Below the pieces are notes generated by a model that was not told the DNA's origin, made no database searches, and worked only from the letters and a program-made list of their open reading frames with translations. Shown here one piece after another: positions 1-64,000 of a stretch of DNA of 64,000 nucleotides. Each line of letters starts with the position of its first letter. The stretch's first letter is position 1. A program made the translations under genes and the position numbers. Source of the stretch: Paraflavisolibacter caeni (GTDB lineage Bacteria; Bacteroidota; Bacteroidia; Chitinophagales; Chitinophagaceae); contig NZ_JAOTIF010000001.1 of the NCBI RefSeq assembly GCF_025628885.1, positions 62,001 through 126,000 of the forward strand, written 5' to 3'.

Positions 1-2
1 CC

Positions 3-21
3 CCGTATTATTACAATACGG
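3..21. terminator. Small hairpin downstream of the HU gene
   Basis: The 7-bp arms CCGTATT (3-9) and AATACGG (15-21) enclose a short loop just past the 3' end of the minus-strand HU gene. It could end that transcript or one entering from outside the window. There is no strong T-run, so the call is tentative. Confidence 0.35.
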
Positions 22-45
22 AGCTACAATGCATTTATGCAATCA

Positions 46-315
46 TTACAACTTGGAAGAAAGTTCTTTACCAGCTTTGAAGCGGGCAACTTTTCTTGCT
101 TTGATTTTGATTACTTCACCGGTTTGCGGATTACGGCCATTGCGTGCAGCGCGTTTAGAAACAGAAAAAGTTCCGAAACCAACTAGGGTTACTTTTCCGC
201 CGCCTTTCAGGGTTTTGGTTACTGCTTCAACAAAAGAGTCTAAAGCTACGTTAGCTTGGGTTTTGGTTATACCAGAATCTTCGGCAATTTTGTTGATCAA
301 TTCAGCTTTGTTCAT
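46..315 (-). CDS. HU family DNA-binding protein
   Basis: This 89-residue nucleoid protein has the full HU/IHF fold signature: an N-terminal helical part starting [15 protein letters not shown], the GFGTF turn, and the arm region with RNPQTGE and the basic [14 protein letters not shown] tail. It would bind and bend DNA as a dimer. The ATG at 315 is chosen because homologues start at MNKAEL; the open frame runs 11 codons further upstream, to 348, but those residues are not HU-like and lie in the leader of the promoter at 346-375. It is full length for the family and sits alone, facing the window edge. Confidence 0.96.
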
Positions 316-345
316 AGTAGTTTTTTTAAAAAAAGTTGATAGCAA

Positions 346-375
346 CAAATTTAGACGGTTTTTAATTCAGACAAA
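346..375 (-). promoter_or_regulatory. Bacteroidota-type promoter of the HU gene
   Basis: On the minus strand TTTG (375-372) is followed after 18 nt by TAAATTTG (353-346). This matches the Bacteroidota sigma consensus (-33 TTTG, -7 TAnnTTTG). Transcription would start near 340, about 25 nt before the HU ATG at 315. Confidence 0.7.
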
Positions 376-571
376 ATATTTTTCATAAAAATCAAAAATA
401 TTTTCAATGAGCTAAAACCCTTATCTGGCAAGGGTTTTGAAGATATATAATAAAATATGCCACTTGGTCTATTGCGCATTGGTCGCCTGAAACCCTTGCT
501 ATAGCTGCATTTTAGCCTTTCTGAGCCTGAAATAAACCCTACCGGTGTTTAACAGATAAGGCTGTATGTTA

Positions 572-907
572 TTATTTTACTACTTCCATGATTGTTCGAA
601 AGGCAATAAACCTGTCACCCCATTTTGCATATGATTTATCACGAAGGATATTCGCAAATCTGTCAATAAAGGTTTGATATTTTTCTTTGCTTGCTGCATG
701 ATATTGGAAAGCATAGGTCGGACCTTCAGATTCATCCGCTTCTAAAATCTTTACAACACGGTAGTCAAGGAAGCAATTGGTCGACATTATTTCAGGTATA
801 TGTTCTTCCAACATCCATTGCAACCAGCTTGCTGCAATAGAGGGTTCTACCTTCATGGTTACGTTATATATAAGGCCAGGACCCTCTTTTTTTTGTTCAT
901 TCATCAT
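572..907 (-). CDS. DUF4286 family protein
   Basis: This 111-residue protein is of the DUF4286 type: a single small alpha/beta (ferredoxin-like) domain with the family phrases LIYNVTMKVEPSIA near the start, WLQWMLEEHIPEIM, and a C-terminal WGDRFIAFRTIMEVVK. The biochemical function is unknown. It has no signal peptide or membrane segment and should be cytosolic. It starts 8 nt after the end of the exonuclease III gene on the same strand, so the two are probably co-transcribed. A second Met one codon in is an equally good start. Confidence 0.85.
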   Translation of the reverse strand: MMNEQKKEGPGLIYNVTMKVEPSIAASWLQWMLEEHIPEIMSTNCFLDYRVVKILEADESEGPTYAFQYHAASKEKYQTFIDRFANILRDKSYAKWGDRFIAFRTIMEVVK

Positions 908-915
908 GATGCAAT

Positions 916-1683
916 TTACATTTCTATCTCAACGTACACGGGGCAATGATCACTATGTTTTACATCCGGATATATTTCTGAATCTTTAATCAGTGGTTGT
1001 AAGGGTTCTGTTACTGAAATGTAATCTATACGCCACCCTTTATTAGCAAGTCTTACACTTGGAAAGCGTTGACTCCACCAGGAATAACGATCAGGTTCCT
1101 GATGAATTTCCCTGAAAGTATCTACCCATCCGTTGCTGTACAATTTGTCCATCCATACACGTTCTTCAGGAAGAAATCCGCTGGTGTTTTTATTACGTAC
1201 CGGATCATGAATATCAATTTCCCTATGTGCAATGTTGTAATCTCCGCATAGGATTATGTTGGGATATTTTTCCCTTAATTGCTGCACGTACTCATAAAAC
1301 TCTTCCAGCCATTGATATTTGTAAGTTTGGCGAACATCTCCGGATGTTCCTGATGGGAAATAAGCGTTGATCAGGCGCATATTGCCAAAGTCAAGTTGTA
1401 TTACCCTTCCTTCATCATCACTTACCTGGTGTCCGGTACCGCACGATACATGATCTGGCTGTATATTAGACAAAACAGTTACGCCGCTATATCCCTTCTT
1501 TTGTGCGCAGAACCAGTAATCGTAGTAGCCAAGCTCTTTAAAAACGGAACAGTCTACATCACTTTGCTGTGCTTTAGCTTCTTGAAGGCAAATAATATCG
1601 GCAGGGTTTGTTTTCAGCCACTCACAAAAACCTTTTTTCATGGCCGCTCTAAGGCCATTTACATTATAGCTAATAATTCTCAT
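916..1683 (-). CDS. xth: Exodeoxyribonuclease III (AP endonuclease)
   Basis: A 255-residue DNA repair enzyme that would cleave at abasic sites and degrade 3' ends. Endonuclease/exonuclease/phosphatase landmarks are present in order: MRIISYNVNGLRAA at the N-terminus, CLQEAKAQ with the metal-binding Glu, GDYNIAH in the middle, and the terminal KHSDHCPVYVE with the catalytic Asp-His pair. The ATG at 1683 is chosen because the family begins MRIISYNVNG; the frame is open for 18 more codons to 1737, but that stretch has no family similarity. DUF4286 follows 8 nt later. Confidence 0.96.
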   Translation of the reverse strand: MRIISYNVNGLRAAMKKGFCEWLKTNPADIICLQEAKAQQSDVDCSVFKELGYYDYWFCAQKKGYSGVTVLSNIQPDHVSCGTGHQVSDDEGRVIQLDFGNMRLINAYFPSGTSGDVRQTYKYQWLEEFYEYVQQLREKYPNIILCGDYNIAHREIDIHDPVRNKNTSGFLPEERVWMDKLYSNGWVDTFREIHQEPDRYSWWSQRFPSVRLANKGWRIDYISVTEPLQPLIKDSEIYPDVKHSDHCPVYVEIEM

Positions 1684-1885
1684 ATTGTGAAACGTCAAAC
1701 GTGAAATATAAATGAATGATATCCGAAATTCATTCAATCCACATATTCTGGTAATTTATTTCAATTGGGCAAAATACGGCATTTAATATGATGAATTAAG
1801 AAAGAAATAGCGTGGTCATTATTTGGACTTTGCATTCTAAACGTAGAACTTTAATTCATTAAATCTTAAACTTTAAAAAGGATCA

Positions 1886-2623
1886 ATGCCAATGAAAAAA
1901 ACTGACCCTATAATACCGCCGAAAGAACAAGTTTATTTAGATGGTCCGAAAAGCCGAAGCTATGAAATAGGGTTTGCCTGGAGAGTTTTCAAACAATTCA
2001 TTACTGCTTTTCGATGTTTGCATTTTGTAGGACCATGTATAACCGTATTTGGCTCAGCAAGATTTAAAGAAGACAATGAGTATTATAAATGTGCCCGTGA
2101 ATTCGGAAAGCAAATAGCAGCTTATGGCTTCACCACAATGACTGGTGGCGGACCCGGTATTATGGAAGCTGCCAACCGCGGAGCTTACGAAAGTGGCGGC
2201 ATGTCAGTAGGATGTAATATTCAACTGCCATTTGAACAAGTACACAACAAGTATATGCACCAATGGGTAACCTTTGAACACTTCTTTGTGCGTAAAGTAA
2301 TCCTCCTGAAATATTCTTATGCATTTATTATCATGCCGGGAGGATTCGGTACTATGGATGAGTTTTTTGAAACACTCACGCTTGTACAAACGCAAACCAT
2401 TCATAGCTTTCCAATAGTATTATTCGGTAAAGATTATTATGAGCCGCTAATAGATGTCATGGAGCATATGGCCGAAAAAGGAACAATTTCCATACAGGAC
2501 ATGTCGCTGGTTTTGCTAACCGATGATGTACATGAAGCAATGGATCACATTCGCAAATATATCATGCAGAATTATAAAGTTAAACCAAGGAAGCGGTTTT
2601 GGTGGCTGTTTGAAAAGCGTTAA
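1886..2623 (+). CDS. LOG family (TIGR00730) Rossmann-fold protein, putative nucleotide phosphoribohydrolase
   Basis: 245 residues with both LOG signatures: GGGPGIMEAANRGA (about 87-100) and PGGFGTMDEF (about 151-160). In the LOG family these form the site that releases a free base from nucleoside 5'-monophosphates (cytokinin-activating in plants). In bacteria the physiological substrate is usually unclear, so this is a family-level call. The N-terminal ~45 residues precede the core domain. An AAGGA stretch lies just before the start; the ATG two codons later (1892) is an alternative. A HAD phosphatase gene follows 37 nt downstream on the same strand. Confidence 0.9.
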   Translation: MPMKKTDPIIPPKEQVYLDGPKSRSYEIGFAWRVFKQFITAFRCLHFVGPCITVFGSARFKEDNEYYKCAREFGKQIAAYGFTTMTGGGPGIMEAANRGAYESGGMSVGCNIQLPFEQVHNKYMHQWVTFEHFFVRKVILLKYSYAFIIMPGGFGTMDEFFETLTLVQTQTIHSFPIVLFGKDYYEPLIDVMEHMAEKGTISIQDMSLVLLTDDVHEAMDHIRKYIMQNYKVKPRKRFWWLFEKR

Positions 2624-2660
2624 TCGACGAACTAGCCCACGAACTCTTATTTTTGCGGAT

Positions 2661-3278
2661 ATGGAAAACATTAAAGCAATCATTTTCGATCTGGGTAATG
2701 TGTTGATTGACTGGAACCCGGATTATGTTTTTGATCCATTGTTCGAAGATAAAGAGCAGAAAAAGCACTTTTTCCAGAACATCTGCACTATGGAGTGGAA
2801 TGAGCAGCAAGACGCGGGCCGTTCCATCAAGGAGGCTACTGAAGAATTAGTAGCTAAGCATCCGGAGTGGAAAGAATACATTGAAGCATACTATGGTAAG
2901 TGGGCCGAAATGCTTGGTGGTCCTATCCATGATACTGTTGAGATTTTTAGGCAGATAAAAGAAAGTGGGAAGTATAAATTATATGCTTTGACCAATTGGA
3001 GCGCAGAGTTATTTCCAATAGCTTTGGAACTTTACGAGTTTCTATATTGGTTTGATGGGAGAGTTGTAAGTGGTGAAGAAAAAATGCGGAAACCACACCC
3101 CGAATTTTACCAGGTGCTGTTAAACCGTTATCATCTGAAGCCGCAGGAGACCCTATTTATTGATGATAGCCTACGCAATATCAAGGCAGCAGAACAACTG
3201 GGGATTACAAGTATTCACTTTCAAAATCCCCGGCAACTGCAAGAGGCTCTTCTGGAGAATGGTATTCTTGATGCCTGA
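2661..3278 (+). CDS. HAD superfamily hydrolase (YihX-like subclass IA phosphatase)
   Basis: 205 residues with the four HAD motifs: FDLGNVLIDW (Asp10 nucleophile; the Gly two residues later is normal for the YihX/epoxide-hydrolase-like group), ALTNWSAE, the Lys in RKPHPEFY, and LFIDDSLRNI. It would remove phosphate from a small metabolite; the substrate cannot be told from sequence. The ATG at 2661 is chosen because the fold begins there; an open frame upstream to 2523 overlaps the LOG gene and is not HAD-like. A TAnnTTTG element (2648-2655) ends 5 nt before the start. A clear terminator follows. Confidence 0.9.
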   Translation: MENIKAIIFDLGNVLIDWNPDYVFDPLFEDKEQKKHFFQNICTMEWNEQQDAGRSIKEATEELVAKHPEWKEYIEAYYGKWAEMLGGPIHDTVEIFRQIKESGKYKLYALTNWSAELFPIALELYEFLYWFDGRVVSGEEKMRKPHPEFYQVLLNRYHLKPQETLFIDDSLRNIKAAEQLGITSIHFQNPRQLQEALLENGILDA

Positions 3279-3303
3279 TTAATAGATGTAAAGTTTTCTT
3301 AAA

Positions 3304-3326
3304 GGCCGCCTTGTGCGGCCTCTTTT
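3304..3326 (+). terminator. Rho-independent terminator after the HAD gene
   Basis: GGCCGC (3304-3309) and GCGGCC (3315-3320) form a GC-rich stem with a 5-nt loop, followed by TCTTTTA, 25 nt after the HAD stop codon. Confidence 0.8.
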
Positions 3327-3460
3327 ATGTAAAGCAATTACGGATATTACGTTCTTGAATCTGCCCGCAGAGAAACGTGGATGATAGTTGGAAAATGCGG
3401 TAAAGAAATTGCATATGCAATTGAGTGATGAATATTATGGCTCATTAAAGTTTCTTTGCC

Positions 3461-4648
3461 ATGAGGTGGATATTATCTTTTGTGTTTTTATGCAGTTTTT
3501 CGTCCTGCTATGTTTTTCGTGCCTATAAAGTGCGCAAATTTGAGCTTGATGATCATGAGCGTCTTCCCTCAGTTGTTATTCACAAGCCAAAGAGTTCAAC
3601 ACCTTTTACGGATGCCGCTTCTTTGCCTGCGTATACAGATTTAAAAATATTCCTGGATACGTCTTTAAAAAATTCCAGGACCGCAGCTTTCCTGGTAATT
3701 CGAAACGACAGTATTATATACGAGCATTATTTTAATGGCTTTAAACGTGAATCTCTACTGCCATCATTTTCTGTTGCCAAGTCGTTTGTTGGTACATTGA
3801 TAGGGATTGCCCTGGATGAGGGTAAGATCAGGTCTACTAATGAACCTATTACCAACTATTTACCGGAATTACTGAAAAGAGATGAAGCATTTGCCAACAT
3901 CACCATTCAGCACTTGATGGATATGCGTAGTGGTATTCAGTTCAGGGAAGGGTATTATAACCTTAAAGATGATGCGATCAAGCTGGGGTTTCGTCACAAC
4001 ATTTTAAAACACACTTTAAGATTGAATATTGAACAGGAGCCTGGCAAGCAATTTCAATACCGTAGCGTCAATACGCAGTTGCTCGCCCTGATCCTGCAAA
4101 GGGCAACTGGAGAAAAGATTTCTAACTACCTGGAAGACAAGTTATGGCAGCCCTTGGGTGCTGAATTCAATGCTACATGGAATGTTGATAGCAAAAAGCG
4201 TAAGCAGGAAATTGCTTTTGCTGGTTTAAATGCTACTGCCCGTGATTTTGCTAAGTTGGGGCAATTATATATACAAAGTGGTAGCTGGCAGGGAAAAAAG
4301 ATTGCGAATGAAGATATGGTAGCTACTGTTGCCAATAAAGACTCTATGGAACTGTATAAGGGGTATAAAAACCAGTGGTGGGGCCGTTATAATTCCCGGT
4401 TCTTTGATGATTCCCTGGAAGCAGCTTCTTATAAGCAGCAAACTGCTTATTCAAGTTCAGTAAGGAAGGTCAATGGTCGTTACCGGGTAGGTTACCGGAG
4501 TGGAGCTTTTAGTGCGCAGGGGGTCTTTAACCAGGTGATTTATGTAAACCCCATCAATAATGTAGTAATCGTTAGGTTGGGACAATTCTGGCGCCATCCT
4601 GCACTCAGTGCCGACCAATTTATCTATGCCCTTGGTACTCGCTTGTAG
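3461..4648 (+). CDS. Serine hydrolase lipoprotein (beta-lactamase/class C PBP fold)
   Basis: 395 residues. The N-terminus is a lipoprotein signal with Cys16 after CSFSS, so the enzyme is probably membrane-anchored. The SxxK motif of the beta-lactamase/DD-peptidase fold is FSVAKSFVG (Ser104, Lys107), and YRSVN fits the second motif. The region around RSGAFSAQG fits the third, but the classical KTG is absent, so this is more likely an esterase or peptidase than a beta-lactamase. The substrate is unknown. It is transcribed alone and converges with metH at a shared terminator. Confidence 0.88.
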   Translation: MRWILSFVFLCSFSSCYVFRAYKVRKFELDDHERLPSVVIHKPKSSTPFTDAASLPAYTDLKIFLDTSLKNSRTAAFLVIRNDSIIYEHYFNGFKRESLLPSFSVAKSFVGTLIGIALDEGKIRSTNEPITNYLPELLKRDEAFANITIQHLMDMRSGIQFREGYYNLKDDAIKLGFRHNILKHTLRLNIEQEPGKQFQYRSVNTQLLALILQRATGEKISNYLEDKLWQPLGAEFNATWNVDSKKRKQEIAFAGLNATARDFAKLGQLYIQSGSWQGKKIANEDMVATVANKDSMELYKGYKNQWWGRYNSRFFDDSLEAASYKQQTAYSSSVRKVNGRYRVGYRSGAFSAQGVFNQVIYVNPINNVVIVRLGQFWRHPALSADQFIYALGTRL

Positions 4649-4682
4649 CTCGCCAATGCTCTTTGTAACATCATTTTTATAA

Positions 4683-4709
4683 CAAAGGCCCTGAATGACA
4701 GGGCCTTTG
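4683..4709. terminator. Bidirectional terminator between serine hydrolase and metH
   Basis: Perfect 11-bp arms CAAAGGCCCTG (4683-4693) and CAGGGCCTTTG (4699-4709) around a 5-nt loop lie between two convergent stop codons. The A/T-rich arm ends and flanks suit termination in both directions. Confidence 0.85.
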
Positions 4710-4742
4710 CATTTTATCAGAATATTTAAAACTTCAATAGGG

Positions 4743-7415
4743 CTATTCCAAAACCGGCCTTAACCATTTTTCAGCTTCATCCAGACTCATGCCTTTACGT
4801 TCTGCATAATCTTCCAGTTGGTCTTTTTGGATTTTACCCAATCCAAAGTAATGACTTTGCGGATGAGCGATATACCAGCCGCAAACAGAAGCCGGAGGGT
4901 TCATGGCAAGGCTCTCTGTTAATTCAATGCCCACATTTTCAGTTGCATTCAACAACGAGAAGAGCTTGATTTTTTCCGTATGGTCTGGACAGGCAGGGTA
5001 GCCTGGTGCCGGACGGATTCCTTTGTACTCTTCACGGATCAATTGCTCGTTAGTAAGGGCTTCGCTTTTTTCATAACCCCAGTATTCCTTTCTTACCTGC
5101 AGGTGCAGGCATTCTGCAAAAGCTTCTACAAAACGGTCCGCCAGAATTTGCACCATGATCTTGTTGTACTCATCGTGTTCGTCGGCAAACTTCTTCACCC
5201 AATCCTGTGCTCCTTTGATGGTTACAGCAAAAGCCCCCATATAATCAGTTTTGTTGGGGTTGATAAAGTCGGCCAAAGAGAAGTTGGGCTGACCAATCGC
5301 TTTCTTTAACTGCTGACGCAACATTTCCAGCTTTACTTCACCATTTTCTGTTTGAAGGATCACCGTATCACGATTATTGCTTTGGGCTGGCCAGAAGCCG
5401 ATCACTCCATTAGCAGTAAACCATTGTTCTGAAACGATCTTTTCCACCAGCTTTTGCGCATCATTATACAGGCGCGTAGCTTCAACGCCAAAGATCTTGT
5501 CACTCAATACTTCTGGGAAGCGCCCAGGCATTTCCCAACCAATAAAGAACGGACCCCAATCAATGAATTTGGCAATGGTACCCAGGTCAAAGCTGTGGAA
5601 TACTTTAACGCCGTCAACGGCAGGTTTCACTGCCTGGTACGATTTCCAGTCGAAATATTCTTTAATCGTCACTGCTTCTTCGTAAGGAATCAGTGCTTTG
5701 TATTTTTGCTTGTTTAAGAACTGGGCACGAAGGTCACTGTATTCTTTTGCGGTTTGCGCCAGCACAGTCTTTTTCTGATCAGCATTCAACAGATTACCCA
5801 CTACCGTTACACTGCGCGAAGCATCCAGTACGTGCATCACACCATTGTCGTATTCCGGTGCAATTTTCACCGCTGTATGCATACGTGAAGTAGTCGCGCC
5901 ACCAATGAGCAACGGCTGCTTCATGTTACGCCGCTTCATTTCACGGGCTACGTGTACCATTTCATCCAGGGATGGTGTGATCAATCCGCTCAGACCAATG
6001 ATATCAACTTTTTCTTTTTCTGCAGTTTCCAGTATCTTATCTGCCGGAACCATTACACCCAGGTCGATGATGTCATATCCATTACAAGCCAGTACTACAC
6101 CAACAATGTTTTTACCAATATCGTGAACGTCTCCTTTTACAGTGGCCATTAATACTTTAGCTACCGAACTTTGTAAGGCTTGGGGGTTGTTTTTCTTTTC
6201 TTCTTCAATGAATGGAGTGAGGTGAGCCACAGATTTCTTCATTACCCGTGCACTTTTCACTACCTGGGGTAAAAACATCTTACCCGCGCCAAACAAGTCG
6301 CCCACTACATTCATTCCGGCCATCAGCGGACCTTCAATAACATCCAAAGGCTTAGGGTATTTCTGGCGGGCTTCTTCCGTATCTGCATCAATAAAGTCGG
6401 TAATACCATTCACCAAGGCATGTTTCAGGCGTTCTTCTACAGTAGTATTTCTCCAGGCATCGTCTTTCTTTTCTTCCTTGCCTTTAGCTTTTACAGTTTC
6501 AGCAAAAGTCACCAGTCGCTCAGTAGCGTCGGGACGGCGGTTCAGGATGACATCTTCGCACAACTCTCTTAACTGAGGTTCAATCTCATCATATACTACC
6601 AACTGGCCTGCGTTTACGATACCCATGTCCATACCAGCTTTTATAGCATGGAAAAGGAACACAGAATGTATGGCTTCACGAACATGGTCATTACCACGGA
6701 AAGAGAACGAAACGTTGCTGACGCCACCACTAATTTTAGTAAGCGGCATCTTTTGTTTGATAATGCGTGTAGCCTCAATAAAGTCAATAGCGTAATTATT
6801 GTGTTCTTCGATACCCGTGGCAACGGCAAAGATGTTGGGGTCAAAGATGATATCCTGGGGTTCAAAGCCTACTTTTTCGACCAGGATCTTAAAGGCTCTT
6901 TCGCAAATACTTACCCTTTTTTCCAGGTTATCGGCCTGGCCATTTTCATCGAATGCCATTACTACTACCGAAGCTCCGTATGCCTGGCAAATAATCGCAT
7001 GTTCTATAAACTTTTCTTCACCTTCTTTCAGAGAAATTGAGTTCACAACGCACTTACCCTGTACACATTTCAGGCCCGCTTCAATGATCTCGAACTTGGA
7101 AGAGTCGATCATGACAGGGATCTTGGCAATATCAGGTTCGCTTTGAAGCAGGTTGAGGTAAGTGGTCATGGCCTTAACGCCATCAAGCAGGGCGTCATCC
7201 ATATTTACATCCAGGATCTGGGCGCCGTTTTCCACTTGTTGACGGGCAACGCTCAACGCCTCTTCGTACTTATTTTCACGAATCAGTCGGGCAAATTTTT
7301 TAGAGCCGGTCACATTGGTGCGCTCACCAACATTGACAAAGTTGGATTCGGGGCGAACAACCAAAGGTTCGAGGCCAGAAAGGCGTAAATATGGTTTGAT
7401 AACAGTTTGCGACAT
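4743..7415 (-). CDS. metH: Methionine synthase, folate/cobalamin/activation part (split MetH)
   Basis: 890 residues carrying the last three MetH modules. The pterin-binding domain (about 12-300) has [14 protein letters not shown] and [10 protein letters not shown]. The B12-binding cap and domain (about 330-560) contain the DVHDIG motif (Asp429, His431, Gly434), His431 being the cobalt ligand. The AdoMet activation domain (about 600-890) has [15 protein letters not shown]. It transfers the methyl group of methyl-tetrahydrofolate through cobalamin to homocysteine. The homocysteine/zinc module is missing here and is encoded by the gene just upstream (28-nt gap), with which it must work in trans. 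Confidence 0.97.
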
Positions 7416-7443
7416 ATGCTTTAATTGAACTACAACTTTTTAA

Positions 7444-8475
7444 CTATGCTTCCGTGATTTCAAAAGCAGCTTCTACCACAGGTAATTGCCTTGGCTTAAT
7501 ATTTTTTACATGCTCTGCAATATGACGGATGTGATCGGGGGTGGTACCACAACAGCCGCCAACAATATTCACAAAGCCTTCCTTGGCCCATTCTTCAATA
7601 AAGTGTCCGGTATCTTCGGGCGCTTCGTCGTATTCACCCATTGCATTGGGTAAACCGGCATTTGGATAAGCTGAGGTATAACAGGCCGAGATCTGGCTCA
7701 GTTCTTCAATGTGAGGGCGCATTTCTTTGGCACCAAGGGCACAATTCAATCCTATGCTCAATGGTTTGGCATGCACCACAGAGGTGTAGAAGGCTTCCAA
7801 TGTCTGTCCGCTCAAAGTACGGCCTGATGCATCAGTAATCGTTCCGCTGATCATAACAGGCAGTGGCTCTTTTCCTGTTTCACGGAAATATTTCTTGATG
7901 GCAAATATGGCTGCCTTAGCATTGAGCGTATCGAAGATCGTTTCAATTAATAATAGATCTGCGCCGCCATCTACCAGTCCTTTCACTTGCTCGTAATAAG
8001 CATCCACTGCTTCATCGAATAAAAGCGCTCGATAACCCGGATTGTTAACATCAGGAGAGAGAGAAAGGGTTTTATTCATGGGGCCAATGGCGCCTGCGAC
8101 AAATTTGGGATTGGTAACCCCGGAAGCTGTTTGAAATTCCTTTATTGCCTGCTTTGCCAGTTGGGCCGCTACAATGTTGATCTCGTAAGCAAGGGCTTCC
8201 ATGCCGTAATCTGCCAGTGAAACACGCTGGGAGTTAAAAGTGTTTGTTTCAATAATGTCGGCGCCGGCAGCAAGGTATTCTTTGTGAATGCCTTTAATAA
8301 TTTCAGGTTGTGTCAGGCATAAAAGATCGTTGTTGCCTTTCAGGTCTGATGGCCAGTCCTTGAAACGTTCGCCACGGTAATCAGCCTCCGTCAGTTTGTG
8401 CCGCTGGATCATTGTACCCATTGCACCGTCTATTACCAGGATGCGTTCTTTGAGGATATCTTGAATGTTTGCCAT
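7444..8475 (-). CDS. metH: Homocysteine S-methyltransferase module of split MetH
   Basis: 343 residues forming the (beta/alpha)8 homocysteine-binding domain: [14 protein letters not shown] at the start, ETNTFNSQ, and the three zinc ligands Cys245 (GLNCALG) and Cys308/Cys309 ([10 protein letters not shown]). It activates the homocysteine thiol for methylation by the cobalamin partner encoded 28 nt downstream. In many bacteria the two are one ~1,200-residue protein; the separate arrangement occurs in Bacteroidota. It is the first gene of the two-gene operon, with a 210-nt leader holding a long hairpin. Confidence 0.95.
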
Positions 8476-8584
8476 GGTTATATTGTTTTATGGGGCGGAG
8501 TTGCCGGACGATATGAATATTATGGTTTTAGCCATGCAACAAGTATATACAAGCATTGTTGCCAATGGCCTCATCAATACGAGC

Positions 8585-8631
8585 CTAATAAACGAAAGGA
8601 AACCAAAAGGGAAGTTTCTGACGTTTATTAG
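8585..8631 (-). promoter_or_regulatory. Hairpin in the leader of the metH operon
   Basis: CTAATAAACG (8585-8594) and CGTTTATTAG (8622-8631) are perfect 10-bp arms. Inside them GAAAC (8599-8603) and GTTTC (8614-8618) form a second stem closing a 10-nt loop. It lies 110-156 nt before the metH start. It does not match the SAM-I or cobalamin riboswitch cores, so its role (attenuator, operator or new leader element) is open. Confidence 0.45.
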
Positions 8632-8686
8632 TTCTGTTTACCGGCCGAACAATAAACAAATCCGCCTAAAGTGACGCGAAAATAAA

Positions 8687-9304
8687 CTATTTGCTGGAAA
8701 CATAGCTATCTACCGGCAGACGATTTTGAAGGCTGCGCGCCAGGGTCATTTCATCTGCATATTCCAATTCGCCGCCAAAGGCAATACCTCGGGCAATAGT
8801 AGTTACCTTGATATTTGCTGGCAGCTTCTTCTGGATATAATAGATGGTGGTGTCACCCTGAATGGTTGGACTAAGGGCAAAAATCACTTCGCAGGTTTCT
8901 TCTTTTTGTGTCCGGTGGATCAGGGTATCGATGTTCAGTTGGGAAGGTCCGATACCATCAAGCGGAGAAATAACACCACCCAGCACATGGTAAGTGCCGC
9001 TGTACTGTTGAGTGCTTTCCAGTGCAATTACATCACGGATGTTTTCTACTACGCAAATGATCTCCTGTTTGCGCATAGAGTTGGCACAAATAGAGCATAT
9101 GTCGGCATCCGCTACGTTGTGGCAACGATGGCAAAACCTGATCTCTGTACGCATTTTAGCTACGACATCACTAAAATGCTGCACATCAGATGCCTCCTGT
9201 TTCAGCAAGTGAAGCACCATCCTTAAGGCTGTTTTTTTACCTATCCCGGGCAGTTTGGCAAACTCATTTACAGCCGTTTCTAACAAAGCACTAGAGAATT
9301 GCAT
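8687..9304 (-). CDS. recR: Recombination mediator protein RecR
   Basis: 205 residues, full length. In order: a helix-hairpin-helix region (FAKLPGIGKKTALRM, about 14-28), the four-Cys zinc finger (CHRCHNVADADICSIC), and a Toprim domain starting at ICVVENIRDVIALE. The C-terminus has RGIAFGGELEYADEMTLARSL, the Walker-B-like end of RecR. With RecO and RecF it loads RecA on SSB-coated DNA. A TAnnTTTG element (9319-9312 on the minus strand) ends 7 nt before the ATG, suggesting a very short leader. It is monocistronic as far as visible. Confidence 0.97.
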   Translation of the reverse strand: MQFSSALLETAVNEFAKLPGIGKKTALRMVLHLLKQEASDVQHFSDVVAKMRTEIRFCHRCHNVADADICSICANSMRKQEIICVVENIRDVIALESTQQYSGTYHVLGGVISPLDGIGPSQLNIDTLIHRTQKEETCEVIFALSPTIQGDTTIYYIQKKLPANIKVTTIARGIAFGGELEYADEMTLARSLQNRLPVDSYVSSK

Positions 9305-9354
9305 AAGGGTGCAAATTTACCTTTTTTAGGGCGGTTTGCCTTGTTAAAATACCG

Positions 9355-10764
9355 CTATGGCGCTGTTATTTCTAACTCATTATCCCAGTTCGGTTTTACT
9401 GTTAACTTCTTCTGTATAGGGCGTGCAATTTCAGGCTGTTTTTTCTTTGGCCCGAAGAATTGACCGGGATCCCATTTGCTGTTGTTGTTGGTATCAGAAA
9501 GCATTCTCAATTCATATTCACCAGGAGGGAATAGGGCTTGGGTAAACACTCCTGATTTAACTGAAGCTGAAAAGACTACTTTATCGTTCTGAATGAACTG
9601 CAATACCGGGTTGCTGGCGGTATCCACGTTACGGATGCGAATGCGCAGGTTGCCGTAATCTGACCTTTTGCGGGTAGTGAAGGAAAGTGTATCGTCTTTT
9701 AATAATTTCCGACCTAATGTATCCTCAGCAAAATCTTTTTGAATAACCAGGTTGTATTCCGTGGCTTCTTTCCATTGCGTTTGCAAGGTCAGTATCTTTT
9801 GGGTGCTGTCTAATCCCAGTCTGTATTGAGCAACCGGGGTAAAGGTGCTGTCTGTGGTTAAGCGCATCTTCGTAGAATCGAATGAGCGTAGGGGGCGTTC
9901 AAACGTCAAGGTCAAATTCTTCAGCAAGTCCTGCTGGTTGCTTTCCAGGTTGGAAGTAAAACGGAGCCGTTTTTCGGCAGCGCCACCTCCTTTGGTTGCA
10001 GCAGGTGTCTTTTTTTTCTCTTCTTCAGCCTCTTCCTTATAAGCATATAAAGTAAAAAGGGAATCTGCCCCGGCCACAACAGGGGCATTCGCAAAGGCAA
10101 AGGCTTGTGTAGGACTCGTATAGCGACGGCTCAGGCCTGCATCGCCTATTGCATAAATAGCAAAAGTATCTTTGGGCAGGCTCCGGAAACGAAAGTTGCC
10201 TGCACTATCCAGGCGGGCAACGTAGCGGGGACGCTGTTTTACTATTGCAGAGTCATCCATGCTTTTATGCAGGACTACAATCAAGGTAGAATCTATTTTG
10301 CCTGTTTCGGCCAGGATTACCTTGCCCCTGATTTCCAGGGAGTCCAGCACCGGACCGGTAGAAAAAGTATAAACAAAGTTCTTTACAGGATTGCCTTCAT
10401 TAACGTCCTGTATCGCCTGTCCGAAATTGAAATTATAGGTCGTATTGGGTTCGAGGGTATCTCGAATCTTAATGGTAAGTGTGCGCAGGCGAGCTTCAAT
10501 AACAGGCACGTTTTCGAAGATCGGCGTAAACAACAGATTGTTCTGGACTTCTTTCAAATCAATGAATTCATTGAAAGTCAGGGTAATGCTTTTACTTTTG
10601 AAGTTAACTGTAGAATCCTTGGGCGAGGCGCTCACCAATACCGGAGGGATGGAATCCCTAGGGCCTCCAGATGGAGGAATGATATTAGCACAGCCAGGAC
10701 CGCAGATGATGCTGATAATGAAGATGAACAGAGTAAAAACTGTAAAAAGAAATTCCTTTTTCAT
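9355..10764 (-). CDS. Lipoprotein with SbsA-type Ig-like domain (Big_5)
   Basis: 469 residues. The signal ends at a lipoprotein-type Cys (Cys25, in CGPGCANIIPP). The typical GCAN-PPSGGPRDSIPPVLVSASP segment then leads into a bacterial Ig-like (Big_5) domain with the phrases ITLTFNEFIDL and PNTTYNFNFGQAIQDVNEGN. Further beta-rich repeats follow to the C-terminus, which has the family's YELRMLSDTNNNSKWDPGQF. It is probably an outer-membrane or surface lipoprotein of unknown role, widespread in Bacteroidota. The ATG at 10764 is chosen because the signal peptide begins MKKEFLF; 8 upstream codons are excluded. Confidence 0.85.
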   Translation of the reverse strand: MKKEFLFTVFTLFIFIISIICGPGCANIIPPSGGPRDSIPPVLVSASPKDSTVNFKSKSITLTFNEFIDLKEVQNNLLFTPIFENVPVIEARLRTLTIKIRDTLEPNTTYNFNFGQAIQDVNEGNPVKNFVYTFSTGPVLDSLEIRGKVILAETGKIDSTLIVVLHKSMDDSAIVKQRPRYVARLDSAGNFRFRSLPKDTFAIYAIGDAGLSRRYTSPTQAFAFANAPVVAGADSLFTLYAYKEEAEEEKKKTPAATKGGGAAEKRLRFTSNLESNQQDLLKNLTLTFERPLRSFDSTKMRLTTDSTFTPVAQYRLGLDSTQKILTLQTQWKEATEYNLVIQKDFAEDTLGRKLLKDDTLSFTTRKRSDYGNLRIRIRNVDTASNPVLQFIQNDKVVFSASVKSGVFTQALFPPGEYELRMLSDTNNNSKWDPGQFFGPKKKQPEIARPIQKKLTVKPNWDNELEITAP

Positions 10765-10850
10765 GAATAGGCGCAAACATAAACCCAAAACCGCGGATTT
10801 AACTACGGATCTTCAGGATTGAGAGGGATTGTTAGGATTTCTTTAACCGC

Positions 10851-13800
10851 TTATACCGCATTCATCGTCATCCTTCTAAAGCTGCGCTCAGGTTCATCAT
10901 CCTTGAGTTCGTGCAGGGCAATGGCCATTTTATTGGTCTTGACAAAATTGCACCAGTGACAATCTTCCTTGCCACAGCCAGTATAGAAGTCGCGGTTTTG
11001 TACTTTGTTCCAAACTGTTTTGATCTGTTCTTTTACCGTGGTGGTGTCGGCATCAGTAACCAGTACTTTCTCTTTACGGTATTGTTTCTTTTTATCAGGC
11101 TCCACGAAGTCAAACTCCACGGCGGTCACATTCCAATCTTTACTTGTTAAGTGATCTATCAGCAGTTTATAAAATACCGCCTGGCGCCAGTAGTCGCCTC
11201 CATTAGGCTCCTTATCATTTGGAGGGGCTAGTCTTTCCTTGCATTTCTCAGGGTCGCCGGTTTTATAGTCAACGATGGTGGCATCTTTTCCTCTGAATTC
11301 TATTTTATCGAGTACACCTTTCAGGCGGATCTCATCCAGCATGACATTGTTGATGCGTCTTTCGATGGATGTGACTTTATTCCAGCTATAGATATAATTG
11401 TCGTAATAGGCTAACAATATTTGCTGGCCATATTCTAGCCTGCGGGCAAATTCTTCTTTAGTAAAGCTTTCGCGATGCCGGCGCATGTACCAGGTGAAGT
11501 CGCTAATGAATTCATCTGCAGAGGGGAATCTTTCAGTTGCCTGCATCTTCCGGAACAATTGTTCAAGGGCATGGTGCACGGCGGAACCAAATTCTGCAGC
11601 TTCGTTCTTAGGCGAAGGAATGCGGACAATATTCTGGAAGTAAAAGCCAAGAGGGCATTTGAGGTAGCTATTCAGGGCTGATACACTCATAGCAAAGTTT
11701 TGCACCATGCGTTCTTCCCATTCATCTTCCAGGTGAGCCACTTCAGGCGCGGTATTGTCTTTAAACTGTAAAACATTGAATTCAGTAACAACATCTGCAT
11801 CCAGGAATATCTTTTCTGTGGGCAGGATATGGTGCTCAAAGATTTCGGCTATGAACATAGAGGGCTCCAACTGCTTGCCATCCAGGGTGTAATTAGGATA
11901 GGAGATGTACAAATGTTTCTTGGCCCTGGTAAGAGCTACATAAAACAAGCGGCGGAGTTCTTCGGTATCGTTTTGCTTGTTTTGCGTACTGAATAAAGTA
12001 TCTGGGAAACTAAAACCGCTAAATGGTTTTCTTTTCTTTTCCCAGCAACCGGAGTTGCAGCCGGTGAAGAAAACATATTCGAACTCCAGCCCTTTGGAAC
12101 CGTGTGCTGTCATCAAATTGACGCCCTTGTCGTTGCCGGCAACCTGTACCAATGGAAGAACCAGACCTTCTTTTTCCATCAGGTCGAGGCGGTTCATAAA
12201 CTCTTCGAGCTTCAATGATGGACTGCGGCGGGTTTCGTCCTTTACATGGTCGTAAAAGCCGGTGAGCAGTTGCATCAGCCATGACTTTTCGGAGCTATGC
12301 ATGATGTGTGACAGGAAACCTCCTTCCCGCACTACTTTTTCCACCAGGGATTGCAGGGTAGTATTGCTCACGGCAGTTATCAGGCCCTCTAAAATCGTAA
12401 CAGCCTCTTTGATGGCTGGCAGGATGGGCTGCGAAAACAAATCTGCTGGCGGCTGGGTCATCTTTTCGTTCAGGAACTGCCGCAGTGAAGTGCTCCTGCC
12501 TCCATGTCTTGTTTCAGCTACCTGCATGCTCGCTTTCGCAATTTCGATAGCCGGAATGTCAAACCATTCGAAATGCAGGATCTCAAACAGCATTTCGTCC
12601 CCGCTATAGGGCAGATCGTGTTCTGCCCGTAGGTAATTCAATACGAGCAACAGTTGCTGGATAAAGGGTTGGTCAATGATGTTGAGATTGCGTTTGCTGT
12701 AAAATGGCAAGCCTTTTAACCTTAAGTAGTTCGCCAGTTCTTCACCGTATTTGTTTTCACGGTAAATGATACCAATGGCATTGCCCGGAATCCCCTGTGC
12801 GACCAGTTTTTCAATTTGCAGGGTAATGTTGATCATTTCATCACGCTGCGTTTCGTATTCCTGGATGATAGGAGCGTGGATCAGGTTTTTCAATCCATCG
12901 TGACTGCACCGAAGATCCTTACTTAAACCTTCAATTTGCTTTACCAAACGTTCGTCGTTACGGTCAATCAGGGTTTTCGAAATATCTAGAATGGGTTGCG
13001 TTGAGCGGTAATTGTTGGTGAGTACCACTGTGAGCAAATCTTTTTCGTAGCTTTTGGCAAACTGCAACATGTTTTCAACGTTGGCACCCTGGAAACGGTA
13101 AATACTCTGGTCATCATCGCCAACCACAAATACATTCGGTTTATCCCAGAAGTTGATCAGAAGCTCCACGATCTTGTTTTGAGAACCGCTGGTATCCTGG
13201 TATTCATCAACCAGAATGTACTGAAACTGTTCCTGGTAGTTGCGCAGCAGGACCTCGTTCTCCTTGAAGGCATCAATCACCCAATTGATCATGTCGTCAA
13301 AGTCATAACGGTTGCGCAGGCGCATCATTTCCTGAAACCTGTTGAATTCTTTACAGGCTGCCCTCAATTTTTCCATCTTTTCCCGCTGTTCCTCGATCTT
13401 GTCTATGCGCACATCGCCTTTCTTGAACTCCCTGGTAGCCCGTTTGCAGATATACTCATCGCGCAACGGCAGGTCATCCAGGTATTCATCTATCTTCTTG
13501 CAGATAAAGTCGGATGTCCAGCCTTCGCGTTTCATCATGCTGAAAAGCGACTGCAGCGATTTGATCTCAAAATAGACATCCCCACGGTAGCGCTTCAGGG
13601 GGTGATCCTTAGGGAAAGAGTCGATCAGTTCTTTCATCAGCTCAATGCGCTCCAGGTCTGAAATTGGGTCAAGAGCAGTTTTTTCGAAGAGTGAGAGATT
13701 ATCCTGGATCACATCGTTGCAAAAAGCGTGGAAAGTATAGATGGCTACTTTGTAAGCATCAGGACCGATAAACTGTGACAGCCGCTTCCGCATAGCCACT

Positions 13801-14030
13801 ACGCCTGCATCGGTATAGGTGAGACAAAGTATATTAGAAGGTTCTATCAGGGCATCGCTTAATAAGATTTTACCAATGCGGGCACTCAGGATCTGGGTCT
13901 TTCCAGTACCCGGACCGGCAATCACCATAACGGGGCCTTCAATCTGGTCAACAGCTTTACGCTGTTGCTCATTCAAACGGTTGTATTCTTCTGTAAACTT
14001 TTTCTGGAGTTTCTCGCGGAGCAATGACAT
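10851..14030 (-). CDS. UvrD/Rep-type ATP-dependent helicase with C-terminal PD-(D/E)XK nuclease
   Basis: 1,059 residues. Superfamily 1A helicase motifs: Q motif LNEQQRKAVDQ, Walker A AGPGTGKTQIL, motif II LVDEYQDTSGSQ, motif III VGDDDQSIYRFQGA, and later LMTAHGSKGLEFEYVF and RRLFYVALTRAKKHLY. The last ~280 residues are a RecB-like nuclease: GVLDKIEFRG...ATIVDYKTGD carries the catalytic Asp/Asp-x-Lys. An upstream LKCPLGFYF Cys and the terminal CGKEDCHWC cysteines fit an AddB-like Fe-S clamp. It probably processes DNA ends or repair intermediates. A TAnnTTTG element (14042-14035) ends 4 nt before the ATG. Confidence 0.93.
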   Translation of the reverse strand: MSLLREKLQKKFTEEYNRLNEQQRKAVDQIEGPVMVIAGPGTGKTQILSARIGKILLSDALIEPSNILCLTYTDAGVVAMRKRLSQFIGPDAYKVAIYTFHAFCNDVIQDNLSLFEKTALDPISDLERIELMKELIDSFPKDHPLKRYRGDVYFEIKSLQSLFSMMKREGWTSDFICKKIDEYLDDLPLRDEYICKRATREFKKGDVRIDKIEEQREKMEKLRAACKEFNRFQEMMRLRNRYDFDDMINWVIDAFKENEVLLRNYQEQFQYILVDEYQDTSGSQNKIVELLINFWDKPNVFVVGDDDQSIYRFQGANVENMLQFAKSYEKDLLTVVLTNNYRSTQPILDISKTLIDRNDERLVKQIEGLSKDLRCSHDGLKNLIHAPIIQEYETQRDEMINITLQIEKLVAQGIPGNAIGIIYRENKYGEELANYLRLKGLPFYSKRNLNIIDQPFIQQLLLVLNYLRAEHDLPYSGDEMLFEILHFEWFDIPAIEIAKASMQVAETRHGGRSTSLRQFLNEKMTQPPADLFSQPILPAIKEAVTILEGLITAVSNTTLQSLVEKVVREGGFLSHIMHSSEKSWLMQLLTGFYDHVKDETRRSPSLKLEEFMNRLDLMEKEGLVLPLVQVAGNDKGVNLMTAHGSKGLEFEYVFFTGCNSGCWEKKRKPFSGFSFPDTLFSTQNKQNDTEELRRLFYVALTRAKKHLYISYPNYTLDGKQLEPSMFIAEIFEHHILPTEKIFLDADVVTEFNVLQFKDNTAPEVAHLEDEWEERMVQNFAMSVSALNSYLKCPLGFYFQNIVRIPSPKNEAAEFGSAVHHALEQLFRKMQATERFPSADEFISDFTWYMRRHRESFTKEEFARRLEYGQQILLAYYDNYIYSWNKVTSIERRINNVMLDEIRLKGVLDKIEFRGKDATIVDYKTGDPEKCKERLAPPNDKEPNGGDYWRQAVFYKLLIDHLTSKDWNVTAVEFDFVEPDKKKQYRKEKVLVTDADTTTVKEQIKTVWNKVQNRDFYTGCGKEDCHWCNFVKTNKMAIALHELKDDEPERSFRRMTMNAV

Positions 14031-14112
14031 AAGTCAAAGTTAGACAGGATTTGCTATTGAATTTAGCAATGTGGATAACTGGGATCGGCGTGGTAGTTGA
14101 GTGATGGTAGGG

Positions 14113-14211
14113 GTTGATACGGGGTTGTGGAAGGGTAAGTAGGGAGTTGCATTTCTATAACTTTACTATAACTTTACTGTAAGTTTTCTGTAAGTTTACT
14201 ATAAGGATATG
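14113..14211 (+). repeat. Array A: nine 11-bp tandem units upstream of the 14284 gene
   Basis: Units start at 14113, 14124, 14135, 14146, 14157, 14168, 14179, 14190 and 14201, exactly 11 bp apart. Units 5 and 6 are both ATAACTTTACT; unit 7 is GTAAGTTTTCT and unit 8 GTAAGTTTACT. Unit 9 keeps only ATAAG. Upstream units keep GTTGA, GTTGT, GTAAG and GTTGC at the same phase. Every unit begins (A/G)T, and TAA recurs in six of nine. The array ends 72 nt before the ATG and is most uniform near the gene. Since 11 is not a multiple of 3 and units carry TAA, stops fall in every frame, so it is non-coding. Confidence 0.85.
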
Positions 14212-14232
14212 GTGACCCATTAGAAAGATGCG

Positions 14233-14257
14233 CATGTTCATGTAGTTTATGAACATG
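14233..14257. promoter_or_regulatory. 9-bp dyad between array A and its gene
   Basis: CATGTTCAT (14233-14241) and ATGAACATG (14249-14257) are perfect inverted arms with a 7-nt spacer, 27 nt before the ATG. It may be an operator or a leader hairpin. Array locus B has no equivalent. Confidence 0.45.
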
Positions 14258-14283
14258 AAAACTCAAAAAGTTAAAGAAGTACT

Positions 14284-14979
14284 ATGGCAAAAAAAAGAAG
14301 CAACAGGGTGAGTACGCCTCCTCCCCCGGATGGATCGCAATACATATTGGTTAAAACCAAAGAAGGATCCTTTTGGCGGCGTAAAAGAGGCAGTGTAAAA
14401 CCTGCACCTGTAAATGATGTTTTGGCCCGCAATGCAGAAGCATCGAAAGTGACGGGGCCTGCAGCTAAAAGGATTGTGGATAAACTACGTCCTTATTTAA
14501 GAGGGCTCCGAACCGGAAGGCTTACAGTTCGTGTTATTGGGGCGTTGCGGAAAGCATTGAACCGAAAGGGAATTATTGATTTTACTTTTTTAGATGGGAT
14601 GGAATTACAGCCTGAGCATCCGTTCAATAAATTGGTATTGGATCCTTACAAGGTTGAGCAGGCAGATCGTTCGCTGCATATTTCGATACCAATTGGGAAA
14701 GGGAGGGTGAAGCAGCTTAACGGTATAGTAACTGATTATTATTTTGAAGCAATTGTAGTACAAGGTGATGCTACAAAAGATAGCGGCTTGCGTGTGGATA
14801 GTGTGGAATCGAAGGTATACTCCATTGAAGCAGATCAAAAGCTGTGTGAACTTTCTGTTGATTTGCCTGCACAGAAAGGGCCCTGGATGCTGCTGCTGAA
14901 GATCAGTAGCCTTGAAGGCAATGAAATGGCAGTGCATCCAAGGCACTATGCGATGAAGGTAGTGAAGACCGGAGAATAA
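14284..14979 (+). CDS. Array-associated protein A, unknown function
   Basis: 231 residues, no signal peptide or membrane segment. A short basic N-terminus (MAKKRSNR) and a PPPP turn lead to YILVKTKEGSFWRRKRGSV. An Asn/Lys/Arg-rich helical stretch (VNDVLARNAEASKVTGPAAK, about 44-63) and a beta-rich C-terminal half follow. The stretch from RGSVK to GALRKA aligns without gaps to RGTYK...SRMRSA of the protein at 44264-44962, sharing RG, K, A, N, VL, N, AAK, D and several Leu. The C-terminal phrases (PWMLLLKI / YYILCLKL) also match, so I infer homology. Both genes have 11-bp arrays upstream. Basic residues make nucleic-acid binding possible, but nothing proves it. Confidence 0.8.
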   Translation: MAKKRSNRVSTPPPPDGSQYILVKTKEGSFWRRKRGSVKPAPVNDVLARNAEASKVTGPAAKRIVDKLRPYLRGLRTGRLTVRVIGALRKALNRKGIIDFTFLDGMELQPEHPFNKLVLDPYKVEQADRSLHISIPIGKGRVKQLNGIVTDYYFEAIVVQGDATKDSGLRVDSVESKVYSIEADQKLCELSVDLPAQKGPWMLLLKISSLEGNEMAVHPRHYAMKVVKTGE

Positions 14980-15029
14980 TGTTTAGGTCTTATTGTCCTT
15001 GTGAAAAGGTATCGTGTTTTGCTATCAAT

Positions 15030-15830
15030 TTAATTGCTCAAGATCTTCCTGATGTTTTTTAAGTATTCAGGATGATCTGTCATTCCATTGTGCCCTTGCC
15101 TATTGATTGTAATCAGTGTGTCAGTTGTTTTTATCAATTCTCTTAGTTTGACAGAAGAGTTGTAATATATGATTTCATCTTGTTTTCCGTGTATCAGAAC
15201 AATTGGCATTTTGCATTCTTTGATGTATTTGTTTGTCTCCAGCTTGTATTTTAAAATAAATCCTGGAATGATTGGGTAATAATGCTTCATCATATCTGCA
15301 AGGCTGTAAAAAGGAGCTTGTAAGATGAGTAACCTGGGATAGTTGGTGGACGCTAGTTTAGATGCCATGCCTGTTCCGATAGAGTAGCCTAATACAATGA
15401 TCTTACCTTCAGGATATCTCTTTTTCATTTCGTTGTATGCGATTAGGACATCCTGGTGCAACTTTTTTTGGCTGGTGATAGAACCTTCACTTTTACCATA
15501 TCCCCTGTAATCTAAAATGAAGACATCATAATTCAATTCTGTATAAGTTTTAGCTACTTCTCCCCATGACCGTAGTGATCCTGCATTGCCGTGTAGATAA
15601 AAGATCAATCCTTTTGAAGTGTCTGCTTGAAACAGGATTCCATGCAATAATTTTTGGTCTTCTGTTTTGATCCTAATCTCTTCAAATGGTTGGTCAAAAT
15701 GAAAGGTATAATCCATAGGCAGTTTTTCCGGAAAGAAGATGAGTCTTTCCTGAATTAGAAATAAGACACCACATAGAACAATATAGAAAAGAAGAGGAAT
15801 GATGATAAATTTGAATAGCATATTGTTCAT
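15030..15830 (-). CDS. Membrane-anchored alpha/beta hydrolase (Bem46/YfhR-like, S33 family)
   Basis: 266 residues. One N-terminal membrane helix (about 5-27) is followed by an alpha/beta hydrolase with HGNAGSLRSWG (oxyanion region), DYRGYGKSEG, the nucleophile elbow GYSIGTGMA, an Asp in HGKQDEI and the catalytic His in RQGHNGM. Length and layout match the Bem46/YfhR group. The substrate is unknown; these are usually esterases or acyl hydrolases facing the periplasm or cytosol. It is transcribed divergently from the cyanophycinase gene, with 56 nt between starts. Confidence 0.88.
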   Translation of the reverse strand: MNNMLFKFIIIPLLFYIVLCGVLFLIQERLIFFPEKLPMDYTFHFDQPFEEIRIKTEDQKLLHGILFQADTSKGLIFYLHGNAGSLRSWGEVAKTYTELNYDVFILDYRGYGKSEGSITSQKKLHQDVLIAYNEMKKRYPEGKIIVLGYSIGTGMASKLASTNYPRLLILQAPFYSLADMMKHYYPIIPGFILKYKLETNKYIKECKMPIVLIHGKQDEIIYYNSSVKLRELIKTTDTLITINRQGHNGMTDHPEYLKNIRKILSN

Positions 15831-15886
15831 GGGGAGGCGTTATTTTGGATGAGTCATTTGTTAAAATTCATAGTATGTAGACAAAT

Positions 15887-16801
15887 ATGCTAAAATACAA
15901 AACAAGACAACCCAATATGATCATACCAAACGGCAAATTGATAGCAGTTGGAGGGGCGGAACAAAGAGTGACAAAACACCTGGTGTCAGGTTTGGGTACC
16001 AAAGAACTGGCGCACTTTATAGAGAATGGTATCCTCCGTCGTATTGTTGATGAGGCTGGAGGGGTAAATGCCAGGATAGAAGTGATCACAACGGCCTCTT
16101 CAATTCCTGTTGAAAGAGGAAATGAATACCTGGAATCTTTTGCTACTATTGGTTGTCAGAATGTTGGTGTGATGCATATTCGCAGCCGTGCGGATATTAA
16201 TGAGGGCTATTTTCAACGGATCAGGGATTGCGATGGTATAATGTTCACTGGCGGTACACAAAAGCGCCTGGGTACAGTATTTCATAAAACCGAGTTCCTT
16301 CATGCCATCAGGAGTCGTTATCAGAAAGAGCATTTATTGGTAGCCGGCACTTCTGCCGGTGCTATGGCTATGGGCTTGGTCATGATCTATAAAGGCACAG
16401 CTATGTTTACTCATCTGAAAGGTCATGTAAAGATCATGCATGGGTTGCACTTTATCGATAATGTCATTTTCGACTCCCATTTTGAAAGGAGTGGCCGCTT
16501 TGCGCGGCTGGCACAGGTAGTTGCATTGCATCCGGAAAGCATTGGCATTGGCCTAGGAGAAGATACCGGTATTGTAGTTTCAGAAGGAAATCATATAGAG
16601 GTGATCGGTAGTGGTTGGGTTACGATTATTGATGGAAGTGAGATGAGACATTCAGACATTTTGGATATACAAGACAATCATACGCCCAGTATGGAAAATG
16701 TAAAAGTTCATATCTGTAAAAAAGGAAATGGTTTTCTAATAGAGGAAAGAAGGTTCCTGAAAGAGGTGCGAGCCCCCAAGCACACCCCCGGCTCCGCCTG
16801 A
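15887..16801 (+). CDS. cphB: Cyanophycinase (peptidase family S51)
   Basis: 304 residues. S51 features: GKLIAVGGAEQ at the N-terminus, MFTGGTQKRL (about 119-128), the nucleophile Ser156 in AGTSAGAMAMG, and DSHFERSGRFARL. It would hydrolyse cyanophycin (multi-Arg-poly-Asp) to beta-Asp-Arg dipeptides; no cyanophycin synthetase gene is in the window. A second Met at residue 11 (15917) could be the true start. The last ~10 codons (RAPKHTPGSA) and the TGA lie in or next to a 47-bp dispersed hairpin repeat (16784-16830), so the original C-terminus has probably been replaced. Confidence 0.92.
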   Translation: MLKYKTRQPNMIIPNGKLIAVGGAEQRVTKHLVSGLGTKELAHFIENGILRRIVDEAGGVNARIEVITTASSIPVERGNEYLESFATIGCQNVGVMHIRSRADINEGYFQRIRDCDGIMFTGGTQKRLGTVFHKTEFLHAIRSRYQKEHLLVAGTSAGAMAMGLVMIYKGTAMFTHLKGHVKIMHGLHFIDNVIFDSHFERSGRFARLAQVVALHPESIGIGLGEDTGIVVSEGNHIEVIGSGWVTIIDGSEMRHSDILDIQDNHTPSMENVKVHICKKGNGFLIEERRFLKEVRAPKHTPGSA

Positions 16802-16830
16802 GGCGGAGAGCGTCAGCGCTCAGGGCTCAC
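16784..16830 (-). repeat. 47-bp double-hairpin dispersed repeat, copy 1
   Basis: Two adjacent dyads: CTCCGCCT/AGGCGGAG (16792-16799 and 16801-16808) and GAGCG/CGCTC just after. The reverse complement matches 40853-40899 over its whole length with only a few changes and two single-base indels. It overlaps the end of the cyanophycinase gene and ends 27 nt before the NDH-2 stop codon, so it may also serve as their shared terminator. Confidence 0.85.
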
Positions 16831-16856
16831 TTTATTAGTTGTTACAAATGGCGTTT

Positions 16857-18137
16857 CTAACAGTTTTTATCTTGCTCGCGAGGTCTGATGATAAGCCTAA
16901 GCGTTGGATCGTTGGTAATAAACGACCAGAACCAGGTAAAGGCTAGGCGCAATTTATTACGGAATCCTATGAGCGGAATGATATGAATGAACAGCCAAAT
17001 GGCCCAGGCAATAAAACCTTTAAAGAAAACTTTGGGCAGGTCAGCAACAGCTTTGTATTTGGAGATAATGGCCATACTGCCTTTGTCATTGTAAACAAAA
17101 GGTTTTAAAGGTTTGTTGTCGAGTATCCTTTTTAAATTATCTGCCAGCAACTGTCCTCCCTGGATCGCGACCTGGGCCAATTGAGGGTGACCATTCGGAT
17201 ATCTTTCGTCATGAGTTTGCAAAGCAATATCTCCCAAGGCAAAAATGTTATGTGTACCCTTTACTTTATTGTATTCATCAGCCATGATCCTTCTGGAGCG
17301 CCCAATGATTTCCTTGGGCAAGCCAGGTACTTCACGGCCAATAACCCCGGAAGCCCAGATCAAAACCGTTGTATCAATAGATTCCCCATTACTTAATATT
17401 ACTTTTCCATCAACATAATCTTTTACTGCAGTGTTCCTGATAATGCGTACACCCAGTTTTGTTAAAACCTCAGTCGCTTCTTCCTGCGATTTTTTGCTCA
17501 TAGGACCCAGAAGCACAGGACCCGCATCAATTAAGTAAAGGTGCGACCTGAGATCCCTGATCTCGGGGTATTCCTTTTCTGCAATATATCGTCCCAATTC
17601 AGCCAGCATACCTGCCAATTCCACACCGGTGGGGCCGCCCCCGGCAATAACAATGTTGAGGTGTTTTTCCTTTTCTTTTATATCATCTGTTCGCACAGCC
17701 TTTTCCATGTTCAGCAAAAGATGATTGCGCAGATTCAAGGCGTCATCAATTGTTTTCATTGGTAAGGATAGCTCCTGCACGTTGACCATCCCAAAAAAGT
17801 TGCTTTCAGTCCCCACTCCTAATATCAGGTAGTCATATTCCAGTTTGCAATAATCAGTTTCAATGGTATTTTGTTCCGGATTCACCTTTAGCAGTTTACC
17901 CATGTGGAACCGCAGATTTTCTTTTTCCTGGAATAATCGCCTGAAAGGATAACTAATGTTCGATGGCTCGATAAATGCTGTTGCTACCTGGTAAAGCAGG
18001 GGAGGGAAGAAGTGGTAATTGTTGATGTCTACAAGCGTAATATGAAAACGTTTGTCTTTAGATAACTTCTTGATCAGATTAATTCCGGCAAATCCACCCC
18101 CTACTATGATTACTCTTTTTATCGCCTGGTCTCGCAT
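16857..18137 (-). CDS. Type II NADH dehydrogenase (NDH-2, FAD-dependent)
   Basis: 426 residues. Two Rossmann folds: RVIIVGGGFAGINLIKKL at the N-terminus (FAD) and NIVIAGGGPTGVELAGML in the middle (NADH). TVLIWASGV and the FAD-binding ALGDIALQ complete the pattern. The C-terminus has a hydrophobic amphipathic stretch (FKGFIAWAIWLFIHIIPLIGF), as in membrane-associated NDH-2, which passes electrons from NADH to quinone without pumping protons. The ATG at 18137 is chosen because the fold starts at once; 21 upstream codons in the open frame look non-homologous. Confidence 0.93.
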   Translation of the reverse strand: MRDQAIKRVIIVGGGFAGINLIKKLSKDKRFHITLVDINNYHFFPPLLYQVATAFIEPSNISYPFRRLFQEKENLRFHMGKLLKVNPEQNTIETDYCKLEYDYLILGVGTESNFFGMVNVQELSLPMKTIDDALNLRNHLLLNMEKAVRTDDIKEKEKHLNIVIAGGGPTGVELAGMLAELGRYIAEKEYPEIRDLRSHLYLIDAGPVLLGPMSKKSQEEATEVLTKLGVRIIRNTAVKDYVDGKVILSNGESIDTTVLIWASGVIGREVPGLPKEIIGRSRRIMADEYNKVKGTHNIFALGDIALQTHDERYPNGHPQLAQVAIQGGQLLADNLKRILDNKPLKPFVYNDKGSMAIISKYKAVADLPKVFFKGFIAWAIWLFIHIIPLIGFRNKLRLAFTWFWSFITNDPTLRLIIRPREQDKNC

Positions 18138-18223
18138 GTTTCGTTCTTTTGGCCAATGTAAATAAAAAATCATACCCGGAATTCCGGGTATGATGGACAA
18201 TTAATGCTGGCCGGGGGAGGTAT

Positions 18224-19312
18224 TTACATAGCTCCTAATTGTTTTAAAAACTTTTCCGAATTAGCCCTTACATTAGGCGGAGGGTTCATGCTCAAAGATT
18301 TTTTAAAATTAGCGATCGCATTCTTTTTATCACCTTTTGTAGCATAGCCCTCTCCCAGGCTGTCCCAGGTATTGGCGCTTTGAGGATGGCGCTGGGTATT
18401 GAGTTTAAACATTTCTATGGCCTTATCGATCTCGCCACTGGCCAATAGCTGGTAACCATAAGTGTTCAGCTCATTTTCAGTGGCAATGGCTACACCTTCC
18501 TTCATTAATTGATCAGCCTCTGCTGTTTTTCCAGCTTCTTTAAGTAACCTTGCTTTAATGCTGAGTGTAGTAAAATTGCGGTTCTGTGCTATTGCCTGGT
18601 CAATCCAGGCAAGTGCTTTGTCTGCATAAACCTTGTTTTGGATTGCGTAATTAGCGGCACTGGCGTAGCCTTGCCAGGTGAATCCAAGTGGACCCTTTAA
18701 TTCTTCTTCAGCATTTGCAATTACGATTTCATCTACTGCAAATTGAATTTTTACGGGGAATTGTTTCTTTTCCCAGTTCAGCAATAATTCAGCAGTATTC
18801 TTTGTGATGCTATCAAACTCATAAGTAAGTCGCTCTGTCATAGGTATGGTGCGCAACTGGATATTAGCTCTCATGGCATCCCTTTCAGGGTTGTACCAAA
18901 AGCTCCCCCATGATTTGCTGTCTTTGGATAGAATCACTTCACCGGTATTGTCCTTATTGATCGCGTAGAACAATCCATAAGTGCCTGCTGGTATTTTGTG
19001 TCCTTCCACTTCAGCATCATGTGTAAATGTAATGGTGGTGTTTTCATTGGCGCCGGCACGCCAGGGTGCCTCATTGTTACTGCCGAAGCCTTGCTTGTTC
19101 CATCCATATGGAACCAGGCTGCCCCAGATTTCCCGCCCGCGAACTGAAGGTCTTGAGTAATTGACCGTAACAGTAGAGATACCGATGGTTTGCGAAACCA
19201 TAGCAGCAGGACTAGGCATGCGGGGCATGGTAATTTGTTGTGACCATACTGTTAACGAGTAAATGACCATCAAAAAAAACAATGAAAGTCTTTTTGTAGT
19301 TAGGCAATGCAT
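18224..19312 (-). CDS. DUF2911 domain protein with C-terminal TPR repeats
   Basis: 362 residues. Signal peptide (about 1-26, ending VWSQQ), then a DUF2911 domain (about 30-190) with SPAAMVSQTIGISTVTVNYSRP, GREIWGSLVPYG and WRAGANENTTITF. The C-terminal ~150 residues are TPR-like, with repeats around NRNFTTLSIKARLL, NELNTYGYQLLASGEIDKA and SANTWDSLGEGYATKGDKKNAI. It is exported, probably periplasmic. DUF2911 function is unknown. It ends 86 nt from the NDH-2 start on the same strand. Confidence 0.9.
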   Translation of the reverse strand: MHCLTTKRLSLFFLMVIYSLTVWSQQITMPRMPSPAAMVSQTIGISTVTVNYSRPSVRGREIWGSLVPYGWNKQGFGSNNEAPWRAGANENTTITFTHDAEVEGHKIPAGTYGLFYAINKDNTGEVILSKDSKSWGSFWYNPERDAMRANIQLRTIPMTERLTYEFDSITKNTAELLLNWEKKQFPVKIQFAVDEIVIANAEEELKGPLGFTWQGYASAANYAIQNKVYADKALAWIDQAIAQNRNFTTLSIKARLLKEAGKTAEADQLMKEGVAIATENELNTYGYQLLASGEIDKAIEMFKLNTQRHPQSANTWDSLGEGYATKGDKKNAIANFKKSLSMNPPPNVRANSEKFLKQLGAM

Positions 19313-19475
19313 ATCGCATGGTTTAAGTGAAGGAATGATACAGTATCATTAATTTACGAATAATCCGCTGATGATATTGGTTTTATATGCAAGCGGTTAG
19401 ATAAAATGCCAGGTGGAAAGGCTGATTTACATTTCATGACGCTATTGATTATCTTTCCAGTACAAAATCAATGGC

Positions 19476-20450
19476 ATGGAAATAGCAAGAATACTTCGCC
19501 TTATTTCTGTAACCTTTATCATTTACTTCAATTGCTTATCTACACAAGCGCAACAAATGGCTCAAAAGTTTATCCAGGAAACCGATTACCTGTTGTCGCT
19601 TCCAGATGGTTATGATCAGGACACCACAAAGCGGTGGCCTTTAATAATTTTTCTCCATGGAAGTGGAGAGAGCGGGACCGATCTGCAAAAGGTAAAAGTT
19701 CATGGTCTTCCCAAACTAATAGAGCAAGGAAAAAAGTTTCCCTTCATTGTTGTTTCTCCACAAGCCCAATTGCCTTTTGGATGGGAGCCGGAAAATCTTT
19801 ACAAATTGTTACTGTACATCAAGGAAACAAACCGGGTGGATGATAAAAGAATTTACCTAACAGGATTGAGCATGGGAGGTTTTGGAACTTGGGCATTTGC
19901 CATGAAACACCCGGAAGAATTTGCCGCAATTGCTCCTGTATGTGGAGGTGGTGATACTACCGAAGCATGGAAACTCCGCTATGTGCCCATCTGGTGTTTT
20001 CATGGCGCTAAGGATGATGTCGTATTACCGGCACAGAGTGAACATATGGTGGCCGCTGCAAGACGATACAATTCATCAGTAAAATTTACGCTTTATCCCA
20101 ATGCTAATCACAATAGTTGGGACACTACCTATAACAACGACAGCCTGTACCAATGGATGCTGTCACATACAAAGTTCACTTATAAGGAGGTACCTGTTGA
20201 TGCAACACAATTAAAACAATACACAGGCAGATATGCAGGAGCCGGAAAAGATACTGTAACCATATTAATAGATAATGGCGGACTGGTGGCCAAGCCAGGC
20301 AAAGAATTGATCTCTTTAAAAGCAGCTGGCAATAATGTGTTCTTTGTCCAGCCAGACCTGTATTTTGATGTACACTTTACGAAAAAGAAGGATATAGTTA
20401 ATGGCTTTTTGTTTATGGGAAATGAGAGGGTGTTCTTTAAAAAGCTTTAA
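19476..20450 (+). CDS. Secreted prolyl-oligopeptidase-like/esterase alpha/beta hydrolase
   Basis: 324 residues. N-terminal signal peptide (about 1-25, ending STQAQQ), then an alpha/beta hydrolase with LIIFLHGSGESGTDL (oxyanion hole), nucleophile elbow TGLSMGGFGTWAF, the Asp in HGAKDDVV and the His in PNANHNSWD. This resembles the LpqC/phospholipase-carboxylesterase group common in Bacteroidota. The last ~80 residues form an extra beta-rich tail (QLKQYTGRYAGAGKDTVTIL) also seen after serine hydrolases. It probably cleaves esters in the periplasm or outside. A serine hydrolase gene follows 43 nt downstream. Confidence 0.88.
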   Translation: MEIARILRLISVTFIIYFNCLSTQAQQMAQKFIQETDYLLSLPDGYDQDTTKRWPLIIFLHGSGESGTDLQKVKVHGLPKLIEQGKKFPFIVVSPQAQLPFGWEPENLYKLLLYIKETNRVDDKRIYLTGLSMGGFGTWAFAMKHPEEFAAIAPVCGGGDTTEAWKLRYVPIWCFHGAKDDVVLPAQSEHMVAAARRYNSSVKFTLYPNANHNSWDTTYNNDSLYQWMLSHTKFTYKEVPVDATQLKQYTGRYAGAGKDTVTILIDNGGLVAKPGKELISLKAAGNNVFFVQPDLYFDVHFTKKKDIVNGFLFMGNERVFFKKL

Positions 20451-20493
20451 ACTTTGTCCTTATTTTACAGTCCGACCATAAATTCTATTGCTA

Positions 20494-21615
20494 ATGCCAT
20501 CACTAATCGCTTCTTGCTGCAAAAAACTCTTTTTAATTATTTTTCTACTCTCGTTTTTTCAAAATAGTAATGCACAATACGATTTCAGTAAAGTAGATCA
20601 TTGGTTGCAATATAACCTGTCAGAGATTGGCGGCCGAGCCGTTCTAATGGTCTATAAAGATGGCAAAATTGTGTACAGTAAATCAGAAAATAATTTAAGC
20701 CGGAGGCAAAAAATAGCTGGAAGATTTATTGCCAATAGGACAAATAAAGAAGCTGATGAAGTGTTACAGGATTTTGATCCTGGTACCAGGCAAATGGTGG
20801 CCAGTTGCAGCAAATGGTACAGTGCCGCCCTCGTAATGACGTTTGTAGATGAAGGAAAATTAAACCTCGAAGATTCCGTAGGAAGATACCTGCCCGTATT
20901 TACAAAGTATGGCAAAGGCAACATCAGGATCTGGCAGTGTCTTTCTCATCTTACAGGGATAGCGTCAGGTACATTGAAGGAAAGCCTGCAGGCCATGAAA
21001 GATGTGAACAGCATGGATGAAGCAATGGAACAAATAGCACAGCTGCCTATGGAAGGAGCACCGGGAAAGACTTTTCATTACAGTAATGTGGGACTACAAA
21101 TGGCTGCCGCAGTAATTGAAAAAATTGGCGGTAAGGATTTTGAAACTTTATTTGCTTCACGGATTGCTGCACCACTACAAATGAAGAATACGGATTATGG
21201 TCATAAGAAAGTTCCCTTGGCCGCCGGAGGCGCCTGGAGCACGCCGTCTGATTACATGAATTTCCTGGTGATGATCCTTAATGAGGGAAAATTTAATGGA
21301 AGACAGGTTTTAAGTAAAGAAAGTGTCATTGAAATGCAGCGGGACCGTGTAGCAAAAGATGTGGTGGTGAAATATGCACCGGCTGAAGCCGGTAACTGGG
21401 GTTATGGCTTTGGAGAGTGGGTGATGAATGATGATACCAATGCTAAAAGAAGTAATAGTGTTACCAGCCCTGGCTTATTCGGAAGTTTCCCATGGGTAGA
21501 TAATGAAAAGAAGTATTGCGGTTTCCTCTTTACAATGTATGTAAAGAACACGGGCAGGCACGAACGTTATACGGAGTTGAAACGGTTGGTAGATGAAGCC
21601 CTCAAAATAAGGTAG
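20494..21615 (+). CDS. Secreted serine hydrolase (beta-lactamase fold)
   Basis: 373 residues. N-terminal signal (MPSLIASCCKKLFLIIFLLS...SNAQ). SxxK appears as SCSK in MVASCSKWYSAALVM, and the Tyr motif as HYSNVGLQ. The third motif is not a clear KTG. The ATG at 20494 is preferred over a TTG two codons upstream. It is probably a periplasmic esterase or peptidase, possibly co-transcribed with the preceding hydrolase (43-nt gap). Its last 14 nt overlap the end of the convergent RMD1-like gene. Confidence 0.88.
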   Translation: MPSLIASCCKKLFLIIFLLSFFQNSNAQYDFSKVDHWLQYNLSEIGGRAVLMVYKDGKIVYSKSENNLSRRQKIAGRFIANRTNKEADEVLQDFDPGTRQMVASCSKWYSAALVMTFVDEGKLNLEDSVGRYLPVFTKYGKGNIRIWQCLSHLTGIASGTLKESLQAMKDVNSMDEAMEQIAQLPMEGAPGKTFHYSNVGLQMAAAVIEKIGGKDFETLFASRIAAPLQMKNTDYGHKKVPLAAGGAWSTPSDYMNFLVMILNEGKFNGRQVLSKESVIEMQRDRVAKDVVVKYAPAEAGNWGYGFGEWVMNDDTNAKRSNSVTSPGLFGSFPWVDNEKKYCGFLFTMYVKNTGRHERYTELKRLVDEALKIR

Positions 21616-22378
21616 CAATGATGAAATGAATAACTTCTATAGATATGAGGATGATGATCACCCATTCCAGGCGGGTGCTGTTCCTGTACTGAAGAATATC
21701 TTTGAACAACTCGAGGTTTTCTTTTACGATACTTAAGCTTTCCTGGATGTTCCTGAAGCGTTCCTGCAAGTCGAATGTCTTTTTGAGATCAGTATCAATT
21801 TTGTTGAGGTTTTCATCTTCCCAAACTTCTGGTGGCGCATCAAAGATGTACAGGTTTTCTGCAATGCGATTTTTAAGATTGAGCGTTTTGCCAATATACT
21901 TTTTCAGGTTTCTTCCCGGGATAGCCAGTGTTCCTTTCCGTTCCAGGTGCATGGTGTGGTTATTGGTTTCTTCCAATAACATATTGGCTTGCTCAGAGTA
22001 ATAGTCGAGGGCCACTGATTGGGAAACGTTCAGCATAATCAGGCGCAATACATCGGTATCTGCAGAAGTGATCTCGATCTTATTGTACCCTATCCTGTTT
22101 TCTTTAGTGCCGGTTTCAATCTGGAATTCTTCACTTAACGTTTGTCCAGATGGGTTTTTGCAATAAGGCGAAATCACCTTCAGGAACTCTGAGACCTTTA
22201 CAGGATCATAATTTAAAAAACAAACCACGCCATACTTGAACACGTAAATGAAATGATCCTGGTCTAATTTGTAGAATAATTCATCGGCGTCGCTGTAATG
22301 TAATTCTGCTTTAAAGTAGGCCTTGAACAATTTGATGTCTATACTATCGGCTATTTGGTATGATAACACTTGTAGCAT
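21602..22378 (-). CDS. RMD1/YagE family (DUF155) protein
   Basis: 258 residues with the DUF155 pattern. The N-terminal domain has HFIYVFKYGVVCFLN; a central region has the acidic/hydrophobic KIEITSADTDVLRLIMLNVSQSVALDYYS; a long helical segment contains NLYIFDAPPEVWEDENL and QERFRNIQESLSIVKENLELF; and a C-terminal membrane helix (about 238-257) completes it. Homologues in yeast act in mitochondria and cell division; the bacterial role is unknown. It converges with the upstream serine hydrolase, overlapping by 14 nt. Confidence 0.85.
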   Translation of the reverse strand: MLQVLSYQIADSIDIKLFKAYFKAELHYSDADELFYKLDQDHFIYVFKYGVVCFLNYDPVKVSEFLKVISPYCKNPSGQTLSEEFQIETGTKENRIGYNKIEITSADTDVLRLIMLNVSQSVALDYYSEQANMLLEETNNHTMHLERKGTLAIPGRNLKKYIGKTLNLKNRIAENLYIFDAPPEVWEDENLNKIDTDLKKTFDLQERFRNIQESLSIVKENLELFKDILQYRNSTRLEWVIIILISIEVIHFIIATLF

Positions 22379-22458
22379 ACTGATGACTGTTAAAGGCTGG
22401 ACCTGCTTTCTAACATGATCTATACTACAAGTTAAGGGTTTTCATGATATATTTTACT

Positions 22459-23667
22459 TTAAAACGCGATCACAGGTAGGTCTGGATTCAGACCCAAATA
22501 TACCTGCGCCACTGTTTCATAACGGTTGTCATTCATAAAGCCATGCTGCCTGATTACCTGCGCATCTGCGAAATAATGTTCTATTTTATTCCTGGCATAA
22601 AAAGCTGCGCTGCCTGCAGCCGAATACATCATGTCCACTGCTTGTTCACAGCTTTGATTGGTATGAGTTGCTGCTAGTAACAACCCTGCCTTTTCTTCAA
22701 GTGATGATTTTTCTCCTGCAAGTGTTTGATTCCAGCATTCTGCAATCTTTTGATATAAATATGCACGGCTCGATTGAACAAGAGCTTCTGCCATGCCCAA
22801 TTTCCGCTGCACAACTCCTCTTTCCCTGATGGTTACGGTCGATCCTAGTTGTGTCTTCTTCTCTGCTATTTGTTTTAGTTCATTGATGGCATTACGTGCA
22901 ACGGCTAAGGCCACCGGCGCTAACAGGCAGGCTACACTGGCTCCAATTGCAGGGAACTGGTAGAGCAGGCTTTTGTAATAGGAGTTAGGCTGAAATTCCG
23001 GCACGAGTGGGAAAAAAAGGTGATTCGGGACAAATACATCATTTGCTGCCACATCGTTACTATCTGTGGCTCTCATGCCCAATGTATACCAAGTATCAAG
23101 AATCTCACAGTCCTCCCGCTTCATAAACGCCCCAATGACTTCAGGATGCCCATTCACCATTTTCATTTGCCCATTTTCCATCACAAAGGCTGTTACAAAG
23201 ATCCATTGAGCTTCATGAACATTACTGAAGAGCGGATTTTTTCCATTGATCTTAAAACCTCCATCAACCGGACTGGCATTCATTGGGGGATGAAAGGCTG
23301 CTGCAATGAAGGTATCAGGTCCATTCCTGAAGATTTCATCAATCCCTCTTTCAGGCAAACGGCCGCCCCACCATGTTGTTGAATTGGCTACCATCATTGA
23401 CCAGCCTGCAGCCGTGTTATGACGGGCTACTTCTTCAATGACCCTGGCCGTACTTATGGGGTCTGCTTCAAGACCTCCTAAAGACTTTGGAAGGAACAAC
23501 CTCAGGAACCCTGCTTTTCTCAATTCATCAAGCACAGGCTTGGAAAGTCTGCGGTTGTTTTCTTCTTCGCTGATATTTTGACTGATCAATGGTCCTAAAT
23601 CACGGGCGGTTTGCACAAGGTTCTTTTCCAATGTGGTGGCAGTGAATGTTGTTGATAACGTTTCCAT
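22459..23667 (-). CDS. Acyl-CoA dehydrogenase-fold flavin-dependent oxidase/monooxygenase
   Basis: 402 residues with an acyl-CoA dehydrogenase layout: a helical N-domain (RKAGFLRLFLPKSLGGLEADPIS, about 50-72), a beta domain with GGFKINGKNPLFSNV and WYTLGMRATDSNDV, and a helical C-domain of type 2 (about 240-390). The type-2 C-domain and N-terminus resemble the oxygenase component of two-component monooxygenases (HsaA/HpaB-like) more than true acyl-CoA dehydrogenases. The substrate is unknown and no flavin reductase partner is nearby. It stands alone between convergent and divergent neighbours. Confidence 0.82.
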   Translation of the reverse strand: METLSTTFTATTLEKNLVQTARDLGPLISQNISEEENNRRLSKPVLDELRKAGFLRLFLPKSLGGLEADPISTARVIEEVARHNTAAGWSMMVANSTTWWGGRLPERGIDEIFRNGPDTFIAAAFHPPMNASPVDGGFKINGKNPLFSNVHEAQWIFVTAFVMENGQMKMVNGHPEVIGAFMKREDCEILDTWYTLGMRATDSNDVAANDVFVPNHLFFPLVPEFQPNSYYKSLLYQFPAIGASVACLLAPVALAVARNAINELKQIAEKKTQLGSTVTIRERGVVQRKLGMAEALVQSSRAYLYQKIAECWNQTLAGEKSSLEEKAGLLLAATHTNQSCEQAVDMMYSAAGSAAFYARNKIEHYFADAQVIRQHGFMNDNRYETVAQVYLGLNPDLPVIAF

Positions 23668-23949
23668 ACAGAAAGGTTTTGCAGTAATAAGCGTAATTTG
23701 AATAGCTGTTTAGAAGAGACGGAACCTTTCAGTTTTTCATGAAGTGCGGCGAATCTACTAATTTACCTCTTTTTAGTCAGAGATATTTATGGATGGGTAT
23801 AGGCAATTGGCAATAGTTAAACACACTAAAGCTTAATTTTGTTTCCGTAGATTATTTTTCCTCAGCAACAATCTGCTTTAAATTCAACGTATTGCCTCTG
23901 CTCATGAAGACTTCTTTTTAAAAAGATTATTAAGAAAATCTCATTGAAT

Positions 23950-24321
23950 ATGATCAAGCAATGTGCAATCATTTTGGGCTGCCTGACAATAGGTGAGTTA
24001 ATCGTATCGCTCACTGGCATTAAACTTCCTGCAAGCATAATCGGAATGATTTTGCTGACTGTTTCCCTCAGAGCAGGATGGATAAAGGTGCAATCTGTAA
24101 AAGAAATAGCAGACTTACTTACTAAAAACCTGGCTTTCTTTTTTGTGCCTTCAGGGGTCGCTATTATGCTGTATTTAAAAGTGATACAGGCATCCTTTTG
24201 GCCAATTGTTATATCGGCGCTAGGCAGTACTGTGATCATTCTAATGGTAACTGGTTGGGTGCATCAGGTACTGAGAAAAAAAGGTGCATCCAAAGTTTCA
24301 ACAGCCACCACCCATGATTAA
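23950..24321 (+). CDS. lrgA: LrgA/CidA family membrane protein
   Basis: 123 residues with four predicted membrane segments and the CidA/LrgA phrases LGCLTIGELIVSLTGIKLPASIIGMILL and NLAFFFVPSGVAIMLYL. The family acts with LrgB, by holin-like or metabolite-transport (pyruvate/glycolate) mechanisms. The ATG at 23950 is used; a TTG two codons earlier is possible. lrgB begins 12 nt after the stop. A TAATTTTG element about 110 nt upstream could be the promoter -7 box, but no -33 box is clear. Confidence 0.9.
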   Translation: MIKQCAIILGCLTIGELIVSLTGIKLPASIIGMILLTVSLRAGWIKVQSVKEIADLLTKNLAFFFVPSGVAIMLYLKVIQASFWPIVISALGSTVIILMVTGWVHQVLRKKGASKVSTATTHD

Positions 24322-24333
24322 ACAACAAGCACC

Positions 24334-25041
24334 ATGATCTCTTTTTTTCAAAGCCAGACTTTTGTTATAGCTTTTACATTCCTGGTATATTACCTGGCCC
24401 AGAAACTGCAACAAAAGACCAAAATAATTATACTGAATCCGATCTTAGTATCCATTATCATAATCATTCTGTTTCTTTCCGTATTCAACATCAAGTACGA
24501 ATCCTATCATGAAGGCAGTAAGCTGATTGAGTTTTTCTTAAAGCCGGCTGTGGTAGCATTAGGTGTACCCTTGTATCAGCAGTTGGAAAAGATCAGGAAG
24601 CAAACATTCCAGATACTCATTTCGCAACTGGCAGGTTGCATTGCTGGTGTAGTCAGTGTGGTGCTCATAGCCAAACTATTGGGGGCTCCTAAAGAAGTGA
24701 TTTTGTCTCTGGCGCCAAAGTCTGTCACCACACCTATTGCAATGGAAGTATCCAGGGCTGTTGGCGGCATCCCTCCGTTAACAGCTTCCGTGGTAATTGT
24801 GGTGGGCATTTTTGGCTCCATATTCGGCTATGCGATCATGAAGCTGGCGCGGGTGAAGAATCCCATTTCGCAGGGATTGTCCATGGGTACGGCAGCGCAT
24901 GCAGTGGGTACATCCAAATCTATGCAGATCAGTTCCAACTTCGGAGCTTTCTCAAGTTTAGGACTTATAATGAACGGAATTTTTACAGCGATCCTTGCTC
25001 CTTATATTCTCCAAATAATGAGCATTTGGATTGACATTTAA
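24334..25041 (+). CDS. lrgB: LrgB/CidB family membrane protein
   Basis: 235 residues, six or seven hydrophobic segments, with the LrgB signatures LLGAPKEVILSLAPKSVTTPIAMEVS, GGIPPLTASVVIVVGIFGSIFGYAIM and GLSMGTAAHAVGTSKSM. It is full length. It pairs with the LrgA-like protein 12 nt upstream in one operon and probably forms an inner-membrane transport complex. No LytR/LytS-type regulator is adjacent. Confidence 0.92.
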   Translation: MISFFQSQTFVIAFTFLVYYLAQKLQQKTKIIILNPILVSIIIIILFLSVFNIKYESYHEGSKLIEFFLKPAVVALGVPLYQQLEKIRKQTFQILISQLAGCIAGVVSVVLIAKLLGAPKEVILSLAPKSVTTPIAMEVSRAVGGIPPLTASVVIVVGIFGSIFGYAIMKLARVKNPISQGLSMGTAAHAVGTSKSMQISSNFGAFSSLGLIMNGIFTAILAPYILQIMSIWIDI

Positions 25042-25146
25042 TTTTACATTTTATAACTTTATATTTGTGACATAAGTAATAAATACTATACCAAACTAGT
25101 GAATCCTTTATCATTCTTAGTTACAGAGGAGAATCTTTATACCCGG

Positions 25147-25209
25147 TGCAACTAAACTCCTGTTACTGCAGGCAATACTTGCCAGGGTGCTGTGTTGAAG
25201 GCTACCAAT
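25147..25209 (+). pseudogene. Decayed N-terminal fragment of an NHL/gliding-type gene
   Basis: Translated from 25147 this reads CN*TPVTAGNTCQGAVLKATN, against CNNVPVAISGNTCQGAVLKATLN near the start of the intact gene at 25461. It has an internal stop and no start, so it is a relic of a duplicate copy 5' of the present gene. Confidence 0.7.
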
Positions 25210-25275
25210 TATGAAAAACAGCATCCAATTTCCTGTTGAGAATTTTATTTCCGTAAACTAAAGAATAGATACCCC

Positions 25276-25422
25276 ATGAAGCAACTAGTAAGTTTTATCT
25301 TTTTTTATTTATTGATTTATTATTTGTCCTGAATTAACGGACAAAACGATAATGGCAATTCTGCTGAAGGACTGGTAGCGATCGGACTTTCCCCAGTCTT
25401 TATTCTAGCCATTATTTTTTAA
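25276..25422 (+). pseudogene. Possible small membrane-peptide gene broken by a stop
   Basis: From ATG 25276 the frame reads MKQLVSFIFFYLLIYYLS, a stop at 25330, then INGQND...GLVAIGLSPVFILAIIF and a final stop at 25420. The two hydrophobic stretches resemble a signal or membrane segment plus a second helix, so a 48-residue protein may have been interrupted. No homologue is recognised. This and the fragment at 25147 are all I see in the gene-free stretch 25042-25460. Confidence 0.3.
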
Positions 25423-25460
25423 TTTTTTCAGCTTAGCTTTATGCTTTTTCCGTAAAGGCT

Positions 25461-26738
25461 ATGAAAGCTATTGCCAAACTAACTACTGCATTTCTCTTCT
25501 TTGTTATTTGCCAGAATTTATACGGTCAATGCAACAATGTTCCTGTTGCTATATCAGGTAACACTTGCCAGGGGGCTGTATTAAAGGCTACTCTGAATAG
25601 TGCTGTTTCATCTATAACATGGAATCTAAATGGTGCTGCTGTTGGGGCCTCTCAGGCTGTTTCCATATCAAGCAATGGTTCTATTGTCGCAGGTGGAAAT
25701 GGTAGCGGCACAGGTCTGAATCAATTAGCAAATCCGGTTCGCATTTTTGTTGATGCTTCAGACAATCTCTATATACCTGACATGGGCAATAACCGCATCG
25801 TAAAATGGGCTCCCGGAGCTCCGGTTACGTTCAATGCAATAGCGACAGATGTGGGTAATAGTATTGCTTACCAATGGAAAAAGAATGGTTTGAAGACAGG
25901 CTCAAATGCCTCTGTGTATATAGATCAGGCTATAGTTGATGGGGATGCGATTAGTTGTGAGCTGACTACCAGTGGTGCTTGCTTGGCTTCAACTTCAGCT
26001 ATAAGTAATAAAATAGCCTTGACTGTACTTAAACCTTCACCCCCGGTAAGCCTTGGGCCTGATGTTACGATTTGTCCGGGAACGGAAGTTATTTTAAAAG
26101 CTGGTCAGGGATATGCATCTTATTTATGGCAAGATGCCTCTACAGCTAATATACATACAGCAACTACGCCCGGGCGTTATATTGTTCAGGTGAAAGACAT
26201 TTGCGGTTTTTCATCCAGCGATACAGCAGTGGTTTCCTTTTATCCAAAATCTGGTGGTTTTTTACCGGCTAATGTCTCCTTTTGCAACGGCGGTTCAGTG
26301 GAACTGGCAGCTCTTGCAAGTTTTAAACAATACTTATGGAGCAATTCTGCTTCGACTCCTTTAATTGAGGTAAGAGATCCCGGAATGTACTGGCTGGAAG
26401 TGGTTGATCATAATAATTGTAAGCAAAGAGATACAGTATTGGTAAGACAAAAAGAATGTGGAAAGAGGTTTTATGTTCCTAACATTTTTACTCCTAATGG
26501 TGATGGCAGGAATGAAACGTTTAAGCCAGTACTCTACGACAATACAAAACAATACAGGTTTTCAGTTTATAATCGCTGGGGACAACTGGTTTTCACTTCC
26601 TCCGAACCTGGTAAGGGATGGGATGGAAGGATCAATGGAAAAAGCCAGGATGCTAATGTTTTTTTATGGACCTGCACCTACCAGTTTTCGGGAGAGCCCG
26701 TCCGCTCGGAAAAGGGAACAGTGGTACTTGCGAAGTGA
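25461..26738 (+). CDS. Gliding-motility C-terminal domain (T9SS type B) protein with one truncated NHL unit
   Basis: 425 residues. Signal peptide (about 1-23, ending NLYGQ), an Ig-like start (NTCQGAVLKATLNSAVSSITWNL), then a single NHL-like unit (NQLANPVRIFVDASDNLYIP, MGNNRIVKWAPGA). It jumps at once into a second Ig-like domain (VTFNAIATDVGNSIAYQWKKNG). Further beta domains follow, then the CHU C-terminal domain (FYVPNIFTPNGDGRNETFKP, YNRWGQLVF, GWDGRING), a type B sorting signal for type IX secretion. Relatives have many NHL units; here they appear to have been lost. It is presumably secreted to the cell surface. Confidence 0.88.
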   Translation: MKAIAKLTTAFLFFVICQNLYGQCNNVPVAISGNTCQGAVLKATLNSAVSSITWNLNGAAVGASQAVSISSNGSIVAGGNGSGTGLNQLANPVRIFVDASDNLYIPDMGNNRIVKWAPGAPVTFNAIATDVGNSIAYQWKKNGLKTGSNASVYIDQAIVDGDAISCELTTSGACLASTSAISNKIALTVLKPSPPVSLGPDVTICPGTEVILKAGQGYASYLWQDASTANIHTATTPGRYIVQVKDICGFSSSDTAVVSFYPKSGGFLPANVSFCNGGSVELAALASFKQYLWSNSASTPLIEVRDPGMYWLEVVDHNNCKQRDTVLVRQKECGKRFYVPNIFTPNGDGRNETFKPVLYDNTKQYRFSVYNRWGQLVFTSSEPGKGWDGRINGKSQDANVFLWTCTYQFSGEPVRSEKGTVVLAK

Positions 26739-26802
26739 GTGGCCTGATGGTTGCATTTTATTGCCCTGTCAAAGGAGCGGCGATTTTAATTTTTACAACG
26801 TC

Positions 26803-28134
26803 TCAAACCGTCTTCAACTTATACCCATTGTGATATTCCGCCATTAAGTATTGCTCATTCAGTTTGTTATCCGTAAACTTTCCCTTGGCTTTGTCCCAAA
26901 CCACTCGTTGACCGCTTCTGAAACTGATATTACCCATTTGCGCAACGGTAGCCACATGGGCGCCTGTCTCAATAGGACAATTCAGTTCTTTCATTTTACG
27001 GGACTTTACTACAGAAATAAAGTTCTCCCAATGTTTGTCCAAACCATTATCTACTGATGGTTGCAGTGGTTTACTTACTTTATTTCCACTGTGTTTCTCT
27101 TCGATCACTTCCCAGCCGCCACGATTCAGGACGAGCGTACCATTGTTGCCAATGTAAGCAATACCATGGTCGCGCCCATATGAGCCATTGTCAATACCCA
27201 TGGCATGATCCCACACCAGGTTAAAACCGTCAAATTCATACAACGCGGTCAGCGTATCAGGCGTTTCCTGTGCCAATTCCGGATAGGCAAAAATGCCTCC
27301 AAGGGCAGCTACTGTTTTGGGAATAGGAGCCTTCATGCCCAGTAAGGCATAATCCAGCAGGTGTACGCCCCAGTCTGTCATCAAACCTCCTGCGTAATCC
27401 CAGAACCAGCGGAAATTGAAATGAAAGCGGCTGGAATTGAAGGGGCGCTTTTCTGCAGGTCCCAGCCACATGGCATAATCTACGCCAGCCGGAGGTGCAG
27501 AATCCGGAACCTTGGGACCGGGCTTCATCCATCCCTGGTAACACCATACTTTCACAGTGCGGATGTTTCCCAATTGTCCCGAATGCACAAAGTCAACTGC
27601 ATCCCTGAAATGCTTTTGGCTGCGTTGCCATTGACCCGCCTGTACCACCTTGTTGTACTTTTTTTGTGCAGCAACCATAGCCCTGCATTCTTCAATGGAA
27701 TTGCCCACTGGCTTTTCCACGTATACGTCTTTCCCCGCCTGGCAGGCATCGATCATGATCAGGGCATGCCAGTGATCGGGGGTGCCAATAATGACGGCAT
27801 CAACATCTTTTTGCTCCAATAAACGACGGTAATCGGAATAAGTTTTCACTTTAGCCGCATCTACATTAAGACTGGCCAACTCGCCCATGCGTTTATCCAA
27901 TATATTTTTATCTACGTCACATAGCGCTACAAGGTTTACACCCGGTACTTTCAAAGCCGATTTTACATTGGCCCAACCCATACCTGCAATACCAATGGCT
28001 GCAATGTTCACCTGGTCGCTAGGCGCTAAACGCTGAGGAAAAAGTGCAAAAGCTTTATTGTCAAGAGCCGACAGAAGCGTTGCGCCCCCTAAAAAGGTCG
28101 TGGTTTGTTTTAAAAAATGACGTCGATTGGACAT
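26803..28134 (-). CDS. Gfo/Idh/MocA family oxidoreductase with Tat-like signal
   Basis: 443 residues. The N-terminus MSNRRHFLKQTTTFLGGATLLSA is a twin-arginine type signal. The Rossmann part (about 45-165) has VNIAAIGIAGMGWANVKSA, VALCDVD, and the family motif VYVEKPVGNSIEECRAM. The C-terminal substrate domain has MTDWGVHLLDYALLGM. It is probably a periplasmic NAD(P)-dependent or redox-neutral sugar enzyme. The ATG at 28134 is chosen because it starts the Tat motif. It converges with the gliding-type gene, 64 nt apart. Confidence 0.92.
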   Translation of the reverse strand: MSNRRHFLKQTTTFLGGATLLSALDNKAFALFPQRLAPSDQVNIAAIGIAGMGWANVKSALKVPGVNLVALCDVDKNILDKRMGELASLNVDAAKVKTYSDYRRLLEQKDVDAVIIGTPDHWHALIMIDACQAGKDVYVEKPVGNSIEECRAMVAAQKKYNKVVQAGQWQRSQKHFRDAVDFVHSGQLGNIRTVKVWCYQGWMKPGPKVPDSAPPAGVDYAMWLGPAEKRPFNSSRFHFNFRWFWDYAGGLMTDWGVHLLDYALLGMKAPIPKTVAALGGIFAYPELAQETPDTLTALYEFDGFNLVWDHAMGIDNGSYGRDHGIAYIGNNGTLVLNRGGWEVIEEKHSGNKVSKPLQPSVDNGLDKHWENFISVVKSRKMKELNCPIETGAHVATVAQMGNISFRSGQRVVWDKAKGKFTDNKLNEQYLMAEYHNGYKLKTV

Positions 28135-28317
28135 GGCAAGTCTTTTTGGTTTAAGGTAGAAATGGAAATTTAGAATATTTAGTGTACAATTTGAAATCAA
28201 AATCGCATCATTGCTTCACCTCCCGTCATCTGTCCTCTGCCATCTGTCATCTTCTGGCTAGAAAGGTGCTAATAGTTTAATAACTTTAATAAAGCCCTCC
28301 GTATGTAAAACGCCAAT

Positions 28318-29559
28318 ATGAAACCATCAATTTTATTGTGCAGCGTTCTTCTGGCGCTCTTGCTGATAGCTGGCCTGTTGCATAAAGCACGGGCGCAACA
28401 AGGCGGCTGCGTACCCCAGGACCTTATTGCTCACATTGATTTCGGCAGGGGCGACAATGTGCAGGATTTTAACACATTTCCGCTATCAAATTACGGGCGT
28501 ATATGGGGCGGTTGCCCAACTGATGGCCATTATACTTTTACTTCCTATACATCCAATTGCTTTGAGGGCGACTGGTTCACACTTACGGAAGACCATACCC
28601 CAGGTGACACGGATGGAAATATGTTGTTGGTGAATGCCTACCCGGGAGGCGGTGTTTTCTTTCATCGTACCATCAGTGGACTGACAGGCAATAAAACCTA
28701 CGAACTGGCATTGTGGTTGATTAATGTTTGCCGCTTACATATCTGTTGCTCCTCTCTGTCTCCGGTGATTTCTTTCTCGTTGGCAACACCTTCCGGGAAG
28801 AATATTGCCTCGTTTCGCCTTGGAGAACTGGAGCAGCGCACATCTCCCCAATGGAGGAAATCTGTAAGTTATTTTACCATGCCAGCCGGTGAAACCTCAG
28901 TAGTGCTCACCATGCAGGACAATGCAATAGGGGGCTGCGGAAACGATTTCGCTTTAGACGATATTAGCGTCCGGGAATGTATTCCGCTGCAGCCCATAGT
29001 AAAAGCCAAACCAAAGCAGTCTACAACACCTGTAGTAAAGAAACCAACCGATATTCCAAAACCTGAAATGAAAAAAGAACAGGTAAAACAACCTGTTATT
29101 AAAACTGCAGAAAAACCCGCTCCTGTCCTGAAAAGTAGTAAGGACTCACCGGTACATGTTCTTACTGTACCCAATCAAAAAACGGCAATATCTACTCCTG
29201 CACCGCAGGTATTACGTTCACGGGCTAACCCCTTGATCAGGCTAATAGAAGCAAAGCCAGGTGAGCTGACGATCAGCCTTTACGACAATGGTGAAGTAGA
29301 TGGCGACACAGTCAGCATTTACCACAACAACAAGCTAATTGTTTCCAAAGCCAGGCTATCTCAAAAGCCAATCACCTTTCAACTCAAGGTTGATGCGACG
29401 CAGCCTTATCATGAGTTGATCATGGTCGCCGACAACCTGGGCTCCATTCCACCCAATACCTCACTAATGATTGTAACCGCAAATGATAAAATATACAAGG
29501 TATTTATCTCGTCTTCTGAACAGAAGAATGCCAGGGTCGTAGTGATGCTAAAGGAGTAA
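28318..29559 (+). CDS. Secreted protein with lectin-like N-domain and Lys/Pro linker, unknown function
   Basis: 413 residues. Signal peptide (about 1-27, ending HKARAQ). A cysteine-rich beta domain (about 30-222) starts CVPQDLIAHIDFGRGDN and ends FALDDISVREC, as in carbohydrate-binding-like modules of Bacteroidota secreted proteins. A Lys/Pro-rich linker (about 225-295) follows, then a C-terminal domain starting PLIRLIEAKPGELTISLYDNGEVDGDTVS, seen after other repeat or OmpA-type proteins of this group. No T9SS signal is obvious. The SBBP-repeat protein gene follows 27 nt downstream, suggesting co-expression. Confidence 0.72.
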   Translation: MKPSILLCSVLLALLLIAGLLHKARAQQGGCVPQDLIAHIDFGRGDNVQDFNTFPLSNYGRIWGGCPTDGHYTFTSYTSNCFEGDWFTLTEDHTPGDTDGNMLLVNAYPGGGVFFHRTISGLTGNKTYELALWLINVCRLHICCSSLSPVISFSLATPSGKNIASFRLGELEQRTSPQWRKSVSYFTMPAGETSVVLTMQDNAIGGCGNDFALDDISVRECIPLQPIVKAKPKQSTTPVVKKPTDIPKPEMKKEQVKQPVIKTAEKPAPVLKSSKDSPVHVLTVPNQKTAISTPAPQVLRSRANPLIRLIEAKPGELTISLYDNGEVDGDTVSIYHNNKLIVSKARLSQKPITFQLKVDATQPYHELIMVADNLGSIPPNTSLMIVTANDKIYKVFISSSEQKNARVVVMLKE

Positions 29560-29586
29560 GTTTTATGGTAACATAAAAACCAGATT

Positions 29587-31395
29587 ATGGAAAAAAATCA
29601 ACTGTTTAAGAAAGCCTTATTGCTTCTCTTTCATTGTTTACTCACAATGCTAAGTTTCACACAGGTTACTGAACAATGGGTAAGAAGATATAATAGCCTG
29701 GAAAATGAATTTGATTATACCTATGATTTGGCAGTCGATGCCTCCGGGAACGTATATGTAACAGGGCTGGTTAGTGAGGAAACAGCGAGTGACTATACTA
29801 CTATTAAATACGATGCAGCCGGAAATGAACTTTGGGTAAGAAGGTTCAATGGACCAGGCAATGAGTTTGATCAGGCAACTTCTATCGCTGTAGATGCAAA
29901 GGGTAATGTGTATGTAACTGGCTTTAGCGTTGGTGGCGGAGGCAGTTGGGACTATGCAACGATTAAGTATGATGCTGCCGGCAATGAGCTTTGGGTAAGA
30001 TGGTATGATGGTCCTGGAAATCATTCCGATATCGCTGCATCCTTAGCCGTAGACGCTCAGGGGAATGTCTATGTAACAGGTTACAGCGATGATCTGGAAA
30101 CCAATTCTGATTATGCAACCGTCAAGTATGATACCAATGGAAACGAGCTATGGGTAAGAAGATATAATGGCCCGGGGAATAATTCAGATATAGCTATTGC
30201 CCTTGCCCTGGATGCTTCTGGTAATGTATATGTAACTGGTGCCAGCATTAGCAGTGCTACCGGTTTTAATTATGATTATGCCACTGTAAAATATGATGCT
30301 AATGGAAATGAGAAATGGATAAAAATGTACAACGGGTCGGGAAATGATATTGATTTTCCCGGTTCAATAGCAGTGGATGGTTCCGGCAATGTTTATGTCA
30401 CAGGAGGGAGCCTTGGCAGTACTGGAGTAAATGACTATGCTACTGTAAAATATGATACCAATGGCAAAGAAAAGTGGGTCCGAAGACATAAAGGAGGCAG
30501 TGCCTATTCCCTGGCAGTTGACGCCTTAAACAATGTATTTGTGACAGGGACAATTGATGGTGGAGGAACGGGTGATGACTACGGCACCATAAAATATGAT
30601 ACCAATGGTAATGAAAAATGGGTAAGAAGCTACAATGGCCCAGGGAATAATTCTGATATCGCAACATCCTTGTTTGTGGATGCCTCTGGCAATGTCTATG
30701 TAACAGGAACAAGTTATGGAAGTGAATCCTTTTCTGACATTGCAACTATAAAATATGATACCAACGGCAATGAGAAATGGGTACAACGGTATAATGGTCC
30801 GGGCAATAGTTTTGATGTAGGAGTCTCTATTGTTGTAGGCGCAAATGAAAATGTGTATGTTGTAGGATATGACTTTGGAATAGATTCTCAAACAGACTAT
30901 GTCACTATCAAATACACCCAAGGCTCTGTAACAGACATTAACTGCGGCAAAAAAGGAGACAAGGTACTGGTGTGTCATAAGGGAAAGACACTTTGCATCT
31001 CCCACAGTGCCGTGGCTGCTCATTTAAAGCATGGCGATCAGTTGGGTAGTTGTAATGCATCACCTTCTTTGAACAGTATTACTGAAAACACTGATGCGCT
31101 TCAATGGATGGAGGAAAGTCCTAAGCGGTTTTGGGTTTCCGTTGCACCTAATCCATTCAATTCATTGACGAAGATTCAGTATGAGTTGCCCTTCGATGGC
31201 GATGTTTCCATCAAGGTCTATGACGTGCTGGGAAGAGAGGTCACTACAGTAGTGAAGGCTAAGCATAATGCAGGCTTGTACAGTACTGAGTTAAATGCTA
31301 TAACTCTTACAAAGGGCATTTATTATTATCGCTGTACACTTACTACTAAAAACAAGGTGTGGGTGCAGTCTGGAAAATTCATAGTGCTTAAGTAA
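29587..31395 (+). CDS. SBBP-repeat protein with T9SS type A sorting domain
   Basis: 602 residues. Signal peptide (about 1-25), then eight beta-propeller-type SBBP repeats of about 50 residues (about 28-445), each with DYATIKYD-NGNE-WVRRYNGPGN and a VDASGNVYVTG core. Next is a small Cys/His segment with KVLVCHKGKTLCIS and HLKHGDQLGSC (about 458-486). The last ~85 residues are a type A sorting domain (VAPNPFNSLTKIQYELP, SIKVYDVLGREVTT, KGIYYYRC, GKFIVLK) for type IX export. It is probably a surface protein. Repeats differ at many codons, so they are not a recent expansion. Confidence 0.9.
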   Translation: MEKNQLFKKALLLLFHCLLTMLSFTQVTEQWVRRYNSLENEFDYTYDLAVDASGNVYVTGLVSEETASDYTTIKYDAAGNELWVRRFNGPGNEFDQATSIAVDAKGNVYVTGFSVGGGGSWDYATIKYDAAGNELWVRWYDGPGNHSDIAASLAVDAQGNVYVTGYSDDLETNSDYATVKYDTNGNELWVRRYNGPGNNSDIAIALALDASGNVYVTGASISSATGFNYDYATVKYDANGNEKWIKMYNGSGNDIDFPGSIAVDGSGNVYVTGGSLGSTGVNDYATVKYDTNGKEKWVRRHKGGSAYSLAVDALNNVFVTGTIDGGGTGDDYGTIKYDTNGNEKWVRSYNGPGNNSDIATSLFVDASGNVYVTGTSYGSESFSDIATIKYDTNGNEKWVQRYNGPGNSFDVGVSIVVGANENVYVVGYDFGIDSQTDYVTIKYTQGSVTDINCGKKGDKVLVCHKGKTLCISHSAVAAHLKHGDQLGSCNASPSLNSITENTDALQWMEESPKRFWVSVAPNPFNSLTKIQYELPFDGDVSIKVYDVLGREVTTVVKAKHNAGLYSTELNAITLTKGIYYYRCTLTTKNKVWVQSGKFIVLK

Positions 31396-31764
31396 GTAGC
31401 TTTTTAAGTGTAATTAATTGAACCAGTTGTTATGGCTTCTAACTGAAATTATAGCGTAGTTTTACGATGGTGTAATAGTTGTATTACGCATTGTTGTAAG
31501 GTCTTTTTCATTCTGATTTGTTTTAGTGCAATTAGTGTTAATGAGCTTGGTTTTAAAATATAATGTATATAACTTGCATGTAAATATTCTTGCATAAGAT
31601 CAGCTTTTTTAAAATATACGATCCTGCCCCTTTGATCAAAATCTTTGCTGTAAAGTTTGAGTTTAATTATCTGGTTGGCTCTATATAAGCTTATCCTGTA
31701 TAAACCGGATGTCATTCATTTCTCTTGTTGGGTATTTCATTTTTTAATCATAAAGTCTTTCACA
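31396..31764. other. Gene-free stretch of 369 nt
   Basis: AT-rich sequence between the SBBP-repeat gene and the HEIGH peptidase gene. The minus strand has an 88-codon open frame with a short RGRIVYFKKADLMQEYL phrase like the wing of an excisionase-type HTH, but no complete domain. I see no convincing gene, array or terminator; it probably holds the peptidase promoter. Confidence 0.5.
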
Positions 31765-32577
31765 ATGAAAAACACACTACTCTTTGCAGTATTCTTTATT
31801 ATGGCGCTCCTGCTTACTGCTTGTAAAAAAGATATAAAAGAATCAGAGGCACAACAGGCAATCTCTCAGGACGTTTTAAGCAAGATCCAGAAACTAGGCT
31901 TCGGTATAAGCTCTGTTCAGAAGGTTGAGGGAGGTTATCTTGTGGAAGATGATATCTTGCTTACAGATGAACACCTCAACGGCAATCCTAAAATGGAAAT
32001 ACTTAGAGTGGGTAGTGAGGAACAATACCGTACCAGTAACACGGTATTGGGCTTACCCAGGACCATTACTATACGTGTATCAACTTCATTGCCTTCGGTT
32101 TATGTAACAGCATTAAATGCAGCTATAGCCAGGTACAATGCCCTAAAGACAACGACTACGAATTTCCTATTAACATTTGTAAGAGTTACTTCCGGAGGTA
32201 ATATTGTAATTAATCCTGCTCCGGCAGGATCTCCTTATTTAGCTTCAGCCGGCTTCCCTTCTGATGCAGGTAATCCATATACCCAAATTTTGGTAAATGC
32301 TTCTATTGTAAATAGTTGGGCAGCGAATACAAAAACTACAATACTTGCACATGAGATAGGTCATTGTATTGGTCTCCGCCATACAGACTGGTTTAATCGT
32401 TCATTCAGTTGCGGCGGTTCAGCGGTTAATGAGGGTGCAGGCTCTGTTGGAGCAAAACTGATTCCCGGAACACCTTCAGGAGCTGAAGCAGGATCCTGGA
32501 TGTTGGCTTGTATAGGTAATGGAACTAATCGGCCGTTTACTGCAAACGACGTAATTGCCTTAAGATGGTTGTATTAG
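31765..32577 (+). CDS. HEIGH-type zinc metallopeptidase lipoprotein (M57-like)
   Basis: 270 residues. Lipoprotein signal with Cys20 in LLLTACKK. The zinc site TTILAHEIGHCIGLRHTD contains HExxHxxxxxH (His196, Glu197, His200, His206), the dual-action HEIGH peptidase signature. The middle region (RTITIRVSTSLPSVYVTALNAA) matches that family. It is probably anchored in the outer membrane and cleaves proteins outside or in the periplasm. The ATG at 31765 is chosen because the lipoprotein signal starts there; the frame is open upstream to 31657. Confidence 0.9.
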   Translation: MKNTLLFAVFFIMALLLTACKKDIKESEAQQAISQDVLSKIQKLGFGISSVQKVEGGYLVEDDILLTDEHLNGNPKMEILRVGSEEQYRTSNTVLGLPRTITIRVSTSLPSVYVTALNAAIARYNALKTTTTNFLLTFVRVTSGGNIVINPAPAGSPYLASAGFPSDAGNPYTQILVNASIVNSWAANTKTTILAHEIGHCIGLRHTDWFNRSFSCGGSAVNEGAGSVGAKLIPGTPSGAEAGSWMLACIGNGTNRPFTANDVIALRWLY

Positions 32578-32599
32578 AATGACTCTTCCTGCTTTACCA

Positions 32600-32645
32600 T
32601 CTGATGAAGAGCATGCTGTATGCTAGAAGCATGCTCTTCATCAGA
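32600..32645. terminator. 18-bp inverted repeat between convergent genes
   Basis: Perfect 18-bp arms (32600-32617 and 32628-32645; core GAAGAGCATGC) with a 10-nt loop lie between the HEIGH peptidase stop and the stop of the minus-strand lipoprotein gene. There is no long T-run, but position and stem strength suit bidirectional termination. Confidence 0.7.
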
Positions 32646-32667
32646 TAAAGTTAGAAGCGCTATATAA

Positions 32668-33048
32668 TCATTTTATTCTGATATACTTTTCGCCGCACCC
32701 TTCAATACAATTAGGCCTAAGGACTAAACTGGTATCATTCAATTCAATGATCTTCACATTATAGGCTTTAGTGGTATCTTCAGGTACAACTTTAATATTG
32801 GTACTGTCTAATAAAACATACCTGCCTGCATTTTTATGTTCAGAATCTATAAATACGCCGTCTTTTCTGAATTCAATTGTTCTCTGTTGATCCGCTTCCT
32901 GCCAGTTTCCTTTTCCATCACCAATATCAGCATAATATTGAGTCATTTTCCATTTACCAACAAGTTGGGCCGGTTGAGAGGTATGATGAACTGATCTCAG
33001 TTTACAACTACATAGTAGCACTGTTAATAAAATCAATTTGTAAACCAT
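32668..33048 (-). CDS. Small lipocalin-like lipoprotein
   Basis: 126 residues. A very short lipoprotein signal reaches Cys13 or Cys15 (LLTVLLCSCK). A lipocalin-like layout follows: VGKWKMTQYYADIG (the GxW start of a barrel), TIEFRKDGVFIDSE, GRYVLLDSTNIKV and a terminal pair of Cys (NCIEGCGEKYI). The function is unknown. It sits 30 nt after the S8 peptidase gene on the same strand, so the two may be co-transcribed. The protein at 43476 has a similar plan. Confidence 0.72.
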   Translation of the reverse strand: MVYKLILLTVLLCSCKLRSVHHTSQPAQLVGKWKMTQYYADIGDGKGNWQEADQQRTIEFRKDGVFIDSEHKNAGRYVLLDSTNIKVVPEDTTKAYNVKIIELNDTSLVLRPNCIEGCGEKYIRIK

Positions 33049-33078
33049 CTGTTATAGGTGTTTTAAATAGTTTATTGA

Positions 33079-35682
33079 TTAATAGACCAATATCTTTTTA
33101 GTGAACGCTTCCCCTGATTTTGAATAAAACCTGAATAAGTAAACTCCTTTGGATAAGGATACAGCTGGCAGCTCCTGGTTGATATCTTTAAGTTGTCCTT
33201 TATACATAAGTTTACCTATGACATCATAAATTTCAACAGAGTAAACGCCAGGTTGTTGGGCGATCAATCTTAATGATTGATTCTGTCTTACAGGATTGGG
33301 GAAAGCAATGACAGGGTTATCAGGAAAGTAGAATACAGACTCTGTTGAACTATAAATGGTATGGCCATTGGTTAATGTTAATGCTACTCGATAGCTGTTG
33401 ACTCCTTTTGTTAAGACGGTATCCACAAATGTAAAATAGGTGCTTGTGGGGCCTGATAGCCCGGCTACTGTATAGATGTTTGAAAAGCCATCCTTTTGAT
33501 ATTTTTGAAAGGAGAGTAGTTGCACACCATAAGTACTGCCTATACCTACAGCTAAATCTGCTGTGTTCTCGCGCTCCAGTAAAACATAAAAGCTTTGAAA
33601 ATAACAATCAACACCTTGGGTCCGGTAATCAATCGTGTAGCTTTTTAGCCCGGTTCTATTATTTATTTTAGGCGCAACTGCATAATATATAGTTGGCGAC
33701 AAAGATTTTTGTAATACAATAAATGTATCCTGTATAGTGGATACAGGCTCCATGTATTGATCTCCCAATTGGTATAGCTGGTAACCGTTATTTTGGACAT
33801 TGTTCCAATGTAACATAAATGAGTCTGTACAGTTAAAGCCAACTTGCATGTCTGTAAGCTTTGATATAGTAAATACTTCCGACTCGCTAATCATATTTAG
33901 GGATGGTATGGTGAATCTTAGTTGGGCAGTAATGGATGTATCTGGTACAGTCCATTTTGTATAATGATTTTGAACAGAAATATTGGAGGCTACTCTTTGC
34001 CAGGCGCCATTATTGTAAGAACATTCTAAATAACCACTATCCTGTATATTGCTTTGCCAGCGTAATAGGTGAGTCTTCCCTGCTTCCAGCACATCTGTAG
34101 ATAAGGGGTAGGTCCATGTAAAATGATTAATTGTATCTAGTTGATATGCGACAGCAAATTTCTGGTCTGCCGTTACTATATTGCTGCCTTTTACTTCAAA
34201 AATATAATGGCCTGGTTGGGGATGATCAACAGTAATGAGTTCCACATTATTAAGTGTATCAATTCTTCTTGTGGGTGGTAGTTGCAAAGAATCCAGGTTG
34301 GCAGAAGAATTCAGTACCCATGGCAACCAAATTTCTCTTGTGTTGGAAAAGGAAAGTGTTGCATCCAGGTCGTTGACTAATGCTTTAGGTGCATTGGCTA
34401 TGGCAGGTGTATCTGTCCATACCAATGTAATTTTAAATTGTGCAATATTGGCCGGGATATCTAGTGAGAAGGATTTTGTCTGCCCTTTTTTTACTTCATC
34501 CTCAAAGAAATGATTTGCTGTTATAGTGGCTAAAGCTTCATAAGCATTCAGGTTTCCATAACCTGTTGTATAATTGATCACCTTTACAGGGTCATGGTCT
34601 GCACTATTTAATAAAACAGCCTTGGATAAAGCCGCGGAAGGTAAGGTTCCATGTGTTTGCAAATAAGCATCCTGTACTAATGTTGCAGCACCTGACACCA
34701 AAGCTGCCGATCCTGAGCTCCCGTCCTGACCAAATGCCACTAGATCTGGTTTGACACGTCCATCATAAGCAGGACCTTTCGAGCTTAGCTCCATTACGGT
34801 GTTGAATGAATCGACAGCGCCAACTGTAATGATGTTTTTTGCCATCTTAAAGCTGCCGGTCATATTAGCAAATTGCAAGATGCCGGAATAAGTTCCATCG
34901 GTTGGTGTACTTGTTCCTGAATTACCACTTGAGAATACATGCATGAGAGCGTTGTTGTGATATATGCTGGCATCGAAAGCCGCTGCATCAGCTCCATAAT
35001 AATTCTCGATACCTGTTCCGTAGGAATGATTCTGAATACTAATGTGATATTGTTGGTAAATGGAATCTGCATCTGGTAATAGGTTGACAAAATCAGATGA
35101 TGTGACAAAAACACCCGGAGCGGCTCCTTTGTTGAAAGGGGAGGAATTACCCCCTCCTCCAAGCATGGTAACCATCCTGGATGCATGACCTGTCAGACTG
35201 GGCGCTGCAATACCTGAATTAAAATAACGTCCTTTAATATCAATATCAGTAGTATCAAAACGTTGCTCTTTCAATGAAGCATGTATGTTGCTGCCGTTGA
35301 AAGGAAAAAGACGATGAACAACATTGAATTGATTAAGGGATAAGTCAAACTCAGCAGTTGCAAGTTCCTCTTTGGGCTTTCTTAACAAATCTGCAAATAC
35401 AACGGAAGTATCATTGATCAATTGCATCAATCTACTGGTATTGATTCTGCATACAATAGTATTCGCCGGGCTATAGCTGGAAATGAAGCGCACATCTTTT
35501 TTCCATTGGCCAAGTACCGTAAAATTTTGAACAGACAATAGAATGTCTATACTATCAGGCTTAATACTTCTTTTTAGGAACAGCTCTAATGAAGGCGTTA
35601 TTTTTTTGGCTGGCAGCTTTAAGTTTTGTGCCTTGCAAAAAATGGTGCAAATAACAAAAGCCAAGACCAATAGTATCCGCAT
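33079..35682 (-). CDS. S8 family subtilisin-like peptidase with T9SS type A sorting domain
   Basis: 867 residues. Signal peptide (MRILLVLAFVICTIFCKAQ), an N-terminal prodomain-like part, then a subtilase domain. The Asp is probably in DIDIKGRYFNSG, the His is in TGHASRMVTMLGG, the oxyanion Asn is in FSSGNSGTS, and the Ser is in DGSSGSAALVSGAA, which lacks the usual AAP Pro. Beta-sandwich domains and a C-terminal type A signal follow (AFPNPVRQNQSLRL, VEIYDVIGKLMYKG, KGVYLFRFYSKSG). It is exported by type IX secretion. The ATG at 35682 is chosen because the signal starts there. Confidence 0.92.
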   Translation of the reverse strand: MRILLVLAFVICTIFCKAQNLKLPAKKITPSLELFLKRSIKPDSIDILLSVQNFTVLGQWKKDVRFISSYSPANTIVCRINTSRLMQLINDTSVVFADLLRKPKEELATAEFDLSLNQFNVVHRLFPFNGSNIHASLKEQRFDTTDIDIKGRYFNSGIAAPSLTGHASRMVTMLGGGGNSSPFNKGAAPGVFVTSSDFVNLLPDADSIYQQYHISIQNHSYGTGIENYYGADAAAFDASIYHNNALMHVFSSGNSGTSTPTDGTYSGILQFANMTGSFKMAKNIITVGAVDSFNTVMELSSKGPAYDGRVKPDLVAFGQDGSSGSAALVSGAATLVQDAYLQTHGTLPSAALSKAVLLNSADHDPVKVINYTTGYGNLNAYEALATITANHFFEDEVKKGQTKSFSLDIPANIAQFKITLVWTDTPAIANAPKALVNDLDATLSFSNTREIWLPWVLNSSANLDSLQLPPTRRIDTLNNVELITVDHPQPGHYIFEVKGSNIVTADQKFAVAYQLDTINHFTWTYPLSTDVLEAGKTHLLRWQSNIQDSGYLECSYNNGAWQRVASNISVQNHYTKWTVPDTSITAQLRFTIPSLNMISESEVFTISKLTDMQVGFNCTDSFMLHWNNVQNNGYQLYQLGDQYMEPVSTIQDTFIVLQKSLSPTIYYAVAPKINNRTGLKSYTIDYRTQGVDCYFQSFYVLLERENTADLAVGIGSTYGVQLLSFQKYQKDGFSNIYTVAGLSGPTSTYFTFVDTVLTKGVNSYRVALTLTNGHTIYSSTESVFYFPDNPVIAFPNPVRQNQSLRLIAQQPGVYSVEIYDVIGKLMYKGQLKDINQELPAVSLSKGVYLFRFYSKSGEAFTKKILVY

Positions 35683-35775
35683 AGCTTCAATAAAGCTACA
35701 GCAAATCTGCAATCTTATTTCTGTTTAATGAAAACAACAACAGGCATCCTAACTTTAAGTACTAATTGACTAAGC

Positions 35776-37656
35776 ATGAAGTTCCTTTGGACACTCTTTA
35801 TACTCATGGCATTGATGCATACCTCATCTGCACAACAAACCCAAAAGCCAGTACTACATGGGAAAAACTGGATGGCTATAACCGGAAAGCCACTGGCAGC
35901 AACAGCTGGCGCGATGATCTTTCAGAAAGGAGGTAATGCCGTTGATGCAGCTTGTGCCATGTTGGCCGCTACTTGCACCATGTGGGATATGTTGAGCTGG
36001 GGTGGAGAAACACAGGCGCTGATCTACAACCCAAAAACAAAGAAAGTAATTGCCATTAATGCCCTTGGCATTGCTCCTACAGGAGCGACAGTAGCATTCT
36101 TTAAGAATAAAGGGTACAATTTCCCTCCAGAATATGGTCCATTGGCTGCTGTTACACCCGGCACTCCTGGGGGACTATGTTACATGCTGGCTAACTATGG
36201 CACCCTGAGCCTGGAACAGGTACTGGCGCCTGCTTTGCAATTGGCTGCAGGTTATCCAATAGAAGCGCAAACTGCTAACAGTATTGAACGGAATAAGGAT
36301 CAGATCAAGCAATGGCCCTACAGTAAAAAAGTGTTTCTGACACATCCGGGAGAAAACCGGGAAGCTCCTGATGCAGGTGAGATCTTTGTGCAGAAGAATT
36401 TACTACAAACCCTGACAAAAATGGTGGAGACAGAACGGGCGGCAATGAAAGCAGGAAAAAGCCGTAAAGAAGCCATCATGGCAGCTTATGACCGGTTTTA
36501 TAAAGGAGATATTGCCCGGGAGTTTGTCCGCGGTTGCCAGGAGCAGGGAGGACTGATCACAATGGAAGATCTGGCCCGCTGGAAACCCCTAGAAGAAGCA
36601 CCCCTCAAAGTAGCGTATAAGGGCATTGATGTATATAAGCTACAACAGTGGACGCAGGGACCAGCTATGCTACAGGCCCTGAACATATTGGAAAACTTTG
36701 ACTTGAAAAGCATGGGTTACAACAGCGCACGGTACATCCATACTATTTACCAGGCAATGAATCTGGCTTTTGCCGACAGGGACTTTTATTATGGCGATCC
36801 GTATTTCAAACCTCAGGAACCTATAAAAGGATTGCTCAGTAAGGAATATGCGAAGCAGAGAGCTTCCATAATTCAATTTGATCAAAACAACCCGCGTATA
36901 GGTCCTGGTGATCCCTACCCATTTGAAGGGAAAGCCAATCCTTACACTGCGTTACTGAAAAAGCGTGGTTATGAAATGGATACAACCAAACGCAACTTTG
37001 CCCCGGTGCATGATATCCGGAACACTTCTTCATTAATAGAGTATCAGCAACGGTTGTGGTTGGGCACCACCAGCGTGGAAGCTGCAGATAAGGAAGGTTG
37101 GGTCGTTTCTATAACGCCAAGTGGTGGTTGGGTGCCTGCTTGTATAGCCGGTAATACAGGTGTGGGTATGAGTCAGCGTATGCAAAGCTTTGTGTTGGAT
37201 TCGACGCTAAGCCCGTTCAATGTGGTGCAGCCCGGTAAACGCCCTCGGGTAACACTAACACCATCACTGGCTCTGAAAGACGGTAAACCCTTTTTATCTT
37301 TTGCAGTTCAGGGAGGTGATACACAAGATCAAAACCTGCTCCAGTTCTTTTTGAACATTGTTGAATTTGGAATGAATGTGCAACAAGCCACTGAAGCAGC
37401 CAATATCAACTCCAACCAGCTCTGGCTTTCACTTGGAGGTACGAAAAATGATGATCGTAAACCTCGTCCTGGACAGCTTTTATTAAATAACAATACGCCT
37501 GAAACTGTGCGCAATGAACTGAAAAAAATGGGCTACACATTGAGCTTTGGCGACCGTACCAGCGGGCCGATCAATGCCATTTACTTCGACTGGAAGCATG
37601 GCAGCTTTTGGGGTGGCTCAAGCAACTATGGTGAAGACTATGGCATCGGCTGGTGA
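35776..37656 (+). CDS. ggt: Gamma-glutamyltransferase family protein
   Basis: 626 residues. Signal peptide (MKFLWTLFILMALMHTSSAQ), then the Ntn-hydrolase fold: GAMIFQKGGNAVDAACAMLA, GPLAAVTPGTPGGLCYML, EDLARWKPLEE. The self-processing and catalytic Thr is expected at about 431 in LGTTSVEAADKEGWVVS, and SRMRPRVTLTP-like KRPRVTLTPSLALKDGKPFLSF follows. Classical GGTs have TTH at the cleavage site; the TTS variant suggests a subgroup that may act as an acylase or amidase. It is periplasmic. It is divergent from the S8 peptidase, with 93 nt between starts. Confidence 0.9.
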   Translation: MKFLWTLFILMALMHTSSAQQTQKPVLHGKNWMAITGKPLAATAGAMIFQKGGNAVDAACAMLAATCTMWDMLSWGGETQALIYNPKTKKVIAINALGIAPTGATVAFFKNKGYNFPPEYGPLAAVTPGTPGGLCYMLANYGTLSLEQVLAPALQLAAGYPIEAQTANSIERNKDQIKQWPYSKKVFLTHPGENREAPDAGEIFVQKNLLQTLTKMVETERAAMKAGKSRKEAIMAAYDRFYKGDIAREFVRGCQEQGGLITMEDLARWKPLEEAPLKVAYKGIDVYKLQQWTQGPAMLQALNILENFDLKSMGYNSARYIHTIYQAMNLAFADRDFYYGDPYFKPQEPIKGLLSKEYAKQRASIIQFDQNNPRIGPGDPYPFEGKANPYTALLKKRGYEMDTTKRNFAPVHDIRNTSSLIEYQQRLWLGTTSVEAADKEGWVVSITPSGGWVPACIAGNTGVGMSQRMQSFVLDSTLSPFNVVQPGKRPRVTLTPSLALKDGKPFLSFAVQGGDTQDQNLLQFFLNIVEFGMNVQQATEAANINSNQLWLSLGGTKNDDRKPRPGQLLLNNNTPETVRNELKKMGYTLSFGDRTSGPINAIYFDWKHGSFWGGSSNYGEDYGIGW

Positions 37657-37714
37657 GCAGATGATATTCTTAGTATCTTCATATTCAATTTAAGAATGAG
37701 AAAGTTTCAATCAA

Positions 37715-38173
37715 GTGAAAACAAAGCTTATTCAATTTGTTAGCCTATTCCTTCTCCTTCTTGTATCAGGAGTTTTTTGGGGAACATGGTTTACGCTTAC
37801 CCGTTCTATAGAACATTTCTCGGCTGCAGAATTTATTCACATCGGGAAAATAATTATAGCCAATGTAGCTGTACCTATGCGTATTTTGATGCCTTCGTGT
37901 ATTTTGTTTATGTTTTTATCATTATTGTTTTATCCTCAAAAAAAGTCAACAGGATTTTATTTGAACCTTACAGCTCTTGTTCTAATCATTATTACGCTGC
38001 TGATTACATTACTAATTTTGGTTCCTATAGACAATCAGATAAAACATTGGACTGTTGCGGAGATTCCATCCGATTGGGAATCGATTCGTAGCAAGTGGCA
38101 ACTATTTCATTCTGTTAGAACATTTACCTCTTTAGCCAGTTTTGCTTGTTTTACGCTATCTGTTCTGAAATAA
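37715..38173 (+). CDS. Four-helix membrane protein, DUF1772 (anthrone oxygenase-like) family
   Basis: 152 residues with four membrane segments: about 5-27, 48-70, 80-104 and 133-151. The loop phrases GTWFTLTRSIEHFSAAEFIHIGK and NVAVPMRILMP fit DUF1772. The start is GTG at 37715, with no better ATG before the first helix. The function in bacteria is unknown. It lies 58 nt after the GGT gene and 24 nt before the next gene, so a short operon is possible. Confidence 0.75.
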   Translation: MKTKLIQFVSLFLLLLVSGVFWGTWFTLTRSIEHFSAAEFIHIGKIIIANVAVPMRILMPSCILFMFLSLLFYPQKKSTGFYLNLTALVLIIITLLITLLILVPIDNQIKHWTVAEIPSDWESIRSKWQLFHSVRTFTSLASFACFTLSVLK

Positions 38174-38197
38174 TAAATTAAATTAGAACGCATTAAT

Positions 38198-38716
38198 ATG
38201 TTACAAATGATCAGGAAACAAACCATCAATGCTATCCTTGCATTTTTAATGTTCTTCTGTTTTTGCTCACAGCTATGGGCCCAGACAAACCTGCAAGAAC
38301 TAACTGCGACCATCCTGCACAAAGACAGCCTCTTCTGGGCGGCATACAATAAATGCGACACAGAAAGCTTTCCCCAATTCTTTACAAATGACGTGGAGTT
38401 CTATCATGACAAAGGGGGCATGACAATAGGATTGGATGGCATCATCTCAAATATGAAAAAGAACCTTTGTGGTACCAATACCTTCAGGCTTCGTCGCGAA
38501 GCTGTTGAAGGCAGTGTTAAGGTCTTCCCGCTCCAGAATTCCGGTGTCATCTATGGTGCGGTCATTTCTGGTGAACATGTCTTTTACATCATTGAAAAAG
38601 GAACTGAAAGACTTGATGGCTTGGCAAAGTTCACCCATGTATGGCTGTTAAAAGATGGCACTTGGAAAATGGCCCGCATTTTAAGCTACGATCACGGCCC
38701 GGCTAATCGAAAATAG
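38198..38716 (+). CDS. Secreted NTF2-like (DUF4440) protein
   Basis: 172 residues. Signal peptide (about 1-28, ending CSQLWAQ) and an NTF2-like cone fold of the DUF4440 type: AAYNKCDTESFPQFFTNDVEFYHDKGG, then a beta-rich half ending KFTHVWLLKDGTWKMARILSYDH. The family includes ketosteroid isomerase-like and ligand-binding proteins; the substrate is unknown. An ATG three codons later (38207) is an equal choice. Its 3' end faces the TonB receptor gene 17 nt away. Confidence 0.88.
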   Translation: MLQMIRKQTINAILAFLMFFCFCSQLWAQTNLQELTATILHKDSLFWAAYNKCDTESFPQFFTNDVEFYHDKGGMTIGLDGIISNMKKNLCGTNTFRLRREAVEGSVKVFPLQNSGVIYGAVISGEHVFYIIEKGTERLDGLAKFTHVWLLKDGTWKMARILSYDHGPANRK

Positions 38717-38733
38717 AACTTTACAATATCCAG

Positions 38734-40833
38734 CTATCTCTTCTTCCCCCTCAGCTCCAACACCACCGATGCAAAATAATTCCTTCCGGCCGCAGCATTA
38801 TAATACCTGCCGCCAAAACCATTGATGTCATTACCCAAACTATACTTTTGATCAAGCAGGTTATCAACACCGGCAACCACCTTCATCATGAACTTTTGTT
38901 GTATCAGCCTTTGATAACCTAGTTGCAACATCAACAAATGATAGGCATCGGCATAAGCAGTGTTAGCATCATTCAGTGGGATCCGGTCACTGTAAAAATA
39001 ACTTACTGTGCCCAGTAACCCTTTCTTCGCCAGGAAGTCAAAACCTGTAGAGATGGTATGCGGCGCTACAGATGGAAGGCTGTTGCCTGAATAATCATTG
39101 TTCAACTGCTTGAAGGTTTTGTAATGGAAGTTGTGCCATGTATGACTAAGCCACAACAGGCTTCTGTCCATGAAACCACCGGATTGAAGCAGGGGATAGC
39201 TGATGTAAGTTTCAATGCCATGTTGTTTCGTCGCACCGGCATTGATATAATAATCTCCTCCGCCTGCAGTACGTCTTTGTACAATGGTGTTTTCCAACGA
39301 GAAGATGAAAGCATTGACGTCAAAGTAAACCGCTTTCCCAATAGTGCCTTTGATCCCAAGATCATAATTCACGCCTTCCTCGGCATTGAGGCCCAGGTTC
39401 ACGGCCCCGCCGGTAGGTAACAGTTCTGAAGTAGTAGGCGGTGAAAAACCCTTGGCAACGCTCGTGTAAATGTTCAGGTGATGGAACTTCCTGAGGATGG
39501 CCAGTCGGGGAGCGAATTGATTATTGAATGTCCTGTCCTGTCTTCCTGCCGTTGCTGGTGAAAATCTTTGAAATTTAATTTTGAAGAAATTCAGGCTGCC
39601 TCCTGCATTGAACGTCCATGCATTGTAATCGAGCGATACCTGCGAAAAGACCAGTAACTGGCGGTTATTGATCTCGTCACTCGTTCTTAAGGAATCTGCA
39701 CTTCCTCCGTTATTCTTGAATATGCTCACGCTGGTAAAACCTTGCTGGAGCTCGCTTCCGACATCAATATTCAGGTTGCCCTTCTGTAAAGGCTGACTGA
39801 AAATAAAGCTTGTTCTTCCTCCAACATGCGGCTCCGAATTCCGGCCATAGTTTTGGATCGCTGGATTACGCAGTTCTGTGAACATGCCATATAATGCAGT
39901 TTTATTTTTCAACTTTTGATATACAGGCTGTTCATAAGACGCGCCGGCAATAAATGTTTTTTGTCTGATGGATGCATTAGCCGCTTCGGCGCCCGGGAAA
40001 GCAGCACTACCCGGTCTTGCAGACTTTGGGTTGGCATCATATTCAGCTTTGGTTAATGCACCAGGCGTTTCATAATACAGGTTCCCGTATAAAAAACTAG
40101 TCTTCAGAACCTTGGCGTCTCCAAAACAGTAGTGTCCACTCCAACTCGCTACATCCCGCTTTAATCTCGAATGATCCCTGTAGCCATTGCTTTCTTGGTG
40201 CTGGTAGCTGGCCTTTCCTGCATTTTCTCCTGATCCTGTTGTAATGCTGCCATAAACATTGTGTAAGCCATAATTTCCTGTAGTATACTCTGTATGGATG
40301 GATGGCTGTTCGCTTTGCCCAAGGCTTTCAATAAGCAAGGCACCACCGGTTCCTGCACCATATAAACTACTTGCCGGGCCCTTGATCACCTCTATAGAGT
40401 TGAAATTGTAATAACCCAATTGGTTTAGGTAAGTATGTCCTCCCGGATCTGTGATGGGAATATCATTGTAATACACCTTCACATTGCGCACACCAAAAGG
40501 AGACCGCAGCGAAGAGCCCCGGATATTGAACCGGTAACTTCCCGGAGAGCGTTCCTCCATTCGTACACCTGGAGTTGTATTCACTGCCTGTACAATGGAA
40601 GTAGGACTAAAACGCTCCAGCGTCGACCTTCCTATATAATTGACGGCAGCAGGCACTTCTTGTAATCTTCTGCCTTGTTCATACGCCTTGATCACAACTT
40701 CCTGCAAGACATCTTTACCTGACGAGTCTGCAGTTTGTCCATTTGCAGAAATACCAACGGCACTGAAAAGAATAAATAGAAAACTTTTGTGTTTATGTAA
40801 ATTATGTGCAGCTATCATTATCCTAATGAGCAT
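38734..40833 (-). CDS. TonB-dependent outer-membrane receptor
   Basis: 699 residues. Signal peptide ending ISANGQ, plug domain (about 45-160: VLQEVVIKAYEQGRRLQEVPAAVNYIG, RGSSLRSPFGVRNVKVYYNDIPITDPGG, IEVIKGPASSLYGAGTGGALLIE), then a beta-barrel to the C-terminal ...RNYFASVVLELRGKKR. No SusC-type N-terminal CarboxypepD domain is present, so it looks like a siderophore, cobalamin or metal receptor rather than SusC. The ligand is unknown. It lies downstream of the GH88/105 gene on the same strand; the 47-bp repeat sits in the 69-nt gap. Confidence 0.93.
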   Translation of the reverse strand: MLIRIMIAAHNLHKHKSFLFILFSAVGISANGQTADSSGKDVLQEVVIKAYEQGRRLQEVPAAVNYIGRSTLERFSPTSIVQAVNTTPGVRMEERSPGSYRFNIRGSSLRSPFGVRNVKVYYNDIPITDPGGHTYLNQLGYYNFNSIEVIKGPASSLYGAGTGGALLIESLGQSEQPSIHTEYTTGNYGLHNVYGSITTGSGENAGKASYQHQESNGYRDHSRLKRDVASWSGHYCFGDAKVLKTSFLYGNLYYETPGALTKAEYDANPKSARPGSAAFPGAEAANASIRQKTFIAGASYEQPVYQKLKNKTALYGMFTELRNPAIQNYGRNSEPHVGGRTSFIFSQPLQKGNLNIDVGSELQQGFTSVSIFKNNGGSADSLRTSDEINNRQLLVFSQVSLDYNAWTFNAGGSLNFFKIKFQRFSPATAGRQDRTFNNQFAPRLAILRKFHHLNIYTSVAKGFSPPTTSELLPTGGAVNLGLNAEEGVNYDLGIKGTIGKAVYFDVNAFIFSLENTIVQRRTAGGGDYYINAGATKQHGIETYISYPLLQSGGFMDRSLLWLSHTWHNFHYKTFKQLNNDYSGNSLPSVAPHTISTGFDFLAKKGLLGTVSYFYSDRIPLNDANTAYADAYHLLMLQLGYQRLIQQKFMMKVVAGVDNLLDQKYSLGNDINGFGGRYYNAAAGRNYFASVVLELRGKKR

Positions 40834-40852
40834 AAAATTATGAACTACAATT

Positions 40853-40899
40853 GTGAGCCCTTGAGCGCTGATGCTCTCCGCCTTAGGCGGACCGGGGGT
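40853..40899 (+). repeat. 47-bp double-hairpin dispersed repeat, copy 2
   Basis: Same element as 16784-16830 in the opposite orientation: GTGAGCCC, then GAGCGCTGATGCTC, then TCCGCCTTAGGCGGA, ending CCGGGGGT. It lies between the GH88/105 stop codon (4 nt away) and the TonB receptor start, so it could act as a terminator or an mRNA stability element. Confidence 0.85.
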
Positions 40900-40902
40900 A
40901 CT

Positions 40903-42129
40903 TTACTTTCCCGATTTTTCTAATTTCAATATCTCCACACCCGCATCCAGCAACGGTCCGGTCCCATGCTTCTCATTCAAACCAACTGGCCGGTTGTAAT
41001 AAAAAGCAAGATTATCCTGTATACCTGTGCCTACACAAATGTCTTTCAATTGTCCCAATTCGTTGATCTTATGCTTCTTCAATCCTTCCCAGCCTGTTGT
41101 TGCAATAGAGGCATAACGCTTATCGATCCAACCTTGGTTCACGGCATGGGCAATGCCATAAACAAACATGGCAGTACAGGAAGATTCCGTATACGAATCA
41201 TTCTTGTCCAGTATTTGGTGCCACAAGCCCTCTGCATTTTGATATCTTGCAATACCTACGATTTGTCTTTCCAGGAGCTGAATAAGTTCTTTCCTTTTGG
41301 GATGGTTTTGAGGCAGCTGGTCCAGCAGGTGAATTTGTGCCAGCATGATCCAGCCATTGCAGCGGCCCCAATGAGCAACACCATTCCTTTTCAAATCACT
41401 GTACCAGATGTGCCAGTAGATCTCCCGGTCAGCATCCCACAGGTATTTATTGAAATTGATCACTTGTTTGATGGCATCATCAAAATACTTGTTCTGACCA
41501 GTTAGTTTACCCATACGGGCCAGGAAGGGTACGCTCATATACAAATCGTCTGCCCATAATGTATTTTGATAAGGAAACTTCCGCACAAAAGTACCATCCT
41601 CCAGGCGAAGGCGCTCTTCTGTCAGGTGCTTGGCGGCCTTTTCCAGGTATTCCTTGTATTCAGGTTTCTTTACTGTTTTATAAACTTCAATGATACTTGC
41701 GCTCATAGCTCCAAAATCATCCAGTTCATCCATAGTAAAAAACTCGCCATATGGATAGGTATAATGCTTTACATCATTTTTAAAACGTTGCTGGAATACC
41801 TTGTAATTGTCAAAGCCAAAAGCAACGTGTTGTGCTGCATAATTGGTATACTTGGGTTCATTCAGGTAATTACCCAGGTTGATCATGGCCATATTCAGAA
41901 CGCCATGTGTATAATGCCAGCCTGTATATGGCGATGCGTATTTCACCTTTGTATTTTCCGGGATATCTTTCGAAGAAGCGTAGAACTGTTTGTTCTCAGT
42001 ACCTTCAAAACCAAGTTTTGTTTCATTGATGATCTGGTCTGCAATCTTTCTCACCAGAGTTTCATTGCTTTGTGCACAAAGCTGCATAACGGCAGAAAAA
42101 CAGAAACAACCAAAAAGAACTTTTTTCAT
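40903..42129 (-). CDS. Glycoside hydrolase family 88/105 (unsaturated uronyl/rhamnogalacturonyl hydrolase)
   Basis: 408 residues. Signal peptide (MKKVLFGCFCFSAVMQLCAQ), then an (alpha/alpha)6 barrel: GVLNMAMINLGNYL, the catalytic-type Asp pair in WADDLYMSVPFLARMG, HWGRCNGWIMLAQ and YTESSCTAMFVYGIAHAV. These match YteR-like GH105/GH88 enzymes, which remove unsaturated uronic acids left by polysaccharide lyases. The usual WGRGNGW is WGRCNGW here. The ATG at 42129 starts the signal peptide; 16 upstream codons are excluded. It is divergent from the Gfo/Idh gene at 42327. Confidence 0.9.
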   Translation of the reverse strand: MKKVLFGCFCFSAVMQLCAQSNETLVRKIADQIINETKLGFEGTENKQFYASSKDIPENTKVKYASPYTGWHYTHGVLNMAMINLGNYLNEPKYTNYAAQHVAFGFDNYKVFQQRFKNDVKHYTYPYGEFFTMDELDDFGAMSASIIEVYKTVKKPEYKEYLEKAAKHLTEERLRLEDGTFVRKFPYQNTLWADDLYMSVPFLARMGKLTGQNKYFDDAIKQVINFNKYLWDADREIYWHIWYSDLKRNGVAHWGRCNGWIMLAQIHLLDQLPQNHPKRKELIQLLERQIVGIARYQNAEGLWHQILDKNDSYTESSCTAMFVYGIAHAVNQGWIDKRYASIATTGWEGLKKHKINELGQLKDICVGTGIQDNLAFYYNRPVGLNEKHGTGPLLDAGVEILKLEKSGK

Positions 42130-42326
42130 AAGTGAAATAGTTGCGTGTTGTTTAGGATGAATAGATCTATTGAACAATGAATGTTCAATACCAAAGTCTT
42201 AAAGATAACAGCATCTCTGCTTTCATTGTAGATAATTTTATGGTGTACTCTATATGACGGTGCCACAAATAAAAAATAATTTATCTTCATAAGCTATAAC
42301 CCTTTTCCTTACTCAAGACGAATGCC

Positions 42327-43484
42327 ATGAAAAAGATTGCCCCCGCCTTCATACCCTTACCTGCTTCAGAAAATTCAAACACGGTATCCATTTCCCGTAG
42401 AAATCTTATTAAAACAATAGCTCTGGGCAGTGCCGGCTTGATCTTATCTCCTCACACCTTGCTTTCTGCCACAAGGAAGCAAAAAGATCGTCTCGGTGTT
42501 GCTCTGGTAGGTCTCGGTTACTATAGTACCGACTTGCTCGCACCTGCCTTGCAACAAACAAAGCGCTGTTACCTGGCAGGCATTGTAACCGGAACGCCTT
42601 CCAAGGCCGAAACATGGAAGGCAAAATATAACATCCCCGACAAGAACATATATAACTACCAGAACTTCGACCAGATCGCCAATAATCCTGATATAGATGT
42701 AGTCTACGTAGTGTTGCCTCCTTCCATGCACCACGAGTATACAATCAGGGCAGCAAACGCTGGTAAGCACGTATGGTGTGAAAAGCCAATGGCAATGACA
42801 GCCAAAGAGTGCCAGGAAATGATCGATGCCTGTAAAAAGAACAAAAAGACGCTGGCCATCGGCTACCGCCTGCAACACGAACCCAACACCCAGGAGTGGC
42901 GCCGGATTGTAAACAATAAACTCTTAGGCAAAGTAAAGAGCCTCAATTGCGCTGCCGGTTACCGTGATAACCGCACTGATCATTGGAAACAAAAGAAGGA
43001 GATGGGTGGCGGTGTGCTGTATGATATGGGTGTTTATTCCATTCAAGGCGCAAGACTAGGAACAGGTATGGAGCCTATAGCAATTATTTCAGCCCAAACC
43101 TCTACCACTCGTCCGGAGATCTATAAGAATGGTCTCGATGAAACCACGGTAGCGAAACTTGAATTTCCTGGCGGAGTTATGGCTGATATCAAAACCAGTT
43201 TCGGAGAAAATATTAACGAGCTCCACATTAAATGCGAAAAAGGAGACATCAACATGTCTCCCTATCAATCTTATGCAGGCCTTAGCGGCAGCAGTCCGTT
43301 AGGTGAAATACATTTTCCTTATTCAGTCCCCTGGCAGCAAGCCAAACAGATGGATGATGATGCAGTGGCCATCATGCAAAACAAACCCCTGCTCGTTCCC
43401 GGCGAAGAAGGCCTCCGCGACATCCGCATCGTGGAAGCTATCTACAAATCCGCTGCAACAGGCCAGAGGGTTAACTTACTTTAA
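42327..43484 (+). CDS. Gfo/Idh/MocA family oxidoreductase (Tat-like signal)
   Basis: 385 residues. The N-terminus has a twin-arginine-like motif (SISRRNLIKTIALGSAGLIL, about 22-41). The Rossmann domain starts LGVALVGLGYYSTDLLAPAL and carries HVWCEKPMAMTAKECQEM, the Lys-containing family motif. The C-terminal domain has MGGGVLYDMGVYSIQGARLGTG. It is close to glucose-fructose oxidoreductase-type periplasmic enzymes. It is divergent from the GH88/105 gene, so sugar metabolism is a fair inference. Its last 9 nt overlap the convergent lipoprotein gene. Confidence 0.92.
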   Translation: MKKIAPAFIPLPASENSNTVSISRRNLIKTIALGSAGLILSPHTLLSATRKQKDRLGVALVGLGYYSTDLLAPALQQTKRCYLAGIVTGTPSKAETWKAKYNIPDKNIYNYQNFDQIANNPDIDVVYVVLPPSMHHEYTIRAANAGKHVWCEKPMAMTAKECQEMIDACKKNKKTLAIGYRLQHEPNTQEWRRIVNNKLLGKVKSLNCAAGYRDNRTDHWKQKKEMGGGVLYDMGVYSIQGARLGTGMEPIAIISAQTSTTRPEIYKNGLDETTVAKLEFPGGVMADIKTSFGENINELHIKCEKGDINMSPYQSYAGLSGSSPLGEIHFPYSVPWQQAKQMDDDAVAIMQNKPLLVPGEEGLRDIRIVEAIYKSAATGQRVNLL

Positions 43485-43958
43485 GTGCTCATTATTTTTC
43501 ACCCTAACATACTTTTCTATGTTGATCCTGTTCACTCCAGCACTTTCTACCTTTTCTACTCCATACTGGGTAAGTGTATCATTGTGGATGGAAACTGTAA
43601 ACGCAAAGTCATTGCCTTCCCATTCCCTGGCGCTGCAATACTCTAAATGCTCGGTGTACGAGCTATCTTGAATAGTATAACGGCCTCCCCCGGCAACGAA
43701 GACAGCAGCAGAATCCTTACCCTTATTCAGATCATGTTGCAAAAAGGCAAAGTGCGAATCATTGATGATTTTAATAAAGGAAACAGCCTTGGTGTAGTCC
43801 GTAACCGTAGTATCACCATGTTCTATTAATGTGCCCTTAAGCAACTTCCAGGTTCCTACTATGGGCTTCGGTTCAACTTTTGAAGCCTGCTCCCCATTTT
43901 CTGCTCCGCAGGAAAAAAGGACAATACTAATCAATACAAAAGCAATTTTTATTTTCAA
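43476..43958 (-). CDS. Lipocalin-like lipoprotein, unknown function
   Basis: 160 residues from a TTG start at 43958 that opens a clean lipoprotein signal (KIKIAFVLISIVLFSCGAENG, Cys17). A GTWKLLKGTLIEHGD barrel start, GGRYTIQDSSYTEHLEYCS and a beta-rich C-terminal half follow. The only ATG in frame (44057) lies inside a PIN-toxin relic and would put the signal peptide mid-protein, so TTG is preferred. The plan resembles the lipoprotein at 32668. Its 3' end overlaps the Gfo/Idh gene by 9 nt. Confidence 0.65.
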   Translation of the reverse strand: MKIKIAFVLISIVLFSCGAENGEQASKVEPKPIVGTWKLLKGTLIEHGDTTVTDYTKAVSFIKIINDSHFAFLQHDLNKGKDSAAVFVAGGGRYTIQDSSYTEHLEYCSAREWEGNDFAFTVSIHNDTLTQYGVEKVESAGVNRINIEKYVRVKNNEHLK

Positions 43959-44017
43959 GTTTATGCATTTAAATTGTTTACAAAGATCCACACTGTTTCT
44001 GCCAATGTTACATTCTT

Positions 44018-44179
44018 TTATACCGTCTTTGAATAAAGATACATAGCTATTTCCCATAAGGTTGCAATACTAACAAAGTTTACCGCGTCCTCTTTTTCGA
44101 TTATTGTCTTTGCTTTTGGAGAAAGTTCCTTGTCTCCATTAATAAACCAAATAAGTGTATGGGTGTCTAATAAATTAAG
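44018..44179 (-). pseudogene. PIN-domain toxin relic (N-terminal half)
   Basis: The minus strand from 44179 reads LNLLDTHTLIWFINGDKELS, then PKAKTIIEKEDAVNFVSIATLWEIAM, then an unrelated YLYSKTV and a stop at 44018. The catalytic Asp of LLDTHTLIW and the SIATLWEIA motif are typical of VapC-like PIN toxins. There is no ATG in frame before LLDTH, and the second half of the domain with its acidic residues is gone. It directly follows an antitoxin relic. A dead toxin gene is the best reading. Confidence 0.75.
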
Positions 44180-44184
44180 CTGAA

Positions 44185-44250
44185 TCAGTGCATGTATTCT
44201 TTGAAATCATCTAGAGGTTCATCAAAGTTTGGTTTGAGTATAAACATTCC
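44185..44250 (-). pseudogene. DUF2281-type antitoxin relic (C-terminal tail)
   Basis: The minus strand reads GMFILKPNFDEPLDDFKEYM-H and a stop. This is the characteristic end of DUF2281 antitoxins (F-LS-DFDEPLEDFKEYM). The N-terminal DNA-binding part is missing; an in-frame stop precedes it at 44251-44253. Order and spacing to the PIN relic fit a type II toxin-antitoxin operon truncated at both ends. Confidence 0.72.
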
Positions 44251-44263
44251 CTAACCGCCATTT

Positions 44264-44962
44264 TTAACCCCATAACCCCGTCCCAACAATCCTCATCCCC
44301 ATACCTGCAAAACTCTCCACTTCCTTTTCCGCTTGTCCAGCCTGCAGCTTCAGGCAAAGTATATAATACTGCCCGTCTGTTGGATGATCAATCCAAAACT
44401 CACAAATAGGCACCGGTGCTGAAAGTTGTATCCATTCAGTTCCCGTATGCTCAATTCCACATAGTTGCCCATCCTTATTCATCCAAAGCACAAACAACTC
44501 ATAGCAGTATTGCTCGGCCTTCACCTTCTTTCCAAATACTGGATGCCCTATCGCCGTCATGTTCAGAATGAGACCTTCCTTATCGCTACGCACCACGACT
44601 TGTGGCACTGGTACTCGCCGGCCCAGCGGGTAAGCTTTATTAATTTCCAGACTTTCAAGTGTTCTATACAATCCGGAGAGGGTAGGAGAAGACGCACTCC
44701 GCATCCTGCTCAATAATTGTTGCCATAAATCTCGCTGCTTAAATGGACCTGCTAGTTGCTTTAATGCATCATGCACCGGTTTAGCGGCTTTATTCAATAA
44801 AGAAGTCAGCATTGAGTTCTGCTCAAGTACACTATTACAGATAGCTCGTTTATAAGTGCCTCTCACTGCCCGTGTATGAGCAGGGTAAGACTTGCTGTTT
44901 ACATGAGTGACATCATATAATGTTCCTTGCAAGCTAATAAGGGAAGGGACAATTTTTGCCAT
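44264..44962 (-). CDS. Array-associated protein B, unknown function
   Basis: 232 residues, soluble by appearance. The start MAKIVPSLISLQGTLYDVTHVNSKS recalls widespread Bacteroidota proteins beginning MA-xxGxxGDITFYK-, often followed by an RxNxxEF motif; here the equivalent is RGTYKRAICNSVLEQNSML. A helical LLNKAAKPVHDALKQLAG segment and a beta-rich C-terminal half (YYILCLKL, MGMRIVGTG) follow. The RGTYK...SRMRSA stretch aligns without gaps with RGSVK...GALRKA of the 14284 protein. The ATG at 44962 is used; the open frame extends two codons to a TTG. An 11-bp array lies 91 nt upstream. The function is unknown. Confidence 0.8.
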   Translation of the reverse strand: MAKIVPSLISLQGTLYDVTHVNSKSYPAHTRAVRGTYKRAICNSVLEQNSMLTSLLNKAAKPVHDALKQLAGPFKQRDLWQQLLSRMRSASSPTLSGLYRTLESLEINKAYPLGRRVPVPQVVVRSDKEGLILNMTAIGHPVFGKKVKAEQYCYELFVLWMNKDGQLCGIEHTGTEWIQLSAPVPICEFWIDHPTDGQYYILCLKLQAGQAEKEVESFAGMGMRIVGTGLWG

Positions 44963-45053
44963 TTTCAAAGGGGTTTGGTAACTTCAGTTTTGGTTGAATG
45001 TGTTCTATATCTCACACAAAATACTACATATTGCCCATCTTTTTTCTCCTCGG

Positions 45054-45174
45054 CTTATAGAGACTTTATAGAGACCTTATAGAGATGTTATAGAGACCTT
45101 ATAGAGACCTTACTGCATGGTTACTCCATATATACTCCTATTGTACTCCCTGTTTACTCCATACCTAAGCCTGT
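45054..45174 (-). repeat. Array B: eleven 11-bp tandem units upstream of the 44264 gene
   Basis: On the plus strand, units start every 11 bp from 45054 to 45164. Units 1-5 are CTTATAGAGAC with changes only at the first or last base. Unit 6 (CTTACTGCATG) is a transition; units 7-10 follow NNTACTCCNNN (two read GTTACTCCATA and TTTACTCCATA); unit 11 is CCTAAGCCTGT. TA at positions 3-4 is invariant in all eleven. Read on the gene strand, the proximal unit GGTCTCTATAA matches array A unit GTTTACTATAA at 8 of 11 positions. This array and the 19-bp repeat at 45263 are all I see in the 339-nt gap 44963-45301. Confidence 0.88.
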
Positions 45175-45262
45175 AAAATTCCCCCGTCTGTTCCCCTTCT
45201 ATCCTCTGTCATCCACAATCTGTTCTCCCCATTCGACATTTGCACGTGTCCGCCTCTGACGG

Positions 45263-45281
45263 ATTCGAATCATTCGTCATT
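45263..45281 (+). repeat. 19-bp dispersed repeat, copy 1
   Basis: ATTCGAATCATTCGTCATT occurs here and again, identical, at 55664-55682. Both are intergenic, just 3' of, or between, genes. The match is too long for chance in a 64-kb window. Confidence 0.7.
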
Positions 45282-45301
45282 CCCATCATTCCATTGTTTC
45301 G

Positions 45302-46024
45302 TCATTTTCCTTTCCCTCTTCCCTTCCGCCACTCCTTGATCTTCTCATTGATATAATAAAACACCGCCTCATTAGTAGGGTGCTCACGCAGCCATTTATA
45401 ACTGGGCGTATATCGGTATATAAAGTCTCTGAGATCATTGCCCTTCAATCCCGTATAATACGCAACCAGATGTGGCGAAAACCTGTAATCTATATAAGCT
45501 TGTTCTTCCGCCTTTAAATAAGCTTGCTCATACTTCCTCTTGTTCTTGTACTCCTTTTTGAAAAAACGGTCCAGGTTGATACCGATACCGGCGCCAGTTG
45601 TGTTATTACTTGAAGCTGTTCTGACCATATTACCCATGTTTTCTTCATACTCTTTTCTCCTCTCCATGCTATCCATCTTGTACTTGCTGTCAGACGCAGT
45701 AACAGTAATGGTAGGTAATACTTCACTTGCTGGTGCCAGGTAAACCGTAACCGTATCCGTGAACAATATAGAATAGGTCAATGTATCATACCTGTAAGAA
45801 GGAGCAAGCGCATACAGAACATCGTTAGGCGCTACTTCAAGGTGAAAGAAACCCTTTTCATTCGTAAGTACGCTTCTGTTTGTGTTGGCATTCCTGACTG
45901 TTCCCCCGGCAATGGGAAAATGTGTAGCACTATCCTGTAAATAACCATTCATCCATTGCCGCTGTGCTGCAACAGTGGATGCAATAAAATTAAAAACAAA
46001 GAGTATGCAGTACTGTTTAAACAT
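45302..46024 (-). CDS. Carboxypeptidase-regulatory-like (beta-sandwich) secreted protein
   Basis: 240 residues. Signal peptide (about 1-20, ending STVAAQ), then a CarboxypepD_reg-like domain (about 22-105): WMNGYLQDSATHFPIAGGTVRNANTNRSVLTNEKGFFHLEV. A charged helical C-terminal half follows (RRKEYEENMGNMV, FFKKEYKNKRKYEQAYLKAEEQAYIDYRF, NEAVFYYINEKIKEWRKG). This type is common at the cell envelope of Bacteroidota and of unknown function. It is the gene on the far side of array B, transcribed in the same direction as the array-linked gene. Confidence 0.8.
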   Translation of the reverse strand: MFKQYCILFVFNFIASTVAAQRQWMNGYLQDSATHFPIAGGTVRNANTNRSVLTNEKGFFHLEVAPNDVLYALAPSYRYDTLTYSILFTDTVTVYLAPASEVLPTITVTASDSKYKMDSMERRKEYEENMGNMVRTASSNNTTGAGIGINLDRFFKKEYKNKRKYEQAYLKAEEQAYIDYRFSPHLVAYYTGLKGNDLRDFIYRYTPSYKWLREHPTNEAVFYYINEKIKEWRKGRGKGK

Positions 46025-46209
46025 ACCTGCTAATTAAACTATGAAATTAAACCATCATATTCATACTGAAGTTCACGCACGGCAAATAAAAACAACCTCT
46101 TCTGCAACCAGTCAGTCCTCGAAATCTGCAGTCACTCCTCTCTTTGGCACAGTTTTCACCTGCACATCTATAAGACCGTGATCAGAAAGAAAGTAAAATT
46201 GATTCAACA

Positions 46210-46686
46210 ATGGCAAAAGCAGTTGTACAAAGCAGGGGATTAAAAGAAGTCGAATACCTGGCAAAACTGATGGATTCCCAGTTCCGTATCCCGGGCACTA
46301 ACTTCCGGTTTGGCCTCGACGGCATCATTGGCCTGGTACCAGGCGTCGGAGACCTGTCTACGTTTGCTGTATCAAGTTATATGCTATGGATCATGGCGCG
46401 CAATGGAGCCAGCGGGTATGTCTTGGCCCGCATGGTCGTCAATGTGCTAATAGATACCCTCATTGGCTCAATCCCCTTAGTCGGCGATTTGTTCGACTTT
46501 GCATTCAAATCCAATACGCGCAACCTGCGCCTCATGCAGGAGCATTACAGGGAGGGCCGGCATAAGGGTAGTGCCTGGAAGGTGATCATTCCTGTGTTGA
46601 TCATTTTATTCCTGGTCATCGCAGCAATTATTTGGTTGGCGTATAAGTTGATAGCAGGTTTGTTACATTGGAGTGCTACCTGGTAA
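46210..46686 (+). CDS. DUF4112 membrane protein
   Basis: 158 residues. The DUF4112 pattern is FRIPGTNFRFGLDGIIGLVPGVGDLSTFAVSSYMLW and VNVLIDTLIGSIPLVGDLFDFAFKSNTRNLRLMQ, with two Pro/Gly-rich re-entrant hydrophobic segments, then a C-terminal membrane helix (about 128-150). It is full length. The function is unknown. It is flanked by gene-poor sequence and is probably monocistronic. Confidence 0.92.
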   Translation: MAKAVVQSRGLKEVEYLAKLMDSQFRIPGTNFRFGLDGIIGLVPGVGDLSTFAVSSYMLWIMARNGASGYVLARMVVNVLIDTLIGSIPLVGDLFDFAFKSNTRNLRLMQEHYREGRHKGSAWKVIIPVLIILFLVIAAIIWLAYKLIAGLLHWSATW

Positions 46687-46874
46687 AAAACTGTGCCGTA
46701 TTGCTTCCTGTTAAGGCCCCCTCACTGTATTGATGTCATTGCCAACAAAAGGAATATATGTGTTAGAAAATAAGGGAATATAAGTATTGCGACAGATAAG
46801 TCTATTGATCTTTTTTACTTTCAAATACTTAGCTGTAACATTGATGCCAATACGTATTTATAAAGTCCTTACCC

Positions 46875-48488
46875 ATGAAGCAAGCCTTCGTACTAATGCT
46901 ACTGGCAGGTGCATTGATAGCCAAAGCCCAGCCCTCTAATGTTAATGATACCTCTGGAAAACTGGTGCCCCAGAAAGAAAATATCATTAATGCTAATACT
47001 ATTGTCAAAATTGAGAACATCGGGATCAACATTAACTCCGAATTGCCGGAACTCCGGCCTACCATTTCTGCGGATGGGAATCATTTGTACTTTATCTGTC
47101 AGAATCATCCCTACAATACAAAATATAATTCCATCCGAAATTCACAGGATATTTGGTATTCGCAAAAAGACTCTGTCACAGGCAAATGGACTGAAGCCGT
47201 GCACATGGAATATCCTCTGAATACTTACTTCTTTAATGCTGTCTTCTGGATATCACCTGATAACAACCGGCTTTTAATTCGTAATGCATTTATCGATGGA
47301 GACTACGCCGGCAATGGGGTCAGCTTGACTTACCGGAAAAAGAATGGCTCCTGGAGTAAGCCCCAGGCGCTGATGATCAAGAATTTCGAAAAGTACGACC
47401 GCGGCCAGCAATACGGTGCTACCCTGGCCCACGATGGCCAGACACTGTTGCTCTATATGTCAGAAGTAAAAGGCAGTTACAACAACGATATCTATGCGTG
47501 TTTCCTGCAACCGGATGGTACATGGTCTGAGCCCCAAAGCATTGGCAAGAAGATTAACCTGCCCAAATACAACGAAATGACACCCTACCTGGCTGCCGAT
47601 GGCGAAACCTTATACTTCAGCAGCGATCGTCCGGGCGGCGTGGGTGATAACGATATCTGGATGACGAAGCGCCTCGATAAGAGCTGGCAGAAATGGAGCG
47701 ACCCGGTAAACCTTGGTAGTCCGATCAATACTCCCGACTGGGACGCCTTCTTTACCATGGATGCTGGTGGGGAGTATGCCTACATGAGCTCTCATGTCAA
47801 TTCCTTCGGCGAAAGTGATATCGTGCGGGTAAAGCTGCTGGAGAGAGAAAAGCCGAACCCTGTGGTAATTGTGAGCGGCAATGTATTTAATGCCAAAACC
47901 ATGCTGCCCCTCAGCGCGTCTTTGGTTTATGAAACCTTACCCGATGGTACCATTGCAGGCAACGGTTTGTCGAGTCCTAACGATGGCTCATTTAAGGTGG
48001 TACTGCCTTACGATAAAAATTATAGCATCCATGCAACCGCCGACAAGTTTTTTGCCGTCTCTGAGAATCTGAACCTTGATTCTTTGATCAAGGTCGGCTA
48101 TAAAGAGGTGCACAAAGACCTTTTTCTGGTTCCCATCGAAATTGGACAGGTGGTTCGGTTAAATAATGTGTTCTTTGACTTTGATAAATGGGATTTGAGG
48201 CCGGAATCCTATTGGGAACTGAATAGGGTGGTAAAATTATTGAATGAGAATCCTGCAATAGAGATTGAAATGAGTGCGCATACAGACAGCAGGGGATCTG
48301 ACGAATATAATTTCAAGCTGTCTGACAACAGGGCTCGTTCTGTGATGGACTATATCCTTTCAAAAGGTATAGCTCCTAATCGCATCAGGTCGCAGGGTTA
48401 TGGCGAAACCAAACCTGTGGTGCCTAATGATACAGACGAGAACAGGCAGTTGAACAGAAGGGTGGAGTTTACAATTTTGAAGAATTAA
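46875..48488 (+). CDS. OmpA family protein with PD40 beta-propeller repeats
   Basis: 537 residues. Signal peptide (about 1-19, ending LIAKAQ), PD40/TolB-like blades (about 45-320) with RPTISADGNHLYFICQ, ATLAHDGQTLLLYMSE, TPYLAADGETLYFSSDRPGG and FTMDAGGEYAYMSS. A carboxypeptidase-regulatory-like spacer (about 325-420) follows, then an OmpA C-terminal domain (about 430-537) with NNVFFDFDKWDLRPES, IEMSAHTDSRGSDEYNFKLSDNRARSV and RRVEFTILKN. It probably anchors the outer membrane to peptidoglycan; in gliding Bacteroidota related proteins are linked to T9SS (PorE/SprE-like architecture). Confidence 0.93.
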   Translation: MKQAFVLMLLAGALIAKAQPSNVNDTSGKLVPQKENIINANTIVKIENIGININSELPELRPTISADGNHLYFICQNHPYNTKYNSIRNSQDIWYSQKDSVTGKWTEAVHMEYPLNTYFFNAVFWISPDNNRLLIRNAFIDGDYAGNGVSLTYRKKNGSWSKPQALMIKNFEKYDRGQQYGATLAHDGQTLLLYMSEVKGSYNNDIYACFLQPDGTWSEPQSIGKKINLPKYNEMTPYLAADGETLYFSSDRPGGVGDNDIWMTKRLDKSWQKWSDPVNLGSPINTPDWDAFFTMDAGGEYAYMSSHVNSFGESDIVRVKLLEREKPNPVVIVSGNVFNAKTMLPLSASLVYETLPDGTIAGNGLSSPNDGSFKVVLPYDKNYSIHATADKFFAVSENLNLDSLIKVGYKEVHKDLFLVPIEIGQVVRLNNVFFDFDKWDLRPESYWELNRVVKLLNENPAIEIEMSAHTDSRGSDEYNFKLSDNRARSVMDYILSKGIAPNRIRSQGYGETKPVVPNDTDENRQLNRRVEFTILKN

Positions 48489-48601
48489 TTTCTGTAAATT
48501 TTCGTCTTTTTCTATAAATTACGCCTCGCTTTAGTTTTATAATAGTTACACATGAGAAATCTGAATGCAGCGGGAAATGAATTTTTCCTGCTGCATCTTT
48601 T

Positions 48602-48631
48602 TTTGGGCTACCCTGTTCCTGCCTAAATTTG
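48602..48631 (+). promoter_or_regulatory. Bacteroidota-type promoter of the 5'-nucleotidase gene
   Basis: TTTG (48602-48605), an 18-nt spacer and TAAATTTG (48624-48631) match the Bacteroidota consensus with the same spacing as the HU promoter. The start codon at 48656 lies 24 nt after the -7 box. Confidence 0.7.
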
Positions 48632-48655
48632 CCACCCAATCAAACTTTCCCATAC

Positions 48656-50206
48656 ATGAAACACATTTTGCGCTTTACCTGTCTGGTACTATTGGCAGGC
48701 ACCGCATCTTGTTCTGCATTGCGCAAGGCTCCTGCAAAGGACGACGGTAAGATAGAAGTGGTATTTGTCCAGGTCAACGACGTTTATGAAATAGCTCCCC
48801 TTGCTGGTGGCAGGGAGGGAGGGATGGCTAGAGTGGCTACGCTGAAAAAGCAGTACCAGCAAAGGAATCCCAATACCTTCCTGGTCATGGCCGGCGACTT
48901 CCTGAGTCCTTCTGTCTATAACAGTTTACAATACGAAGGCAAGCGCATTCGTGGCCGCCAGATGGTAGAAGCCATGAACAGCGCGGGCACCGACCTTGCT
49001 ATCTTCGGCAACCACGAGTTCGATATCAGCGAAGTGGAACTGCAGGACCGCATCAATGAATCTGATTTCCAATGGATTTCCTCCAATGCATTCCATAAAC
49101 AGGGAAATATGGTCGCTCCTTTCGCAAAGACTACAGCAAGCAATCAGCCTCCTTTCCCCAAAACCTTCATCAAAGAAGTAAAAGATAAAGATGGCACCAC
49201 TGCACGGATCGGGTTTATCGGCCTAGTCCTCCCATTCAATAAAGCCTCCTTTGTCAACTACACCGATCCGTTGTCTACAGCTAAAGAACTATACAATAGC
49301 CTCAAAGATTCTGTAGATGCAGTAGTTGCCTTGACGCACCAGTTTATTGCCGATGATAGGCTATTGGCCAAAGAACTGCCAGGCCTTGCAGTGATTCTCG
49401 GCGGCCATGAACACGATATGCGCTTAGAAAAAGTAGGCAATGTATTCATAACCAAGGCCCACGCCAATGCCAAGTCTGCTTACGTAGTAAAGCTGGACAT
49501 AAACAAGAAGAAACATAAACTGAACGTAGATCCCAAACTGGTCTACATTAATGAAAAAACAGCTATTGACAGCAGTACCAACACCGTCGTTCAAAAATGG
49601 GTGGATATCGCCGCTAAAAGCTACAGCTTGTCCGGCTTTGATGCCAATAAGGTGGTAATCAATTCGGGCAAGCCGCTGAATGGCCTGGAAAGTGCAGTTC
49701 GGAGCGGTAACACCAACCTGACAAGAATAATTACAGCTGCAATGGCTGATGCTGTGCCCGAAGCTGAAGTGGTCATTGTCAATGCTGGTTCCATCAGGGT
49801 AGATGATATGCTTCCGCCTCCGGTTACTCAGTACGATATCTTAAGAAGCCTCCCCTTTGGTGGCGGCATTAAACAGGTAGACATGAAGGGAAGCCTGCTG
49901 GTAAAAACCCTGCAACAAGGAAAAGCGAACAAAGGTATAGGTGGTTTCCTGCACTACAACGAAACCCTGGCTTTCAATGAATTAAATAACACCTGGACAT
50001 TAAATGGAAATACTGTTGATACGGCAAGAACTTACCGCGTGGCACTGAGCGATTTCCTGTTAACAGGCGGCGAAGCCAATCTGGGCTATCTAACCCCTGC
50101 CAATCCTGGTCTTGTAAAGGTTTACGATGCTCCAGCGTCAGAACCGAACGTACAAACAGACATCCGCCTGGCTATAGTTAGATACCTCGAAAAACGGGAA
50201 AAATAA
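48656..50206 (+). CDS. Bifunctional metallophosphatase/5'-nucleotidase lipoprotein
   Basis: 516 residues. Lipoprotein signal with Cys near residue 20 (LAGTASCSALR). Calcineurin-like phosphatase motifs: VQVNDVYEI, MAGDFLSPSV, IFGNHEFDIS, VALTHQFIADD and LGGHEHDM. The C-terminal 5'-nucleotidase domain (about 300-510) has EVVIVNAGSIRVDDMLPPPVTQYDILRSLPF and VALSDFLLTGGEANLGYL. It would release phosphate from nucleotides in the periplasm. The ATG at 48656 is chosen for the signal peptide and fits the promoter at 48602-48631; the frame is open 9 codons further. Confidence 0.93.
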   Translation: MKHILRFTCLVLLAGTASCSALRKAPAKDDGKIEVVFVQVNDVYEIAPLAGGREGGMARVATLKKQYQQRNPNTFLVMAGDFLSPSVYNSLQYEGKRIRGRQMVEAMNSAGTDLAIFGNHEFDISEVELQDRINESDFQWISSNAFHKQGNMVAPFAKTTASNQPPFPKTFIKEVKDKDGTTARIGFIGLVLPFNKASFVNYTDPLSTAKELYNSLKDSVDAVVALTHQFIADDRLLAKELPGLAVILGGHEHDMRLEKVGNVFITKAHANAKSAYVVKLDINKKKHKLNVDPKLVYINEKTAIDSSTNTVVQKWVDIAAKSYSLSGFDANKVVINSGKPLNGLESAVRSGNTNLTRIITAAMADAVPEAEVVIVNAGSIRVDDMLPPPVTQYDILRSLPFGGGIKQVDMKGSLLVKTLQQGKANKGIGGFLHYNETLAFNELNNTWTLNGNTVDTARTYRVALSDFLLTGGEANLGYLTPANPGLVKVYDAPASEPNVQTDIRLAIVRYLEKREK

Positions 50207-50227
50207 AATAAAGAATTCCTTATAACC

Positions 50228-50255
50228 AAAGATCCCGCGTACTAGCGGGATCTTT
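50228..50255. terminator. Terminator after the 5'-nucleotidase gene
   Basis: AAAGATCCCGC (50228-50238) and GCGGGATCTTT (50245-50255) form a perfect 11-bp stem with a 6-nt loop, followed by TTACTC, 22 nt after the stop codon. Confidence 0.88.
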
Positions 50256-50355
50256 TACTCTCTCCTCACACATCACCAAAACTCTTCACTCATTTATTCA
50301 TTGAAGAAACTATTCATCATTCATTAGTTTCATTTCAACAATCACGCCTTATTCA

Positions 50356-52929
50356 TTAATGGAGATGATAAGTGAGAGTTGTATAATAAAATCCCCCAAT
50401 TTGGGGTCCCCCCAATATAGAATAGTAGTAATGATTCAACAAATTGGTAGCCCCGGCCTTTACATCTAGACTCTGCTTTACAAAAGAATACCTCATCTGC
50501 GCATCAGCATTCCATAGGGAAGGCACATTCCCATTCACTAAAAACGATTGGTAATAATATTGACTTTGATATTTGAGGGCAATGTTAAAGCCTAGTTGCT
50601 TATAAACATTATTGCCATTGATGCTGACATTGCCGATCCATTTCGGAGTATTGTAGCCATCCTCCAGGCCATCGTTTTTATCGGTCTTTTTTAATGTTTG
50701 ATAACTCACATTACCGGAAACAGAATAATGATCATTGATCACATAGCGCAGGTCGAGTTCCGTTCCGTAATTATGAACAATAGTTTTGGAATTGGTCCAC
50801 AAGCGGTACCGGGCTTGTTTACTTTTATCATACAATGCTGCTGGAATTGCGGAGCTATCTGTCGTATTGGGTATACTGGCTTCAATCTGTGCAATAAAGT
50901 TGGAGTAGATGTTGTAATAGGCGTCCACATCAACAAACAGTTTGTTATGAAGCAATACACTGCGGTAACCAACTTCAAACGAATTCATCTGTTCCGGCTT
51001 TAAATACGAATAGTTATTCCGTTTCAAAAGCCCTTTGTTCTTGTCTATCGCTGCTTGTGTTGTCATCCCTTGAGTGTTCACATCCTTGTTCACTGCCGCC
51101 TGGAATGCATCAATAGAGCTTTTCAGCCAGGATTGCTCAAATACGCCGTCAGACATTACCTTTAAGCCTCCTACGCGCTTTACCCCTCCACTGTTGATAT
51201 TCGAGAAACCTTCAAATATGCTGGGAAAACGATAGCCATTCTGGTAGGAAAAGCGTACAAAGTCTTTTTTCGAAACAGCATACACCGCTGTCAAACGGGG
51301 ATTCCAGTTGGTTTGGAAATATTCATTTTTACTGGCCCTGAGCACTCCGCTCAATTGCAATCTTTGTTGGAAAAACTCCTTCGATGCATGTATGAAGAAA
51401 CCATAACTGCTATAAACAAGATTCTTGTCAGTAGTCTTGGGATTGATAAAATAGTTGCCATCCGGAACAATTACATATTCCCTGAAATTGCCACCTACCT
51501 GCAAGTTGTACCTCGTTTGTAACAACTTTCCTAAATCCAGTGTGGCTTCTGTATGAATTAAATGGGCTTTTACCCGAAGGGCGGCGCCTATATCCCAGTT
51601 GTTGATGTCTTTCAGTTCATTCAGTTTTTGATTAAACGCATCTGTGCCGGGCTGATACCTGCCGTTGTCCGCTGCTTGCCGTGCAATATGGTGTGCTTCA
51701 GCAACAGGCGAATTATTCGAAACTGCATCATTGAAAACCTTGGAGTAATCGTTATACCACTGGTTGGTACCCTTAAAGCTGACATCCAGGTTCTCTGCCA
51801 TAGACCGAAGGTTATACGAATCGCCCGTGTTTTCACTGTTTACATACGCCCTGAATTGGAAAAGAGGGCTTTTATACTGAAATATGTTTTGCTGCAACAG
51901 GTAGTTTTCCAGGCGGAATCTGTTTGACCGTTGATAAACCGTATTAAGAAAGGCCGCCCTGTAAGTATAAGAGAACTCTCTGTCCCTGCCGGGGCGGTAA
52001 AACAAGGCTACATCTCCTTTGATGTTTTGGAAATGGTAATCCACAACCTCCTTTTCAAGGTAACCTGTGCGGGCTACTACATAGTTTTTACCACCGAGCG
52101 TTAGTGTCTTCCTGTTGGAGGATTCATTACCATAACTGCTCACCGGGTCAAGTGCGGGATTATCCTGGCCCATAAGGTTAGTGGTCTGGTTTGCTTTTGG
52201 GTTGAGGTCTGTCTGATCGTTGGCAATCCAGTCATAGCCTTTGGTAAATCCAGCATTGACTTTAAAGGCCCATTTACTATTAAATGCTTTAGCCCATCGT
52301 AGGTTGGATGCATTATACAATTGTGGGCCCACGCCGTTTGGATCATCTACATGATTCAATCCAAACTGTTGTTGAATGCTCAATCCCTGCACCGAAAAAG
52401 GATCCTTTGTTTTAAAATTAGCCAAACCATTGGTGGCGTTCATACCATACAAAGCAGATGCAACGCCCTGCACAATTTCTAGATTCTCGATGTCAAGGTC
52501 ACTCGGGCACAACACATTGGCAATAGGGGCACCAATATGTGGCGACTGGTTATCGATGTTGTCTACCAACTGCACAAATCGCACATTGGTGGTATTGGAA
52601 AATCCCCTGGTGTTAATGATTTTGAATCCAAGGCTGGGCACAATCATATGCACGCCCTTCATATTGCCAATGGCATCAAAAAAGGAAGGAGAGGCAGTTT
52701 GTGCGATTTGTCCGGAACTGAGCTTAGAAATACTCACCGGTGCACTTAACAGTTTTTCCGATACTCTTGAAGCGGATACCACCACTTCATCCAGGCTTTG
52801 GAGTTTATTGAACGTATCTATAGGCGTCTGATTCGTGCTTTGTCCTGTAGCCGCAATACTCACTCCTGTCAATAAAAAAGTGGAAGATTTTTTCAAAAAT
52901 GAATTACCTGGTCTTGATTTCTTTCTCAT
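50356..52929 (-). CDS. TonB-dependent outer-membrane receptor
   Basis: 857 residues. Signal peptide (MRKKSRPGNSFLKKSSTFLLTG...ATGQ). Plug domain (about 45-180) with LDEVVVSASRVSEKLLSAPVSISKLSS, NTRGFSNTTNVRFVQLVDNIDNQSP and LEIVQGVASALYGMNATNGLANFKT, then a long barrel ending FYYTTLTYHLH with the terminal aromatic. There is no SusD partner or CarboxypepD N-domain. The ligand is unknown. The 426-nt upstream gap contains an operator-like dyad (53058-53081). Confidence 0.92.
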   Translation of the reverse strand: MRKKSRPGNSFLKKSSTFLLTGVSIAATGQSTNQTPIDTFNKLQSLDEVVVSASRVSEKLLSAPVSISKLSSGQIAQTASPSFFDAIGNMKGVHMIVPSLGFKIINTRGFSNTTNVRFVQLVDNIDNQSPHIGAPIANVLCPSDLDIENLEIVQGVASALYGMNATNGLANFKTKDPFSVQGLSIQQQFGLNHVDDPNGVGPQLYNASNLRWAKAFNSKWAFKVNAGFTKGYDWIANDQTDLNPKANQTTNLMGQDNPALDPVSSYGNESSNRKTLTLGGKNYVVARTGYLEKEVVDYHFQNIKGDVALFYRPGRDREFSYTYRAAFLNTVYQRSNRFRLENYLLQQNIFQYKSPLFQFRAYVNSENTGDSYNLRSMAENLDVSFKGTNQWYNDYSKVFNDAVSNNSPVAEAHHIARQAADNGRYQPGTDAFNQKLNELKDINNWDIGAALRVKAHLIHTEATLDLGKLLQTRYNLQVGGNFREYVIVPDGNYFINPKTTDKNLVYSSYGFFIHASKEFFQQRLQLSGVLRASKNEYFQTNWNPRLTAVYAVSKKDFVRFSYQNGYRFPSIFEGFSNINSGGVKRVGGLKVMSDGVFEQSWLKSSIDAFQAAVNKDVNTQGMTTQAAIDKNKGLLKRNNYSYLKPEQMNSFEVGYRSVLLHNKLFVDVDAYYNIYSNFIAQIEASIPNTTDSSAIPAALYDKSKQARYRLWTNSKTIVHNYGTELDLRYVINDHYSVSGNVSYQTLKKTDKNDGLEDGYNTPKWIGNVSINGNNVYKQLGFNIALKYQSQYYYQSFLVNGNVPSLWNADAQMRYSFVKQSLDVKAGATNLLNHYYYSILGGPQIGGFYYTTLTYHLH

Positions 52930-53355
52930 GATGCAGTTTTTGTGTTTTTACATTTTTGTTGATCCGGCAAACAGTCGTTATCAGGTACCTTTTCTTCCAT
53001 AATCTTAACAATCGATAGCACTTAGCATTTAAAAAGACTATAAGGCTAATGGGATGTCGTTATATATTTTACGATATAACGGTGGTCAAAAATAAAGGGT
53101 AGATTCCTTGTTCAAGTTCAAAAGAAAAACTGGTTAAACTCGGTTTCTATCCTGTTCATCTCATAGATGATCTTTTTACCATGTTATTGAAAACGGATGA
53201 TGACGTATTCAGTCTTTTCTTGAATTGCCGTTCTATCCATCAAAGCCTTCCAAAAGGCTAGTGCATATAGGGAAATGCAAAATACGTGTTTTTGAGAAGC
53301 TTAATCATTGGTAAACCACCATAGCTTTGCATTTACATTTTAAAATTGAACCATT
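52930..53355. other. Gene-free stretch of 426 nt between a TonB receptor and an SDR gene
   Basis: This divergent promoter region has no open frame worth calling. It holds an 8-bp dyad at 53058-53081 and, near the SDR gene, TAGCTTTG (53322-53329), a match to the TAnnTTTG -7 box 26 nt before the ATG, without a clear -33 box. Confidence 0.5.
53058..53081. promoter_or_regulatory. Operator-like 8-bp dyad upstream of the TonB receptor
   Basis: CGTTATAT (53058-53065) and ATATAACG (53074-53081) are perfect arms with an 8-nt spacer, 129 nt before the TonB receptor start. Size and AT-rich arms suit a dimeric repressor site; no regulator gene is adjacent. Confidence 0.45.
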
Positions 53356-54117
53356 ATGCTAAAAGCAAAGATTGCCCTCGTAACGGGTGGGAGTCGTGGC
53401 CTTGGAAAAGATATGGCATTGAGTATTGCCCGTAAAGGAATAGATGTAATTCTGACTTACCGCACCAATGAAGAAGAAGCGGGAAAGGTTGCTCAGGAAA
53501 TAGAAACATTAGGACAAAAAGCAGTAGTCCTGCAATTGGATATGTCTCATTTTGAGTCGTTGAACAACTTTGTAGAAGAAGTAAAGAAAACTTTAAACAC
53601 CCAATTCAGTACGGGCTCATTCGACTTCCTGGTGAACAATGCAGGCATGGGTGCTACAGTACCCTTTATGGAAGTAACAGAAGAACTATTTGATAATTTC
53701 CTGAATGTACATTTCAAGGGGATATATTTCTTAACGCAAAAGTTGGTGCCTTTCATGAATCCCGGTGGCGCCATCATTAATATTTCTACTGGTACAACAA
53801 GGTTTTCCAATCCCGGTTATTCTGTCTATGCATCAATGAAAGGCGCAATAGAAGTATTTACTAAATATGTTGCAAAAGAGTTGGGGGTGAAAGGTATTCG
53901 TGCAAATGTAGTAGCGCCCGGACCAATTGAAACAGACTTCAATAAAGCCGCAATCCGCAGTAACCCCGATATGAAAGCGCGCCTCAGCAGCCTATCTCCC
54001 TTAGGTCGTGTAGGTAATGCCGATGATATTGGTGGGGTAGTAGCCTTCCTTTGTACCGATGATGCCAAATGGATCAATGGCCAGCGCCTAGAAGTAAGTG
54101 GTGGCATCAATATTTAA
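53356..54117 (+). CDS. SDR family oxidoreductase
   Basis: 253 residues, classical short-chain dehydrogenase. NAD(P)-binding TGGSRGLGKDMAL near the N-terminus (with the basic Arg favouring NADP), NNAGMGATVPF, the catalytic Ser in INISTGTT, and YSVYASMKGAIE with Tyr-x-x-x-Lys. The C-terminal VAFLCTDDAKWINGQRLEVSGGINI is typical of 3-oxoacyl-ACP reductase-like SDRs. The substrate cannot be told. A TAnnTTTG box precedes it. Confidence 0.93.
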   Translation: MLKAKIALVTGGSRGLGKDMALSIARKGIDVILTYRTNEEEAGKVAQEIETLGQKAVVLQLDMSHFESLNNFVEEVKKTLNTQFSTGSFDFLVNNAGMGATVPFMEVTEELFDNFLNVHFKGIYFLTQKLVPFMNPGGAIINISTGTTRFSNPGYSVYASMKGAIEVFTKYVAKELGVKGIRANVVAPGPIETDFNKAAIRSNPDMKARLSSLSPLGRVGNADDIGGVVAFLCTDDAKWINGQRLEVSGGINI

Positions 54118-54165
54118 TGATTCTGTCTTCACATTATAACTTCACTGCCCGTGATTACAAAACCA

Positions 54166-54369
54166 ATGTACGCTATTCTGTTTCTTTGCTGCTTTTACAT
54201 CAGCGCTCAGTCCCATTTTTTTGTTTACCATGCCTATACCCGTGCTGCCAATGGCGCCTCCTTGCTCAACATCAAACCCTTATATATAGACGAAGAAGGG
54301 TGGCCCACGCTCGATCCCTCGAAAAAGTTGTTCAAAAGAGAGGAGTTCCACTCTATCCCTAAACCATAA
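54166..54369 (+). pseudogene. Remnant: signal peptide fused to the C-terminal tail of a GH43 arabinanase
   Basis: 67 residues from ATG 54166 (GTG 54151 is also possible). MYAILFLCCFYISAQS looks like a signal peptide. It is followed directly by HFFVYHAYTRAANGASLLNI and KPLYIDEEGWPTLDPS, which match the last strands of endo-1,5-alpha-arabinanases (YHAY...NG...L.I.PL.WD..GWP). The whole catalytic propeller is missing, so this is probably an in-frame internal deletion. The frame is open and could still make a small secreted peptide. A strong hairpin terminator follows. Confidence 0.7.
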
Positions 54370-54416
54370 TATCTTTTCATTGGTATCAATGGTCTTGGTG
54401 CCAATGAAAAGATATT
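54368..54416. terminator. Long hairpin after the GH43 remnant
   Basis: AATATCTTTTCATTGG (54368-54383) and CCAATGAAAAGATATT (54401-54416) are perfect 16-bp arms. The stem continues inward for several pairs including G-T wobbles. It overlaps the remnant's stop codon by two bases and ends with TTTTGA. Confidence 0.8.
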
Positions 54417-54613
54417 TTGATGAAACTGGTGGGGCTTGTATCCCTTTAGCCATTTCCAGGCTCTTCATTTACTTTTAATATTGCCTCATGAAAATTAGAT
54501 GTTCCAACTTTGACCTGGATTATGTAATTTTCAACTTCCTACCTTTTGAAAGCAAACTATTTTTCTTCTTTCGTATCCCTATTCTTCATAATTAACATAC
54601 AAACCAAGATTCT

Positions 54614-55564
54614 ATGCCTTCAAAGAAAATCATTACCATTTTTGGGTCAACTGGCGCCCAGGGCGGCGGATTAGCTCGAGCAATTTTAAATGATCCTAAT
54701 AGCGAATTTGCTGTTCGTGCTTCAACAAGGAACGTGAACTCTGATAAAGCCCGGGAACTGGCACAGATGGGAGCAGAATTAGTAACTGCGGATATTGATG
54801 TTCCTTCCACTGTTCATAAAGCATTGGAAGGAGCATACGGAGCCTATTTTGTTACATTTTATTGGGCTCATTTTTCACCCGAAAAAGAAGCGGCTGAAGC
54901 AAAAATAATGGCCGAAGCTGCTAAAGCAACCGGATTGCAACATGTAATCTGGTCTACCTTGGAAGATACCCGCGAATATGTTCCCCTGGAGAATGACCAT
55001 ATGCCAACTTTGAAGGGTATATATAAAGTGCCGCATTTTGATGCTAAAGGAGAGTCAGATAAATGCTTTATAGACATGGGTGTGCCTGCAACTTTTTTAA
55101 GGGCTTCCTTTTACTGGGAAAATATGATATATTTTGGAATGGGGCCTAAGAAAGAATTAGATGGAAACTATTCTATTACTTTTCCTATTGGCGATAAGAA
55201 AATGGCTGGTATTGCTGCAGAGGATATTGGAAAATGCGCCTATGGAATTTTTAAACGTGGACAAGAAATGATTGGCAAATTAATAGGCGTTGCTGGCGAT
55301 CAGTTAACCGGCCAGGAAATGGCTGCCAAACTTTCAAAAGCATTATCCAAAGGTATTCGCTTTAATAGCGTGTCTCCTGAAACATATCGTGGGTTTGGCT
55401 TTCCCGGAGCCGACGACTTGGGAAACATGTTTCAGTTCTATCGCGACTTTGAACAGGAGTTGAACAAAGTGCGTGATGTGACTTTTTCCCGCCAATTAAA
55501 CCCTGAGCTGCAATCTTTTGATCAATGGCTGGCCAAAAACGCACAGCGCATCCCACTTGAATAG
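54614..55564 (+). CDS. NmrA/HSCARG-like NAD(P)-binding protein
   Basis: 316 residues. Rossmann start TIFGSTGAQGGGLARAIL, the Arg-rich RASTRNVNSDKARELAQMGAE that favours NADP, VHKALEGAYGAYFVTFYWAHFSPEKE and HVIWSTLEDT. These are hallmarks of atypical SDRs of the NmrA/HSCARG group, which sense the NADP/NADPH ratio or act as quinone-type reductases; the YxxxK pair is not conserved. No regulator partner is adjacent. A terminator follows 36 nt after the stop. Confidence 0.9.
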   Translation: MPSKKIITIFGSTGAQGGGLARAILNDPNSEFAVRASTRNVNSDKARELAQMGAELVTADIDVPSTVHKALEGAYGAYFVTFYWAHFSPEKEAAEAKIMAEAAKATGLQHVIWSTLEDTREYVPLENDHMPTLKGIYKVPHFDAKGESDKCFIDMGVPATFLRASFYWENMIYFGMGPKKELDGNYSITFPIGDKKMAGIAAEDIGKCAYGIFKRGQEMIGKLIGVAGDQLTGQEMAAKLSKALSKGIRFNSVSPETYRGFGFPGADDLGNMFQFYRDFEQELNKVRDVTFSRQLNPELQSFDQWLAKNAQRIPLE

Positions 55565-55599
55565 TTTTTTAGTGAAATATATTAACTTTCAAACAAATT

Positions 55600-55639
55600 A
55601 ATGAGCAAAGGGAAGTGTTTACACATTCCTTTGCTCATT
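55600..55639. terminator. Terminator-like hairpin after the NmrA gene
   Basis: A 19-bp stem (55600-55618 with 55621-55639, outer part AATGAGCAAAGG/CCTTTGCTCATT) has two mismatches and a 2-nt loop, about 36 nt after the stop codon. Confidence 0.75.
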
Positions 55640-55663
55640 TCCTCTCTATCTACCTCATTAGTC

Positions 55664-55682
55664 ATTCGAATCATTCGTCATT
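55664..55682 (+). repeat. 19-bp dispersed repeat, copy 2
   Basis: Identical to 45263-45281 (ATTCGAATCATTCGTCATT). It lies in the gap between the NmrA terminator and the small membrane protein gene. Confidence 0.7.
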
Positions 55683-55734
55683 TAGTACGCTTTTTAGAAA
55701 ACTATAACATATCCATATGATTCATATATAGGCC

Positions 55735-56214
55735 ATGGCATTTACCTTCACTCGTTTAATTGAAACGAATCCAATGCTTCTGAAAGTTTTAACCGTGGTG
55801 GGTTTGGCGAGTTTTGAATTTTACGCGGCGATTCCTGCTGGTTTTGCTTTTCACCTATCTCCTTTGGCCATTTTCCTGTCAAGTGTTTCAGGTAGTTTAC
55901 TTGGATTAATATTAACCGCATTTCTTGGTGATAGACTCAGGCTGTATTTTTCAAAAAAGAAAGAATTGAAAGAAAATAAACCTCGAAATAGCCTGATTGA
56001 TAAGATTTGGCGTAAGTACGGCGTTATAGGAGTAGGAATTTTAGGCACCCTGACTGTTGGGGCGCCGGCAAGCGTGGCAGTTGGCCTTGGTTTGAATGGA
56101 TCAGTTAGGAAACTAATGATTTGGTGCAGTATTGGTATTCTAAATCGTTGTTTGTTGTTTACAGTAATTGCACATTTGGGGAATAATTTATTTGGAAATA
56201 ACCTATTTTGGTAA
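55735..56214 (+). CDS. Small membrane protein, possibly Sm_multidrug_ex family
   Basis: 159 residues with about four hydrophobic segments. FEFYAAIPAGFAFHLSPLAIFLSSVSGSLLGLILTAFLG and RKYGVIGVGILGTLTVGAPASVAVGLGLNG resemble putative small multidrug export proteins (PF06695) in length and in the E/AAIP-G and KYG-GxxG patterns. The transport role is not proven even for the family. It is probably an inner-membrane protein, monocistronic. Confidence 0.6.
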   Translation: MAFTFTRLIETNPMLLKVLTVVGLASFEFYAAIPAGFAFHLSPLAIFLSSVSGSLLGLILTAFLGDRLRLYFSKKKELKENKPRNSLIDKIWRKYGVIGVGILGTLTVGAPASVAVGLGLNGSVRKLMIWCSIGILNRCLLFTVIAHLGNNLFGNNLFW

Positions 56215-56441
56215 AATTTCTGTAAGTCAATTTAGAAATCAATTTTTTGGTGTTAATTGCCAACGGAACGAAATTATTACTTTCGTAAACTATGTAAACA
56301 AATTACTGTGGCGAAGCGTTGATAAACAAACGTCACGTTGTATTAATTGAGGAGGTCAGTGAAATTATATAGACATTCAGTTGTTACATATATGAAAAAC
56401 CTGTCCCCTGTTTTAGTGTAAATTCTTATAAACTTTTTTTT

Positions 56442-56969
56442 ATGAAACTTTTTGTTGCAGGCCTTCCGTATGATTTATACGACGATGAACTGGTTGAAAT
56501 TTTTGAGAAATTCGGAAAAATAGTGTCTGCCAAAGTTGCGATGGACAAAGAAACCGGCAAAAGCAGAGGATTTGCCTTCGTGGAAATGGAAAACGAGCAA
56601 GATGCAAAAGATGCCATTGAGCATTTAAATGATATCTCACTCGGGAAAAAACCGTTAGTCGTTAAAGAAGCTGGCGACCAGCAAGGTGGCGGTGGCTACG
56701 GCGGAGGCAACAGAGGCGGTGGTTATGGTGGCGGCGGCTATGGCGGCGGCGGAAACCGTGGCGGCTATGGTGGCGGCGGTTACAATAAAGGTGGAGGCCA
56801 GGGTGGCGGAAACCGCGGTGGCGGTGGCTACAACAAGGGCGGCGGTTATAATAGTGGTGGCGGTGGCTACAACAAAGGTGGCGGTGGTTATAACAGCGGC
56901 GGCAGCGGTGGCAGCGGTGGTTATAACAAAAGCGACGATGGTGGTTACAAGCCTCGCAACAGGTACTAA
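56442..56969 (+). CDS. Glycine-rich RRM RNA-binding protein
   Basis: 175 residues. An N-terminal RNA recognition motif (about 1-78) has RNP2 KLFVAGLP and RNP1 KSRGFAFVEM. The rest is a glycine-rich tail of GGGGY(N/G)KGG-type repeats (about 84-165) and a terminal KPRNRY. This is the Rbp type shared by cyanobacteria and Bacteroidota, which binds single-stranded RNA, often in cold adaptation. The 227-nt upstream gap may hold a long leader. Two strong hairpins follow. Confidence 0.93.
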   Translation: MKLFVAGLPYDLYDDELVEIFEKFGKIVSAKVAMDKETGKSRGFAFVEMENEQDAKDAIEHLNDISLGKKPLVVKEAGDQQGGGGYGGGNRGGGYGGGGYGGGGNRGGYGGGGYNKGGGQGGGNRGGGGYNKGGGYNSGGGGYNKGGGGYNSGGSGGSGGYNKSDDGGYKPRNRY

Positions 56970-56982
56970 TATTTGACAGATC

Positions 56983-57019
56983 TGCGTTCTTACTATGTTC
57001 TCTTGTTGGTAAGAACGCA
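56983..57019 (+). terminator. Hairpin just after the RRM gene
   Basis: TGCGTTCTTAC (56983-56993) and GTAAGAACGCA (57009-57019) are perfect 11-bp arms with a 15-nt loop, 14 nt after the RRM stop codon. No T-run follows, so it may protect the mRNA end rather than terminate. Confidence 0.65.
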
Positions 57020-57121
57020 TAAGCTTACTATACTTCCTGTCCCATTGTTCAGATGGTGCATCTGGTTTACTGCGCAGTAGTCAGTTAGTACCCTGTGCAA
57101 TAGTTCAACTTTTATCTTTTT

Positions 57122-57180
57122 AATAGCAAAAGCCAAACCTGCAAAGTAATATTTACTTTCCAGGTTTGGCTTTTGCTATT
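57122..57180. terminator. Very long hairpin (bidirectional terminator) between RRM and small ORF genes
   Basis: Perfect 20-bp arms (57122-57141 and 57161-57180; outer part AATAGCAAAAGCC) are followed, after one mismatch, by a 6-bp inner stem (AAAGTA/TACTTT) and a 5-nt loop. It lies between convergent genes, with A/T-rich ends on both sides. Confidence 0.82.
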
Positions 57181-57242
57181 TATTGCATCATAAAGATGCA
57201 CGTCGGACAAAGATGTTCTTATTGATAGTCAATACATTCAGG

Positions 57243-57455
57243 TTAAGAAACCTGTAAAGGATTTCTTCTCGATGGGATGACGGTTTTCTCGTCTTCGCTC
57301 AAATAAACCCAAAAGTCATGTAGCTCATAAATATCTCCAGGAACCTTATTCCCTTGTTCACTGTTGCGCTCATAAGGACCCAGCAGGTTGCCATTAAACT
57401 TCAATTCCGAAAGCTTTTGCTCTAGAGTCAACTGTTTAAATTGATCAATATCCAT
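57243..57455 (-). CDS. Small protein, unknown function
   Basis: 70 residues from ATG 57455 (MDIDQFKQLTLEQKLSELKF). The frame is open 13 codons further to a TTG at 57494, which directly abuts the stop codon of the small ORF at 57495-57659. The C-terminal half GDIYELHDFWVYLSEDEKTVIPSRRNPL reads like a compact beta/alpha domain of mobile-element or regulatory small proteins. No family is recognised. It is probably co-transcribed with the upstream small ORF. Confidence 0.6.
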   Translation of the reverse strand: MDIDQFKQLTLEQKLSELKFNGNLLGPYERNSEQGNKVPGDIYELHDFWVYLSEDEKTVIPSRRNPLQVS

Positions 57456-57494
57456 ATCTGTGATTTGTTTTAGTTTTTCAAATGTAACTAACAA

Positions 57495-57659
57495 TCAATT
57501 TTTAAACCATGAAAACATCTCAGCTTTTTGTTGTATGGTTTTATACTCATCAATAATATCCAATACCTTCGGCACCTCAGGAATAGCGATCCAATACATC
57601 TGGATCTTATAAATAAAGCTATTGCGATTTTTTAACAATATGCAGTAAAACTTCTGCAT
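57495..57659 (-). CDS. 54-residue hypothetical protein
   Basis: ATG at 57659 reads MQKFYCILLKNRNSFIYKIQ, MYWIAIPEVPKVLDIIDEYK and TIQQKAEMFSWFKN, then TGA at 57495. The C-terminal two-thirds has the composition of real protein. It is in the same frame as the next gene and separated from it by one stop codon only, so the pair may once have been one ~137-residue protein or be a translationally coupled pair. No homologue is recognised. Confidence 0.45.
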   Translation of the reverse strand: MQKFYCILLKNRNSFIYKIQMYWIAIPEVPKVLDIIDEYKTIQQKAEMFSWFKN

Positions 57660-57715
57660 GTTTTTTTAGTCTGTAACTCATGGTTCTAGCTTTTTAGTTC
57701 ACTTAAAATGATAAT

Positions 57716-58396
57716 ATGAAAAAAATCTTTATCCCGACATTATTGACTTTAGTATTACCCTTATTGTTTTCCTGTAGTAGTATCTTATCAGGTTACCGTC
57801 TCAATGAAAACGACGCCGCTGCCGCTGTACGCCAGTTATTGCAACTGGGGGCAAGTGAAAGCTCTCTGGCCGGTTCTTTCAGTAAAGACGCGATCATGAC
57901 AACTATATTTCCTGAACCGGTGAAGAAAGTACTCACCACGTTAAATACCCTGGGGTTAACTTCCGAAGTTGACCGCTTTACTACAACCTTGAGTATGGCT
58001 GCAGAAAAGACGGCCGCTGCTTCAGTCCCCGTTTTTACCCGTAGCATAAACAACATGAAGTTCAATGATGCGATGCGTATTATCAAAAGTGGTGGTACTT
58101 CAGCTACGGATTATTTGAGGACTTCGGCTGGCGATAGTCTCCGTCGTTCTATTACGCCTATTATGCAGGCTGCTTTAGATGAATACAAGTTGAATGCTCA
58201 GTGGGAGCAGCTGATTAAACCTGTAAAGGGGATTGCTGGCAACAGGCTTAATCTCGATATGGCCAACCTGATGGCAGGACTAGTAAGTGAAGCGATGTTT
58301 AGAAAAATGGCCGAGAAAGAGATCGAAGTGCGCAATAACGCTTCTGCAAGAACGACCACCCTATTGCAAAAGGTATTTTCAAGAAACTGGAGTTAA
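57716..58396 (+). CDS. DUF4197 lipoprotein
   Basis: 226 residues. Lipoprotein signal with Cys21 (TLVLPLLFSCSS). The DUF4197 pattern follows: NENDAAAAVRQLLQLGASESSLAGSFSKDAIMTTIFPEPVKKV, FTRSINNMKFNDAMRIIKSGGTSATDYLR and MANLMAGLVSEAMFRKMAEKEIEVRNNASARTT at the end. It is full length. The family function is unknown; it is probably at the periplasmic face of a membrane. A rho-independent terminator follows at 58432. Confidence 0.93.
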   Translation: MKKIFIPTLLTLVLPLLFSCSSILSGYRLNENDAAAAVRQLLQLGASESSLAGSFSKDAIMTTIFPEPVKKVLTTLNTLGLTSEVDRFTTTLSMAAEKTAAASVPVFTRSINNMKFNDAMRIIKSGGTSATDYLRTSAGDSLRRSITPIMQAALDEYKLNAQWEQLIKPVKGIAGNRLNLDMANLMAGLVSEAMFRKMAEKEIEVRNNASARTTTLLQKVFSRNWS

Positions 58397-58431
58397 TTCC
58401 ATCTAAGTATCCCTATATCTAATAAAGTATG

Positions 58432-58484
58432 ATGAGTGATCAGTAATGAGCATTCCAGCTCAAGGCTGATCACTCATTTTTTTT
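58432..58484 (+). terminator. Rho-independent terminator after the DUF4197 gene
   Basis: ATGAGTGATCAG (58432-58443) and CTGATCACTCAT (58466-58477) form a perfect 12-bp stem that runs into eight T (58477-58484). Confidence 0.88.
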
Positions 58485-58670
58485 ATGGACTATTCAATAG
58501 GTTTCAGATTCAAGTTTACTTCCTATCGCTCTTTGTAACCTATGCCTCTTGGGCATTTACTTTGATCCTTTAACGTTTAACTTGCACTAAGAAGGCGATG
58601 AGCAACTTACCCTAATCAGCAATTTCTGGGAGCCGCAATTCGCGCAAGTTCCAAGAAGATCAGCGTATTC

Positions 58671-59021
58671 ATGTTGACAGTTTTATTTCTTGTGATTATA
58701 CTTGGTTCTTTAATGTACCTGATCGAAAAAGGAGAGAATGGTTTTACCAGTATTCCGGACAGCGTTTATTGGGCCATTGTTACCATTACTACAGTAGGTT
58801 ATGGCGATATATCTCCGGTTACACCTCTTGGAAAGTTTGTTGCGAGTTTGATTATGCTATTAGGTTATGGGATCATTGCAGTTCCCACCGGTATCATTAC
58901 AACTGAAGTGACATTGGCAATGAGAAAACGAGATCAAAAAAATGAGGTTTGTCCGGGCTGCGGAAAAGAAGGCCATGACCTCGATGCTGAATATTGCAAA
59001 TGGTGTGGGACAAAATTGTAG
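58671..59021 (+). pseudogene. Potassium channel pore-domain remnant
   Basis: 116 residues from ATG 58671. The selectivity filter [10 protein letters not shown] (filter at 41-46) lies between an S5-like helix and an S6 helix ([17 protein letters not shown]), followed by a C-terminal zinc ribbon (CPGCG...CKWCG). Family members have about 270 residues with four voltage-sensor helices first. Here the in-frame sequence before the ATG still reads [18 protein letters not shown] back to a stop at 58599-58601, and upstream traces are out of frame. It is therefore N-terminally truncated by mutation; the pore part might still be expressed. Confidence 0.65.
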
Positions 59022-59189
59022 TTCGTTCTTTCTTACACGCTTGTATCAACGTAATGTTTCTTCCCAATCAAGAAATTGTTAATGCTATAACTCCCTGATT
59101 CCTTTAACAATTAATTGCTTTCACTGGCACAGTCTTAGCAAATTGAGCGGTATAAACCAAATTATTTCGCCTATTAAAAACATTCTACT

Positions 59190-59690
59190 ATGAAACAAAT
59201 TTTAGCTGCATTATCCATCGCTGTAGTTATGACTGCTTGCTCCAACAACCCGTCTACAGATACGACGAAATCTGTATCGACTGTAGATACCGCTGGACTG
59301 GCAGAATTCCAGGCGTTCAAGCAACAAGCTGCAATGATGAAGATGTATGAAATGCAGAATATGAACGCTGGATTAGTTGCTCCGCAAGCAAGTACTGCAG
59401 CCTATTCATCCGCACCTGTTCGCAGAACTTCAAGCCGAAGTTATTCAAGCCGTTCGAATGGTTATCAAAGCGGTTCTATGTCATCTTCATCCGGCAATAC
59501 TGCGAAAGCCAGAAGAGGTTGGAGCAAAGCTGCTAAGGGTGCTGTAATTGGTGGTGCTACGGGTGCCGTAGCCGGTGCGGTCATCAATAAGAAGAACCGT
59601 GCTGTTGGCGCTGTCATCGGTGGTGTATTAGGTGCTGGTGGTGGTTATGCCATTGGCCGTGGTATGGATAAAAGAGATGGTCGTTTCTAA
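59190..59690 (+). CDS. Glycine-zipper (YMGG-type) lipoprotein
   Basis: 166 residues. Lipoprotein signal with Cys17 (SIAVVMTACSNN), a Ser/Arg-rich middle (about 75-110), and a glycine-zipper double hairpin at the C-terminus: AKGAVIGGATGAVAGAVINKKNRAVGAVIGGVLGAGGGYAIGRGMDKRDGRF. Glycine zippers insert in membranes or make oligomers. This is a common envelope protein of unknown function in Bacteroidota. It is monocistronic, followed by a terminator. Confidence 0.88.
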   Translation: MKQILAALSIAVVMTACSNNPSTDTTKSVSTVDTAGLAEFQAFKQQAAMMKMYEMQNMNAGLVAPQASTAAYSSAPVRRTSSRSYSSRSNGYQSGSMSSSSGNTAKARRGWSKAAKGAVIGGATGAVAGAVINKKNRAVGAVIGGVLGAGGGYAIGRGMDKRDGRF

Positions 59691-59762
59691 TACAAACGAT
59701 AAGCAGAAATTTATAAAGAAAACGGGTTATAGGGTCCCGGCATCATAAACCCTATGTGAAAT

Positions 59763-59796
59763 AAGGGGCACTGCAGATGCAGTTGCCCTTTATTTT
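59763..59796 (+). terminator. Terminator after the glycine-zipper gene
   Basis: AAGGGGCACTGC pairs with GCAGTTGCCCTT across a 4-nt loop with two single-base bulges, and TTATTTTT follows. A smaller dyad (ATAGGGT/ACCCTAT, 59729-59755) lies just before it. Confidence 0.7.
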
Positions 59797-59866
59797 TGTT
59801 ATTGCTAAGTAGCTTCTAAATTCTTTTTATGAGCCAACAATAATACCGCTTAGTTGTTCTTTAATT

Positions 59867-60349
59867 ATGAGCAGGATCTATCATTTGAAACGCGTACAAA
59901 GAATACCTGTCAGCCTGGAACAGGCATGGAATTTTTTTTCTAACCCCAATAATTTACTCACCATCACACCTCCCTTCTTGAATCTGAAGATCACCAACCA
60001 GGTGTATGGCGATGAAATATATACAGGACAAATCATCACCTATAAAGTGAAACCGCTGCTCGGCATACCAATTTTTTGGTTGACAGAAATTACGCATGTT
60101 GAACGACTGAAAATGTTTGTAGATGAACAGCGCAAAGGGCCATACAAATTATGGCATCACCAGCATCATTTTAAATCTATTGATGGTGGCGTAGAAATGA
60201 CGGACATTGTGCATTATGCTTTTCCTTTTGGTCTCTTGGGAAATATAGCCCATGCAATTACCGTTAAAAGTCAACTGAACAAGATATTTAATTACCGGTA
60301 TTTAAAAGTGCAGGAGTTATTTGGTGTGTGGAAAGGAGAGGGGCAATAA
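59867..60349 (+). CDS. SRPBCC family protein (START-like)
   Basis: 160 residues forming one SRPBCC/polyketide-cyclase-like ligand-binding domain: YHLKRVQRIPVSLEQAWNFFSNPNNLLTITPPFLNLKI, then YTGQIITYKVKPLLGIPIFWLTEITHVE and MTDIVHYAFPFGLLGNIAHAITVKSQLNKIFNYRY. It binds a hydrophobic ligand of unknown identity. In many bacteria this type sits beside nucleoside-sugar epimerases; no such partner is here. It ends in a terminator shared with the convergent TPR gene. Confidence 0.9.
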   Translation: MSRIYHLKRVQRIPVSLEQAWNFFSNPNNLLTITPPFLNLKITNQVYGDEIYTGQIITYKVKPLLGIPIFWLTEITHVERLKMFVDEQRKGPYKLWHHQHHFKSIDGGVEMTDIVHYAFPFGLLGNIAHAITVKSQLNKIFNYRYLKVQELFGVWKGEGQ

Positions 60350-60383
60350 AAAAAGCTATCCCATTGAATGAGATAGCTTTTTT
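60349..60383. terminator. Bidirectional terminator between SRPBCC and TPR genes
   Basis: AAAAAAGCTATC (60349-60360) and GATAGCTTTTTT (60372-60383) are perfect 12-bp arms with A-run and T-run outer ends, classic for termination in both directions. The stem overlaps the last base of the SRPBCC stop codon. Confidence 0.9.
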
Positions 60384-60401
60384 ATGATTAATTGCTTGGA
60401 A

Positions 60402-61055
60402 TTAACCAGGAATTCTTGATATATATTTCTCAATTTGTTTGATCTGGTCTACGATCTGGGGCGTTGTAGGCTTTAAACCTTTAGCCTTGCGGAAGAAATC
60501 CTTGGCAGCCCGAAACTCACGTTTGTTCAACATAATGCTACACATCTGCAGGTAAGCGGCAGCCTGGTTTTCTTTATCAGGCAGACCTTTGCGCAGGGCT
60601 TCACGAATGTAGTTTTCGCCTTTTCTCAGGTCGTTTTTCTGCAGAGCCAGCATCCCCATTTGCAATAAAGAGGCGCCTTCTGCTTCCTTCATCGGCATAC
60701 CGAGGTCAAGGCCCTTTTTCATGTTCACTTCAGCCGTATCAAAATCCTGCTTCATCATAGCCATATTACCTTTAAGGGTATAATAAACAGAACGGATCGG
60801 CTTGTATAAAAGGTTGGGATATTTTATGGAATTGACAATCTTTTCGGCCTCTTCCATATTACCACTTTCCATGTGCTCCTGGATAAGCCGTAAAGGGCCA
60901 AAAAAGAAATGGCCGGCAATCAATATAAGGCCAATAAAATAGAGCGGAAACACAGGCCAGAAGCCACTTACGGTAACATTGAGCAAAATGCCCGCAACAA
61001 TCAGGGCAATCCCGATATAAAGGCGGTATTTTATAAGCCAATTGTAGAATTTCAT
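60402..61055 (-). CDS. Membrane-anchored TPR protein
   Basis: 217 residues. Two N-terminal membrane helices (about 9-27 and 32-52) are followed by TPR-like helices: HMESGNMEEAEKIVNS, SVYYTLKGNMAMMKQDFDTAEVNMKKGLDLG, EGASLLQMGMLALQKNDLRKGENYIREAL and QMCSIMLNKREFRAAKDFFRKAKGL. It probably acts as a scaffold at the inner membrane. The ATG at 61055 is chosen because a TAnnTTTG box (61083-61076, minus strand) lies just upstream; a longer frame to 61100 would start before it. Confidence 0.82.
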   Translation of the reverse strand: MKFYNWLIKYRLYIGIALIVAGILLNVTVSGFWPVFPLYFIGLILIAGHFFFGPLRLIQEHMESGNMEEAEKIVNSIKYPNLLYKPIRSVYYTLKGNMAMMKQDFDTAEVNMKKGLDLGMPMKEAEGASLLQMGMLALQKNDLRKGENYIREALRKGLPDKENQAAAYLQMCSIMLNKREFRAAKDFFRKAKGLKPTTPQIVDQIKQIEKYISRIPG

Positions 61056-61197
61056 ATAAAATTTTAAAAGGTTTGCAAAGATAAGGCAGGGTTTGAACAA
61101 ATCTTTGTTATTTTGCCCTTCGTTTCAGCCAGGGTTATAGCCGCTTGATGAATTTCCATTATTCAAAGTTCTGTATTTCCTTGGTCTTGACCCCCTC

Positions 61198-61269
61198 GGC
61201 CCGGTAGTTCAATGGATAGAATAGGAGTTTCCTAAACTCTAGATACAAGTTCGATTCTTGTCCGGGCTA
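61198..61269 (+). tRNA. tRNA-Arg (anticodon CCU)
   Basis: 72 nt folding as a full cloverleaf. Acceptor GGCCCGG/CCGGGCT has a G-U first pair; D stem GTTC/GAAT; anticodon stem GGAGT/ACTCT around loop TTCCTAA (anticodon CCT, decoding AGG); T arm ACAAG-TTCGATT-CTTGT; discriminator A69. No CCA is encoded. It is the only tRNA seen in the window, and such genes are common integration sites for mobile elements. Confidence 0.92.
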
Positions 61270-61460
61270 CAAATGTCCCATTTGGTCAGAAACGGGAAGG
61301 TTTGGGCAGATTTGGGACGGTAATGGTTAAAAAGGGTCAATAATACCCTGCTGTTTTGTTCGAGTTGCCAATAGAACCTTCACGTTAATAAATGATCTTC
61401 TCATCAAATGATCGTAATATTCAGAGATAATATCTATCAAAAAGACACATTTGATTTTCT

Positions 61461-61468
61461 TAACTTTG
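61461..61468 (+). promoter_or_regulatory. TAnnTTTG -7 box at the AraC regulator gene
   Basis: TAACTTTG ends 4 nt before the ATG at 61473, so the transcript would have almost no leader. A matching -33 TTTG at the right distance is not visible. Confidence 0.4.
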
Positions 61469-61472
61469 CCTG

Positions 61473-62351
61473 ATGAACAATCAGGAAAGGTCTCAAACCT
61501 CAGCTTTCAATACCGAATTAAAGCTGAAGGGCTTCAAAGTCTATGAAATTGACAACGAGGCTCATACTGGCCACACCTATAGTCGGAAGGATTTTTGTAA
61601 AATCAACCTGACGACAGGAAAGTTTATTTTTCATTATGCAGATAAGAGTTTAGAGACAGACGACACCTTTTTGTTTTTTGGCAATCCCAATATTCCCTAC
61701 TCTTGTGAGGCAGTTTCAGCGAAGTTCAGTGGCTACACGTGCCTCTTTACGGAGGAGTTTTTAAAGTTAGGCGACCGCTCCGAAAGCCTTCTGCAGTCTC
61801 CCTTGTTTAAACTCGGCGGCACACCTATTTTGAAGTTAGATGAAGAGCAAAAGGATTTTATTATTCGTGTGTTCAAGCGAATGCTTACAGAGCAGGAAAA
61901 TGATTACGCTTTCAAAGATGAATTGATACGCAACTATATTAACCTTATAATTCATGAGGCGGTTAAACTGCAGCCATCAGAAAGCCATTCAAAAAAGACA
62001 ACTGCTTCGGAGCGAATTACAGCAGTGTTTCTTGAATTGCTGGAACGCCAGTTTCCAATTGAAACTACAGAGCGTCCATTAGAGTTAAAGACAGCACAGG
62101 ATTTTGCAAAGACCTTGTTTGTTCACGTTAATTATTTAAACAGTTCTGTAAAGGAAGTCACCGGCAAACCTACCACGGCTCACATAGCCGACCGAATTAT
62201 CAGCGAGGCAAAAGCACTGCTGCAACATACGACCTGGAGCATTGCTGAAATTGCTTATGCCCTTGGTTTTGAATATCCTACCTACTTCAACAACTTCTTT
62301 AAAAAGAAAACAGGTGAAATACCAAAGTCTGTACGATTAGCCCACCTTTGA
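61473..62351 (+). CDS. AraC family transcriptional regulator
   Basis: 292 residues. An N-terminal cupin-like sensor region (about 10-160) has KFIFHYADKSLETDDTFLFFGNPNIPYSCE and FTEEFLKLG. The C-terminal double HTH (about 190-290) has LKTAQDFAKTLFVHVNYLNSSVKEVTGKPTTAHIADRIISEAKALL and WSIAEIAYALGFEYPTYFNNFFKKKTGEIPKSVR. It probably controls the hydrolase and SDR genes downstream (87 nt to the next start). The inducer is unknown. Confidence 0.93.
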   Translation: MNNQERSQTSAFNTELKLKGFKVYEIDNEAHTGHTYSRKDFCKINLTTGKFIFHYADKSLETDDTFLFFGNPNIPYSCEAVSAKFSGYTCLFTEEFLKLGDRSESLLQSPLFKLGGTPILKLDEEQKDFIIRVFKRMLTEQENDYAFKDELIRNYINLIIHEAVKLQPSESHSKKTTASERITAVFLELLERQFPIETTERPLELKTAQDFAKTLFVHVNYLNSSVKEVTGKPTTAHIADRIISEAKALLQHTTWSIAEIAYALGFEYPTYFNNFFKKKTGEIPKSVRLAHL

Positions 62352-62437
62352 TTTTTATACTTTTTCCTTTGTTTTTCATTATTTATTGGTCAGGGTTATT
62401 GTGAGCTTTGCATCATTAATCAGATAAAACAATAAAT

Positions 62438-63436
62438 ATGAAATCAAAAATCTTCTTAGTAGCACTTTTAGCTACGCTAACAGCAGGATTAAAAGCAACC
62501 GCACAAACATCGGCAGGAAAGAATACAACCGTTCAGGCTGTAACATTCAAAAAAGACAATTTGAACTTGGCAGGTAATGTTTACTTACCGGCTGGATTTG
62601 ATAAAAACAAAAAGTATCCTGCTATCGTAGTTGTACACCCAGGTGGTGGCGTAAAGGAACAAACAGCAGGTTTGTATGCACAGCAGCTTGCAGAAAATGG
62701 TTTTGTGGCACTTGCCTTTGATGCTTCACATCAAGGAGCAAGTGAGGGATTACCTCGTTTTCTCGACAACCCTATGAACCGTGTAGGAGACATTTACAGT
62801 GCAGTGGATTATCTTGTTACCCTTCCTTATGTTGATGCGGCTTGCATCGGTGGCATGGGTATTTGTGCCGGCAGTGGAACAACAGTAAAAGCAGCAATGA
62901 CTGAACGCCGCATCAAAGCTCTTGCAACTGTAAGTGCTGTAGATGTAGGCGCAGCAACTCGCAAAGGCTGGGATGGTAAGGCGTCAGCGGCAGAACAGAT
63001 TGCGATACTTGAAGCAGTTGCTAAGCAGCGTACAGCAGAAGCAACAGGAACTGCACCCGTTTATGTGCCCTATGTGCCGGAAGTAGGAGACAAAACAGCA
63101 CCTCTGGACTTGCAAGAAGCTGCCGACTATTATCGTACCTCTCGGGGCGGGCATCCAAACTCACAAAACAAGATGCTGCTAACGAGCCTTCCCTACCTTG
63201 TTTCATTCAACGGTTTCGATGGGGCAGACCAGCTACTAACACAACCTTTGTTATTAATTGCCGGAAGTGAAGCAGGTTCTTTATGGCACAGCCAGGAACT
63301 TATCACAAAGGCTGCTTCTAAAGACAAAGAATTGTTTATCATAAAAGGTGCAACTCACATGGACTTGTATGATGGCAAACAGTATGTACCACAGGTAACA
63401 AAGAAGTTGACAGGGTTTTTCGCTAAAAATCTTTAA
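62438..63436 (+). CDS. Secreted alpha/beta hydrolase (dienelactone hydrolase-like)
   Basis: 332 residues. Signal peptide (MKSKIFLVALLATLTAGLKATAQ), then a DLH-type alpha/beta hydrolase: YPAIVVVHPGGGVKEQTAGLYAQQLAENG, FDASHQGASEG, the nucleophile elbow region GMGICAGSGTTV with a Cys (the DLH-type nucleophile) in GICAG, and a C-terminal Asp/His region near IKGATHMDLYD. It is exported. It lies 10 nt before the SDR gene; with the AraC regulator this looks like a small detoxification or aromatic-compound cassette. Confidence 0.88.
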   Translation: MKSKIFLVALLATLTAGLKATAQTSAGKNTTVQAVTFKKDNLNLAGNVYLPAGFDKNKKYPAIVVVHPGGGVKEQTAGLYAQQLAENGFVALAFDASHQGASEGLPRFLDNPMNRVGDIYSAVDYLVTLPYVDAACIGGMGICAGSGTTVKAAMTERRIKALATVSAVDVGAATRKGWDGKASAAEQIAILEAVAKQRTAEATGTAPVYVPYVPEVGDKTAPLDLQEAADYYRTSRGGHPNSQNKMLLTSLPYLVSFNGFDGADQLLTQPLLLIAGSEAGSLWHSQELITKAASKDKELFIIKGATHMDLYDGKQYVPQVTKKLTGFFAKNL

Positions 63437-63446
63437 AATAAAAATC

Positions 63447-64000
63447 ATGGATAGTAAAGTTTGGCTCATAACCGGTGCAGGTCGTGGTATGGGCGTAGAT
63501 ATTACAAAAGCTGCTTTGAAAGCAGGTCATAAAGTGGTGGCAACTGGTCGAAATATTGACAGTGTTGCTAAAGCATTGGGTGAAGACGAAAACCTTTTGA
63601 TTGTAAAGCTGGATGTTACTAAGCAGGCAGATGCCGATGCTGCCGTGAATGCAGCGGTTGAAAAGTTTGGTAGGATTGATGTATTGGTAAACAATGCTGC
63701 AAACTTTATTGCAGGTTTCTTTGAGGAATTAACACAAGAGGAAATCGGGCAACAATTACAGACAAGTTTAATTGGTCCTATGATTGTAACCCGTGCCGTT
63801 TTGCCAATTATGCGTAAGCAACGTTCAGGGCATATCATAGCAATTTCTTCTACTGCTGGTCTAACCAGTTTAGAGTTCTGTAGCGCATATTCGGCATCCA
63901 AGTTTGGATTGGAAGGATTTATACAGGCACTTCAAACAGAGGTTTCACCATTTGGCATAAATACCACGATTGTAAATCCTGGTTTCTTTAGAACAGAGTT
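63447..64000 (+). CDS. SDR family oxidoreductase (cut by window end)
   Basis: The first 184 codons of a short-chain dehydrogenase: VWLITGAGRGMGVDITKAAL (NAD(P) site), ATGRNIDSV, VNNAANFIAGFFEEL, the catalytic Ser in IAISSTAGLTS, YSASKFGLEGF with Tyr-x-x-x-Lys, and NPGFFRTE at the edge. There is no stop codon before 64000. It starts 10 nt after the hydrolase gene and is almost certainly in one operon with it. Confidence 0.92.
   Translation, partial: MDSKVWLITGAGRGMGVDITKAALKAGHKVVATGRNIDSVAKALGEDENLLIVKLDVTKQADADAAVNAAVEKFGRIDVLVNNAANFIAGFFEELTQEEIGQQLQTSLIGPMIVTRAVLPIMRKQRSGHIIAISSTAGLTSLEFCSAYSASKFGLEGFIQALQTEVSPFGINTTIVNPGFFRTE

Follow-up and report, generated by a model that had tools for sequence, protein, structure and literature searches.

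This locus of Paraflavisolibacter caeni raises the question of whether a protein family and the arrays of 11-bp DNA units lying before its genes belong together and, if so, what the arrays do. We analyzed a 64-kb stretch of the genome (the window) in which the initial annotation had placed two such genes, each behind an array; the positions of both genes and both arrays were reproduced. Gene A (14284..14979, + strand) encodes a protein of 231 aa (P0001) belonging to the first subfamily of the array-linked family. Gene B (44264..44962, − strand) encodes a protein of 232 aa (P0002) when read from its best start, ATG 44962; the ORF was listed up to a TTG at 44968, six bases before. The two proteins were aligned by BLASTP over 206 aa with 22% identity (E 3e-8), supporting the homology proposed for them and rejecting the alternative that they are unrelated. 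In single-protein searches of the 7.0-Mb genome, P0001 and P0002 were the sole two matches; a profile search added three distant relatives (E ~2e-4). No Pfam or NCBIfam match was found for P0001 at E up to 10, and P0002 had sub-threshold ones only (HSR, E 0.29; CesT_sub, E 0.033).

Both arrays were evident from a self-similarity scan of the window (offsets of 5–40 bp, score out of 44): offset 11 reached at least 30/44 at exactly two places, array A and array B (37 and 39, respectively), against a background with a mean of 11.2 and a standard deviation of 3.05. The core of array A (14155..14206, + strand; offset-11 scan) consists of five CTATAA/CTGTAA units of 11 bp and ends with CTATAAGG, its last CTATAA stopping 79 nt short of the ATG of gene A. 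A weaker 5′ part (14106..14154, + strand) precedes it, and the BLAST matches of dispersed type-1 elements, described below, begin at 14106; their identity to the core was up to 94% over 52 bp. The core of array B (45054..45112, − strand; offset-11 scan and array typing) contains five GTCTCTATAAG-type units. It is preceded in the same 11-bp phase by GGAGTA-type units (45113..45174, − strand), and a module of this type also lies 5′ of the dispersed type-2 arrays (consensus of 14 elements). In the stretch farther upstream (45175..45282, − strand), matches of dispersed elements reach 45282. Of the unit counts given previously, nine and eleven, neither holds for units of one kind: each array has five CTATAA/CTGTAA direct units (14155–14204 and 45054–45112), and the higher numbers are obtained only by pooling these with the diverged 5′ units, which are in phase with them. 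Another set of tandem repeats in the window (56715–56944; 39-bp and related units) lies within an ORF (56442–56969) and is probably a Gly/Tyr/Asn-rich coding repeat.

A search with P0001 gave 28 matches in 13 of 294 family-level genomes, and a 25-member profile, distant relatives counted in, had matches in 53/394 genomes of the family and 9/395 of the class; up to seven candidates were scored per genome, so genomes with many copies may hold further members. The close family was defined as all 53 genes among the matches listed at E ≤ 4e-12 (one of them in two pieces). In the 450 nt upstream, a lag-11 score of at least 26/44 was found for 50 of the 53 genes (at least 30 for 49), and downstream for 0/50, three stretches being too short to score. 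Other lags from 6 to 24, except 22, reached this score in 0–4 of the 53. The idea of a gene and array paired otherwise than by chance is thus borne out by the homologues, and a chance origin of the arrays was rejected on these values and on the window scan. The 11-bp period was held in about 15 genera although the unit sequences differ.

Three close-family genes fell below this score: L018 is N-terminally truncated, L046 is broken, and L050 retains about three degenerate units. The gene start and the array of L018 were probably lost together, judging by the neighbours that it has in common with intact, array-bearing genes. Array lengths, whose slippage the initial annotation put forward as a possible means of tuning expression, were typed with a five-unit window, the minimum reportable length being therefore five units; 38 of the 50 arrays did not extend past five, and 12 had six to nine. 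No constant spacing of promoter boxes was found 3′ of the arrays.

The weaker profile matches comprised 53 places, of which 29 distant homologues were examined. At the same threshold, lag 11 was found upstream of nine, lag 10 of five, and lags 7 and 22 of three each; downstream, lags 10 and 11 gave 0/26. The period upstream of L058, L066, and L083 is 10 bp, not 11 bp (32, 30, and 33 of 44, respectively). The close family and up to 21 members of the distant subfamily were aligned by hhalign over the full length (99.2%, E 8e-20). On a plasmid of Marivirga there is a relative of the distant subfamily (46%), and its 11-bp signal is weak (24/44). Viral contigs had no match for A4, P0001, L067, or P0003, phages had none for P0002, and plasmids had none for P0001 and P0003. 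A pattern-based scan of genome contigs, a method which reaches close relatives only, found no relative of P0002 and, when a tight alignment was the query, two loci.

Arrays were not confined to the two genes. A generic array pattern gave 152 overlapping matches in the whole genome and none for the reversed control; the unit patterns of genes A and B gave 74 and 90 matches (reversed controls, 2 and 11, respectively). The 0-mismatch rows of the two unit-pattern scans were grouped by hand into 24 type-1 sites (gene A unit) and 26 type-2 sites (gene B unit), each gene's own array counted in; where type-2 sites lie at contig ends, some pairs may represent one divided site. With one type-1 site, C8:86845, being a chance match, this leaves about 21–22 further intergenic sites for the gene A unit and as many as 25 for the gene B unit. 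The initial annotation had regarded like arrays common beside unrelated genes as an argument against the pairing. Such arrays are indeed common there in this genome, yet they extend the finding, because their units belong to the same two types as those of genes A and B. In the window, array A was matched by type-1 elements and array B by type-2 elements; the exceptions were one type-1 element matching at array B and a 21-bp match at 55662.

Eighteen of the 23 dispersed type-1 sites were fetched (one a chance match; C43 was left out), and 41 of all 43 fetched elements passed the lag-11 test. At contig ends, open-ended ORFs overlap two of the 43; in the others, no ORF longer than 400 nt runs across the core. 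The type-1 element L203 matched 16 others over 135–275 bp with 76–96% identity, while the surroundings differed. The orientation of type-1 elements to the flanking genes was mixed (++ 6, −+ 5, −− 4, +− 3; n = 18, one a chance site), and a strictly codirectional promoter regulon was rejected on this ground. The placement of type-2 elements is not random: where both neighbours are known, transcription of the left gene leads away from the array in 12 of 14 cases. Inspected by eye, the intergenic DNA near the arrays (L177–L216) seems to be pieced together, as a mosaic, from shared modules rich in purines, GAATGACGAATGGGG, GATGATAGATGATAGAGG, and GATTTCGGATTTCGG.

A multi-copy mobile element (G000 contig ends) was found inserted in type-2 arrays, with 11 matches to one 146-nt end (loci L217–L226, L184, L186, L188, L193, L195, L196, and L198). 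GGTCTC precedes it in all nine junctions that were readable among the 11, and its other end abuts TCTCTATAA; the element body was not found. Such insertion recalls that of ISPpu9 in REPs, as described in the available text of PMC8450116.

When 17 type-1 elements were aligned without gaps, they shared six units with an identity of about 0.9 and a sharp end at CTATAAGG. The module on the 5′ side becomes gradually less alike across some seven or eight more units; the register is kept, for about seven units at an identity of 0.55–0.75. A constrained spacing would explain why the register is kept 5′ of the core despite this lower identity. For all seven sequences that were folded, stability was below the average of the shuffled versions (z from +0.28 to +2.11), and hairpin elements were rejected. 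Terminal inverted repeats were not found in the outer 70 bp, the longest exact inverted match being like that of shuffles (means of 5.00 versus 5.62 and 5.72 versus 5.64; n = 17 and 18) with element ends that are approximate, since the 5′ border is not sharp; on this test, MITEs were rejected as well.

The units of the dispersed arrays correspond to the genes that reside with them. Of 70 dispersed sites sampled from 12 genomes, 58 matched the unit of a resident gene, against 25% for the genes of other genomes, and the observed mean was reached in 0/10,000 permutations; a match was counted when on average no more than 1.5 of the five linker bases differed. One string per site was picked by the investigator from the pattern listings: G000 was represented by eight sites and G304 by 13 of its 19 listed ones, and two-mismatch sites were excluded save in G085 and G064. 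Outside the test were G068, G074, G106, G063, and G008 (which have arrays but lack a close-family gene bearing that type of unit), G126 (two-mismatch matches only), and G214, G162, G293, G259, G163, and G333 (places not listed). Because of these omitted genomes and sites, a strict one-to-one rule of gene and array is not proven.

In a second pattern search, matches exceeded the reversed control in all 16 chosen genomes, narrowly in G304 (116 versus 89), G333 (27 versus 19), G162 (33 versus 21), and G068 (7 versus 6). G126 has a family gene, and its dispersed arrays were unclear (five two-mismatch matches only). Arrays lacking a matching gene were found in G068, G074, G106, and, in one case, G365; G148, which is 76% complete, has three sites of one type with no matching gene. 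Two further arrays, detected by the pattern alone, lie upstream of other genes in genomes with no close-family member: a DUF6266 gene in G063 and a gene for a 117-aa protein, which had no Pfam match, in G008. The former (L095 587–1225, − strand) has its array of three units about 300 bp upstream (lag-11 score 26/44); the latter (L098 1020–1370, − strand) has a similar, GKLG-type start and an upstream array scoring 35/44. These cases give hints that the array link may reach further families beyond the close one.

The unit sequence covaries with the protein sequence, as had been proposed for verification: the Mantel correlation of protein and unit distances was 0.43 (n = 49; 0/5000 permutations) and rose to 0.60 (n = 24; 0/5000 permutations) in a single genus whose genomes contain several paralogues. 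In that genus, 22 of 24 arrays were closer to the array of the nearest protein from another genome than to the mean of the same-genome paralogues; two were not. Simple linkage of gene and array could be sufficient for this covariation. The units remain alike between proteins that differ by 26–54%, and this retention suggests selection on them.

As for the protein, two AlphaFold models based on four-sequence alignments (pLDDT 75 and 73) agreed with each other in a low-confidence N-terminal beta region, two helices, and a C-terminal sandwich; the N-terminal 50 residues had pLDDT values of 32–64 per block of ten. A fold search with the first model against PDB and viral libraries gave no match at E ≤ 0.001. 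The C-terminal part of the second was similar to fibronectin-III/Ig sandwiches (one match, 4wtx, E 6.6e-4, TM by query length 0.26), a weak predicted resemblance with little bearing on function. Residues 1–60 carry a mean net charge of +8 (range of 1 to 15, 47 proteins). The alignment columns with at least 80% identity among 49 proteins are V, R, N, A, Y, P, and M; no column of Asp, Glu, His, or Cys was conserved at 80%. The N-terminal charge together with this set of columns makes a binding protein more likely than an enzyme, while the conserved Arg 33 (48/49) and Tyr 154 (41/49; P0002 numbering) may leave room for an enzymatic role. No recognised DNA-binding domain was found with Pfam/NCBIfam, and no transposase domain was found in Pfam for P0001 and P0002 (E up to 10) or L019, L008, and L049 (E up to 1). 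PHROG gave weak sub-threshold matches, among them an endonuclease for L049 (E 0.014) and a virion protein for L019 (E 0.035).

The reading that we favour, with roughly even credence, is that of a DNA-binding protein acting on its own array and regulating itself, accompanied by non-coding array copies that turn over. The basic, probably non-enzymatic protein would recognise one 11-bp unit per helical turn, and protein units would line up head to tail on the array; the array before the gene would be an autoregulatory operator. Gene-free copies with their 5′ in-phase module would spread through intergenic DNA, these non-coding elements forming one cognate population per paralogue. That the arrays serve as one-turn-phased sites for the family protein itself is plausible; binding, oligomerisation, autoregulation, and the means of spread are what we infer from sequence comparison. 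There are precedents for proteins on such repeats: according to the available text of the respective papers, 11-bp direct repeats are bound by ParR of R1 and 10-bp ones by ParR of pB171 (PMC9426499), CarH-type regulators bind tandem 11-bp repeats at promoters (PMC9304148), and RepB of pMV158 binds 11-bp direct repeats (PMC9943647). A further reading, which we hold only tentatively, is that the superfamily, perhaps together with DUF6266, could be the trans-acting partner of its own mobile phased arrays, combining recognition by each paralogue, self-regulation, and propagation or maintenance of the arrays.

Whether the protein itself copies the arrays, alone or with a host nuclease, in the manner of RAYT and as one selfish or domesticated mobile system, is bound up with the turnover of the dispersed elements. 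In two species of one genus, G164 and G295, the gene is syntenic with flanks about 90% identical (L237, L238). The dispersed arrays of these genomes, three and seven in number (three of the latter near contig ends and hence with one short flank), have no surroundings in common except for a short simple repeat. A third species of the genus, G087, showed no family gene, and its only pattern matches are five with two mismatches each. One G295 array adjoins a gene which we take to be tpiA; the array is absent at the matching place in G164 and G087, these empty sites being imperfect owing to other changes. The comparison suggests that the array population turns over between related species. A palindromic, GTTGTTGGTCGCCTGACCAACAAC-like repeat recurs near the G295 arrays (L230, L233, L234). 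Among 117 genomes, six had at least five array matches, a threshold picked after the data were seen, and five of these were among the seven having a close-family gene (p 7e-7). Copying by the protein would fit these observations, the layout of a fixed gene with cognate dispersed intergenic elements, and the conserved Tyr; we nevertheless regard it as unlikely in view of the absence of a Pfam transposase domain and of conserved Asp, Glu, His, and Cys, the lack of detectable hairpins and terminal inverted repeats, and the gradual fading of the 5′ ends.

Another transcription factor could also bind the arrays, the family gene being one target among many. The CarH-type regulators offer a model for this, the arrays are intergenic, and most type-2 elements lie on the 5′ side of the gene to their left; the mixed orientation of type-1 elements tells against such a regulon, and a single factor would not explain several unit types per genome with matching paralogues, which makes this account rather improbable. 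We consider it about as improbable that the protein structures the chromosome, bringing the dispersed arrays together in a nucleoprotein complex like that of ParR on parC. The ParR repeats of 11 and 10 bp resemble the superfamily arrays, which are 11-bp and in some cases 10-bp, but species-specific array placement fits a structural role poorly, and Pfam gave no ribbon-helix-helix match. Moreover, when the neighbours within 1.5 kb of 28 loci were compared among themselves, no family was common to all, including any adjacent ATPase gene of the ParM type; neighbours were shared only among loci of one genus. Satellite-like DNA, grown by slippage and recombination and settled before these genes by accident with no binding role, would account for the gradual 5′ decay and the likeness of units inside one array, but is extremely improbable given the upstream placement, the period kept across genera, and the units retained between diverged proteins.

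The favoured reading, a self-regulating protein on its own array with dispersed copies, most resembles in layout the RAYT/REPIN system, although both molecular tests of the latter, for a transposase domain and for hairpins, failed here. As the available text of PMC3116915, PMC8049555, and PMC8450116 describes it, RAYT is a low-copy, vertically inherited gene with cognate dispersed intergenic repeats, which are richer where the gene is present and are targets of a site-specific insertion element. Our family likewise appears vertical and non-mobile from the neighbours shared within a genus and the syntenic G164/G295 locus. In contrast, Pfam gave no tyrosine (HUH/Y1) transposase domain for the five proteins searched, no conserved His was found among the 49 proteins, and REPs are inverted, hairpin-forming doublets, whereas the present arrays are direct 11-bp repeats. 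The parC site of ParR is similar in that direct repeats of 11 bp (or 10 bp) lie before the partition operon (available text of PMC9426499); it differs from the present arrays, which are chromosomal, dispersed in dozens, and without a conserved partner gene. In the models of our family, two helices follow predicted beta strands, in a part that is of low confidence.

The CarH operators and the RepB/DDR system of pMV158 share tandem 11-bp repeats bound on one DNA face (PMC9304148, PMC9943647), but their repeats number three to four and lie at operators or a single origin, their proteins are unrelated, and dispersed copies are not mentioned in the available text of these papers. The BrickBuilt MITE of Porphyromonas gingivalis is a dispersed intergenic tandem-repeat element of Bacteroidota; in the accessible part of PMC4596501, it is described with a 23-nt unit and inverted-repeat ends, and no cognate protein is named. 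DUF6266 (PF19781), of unknown function, has a member with a short upstream array in G063. PF19781 was matched by neither P0001 nor P0002 (E up to 10), nothing emerged when one DUF6266 protein was compared with the family profile, and L057, a match of the family profile, did not match DUF6266; because the profile comparison and the L057 search were both negative, homology is not claimed.

Searches of open-licence literature for such arrays in Bacteroidota yielded no matching system, which suggests that this partnership of a protein and a DNA repeat may not yet have been described. We rate a family without a transposase domain paired with dispersed direct-repeat arrays as a putative new kind, its function being deduced from genomic data. 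The pairing places a protein family, one with no Pfam or NCBIfam model among those searched, in a genomic context for the first time, ties dispersed repeat families in Chitinophagaceae-type genomes to single genes, and makes the co-evolution of recognition and repeat readable from many paralogue–array pairs. It also predicts a ligand for each family protein, its own upstream array, which as a probe would measure about 55 bp. Should the protein drive or maintain the arrays, this would be a partnership of protein and dispersed repeat without a recognisable transposase; and if the superfamily is truly the trans-acting partner of its arrays, it would stand beside RAYT/REPIN as a second type of system made up of a protein and dispersed repeats.
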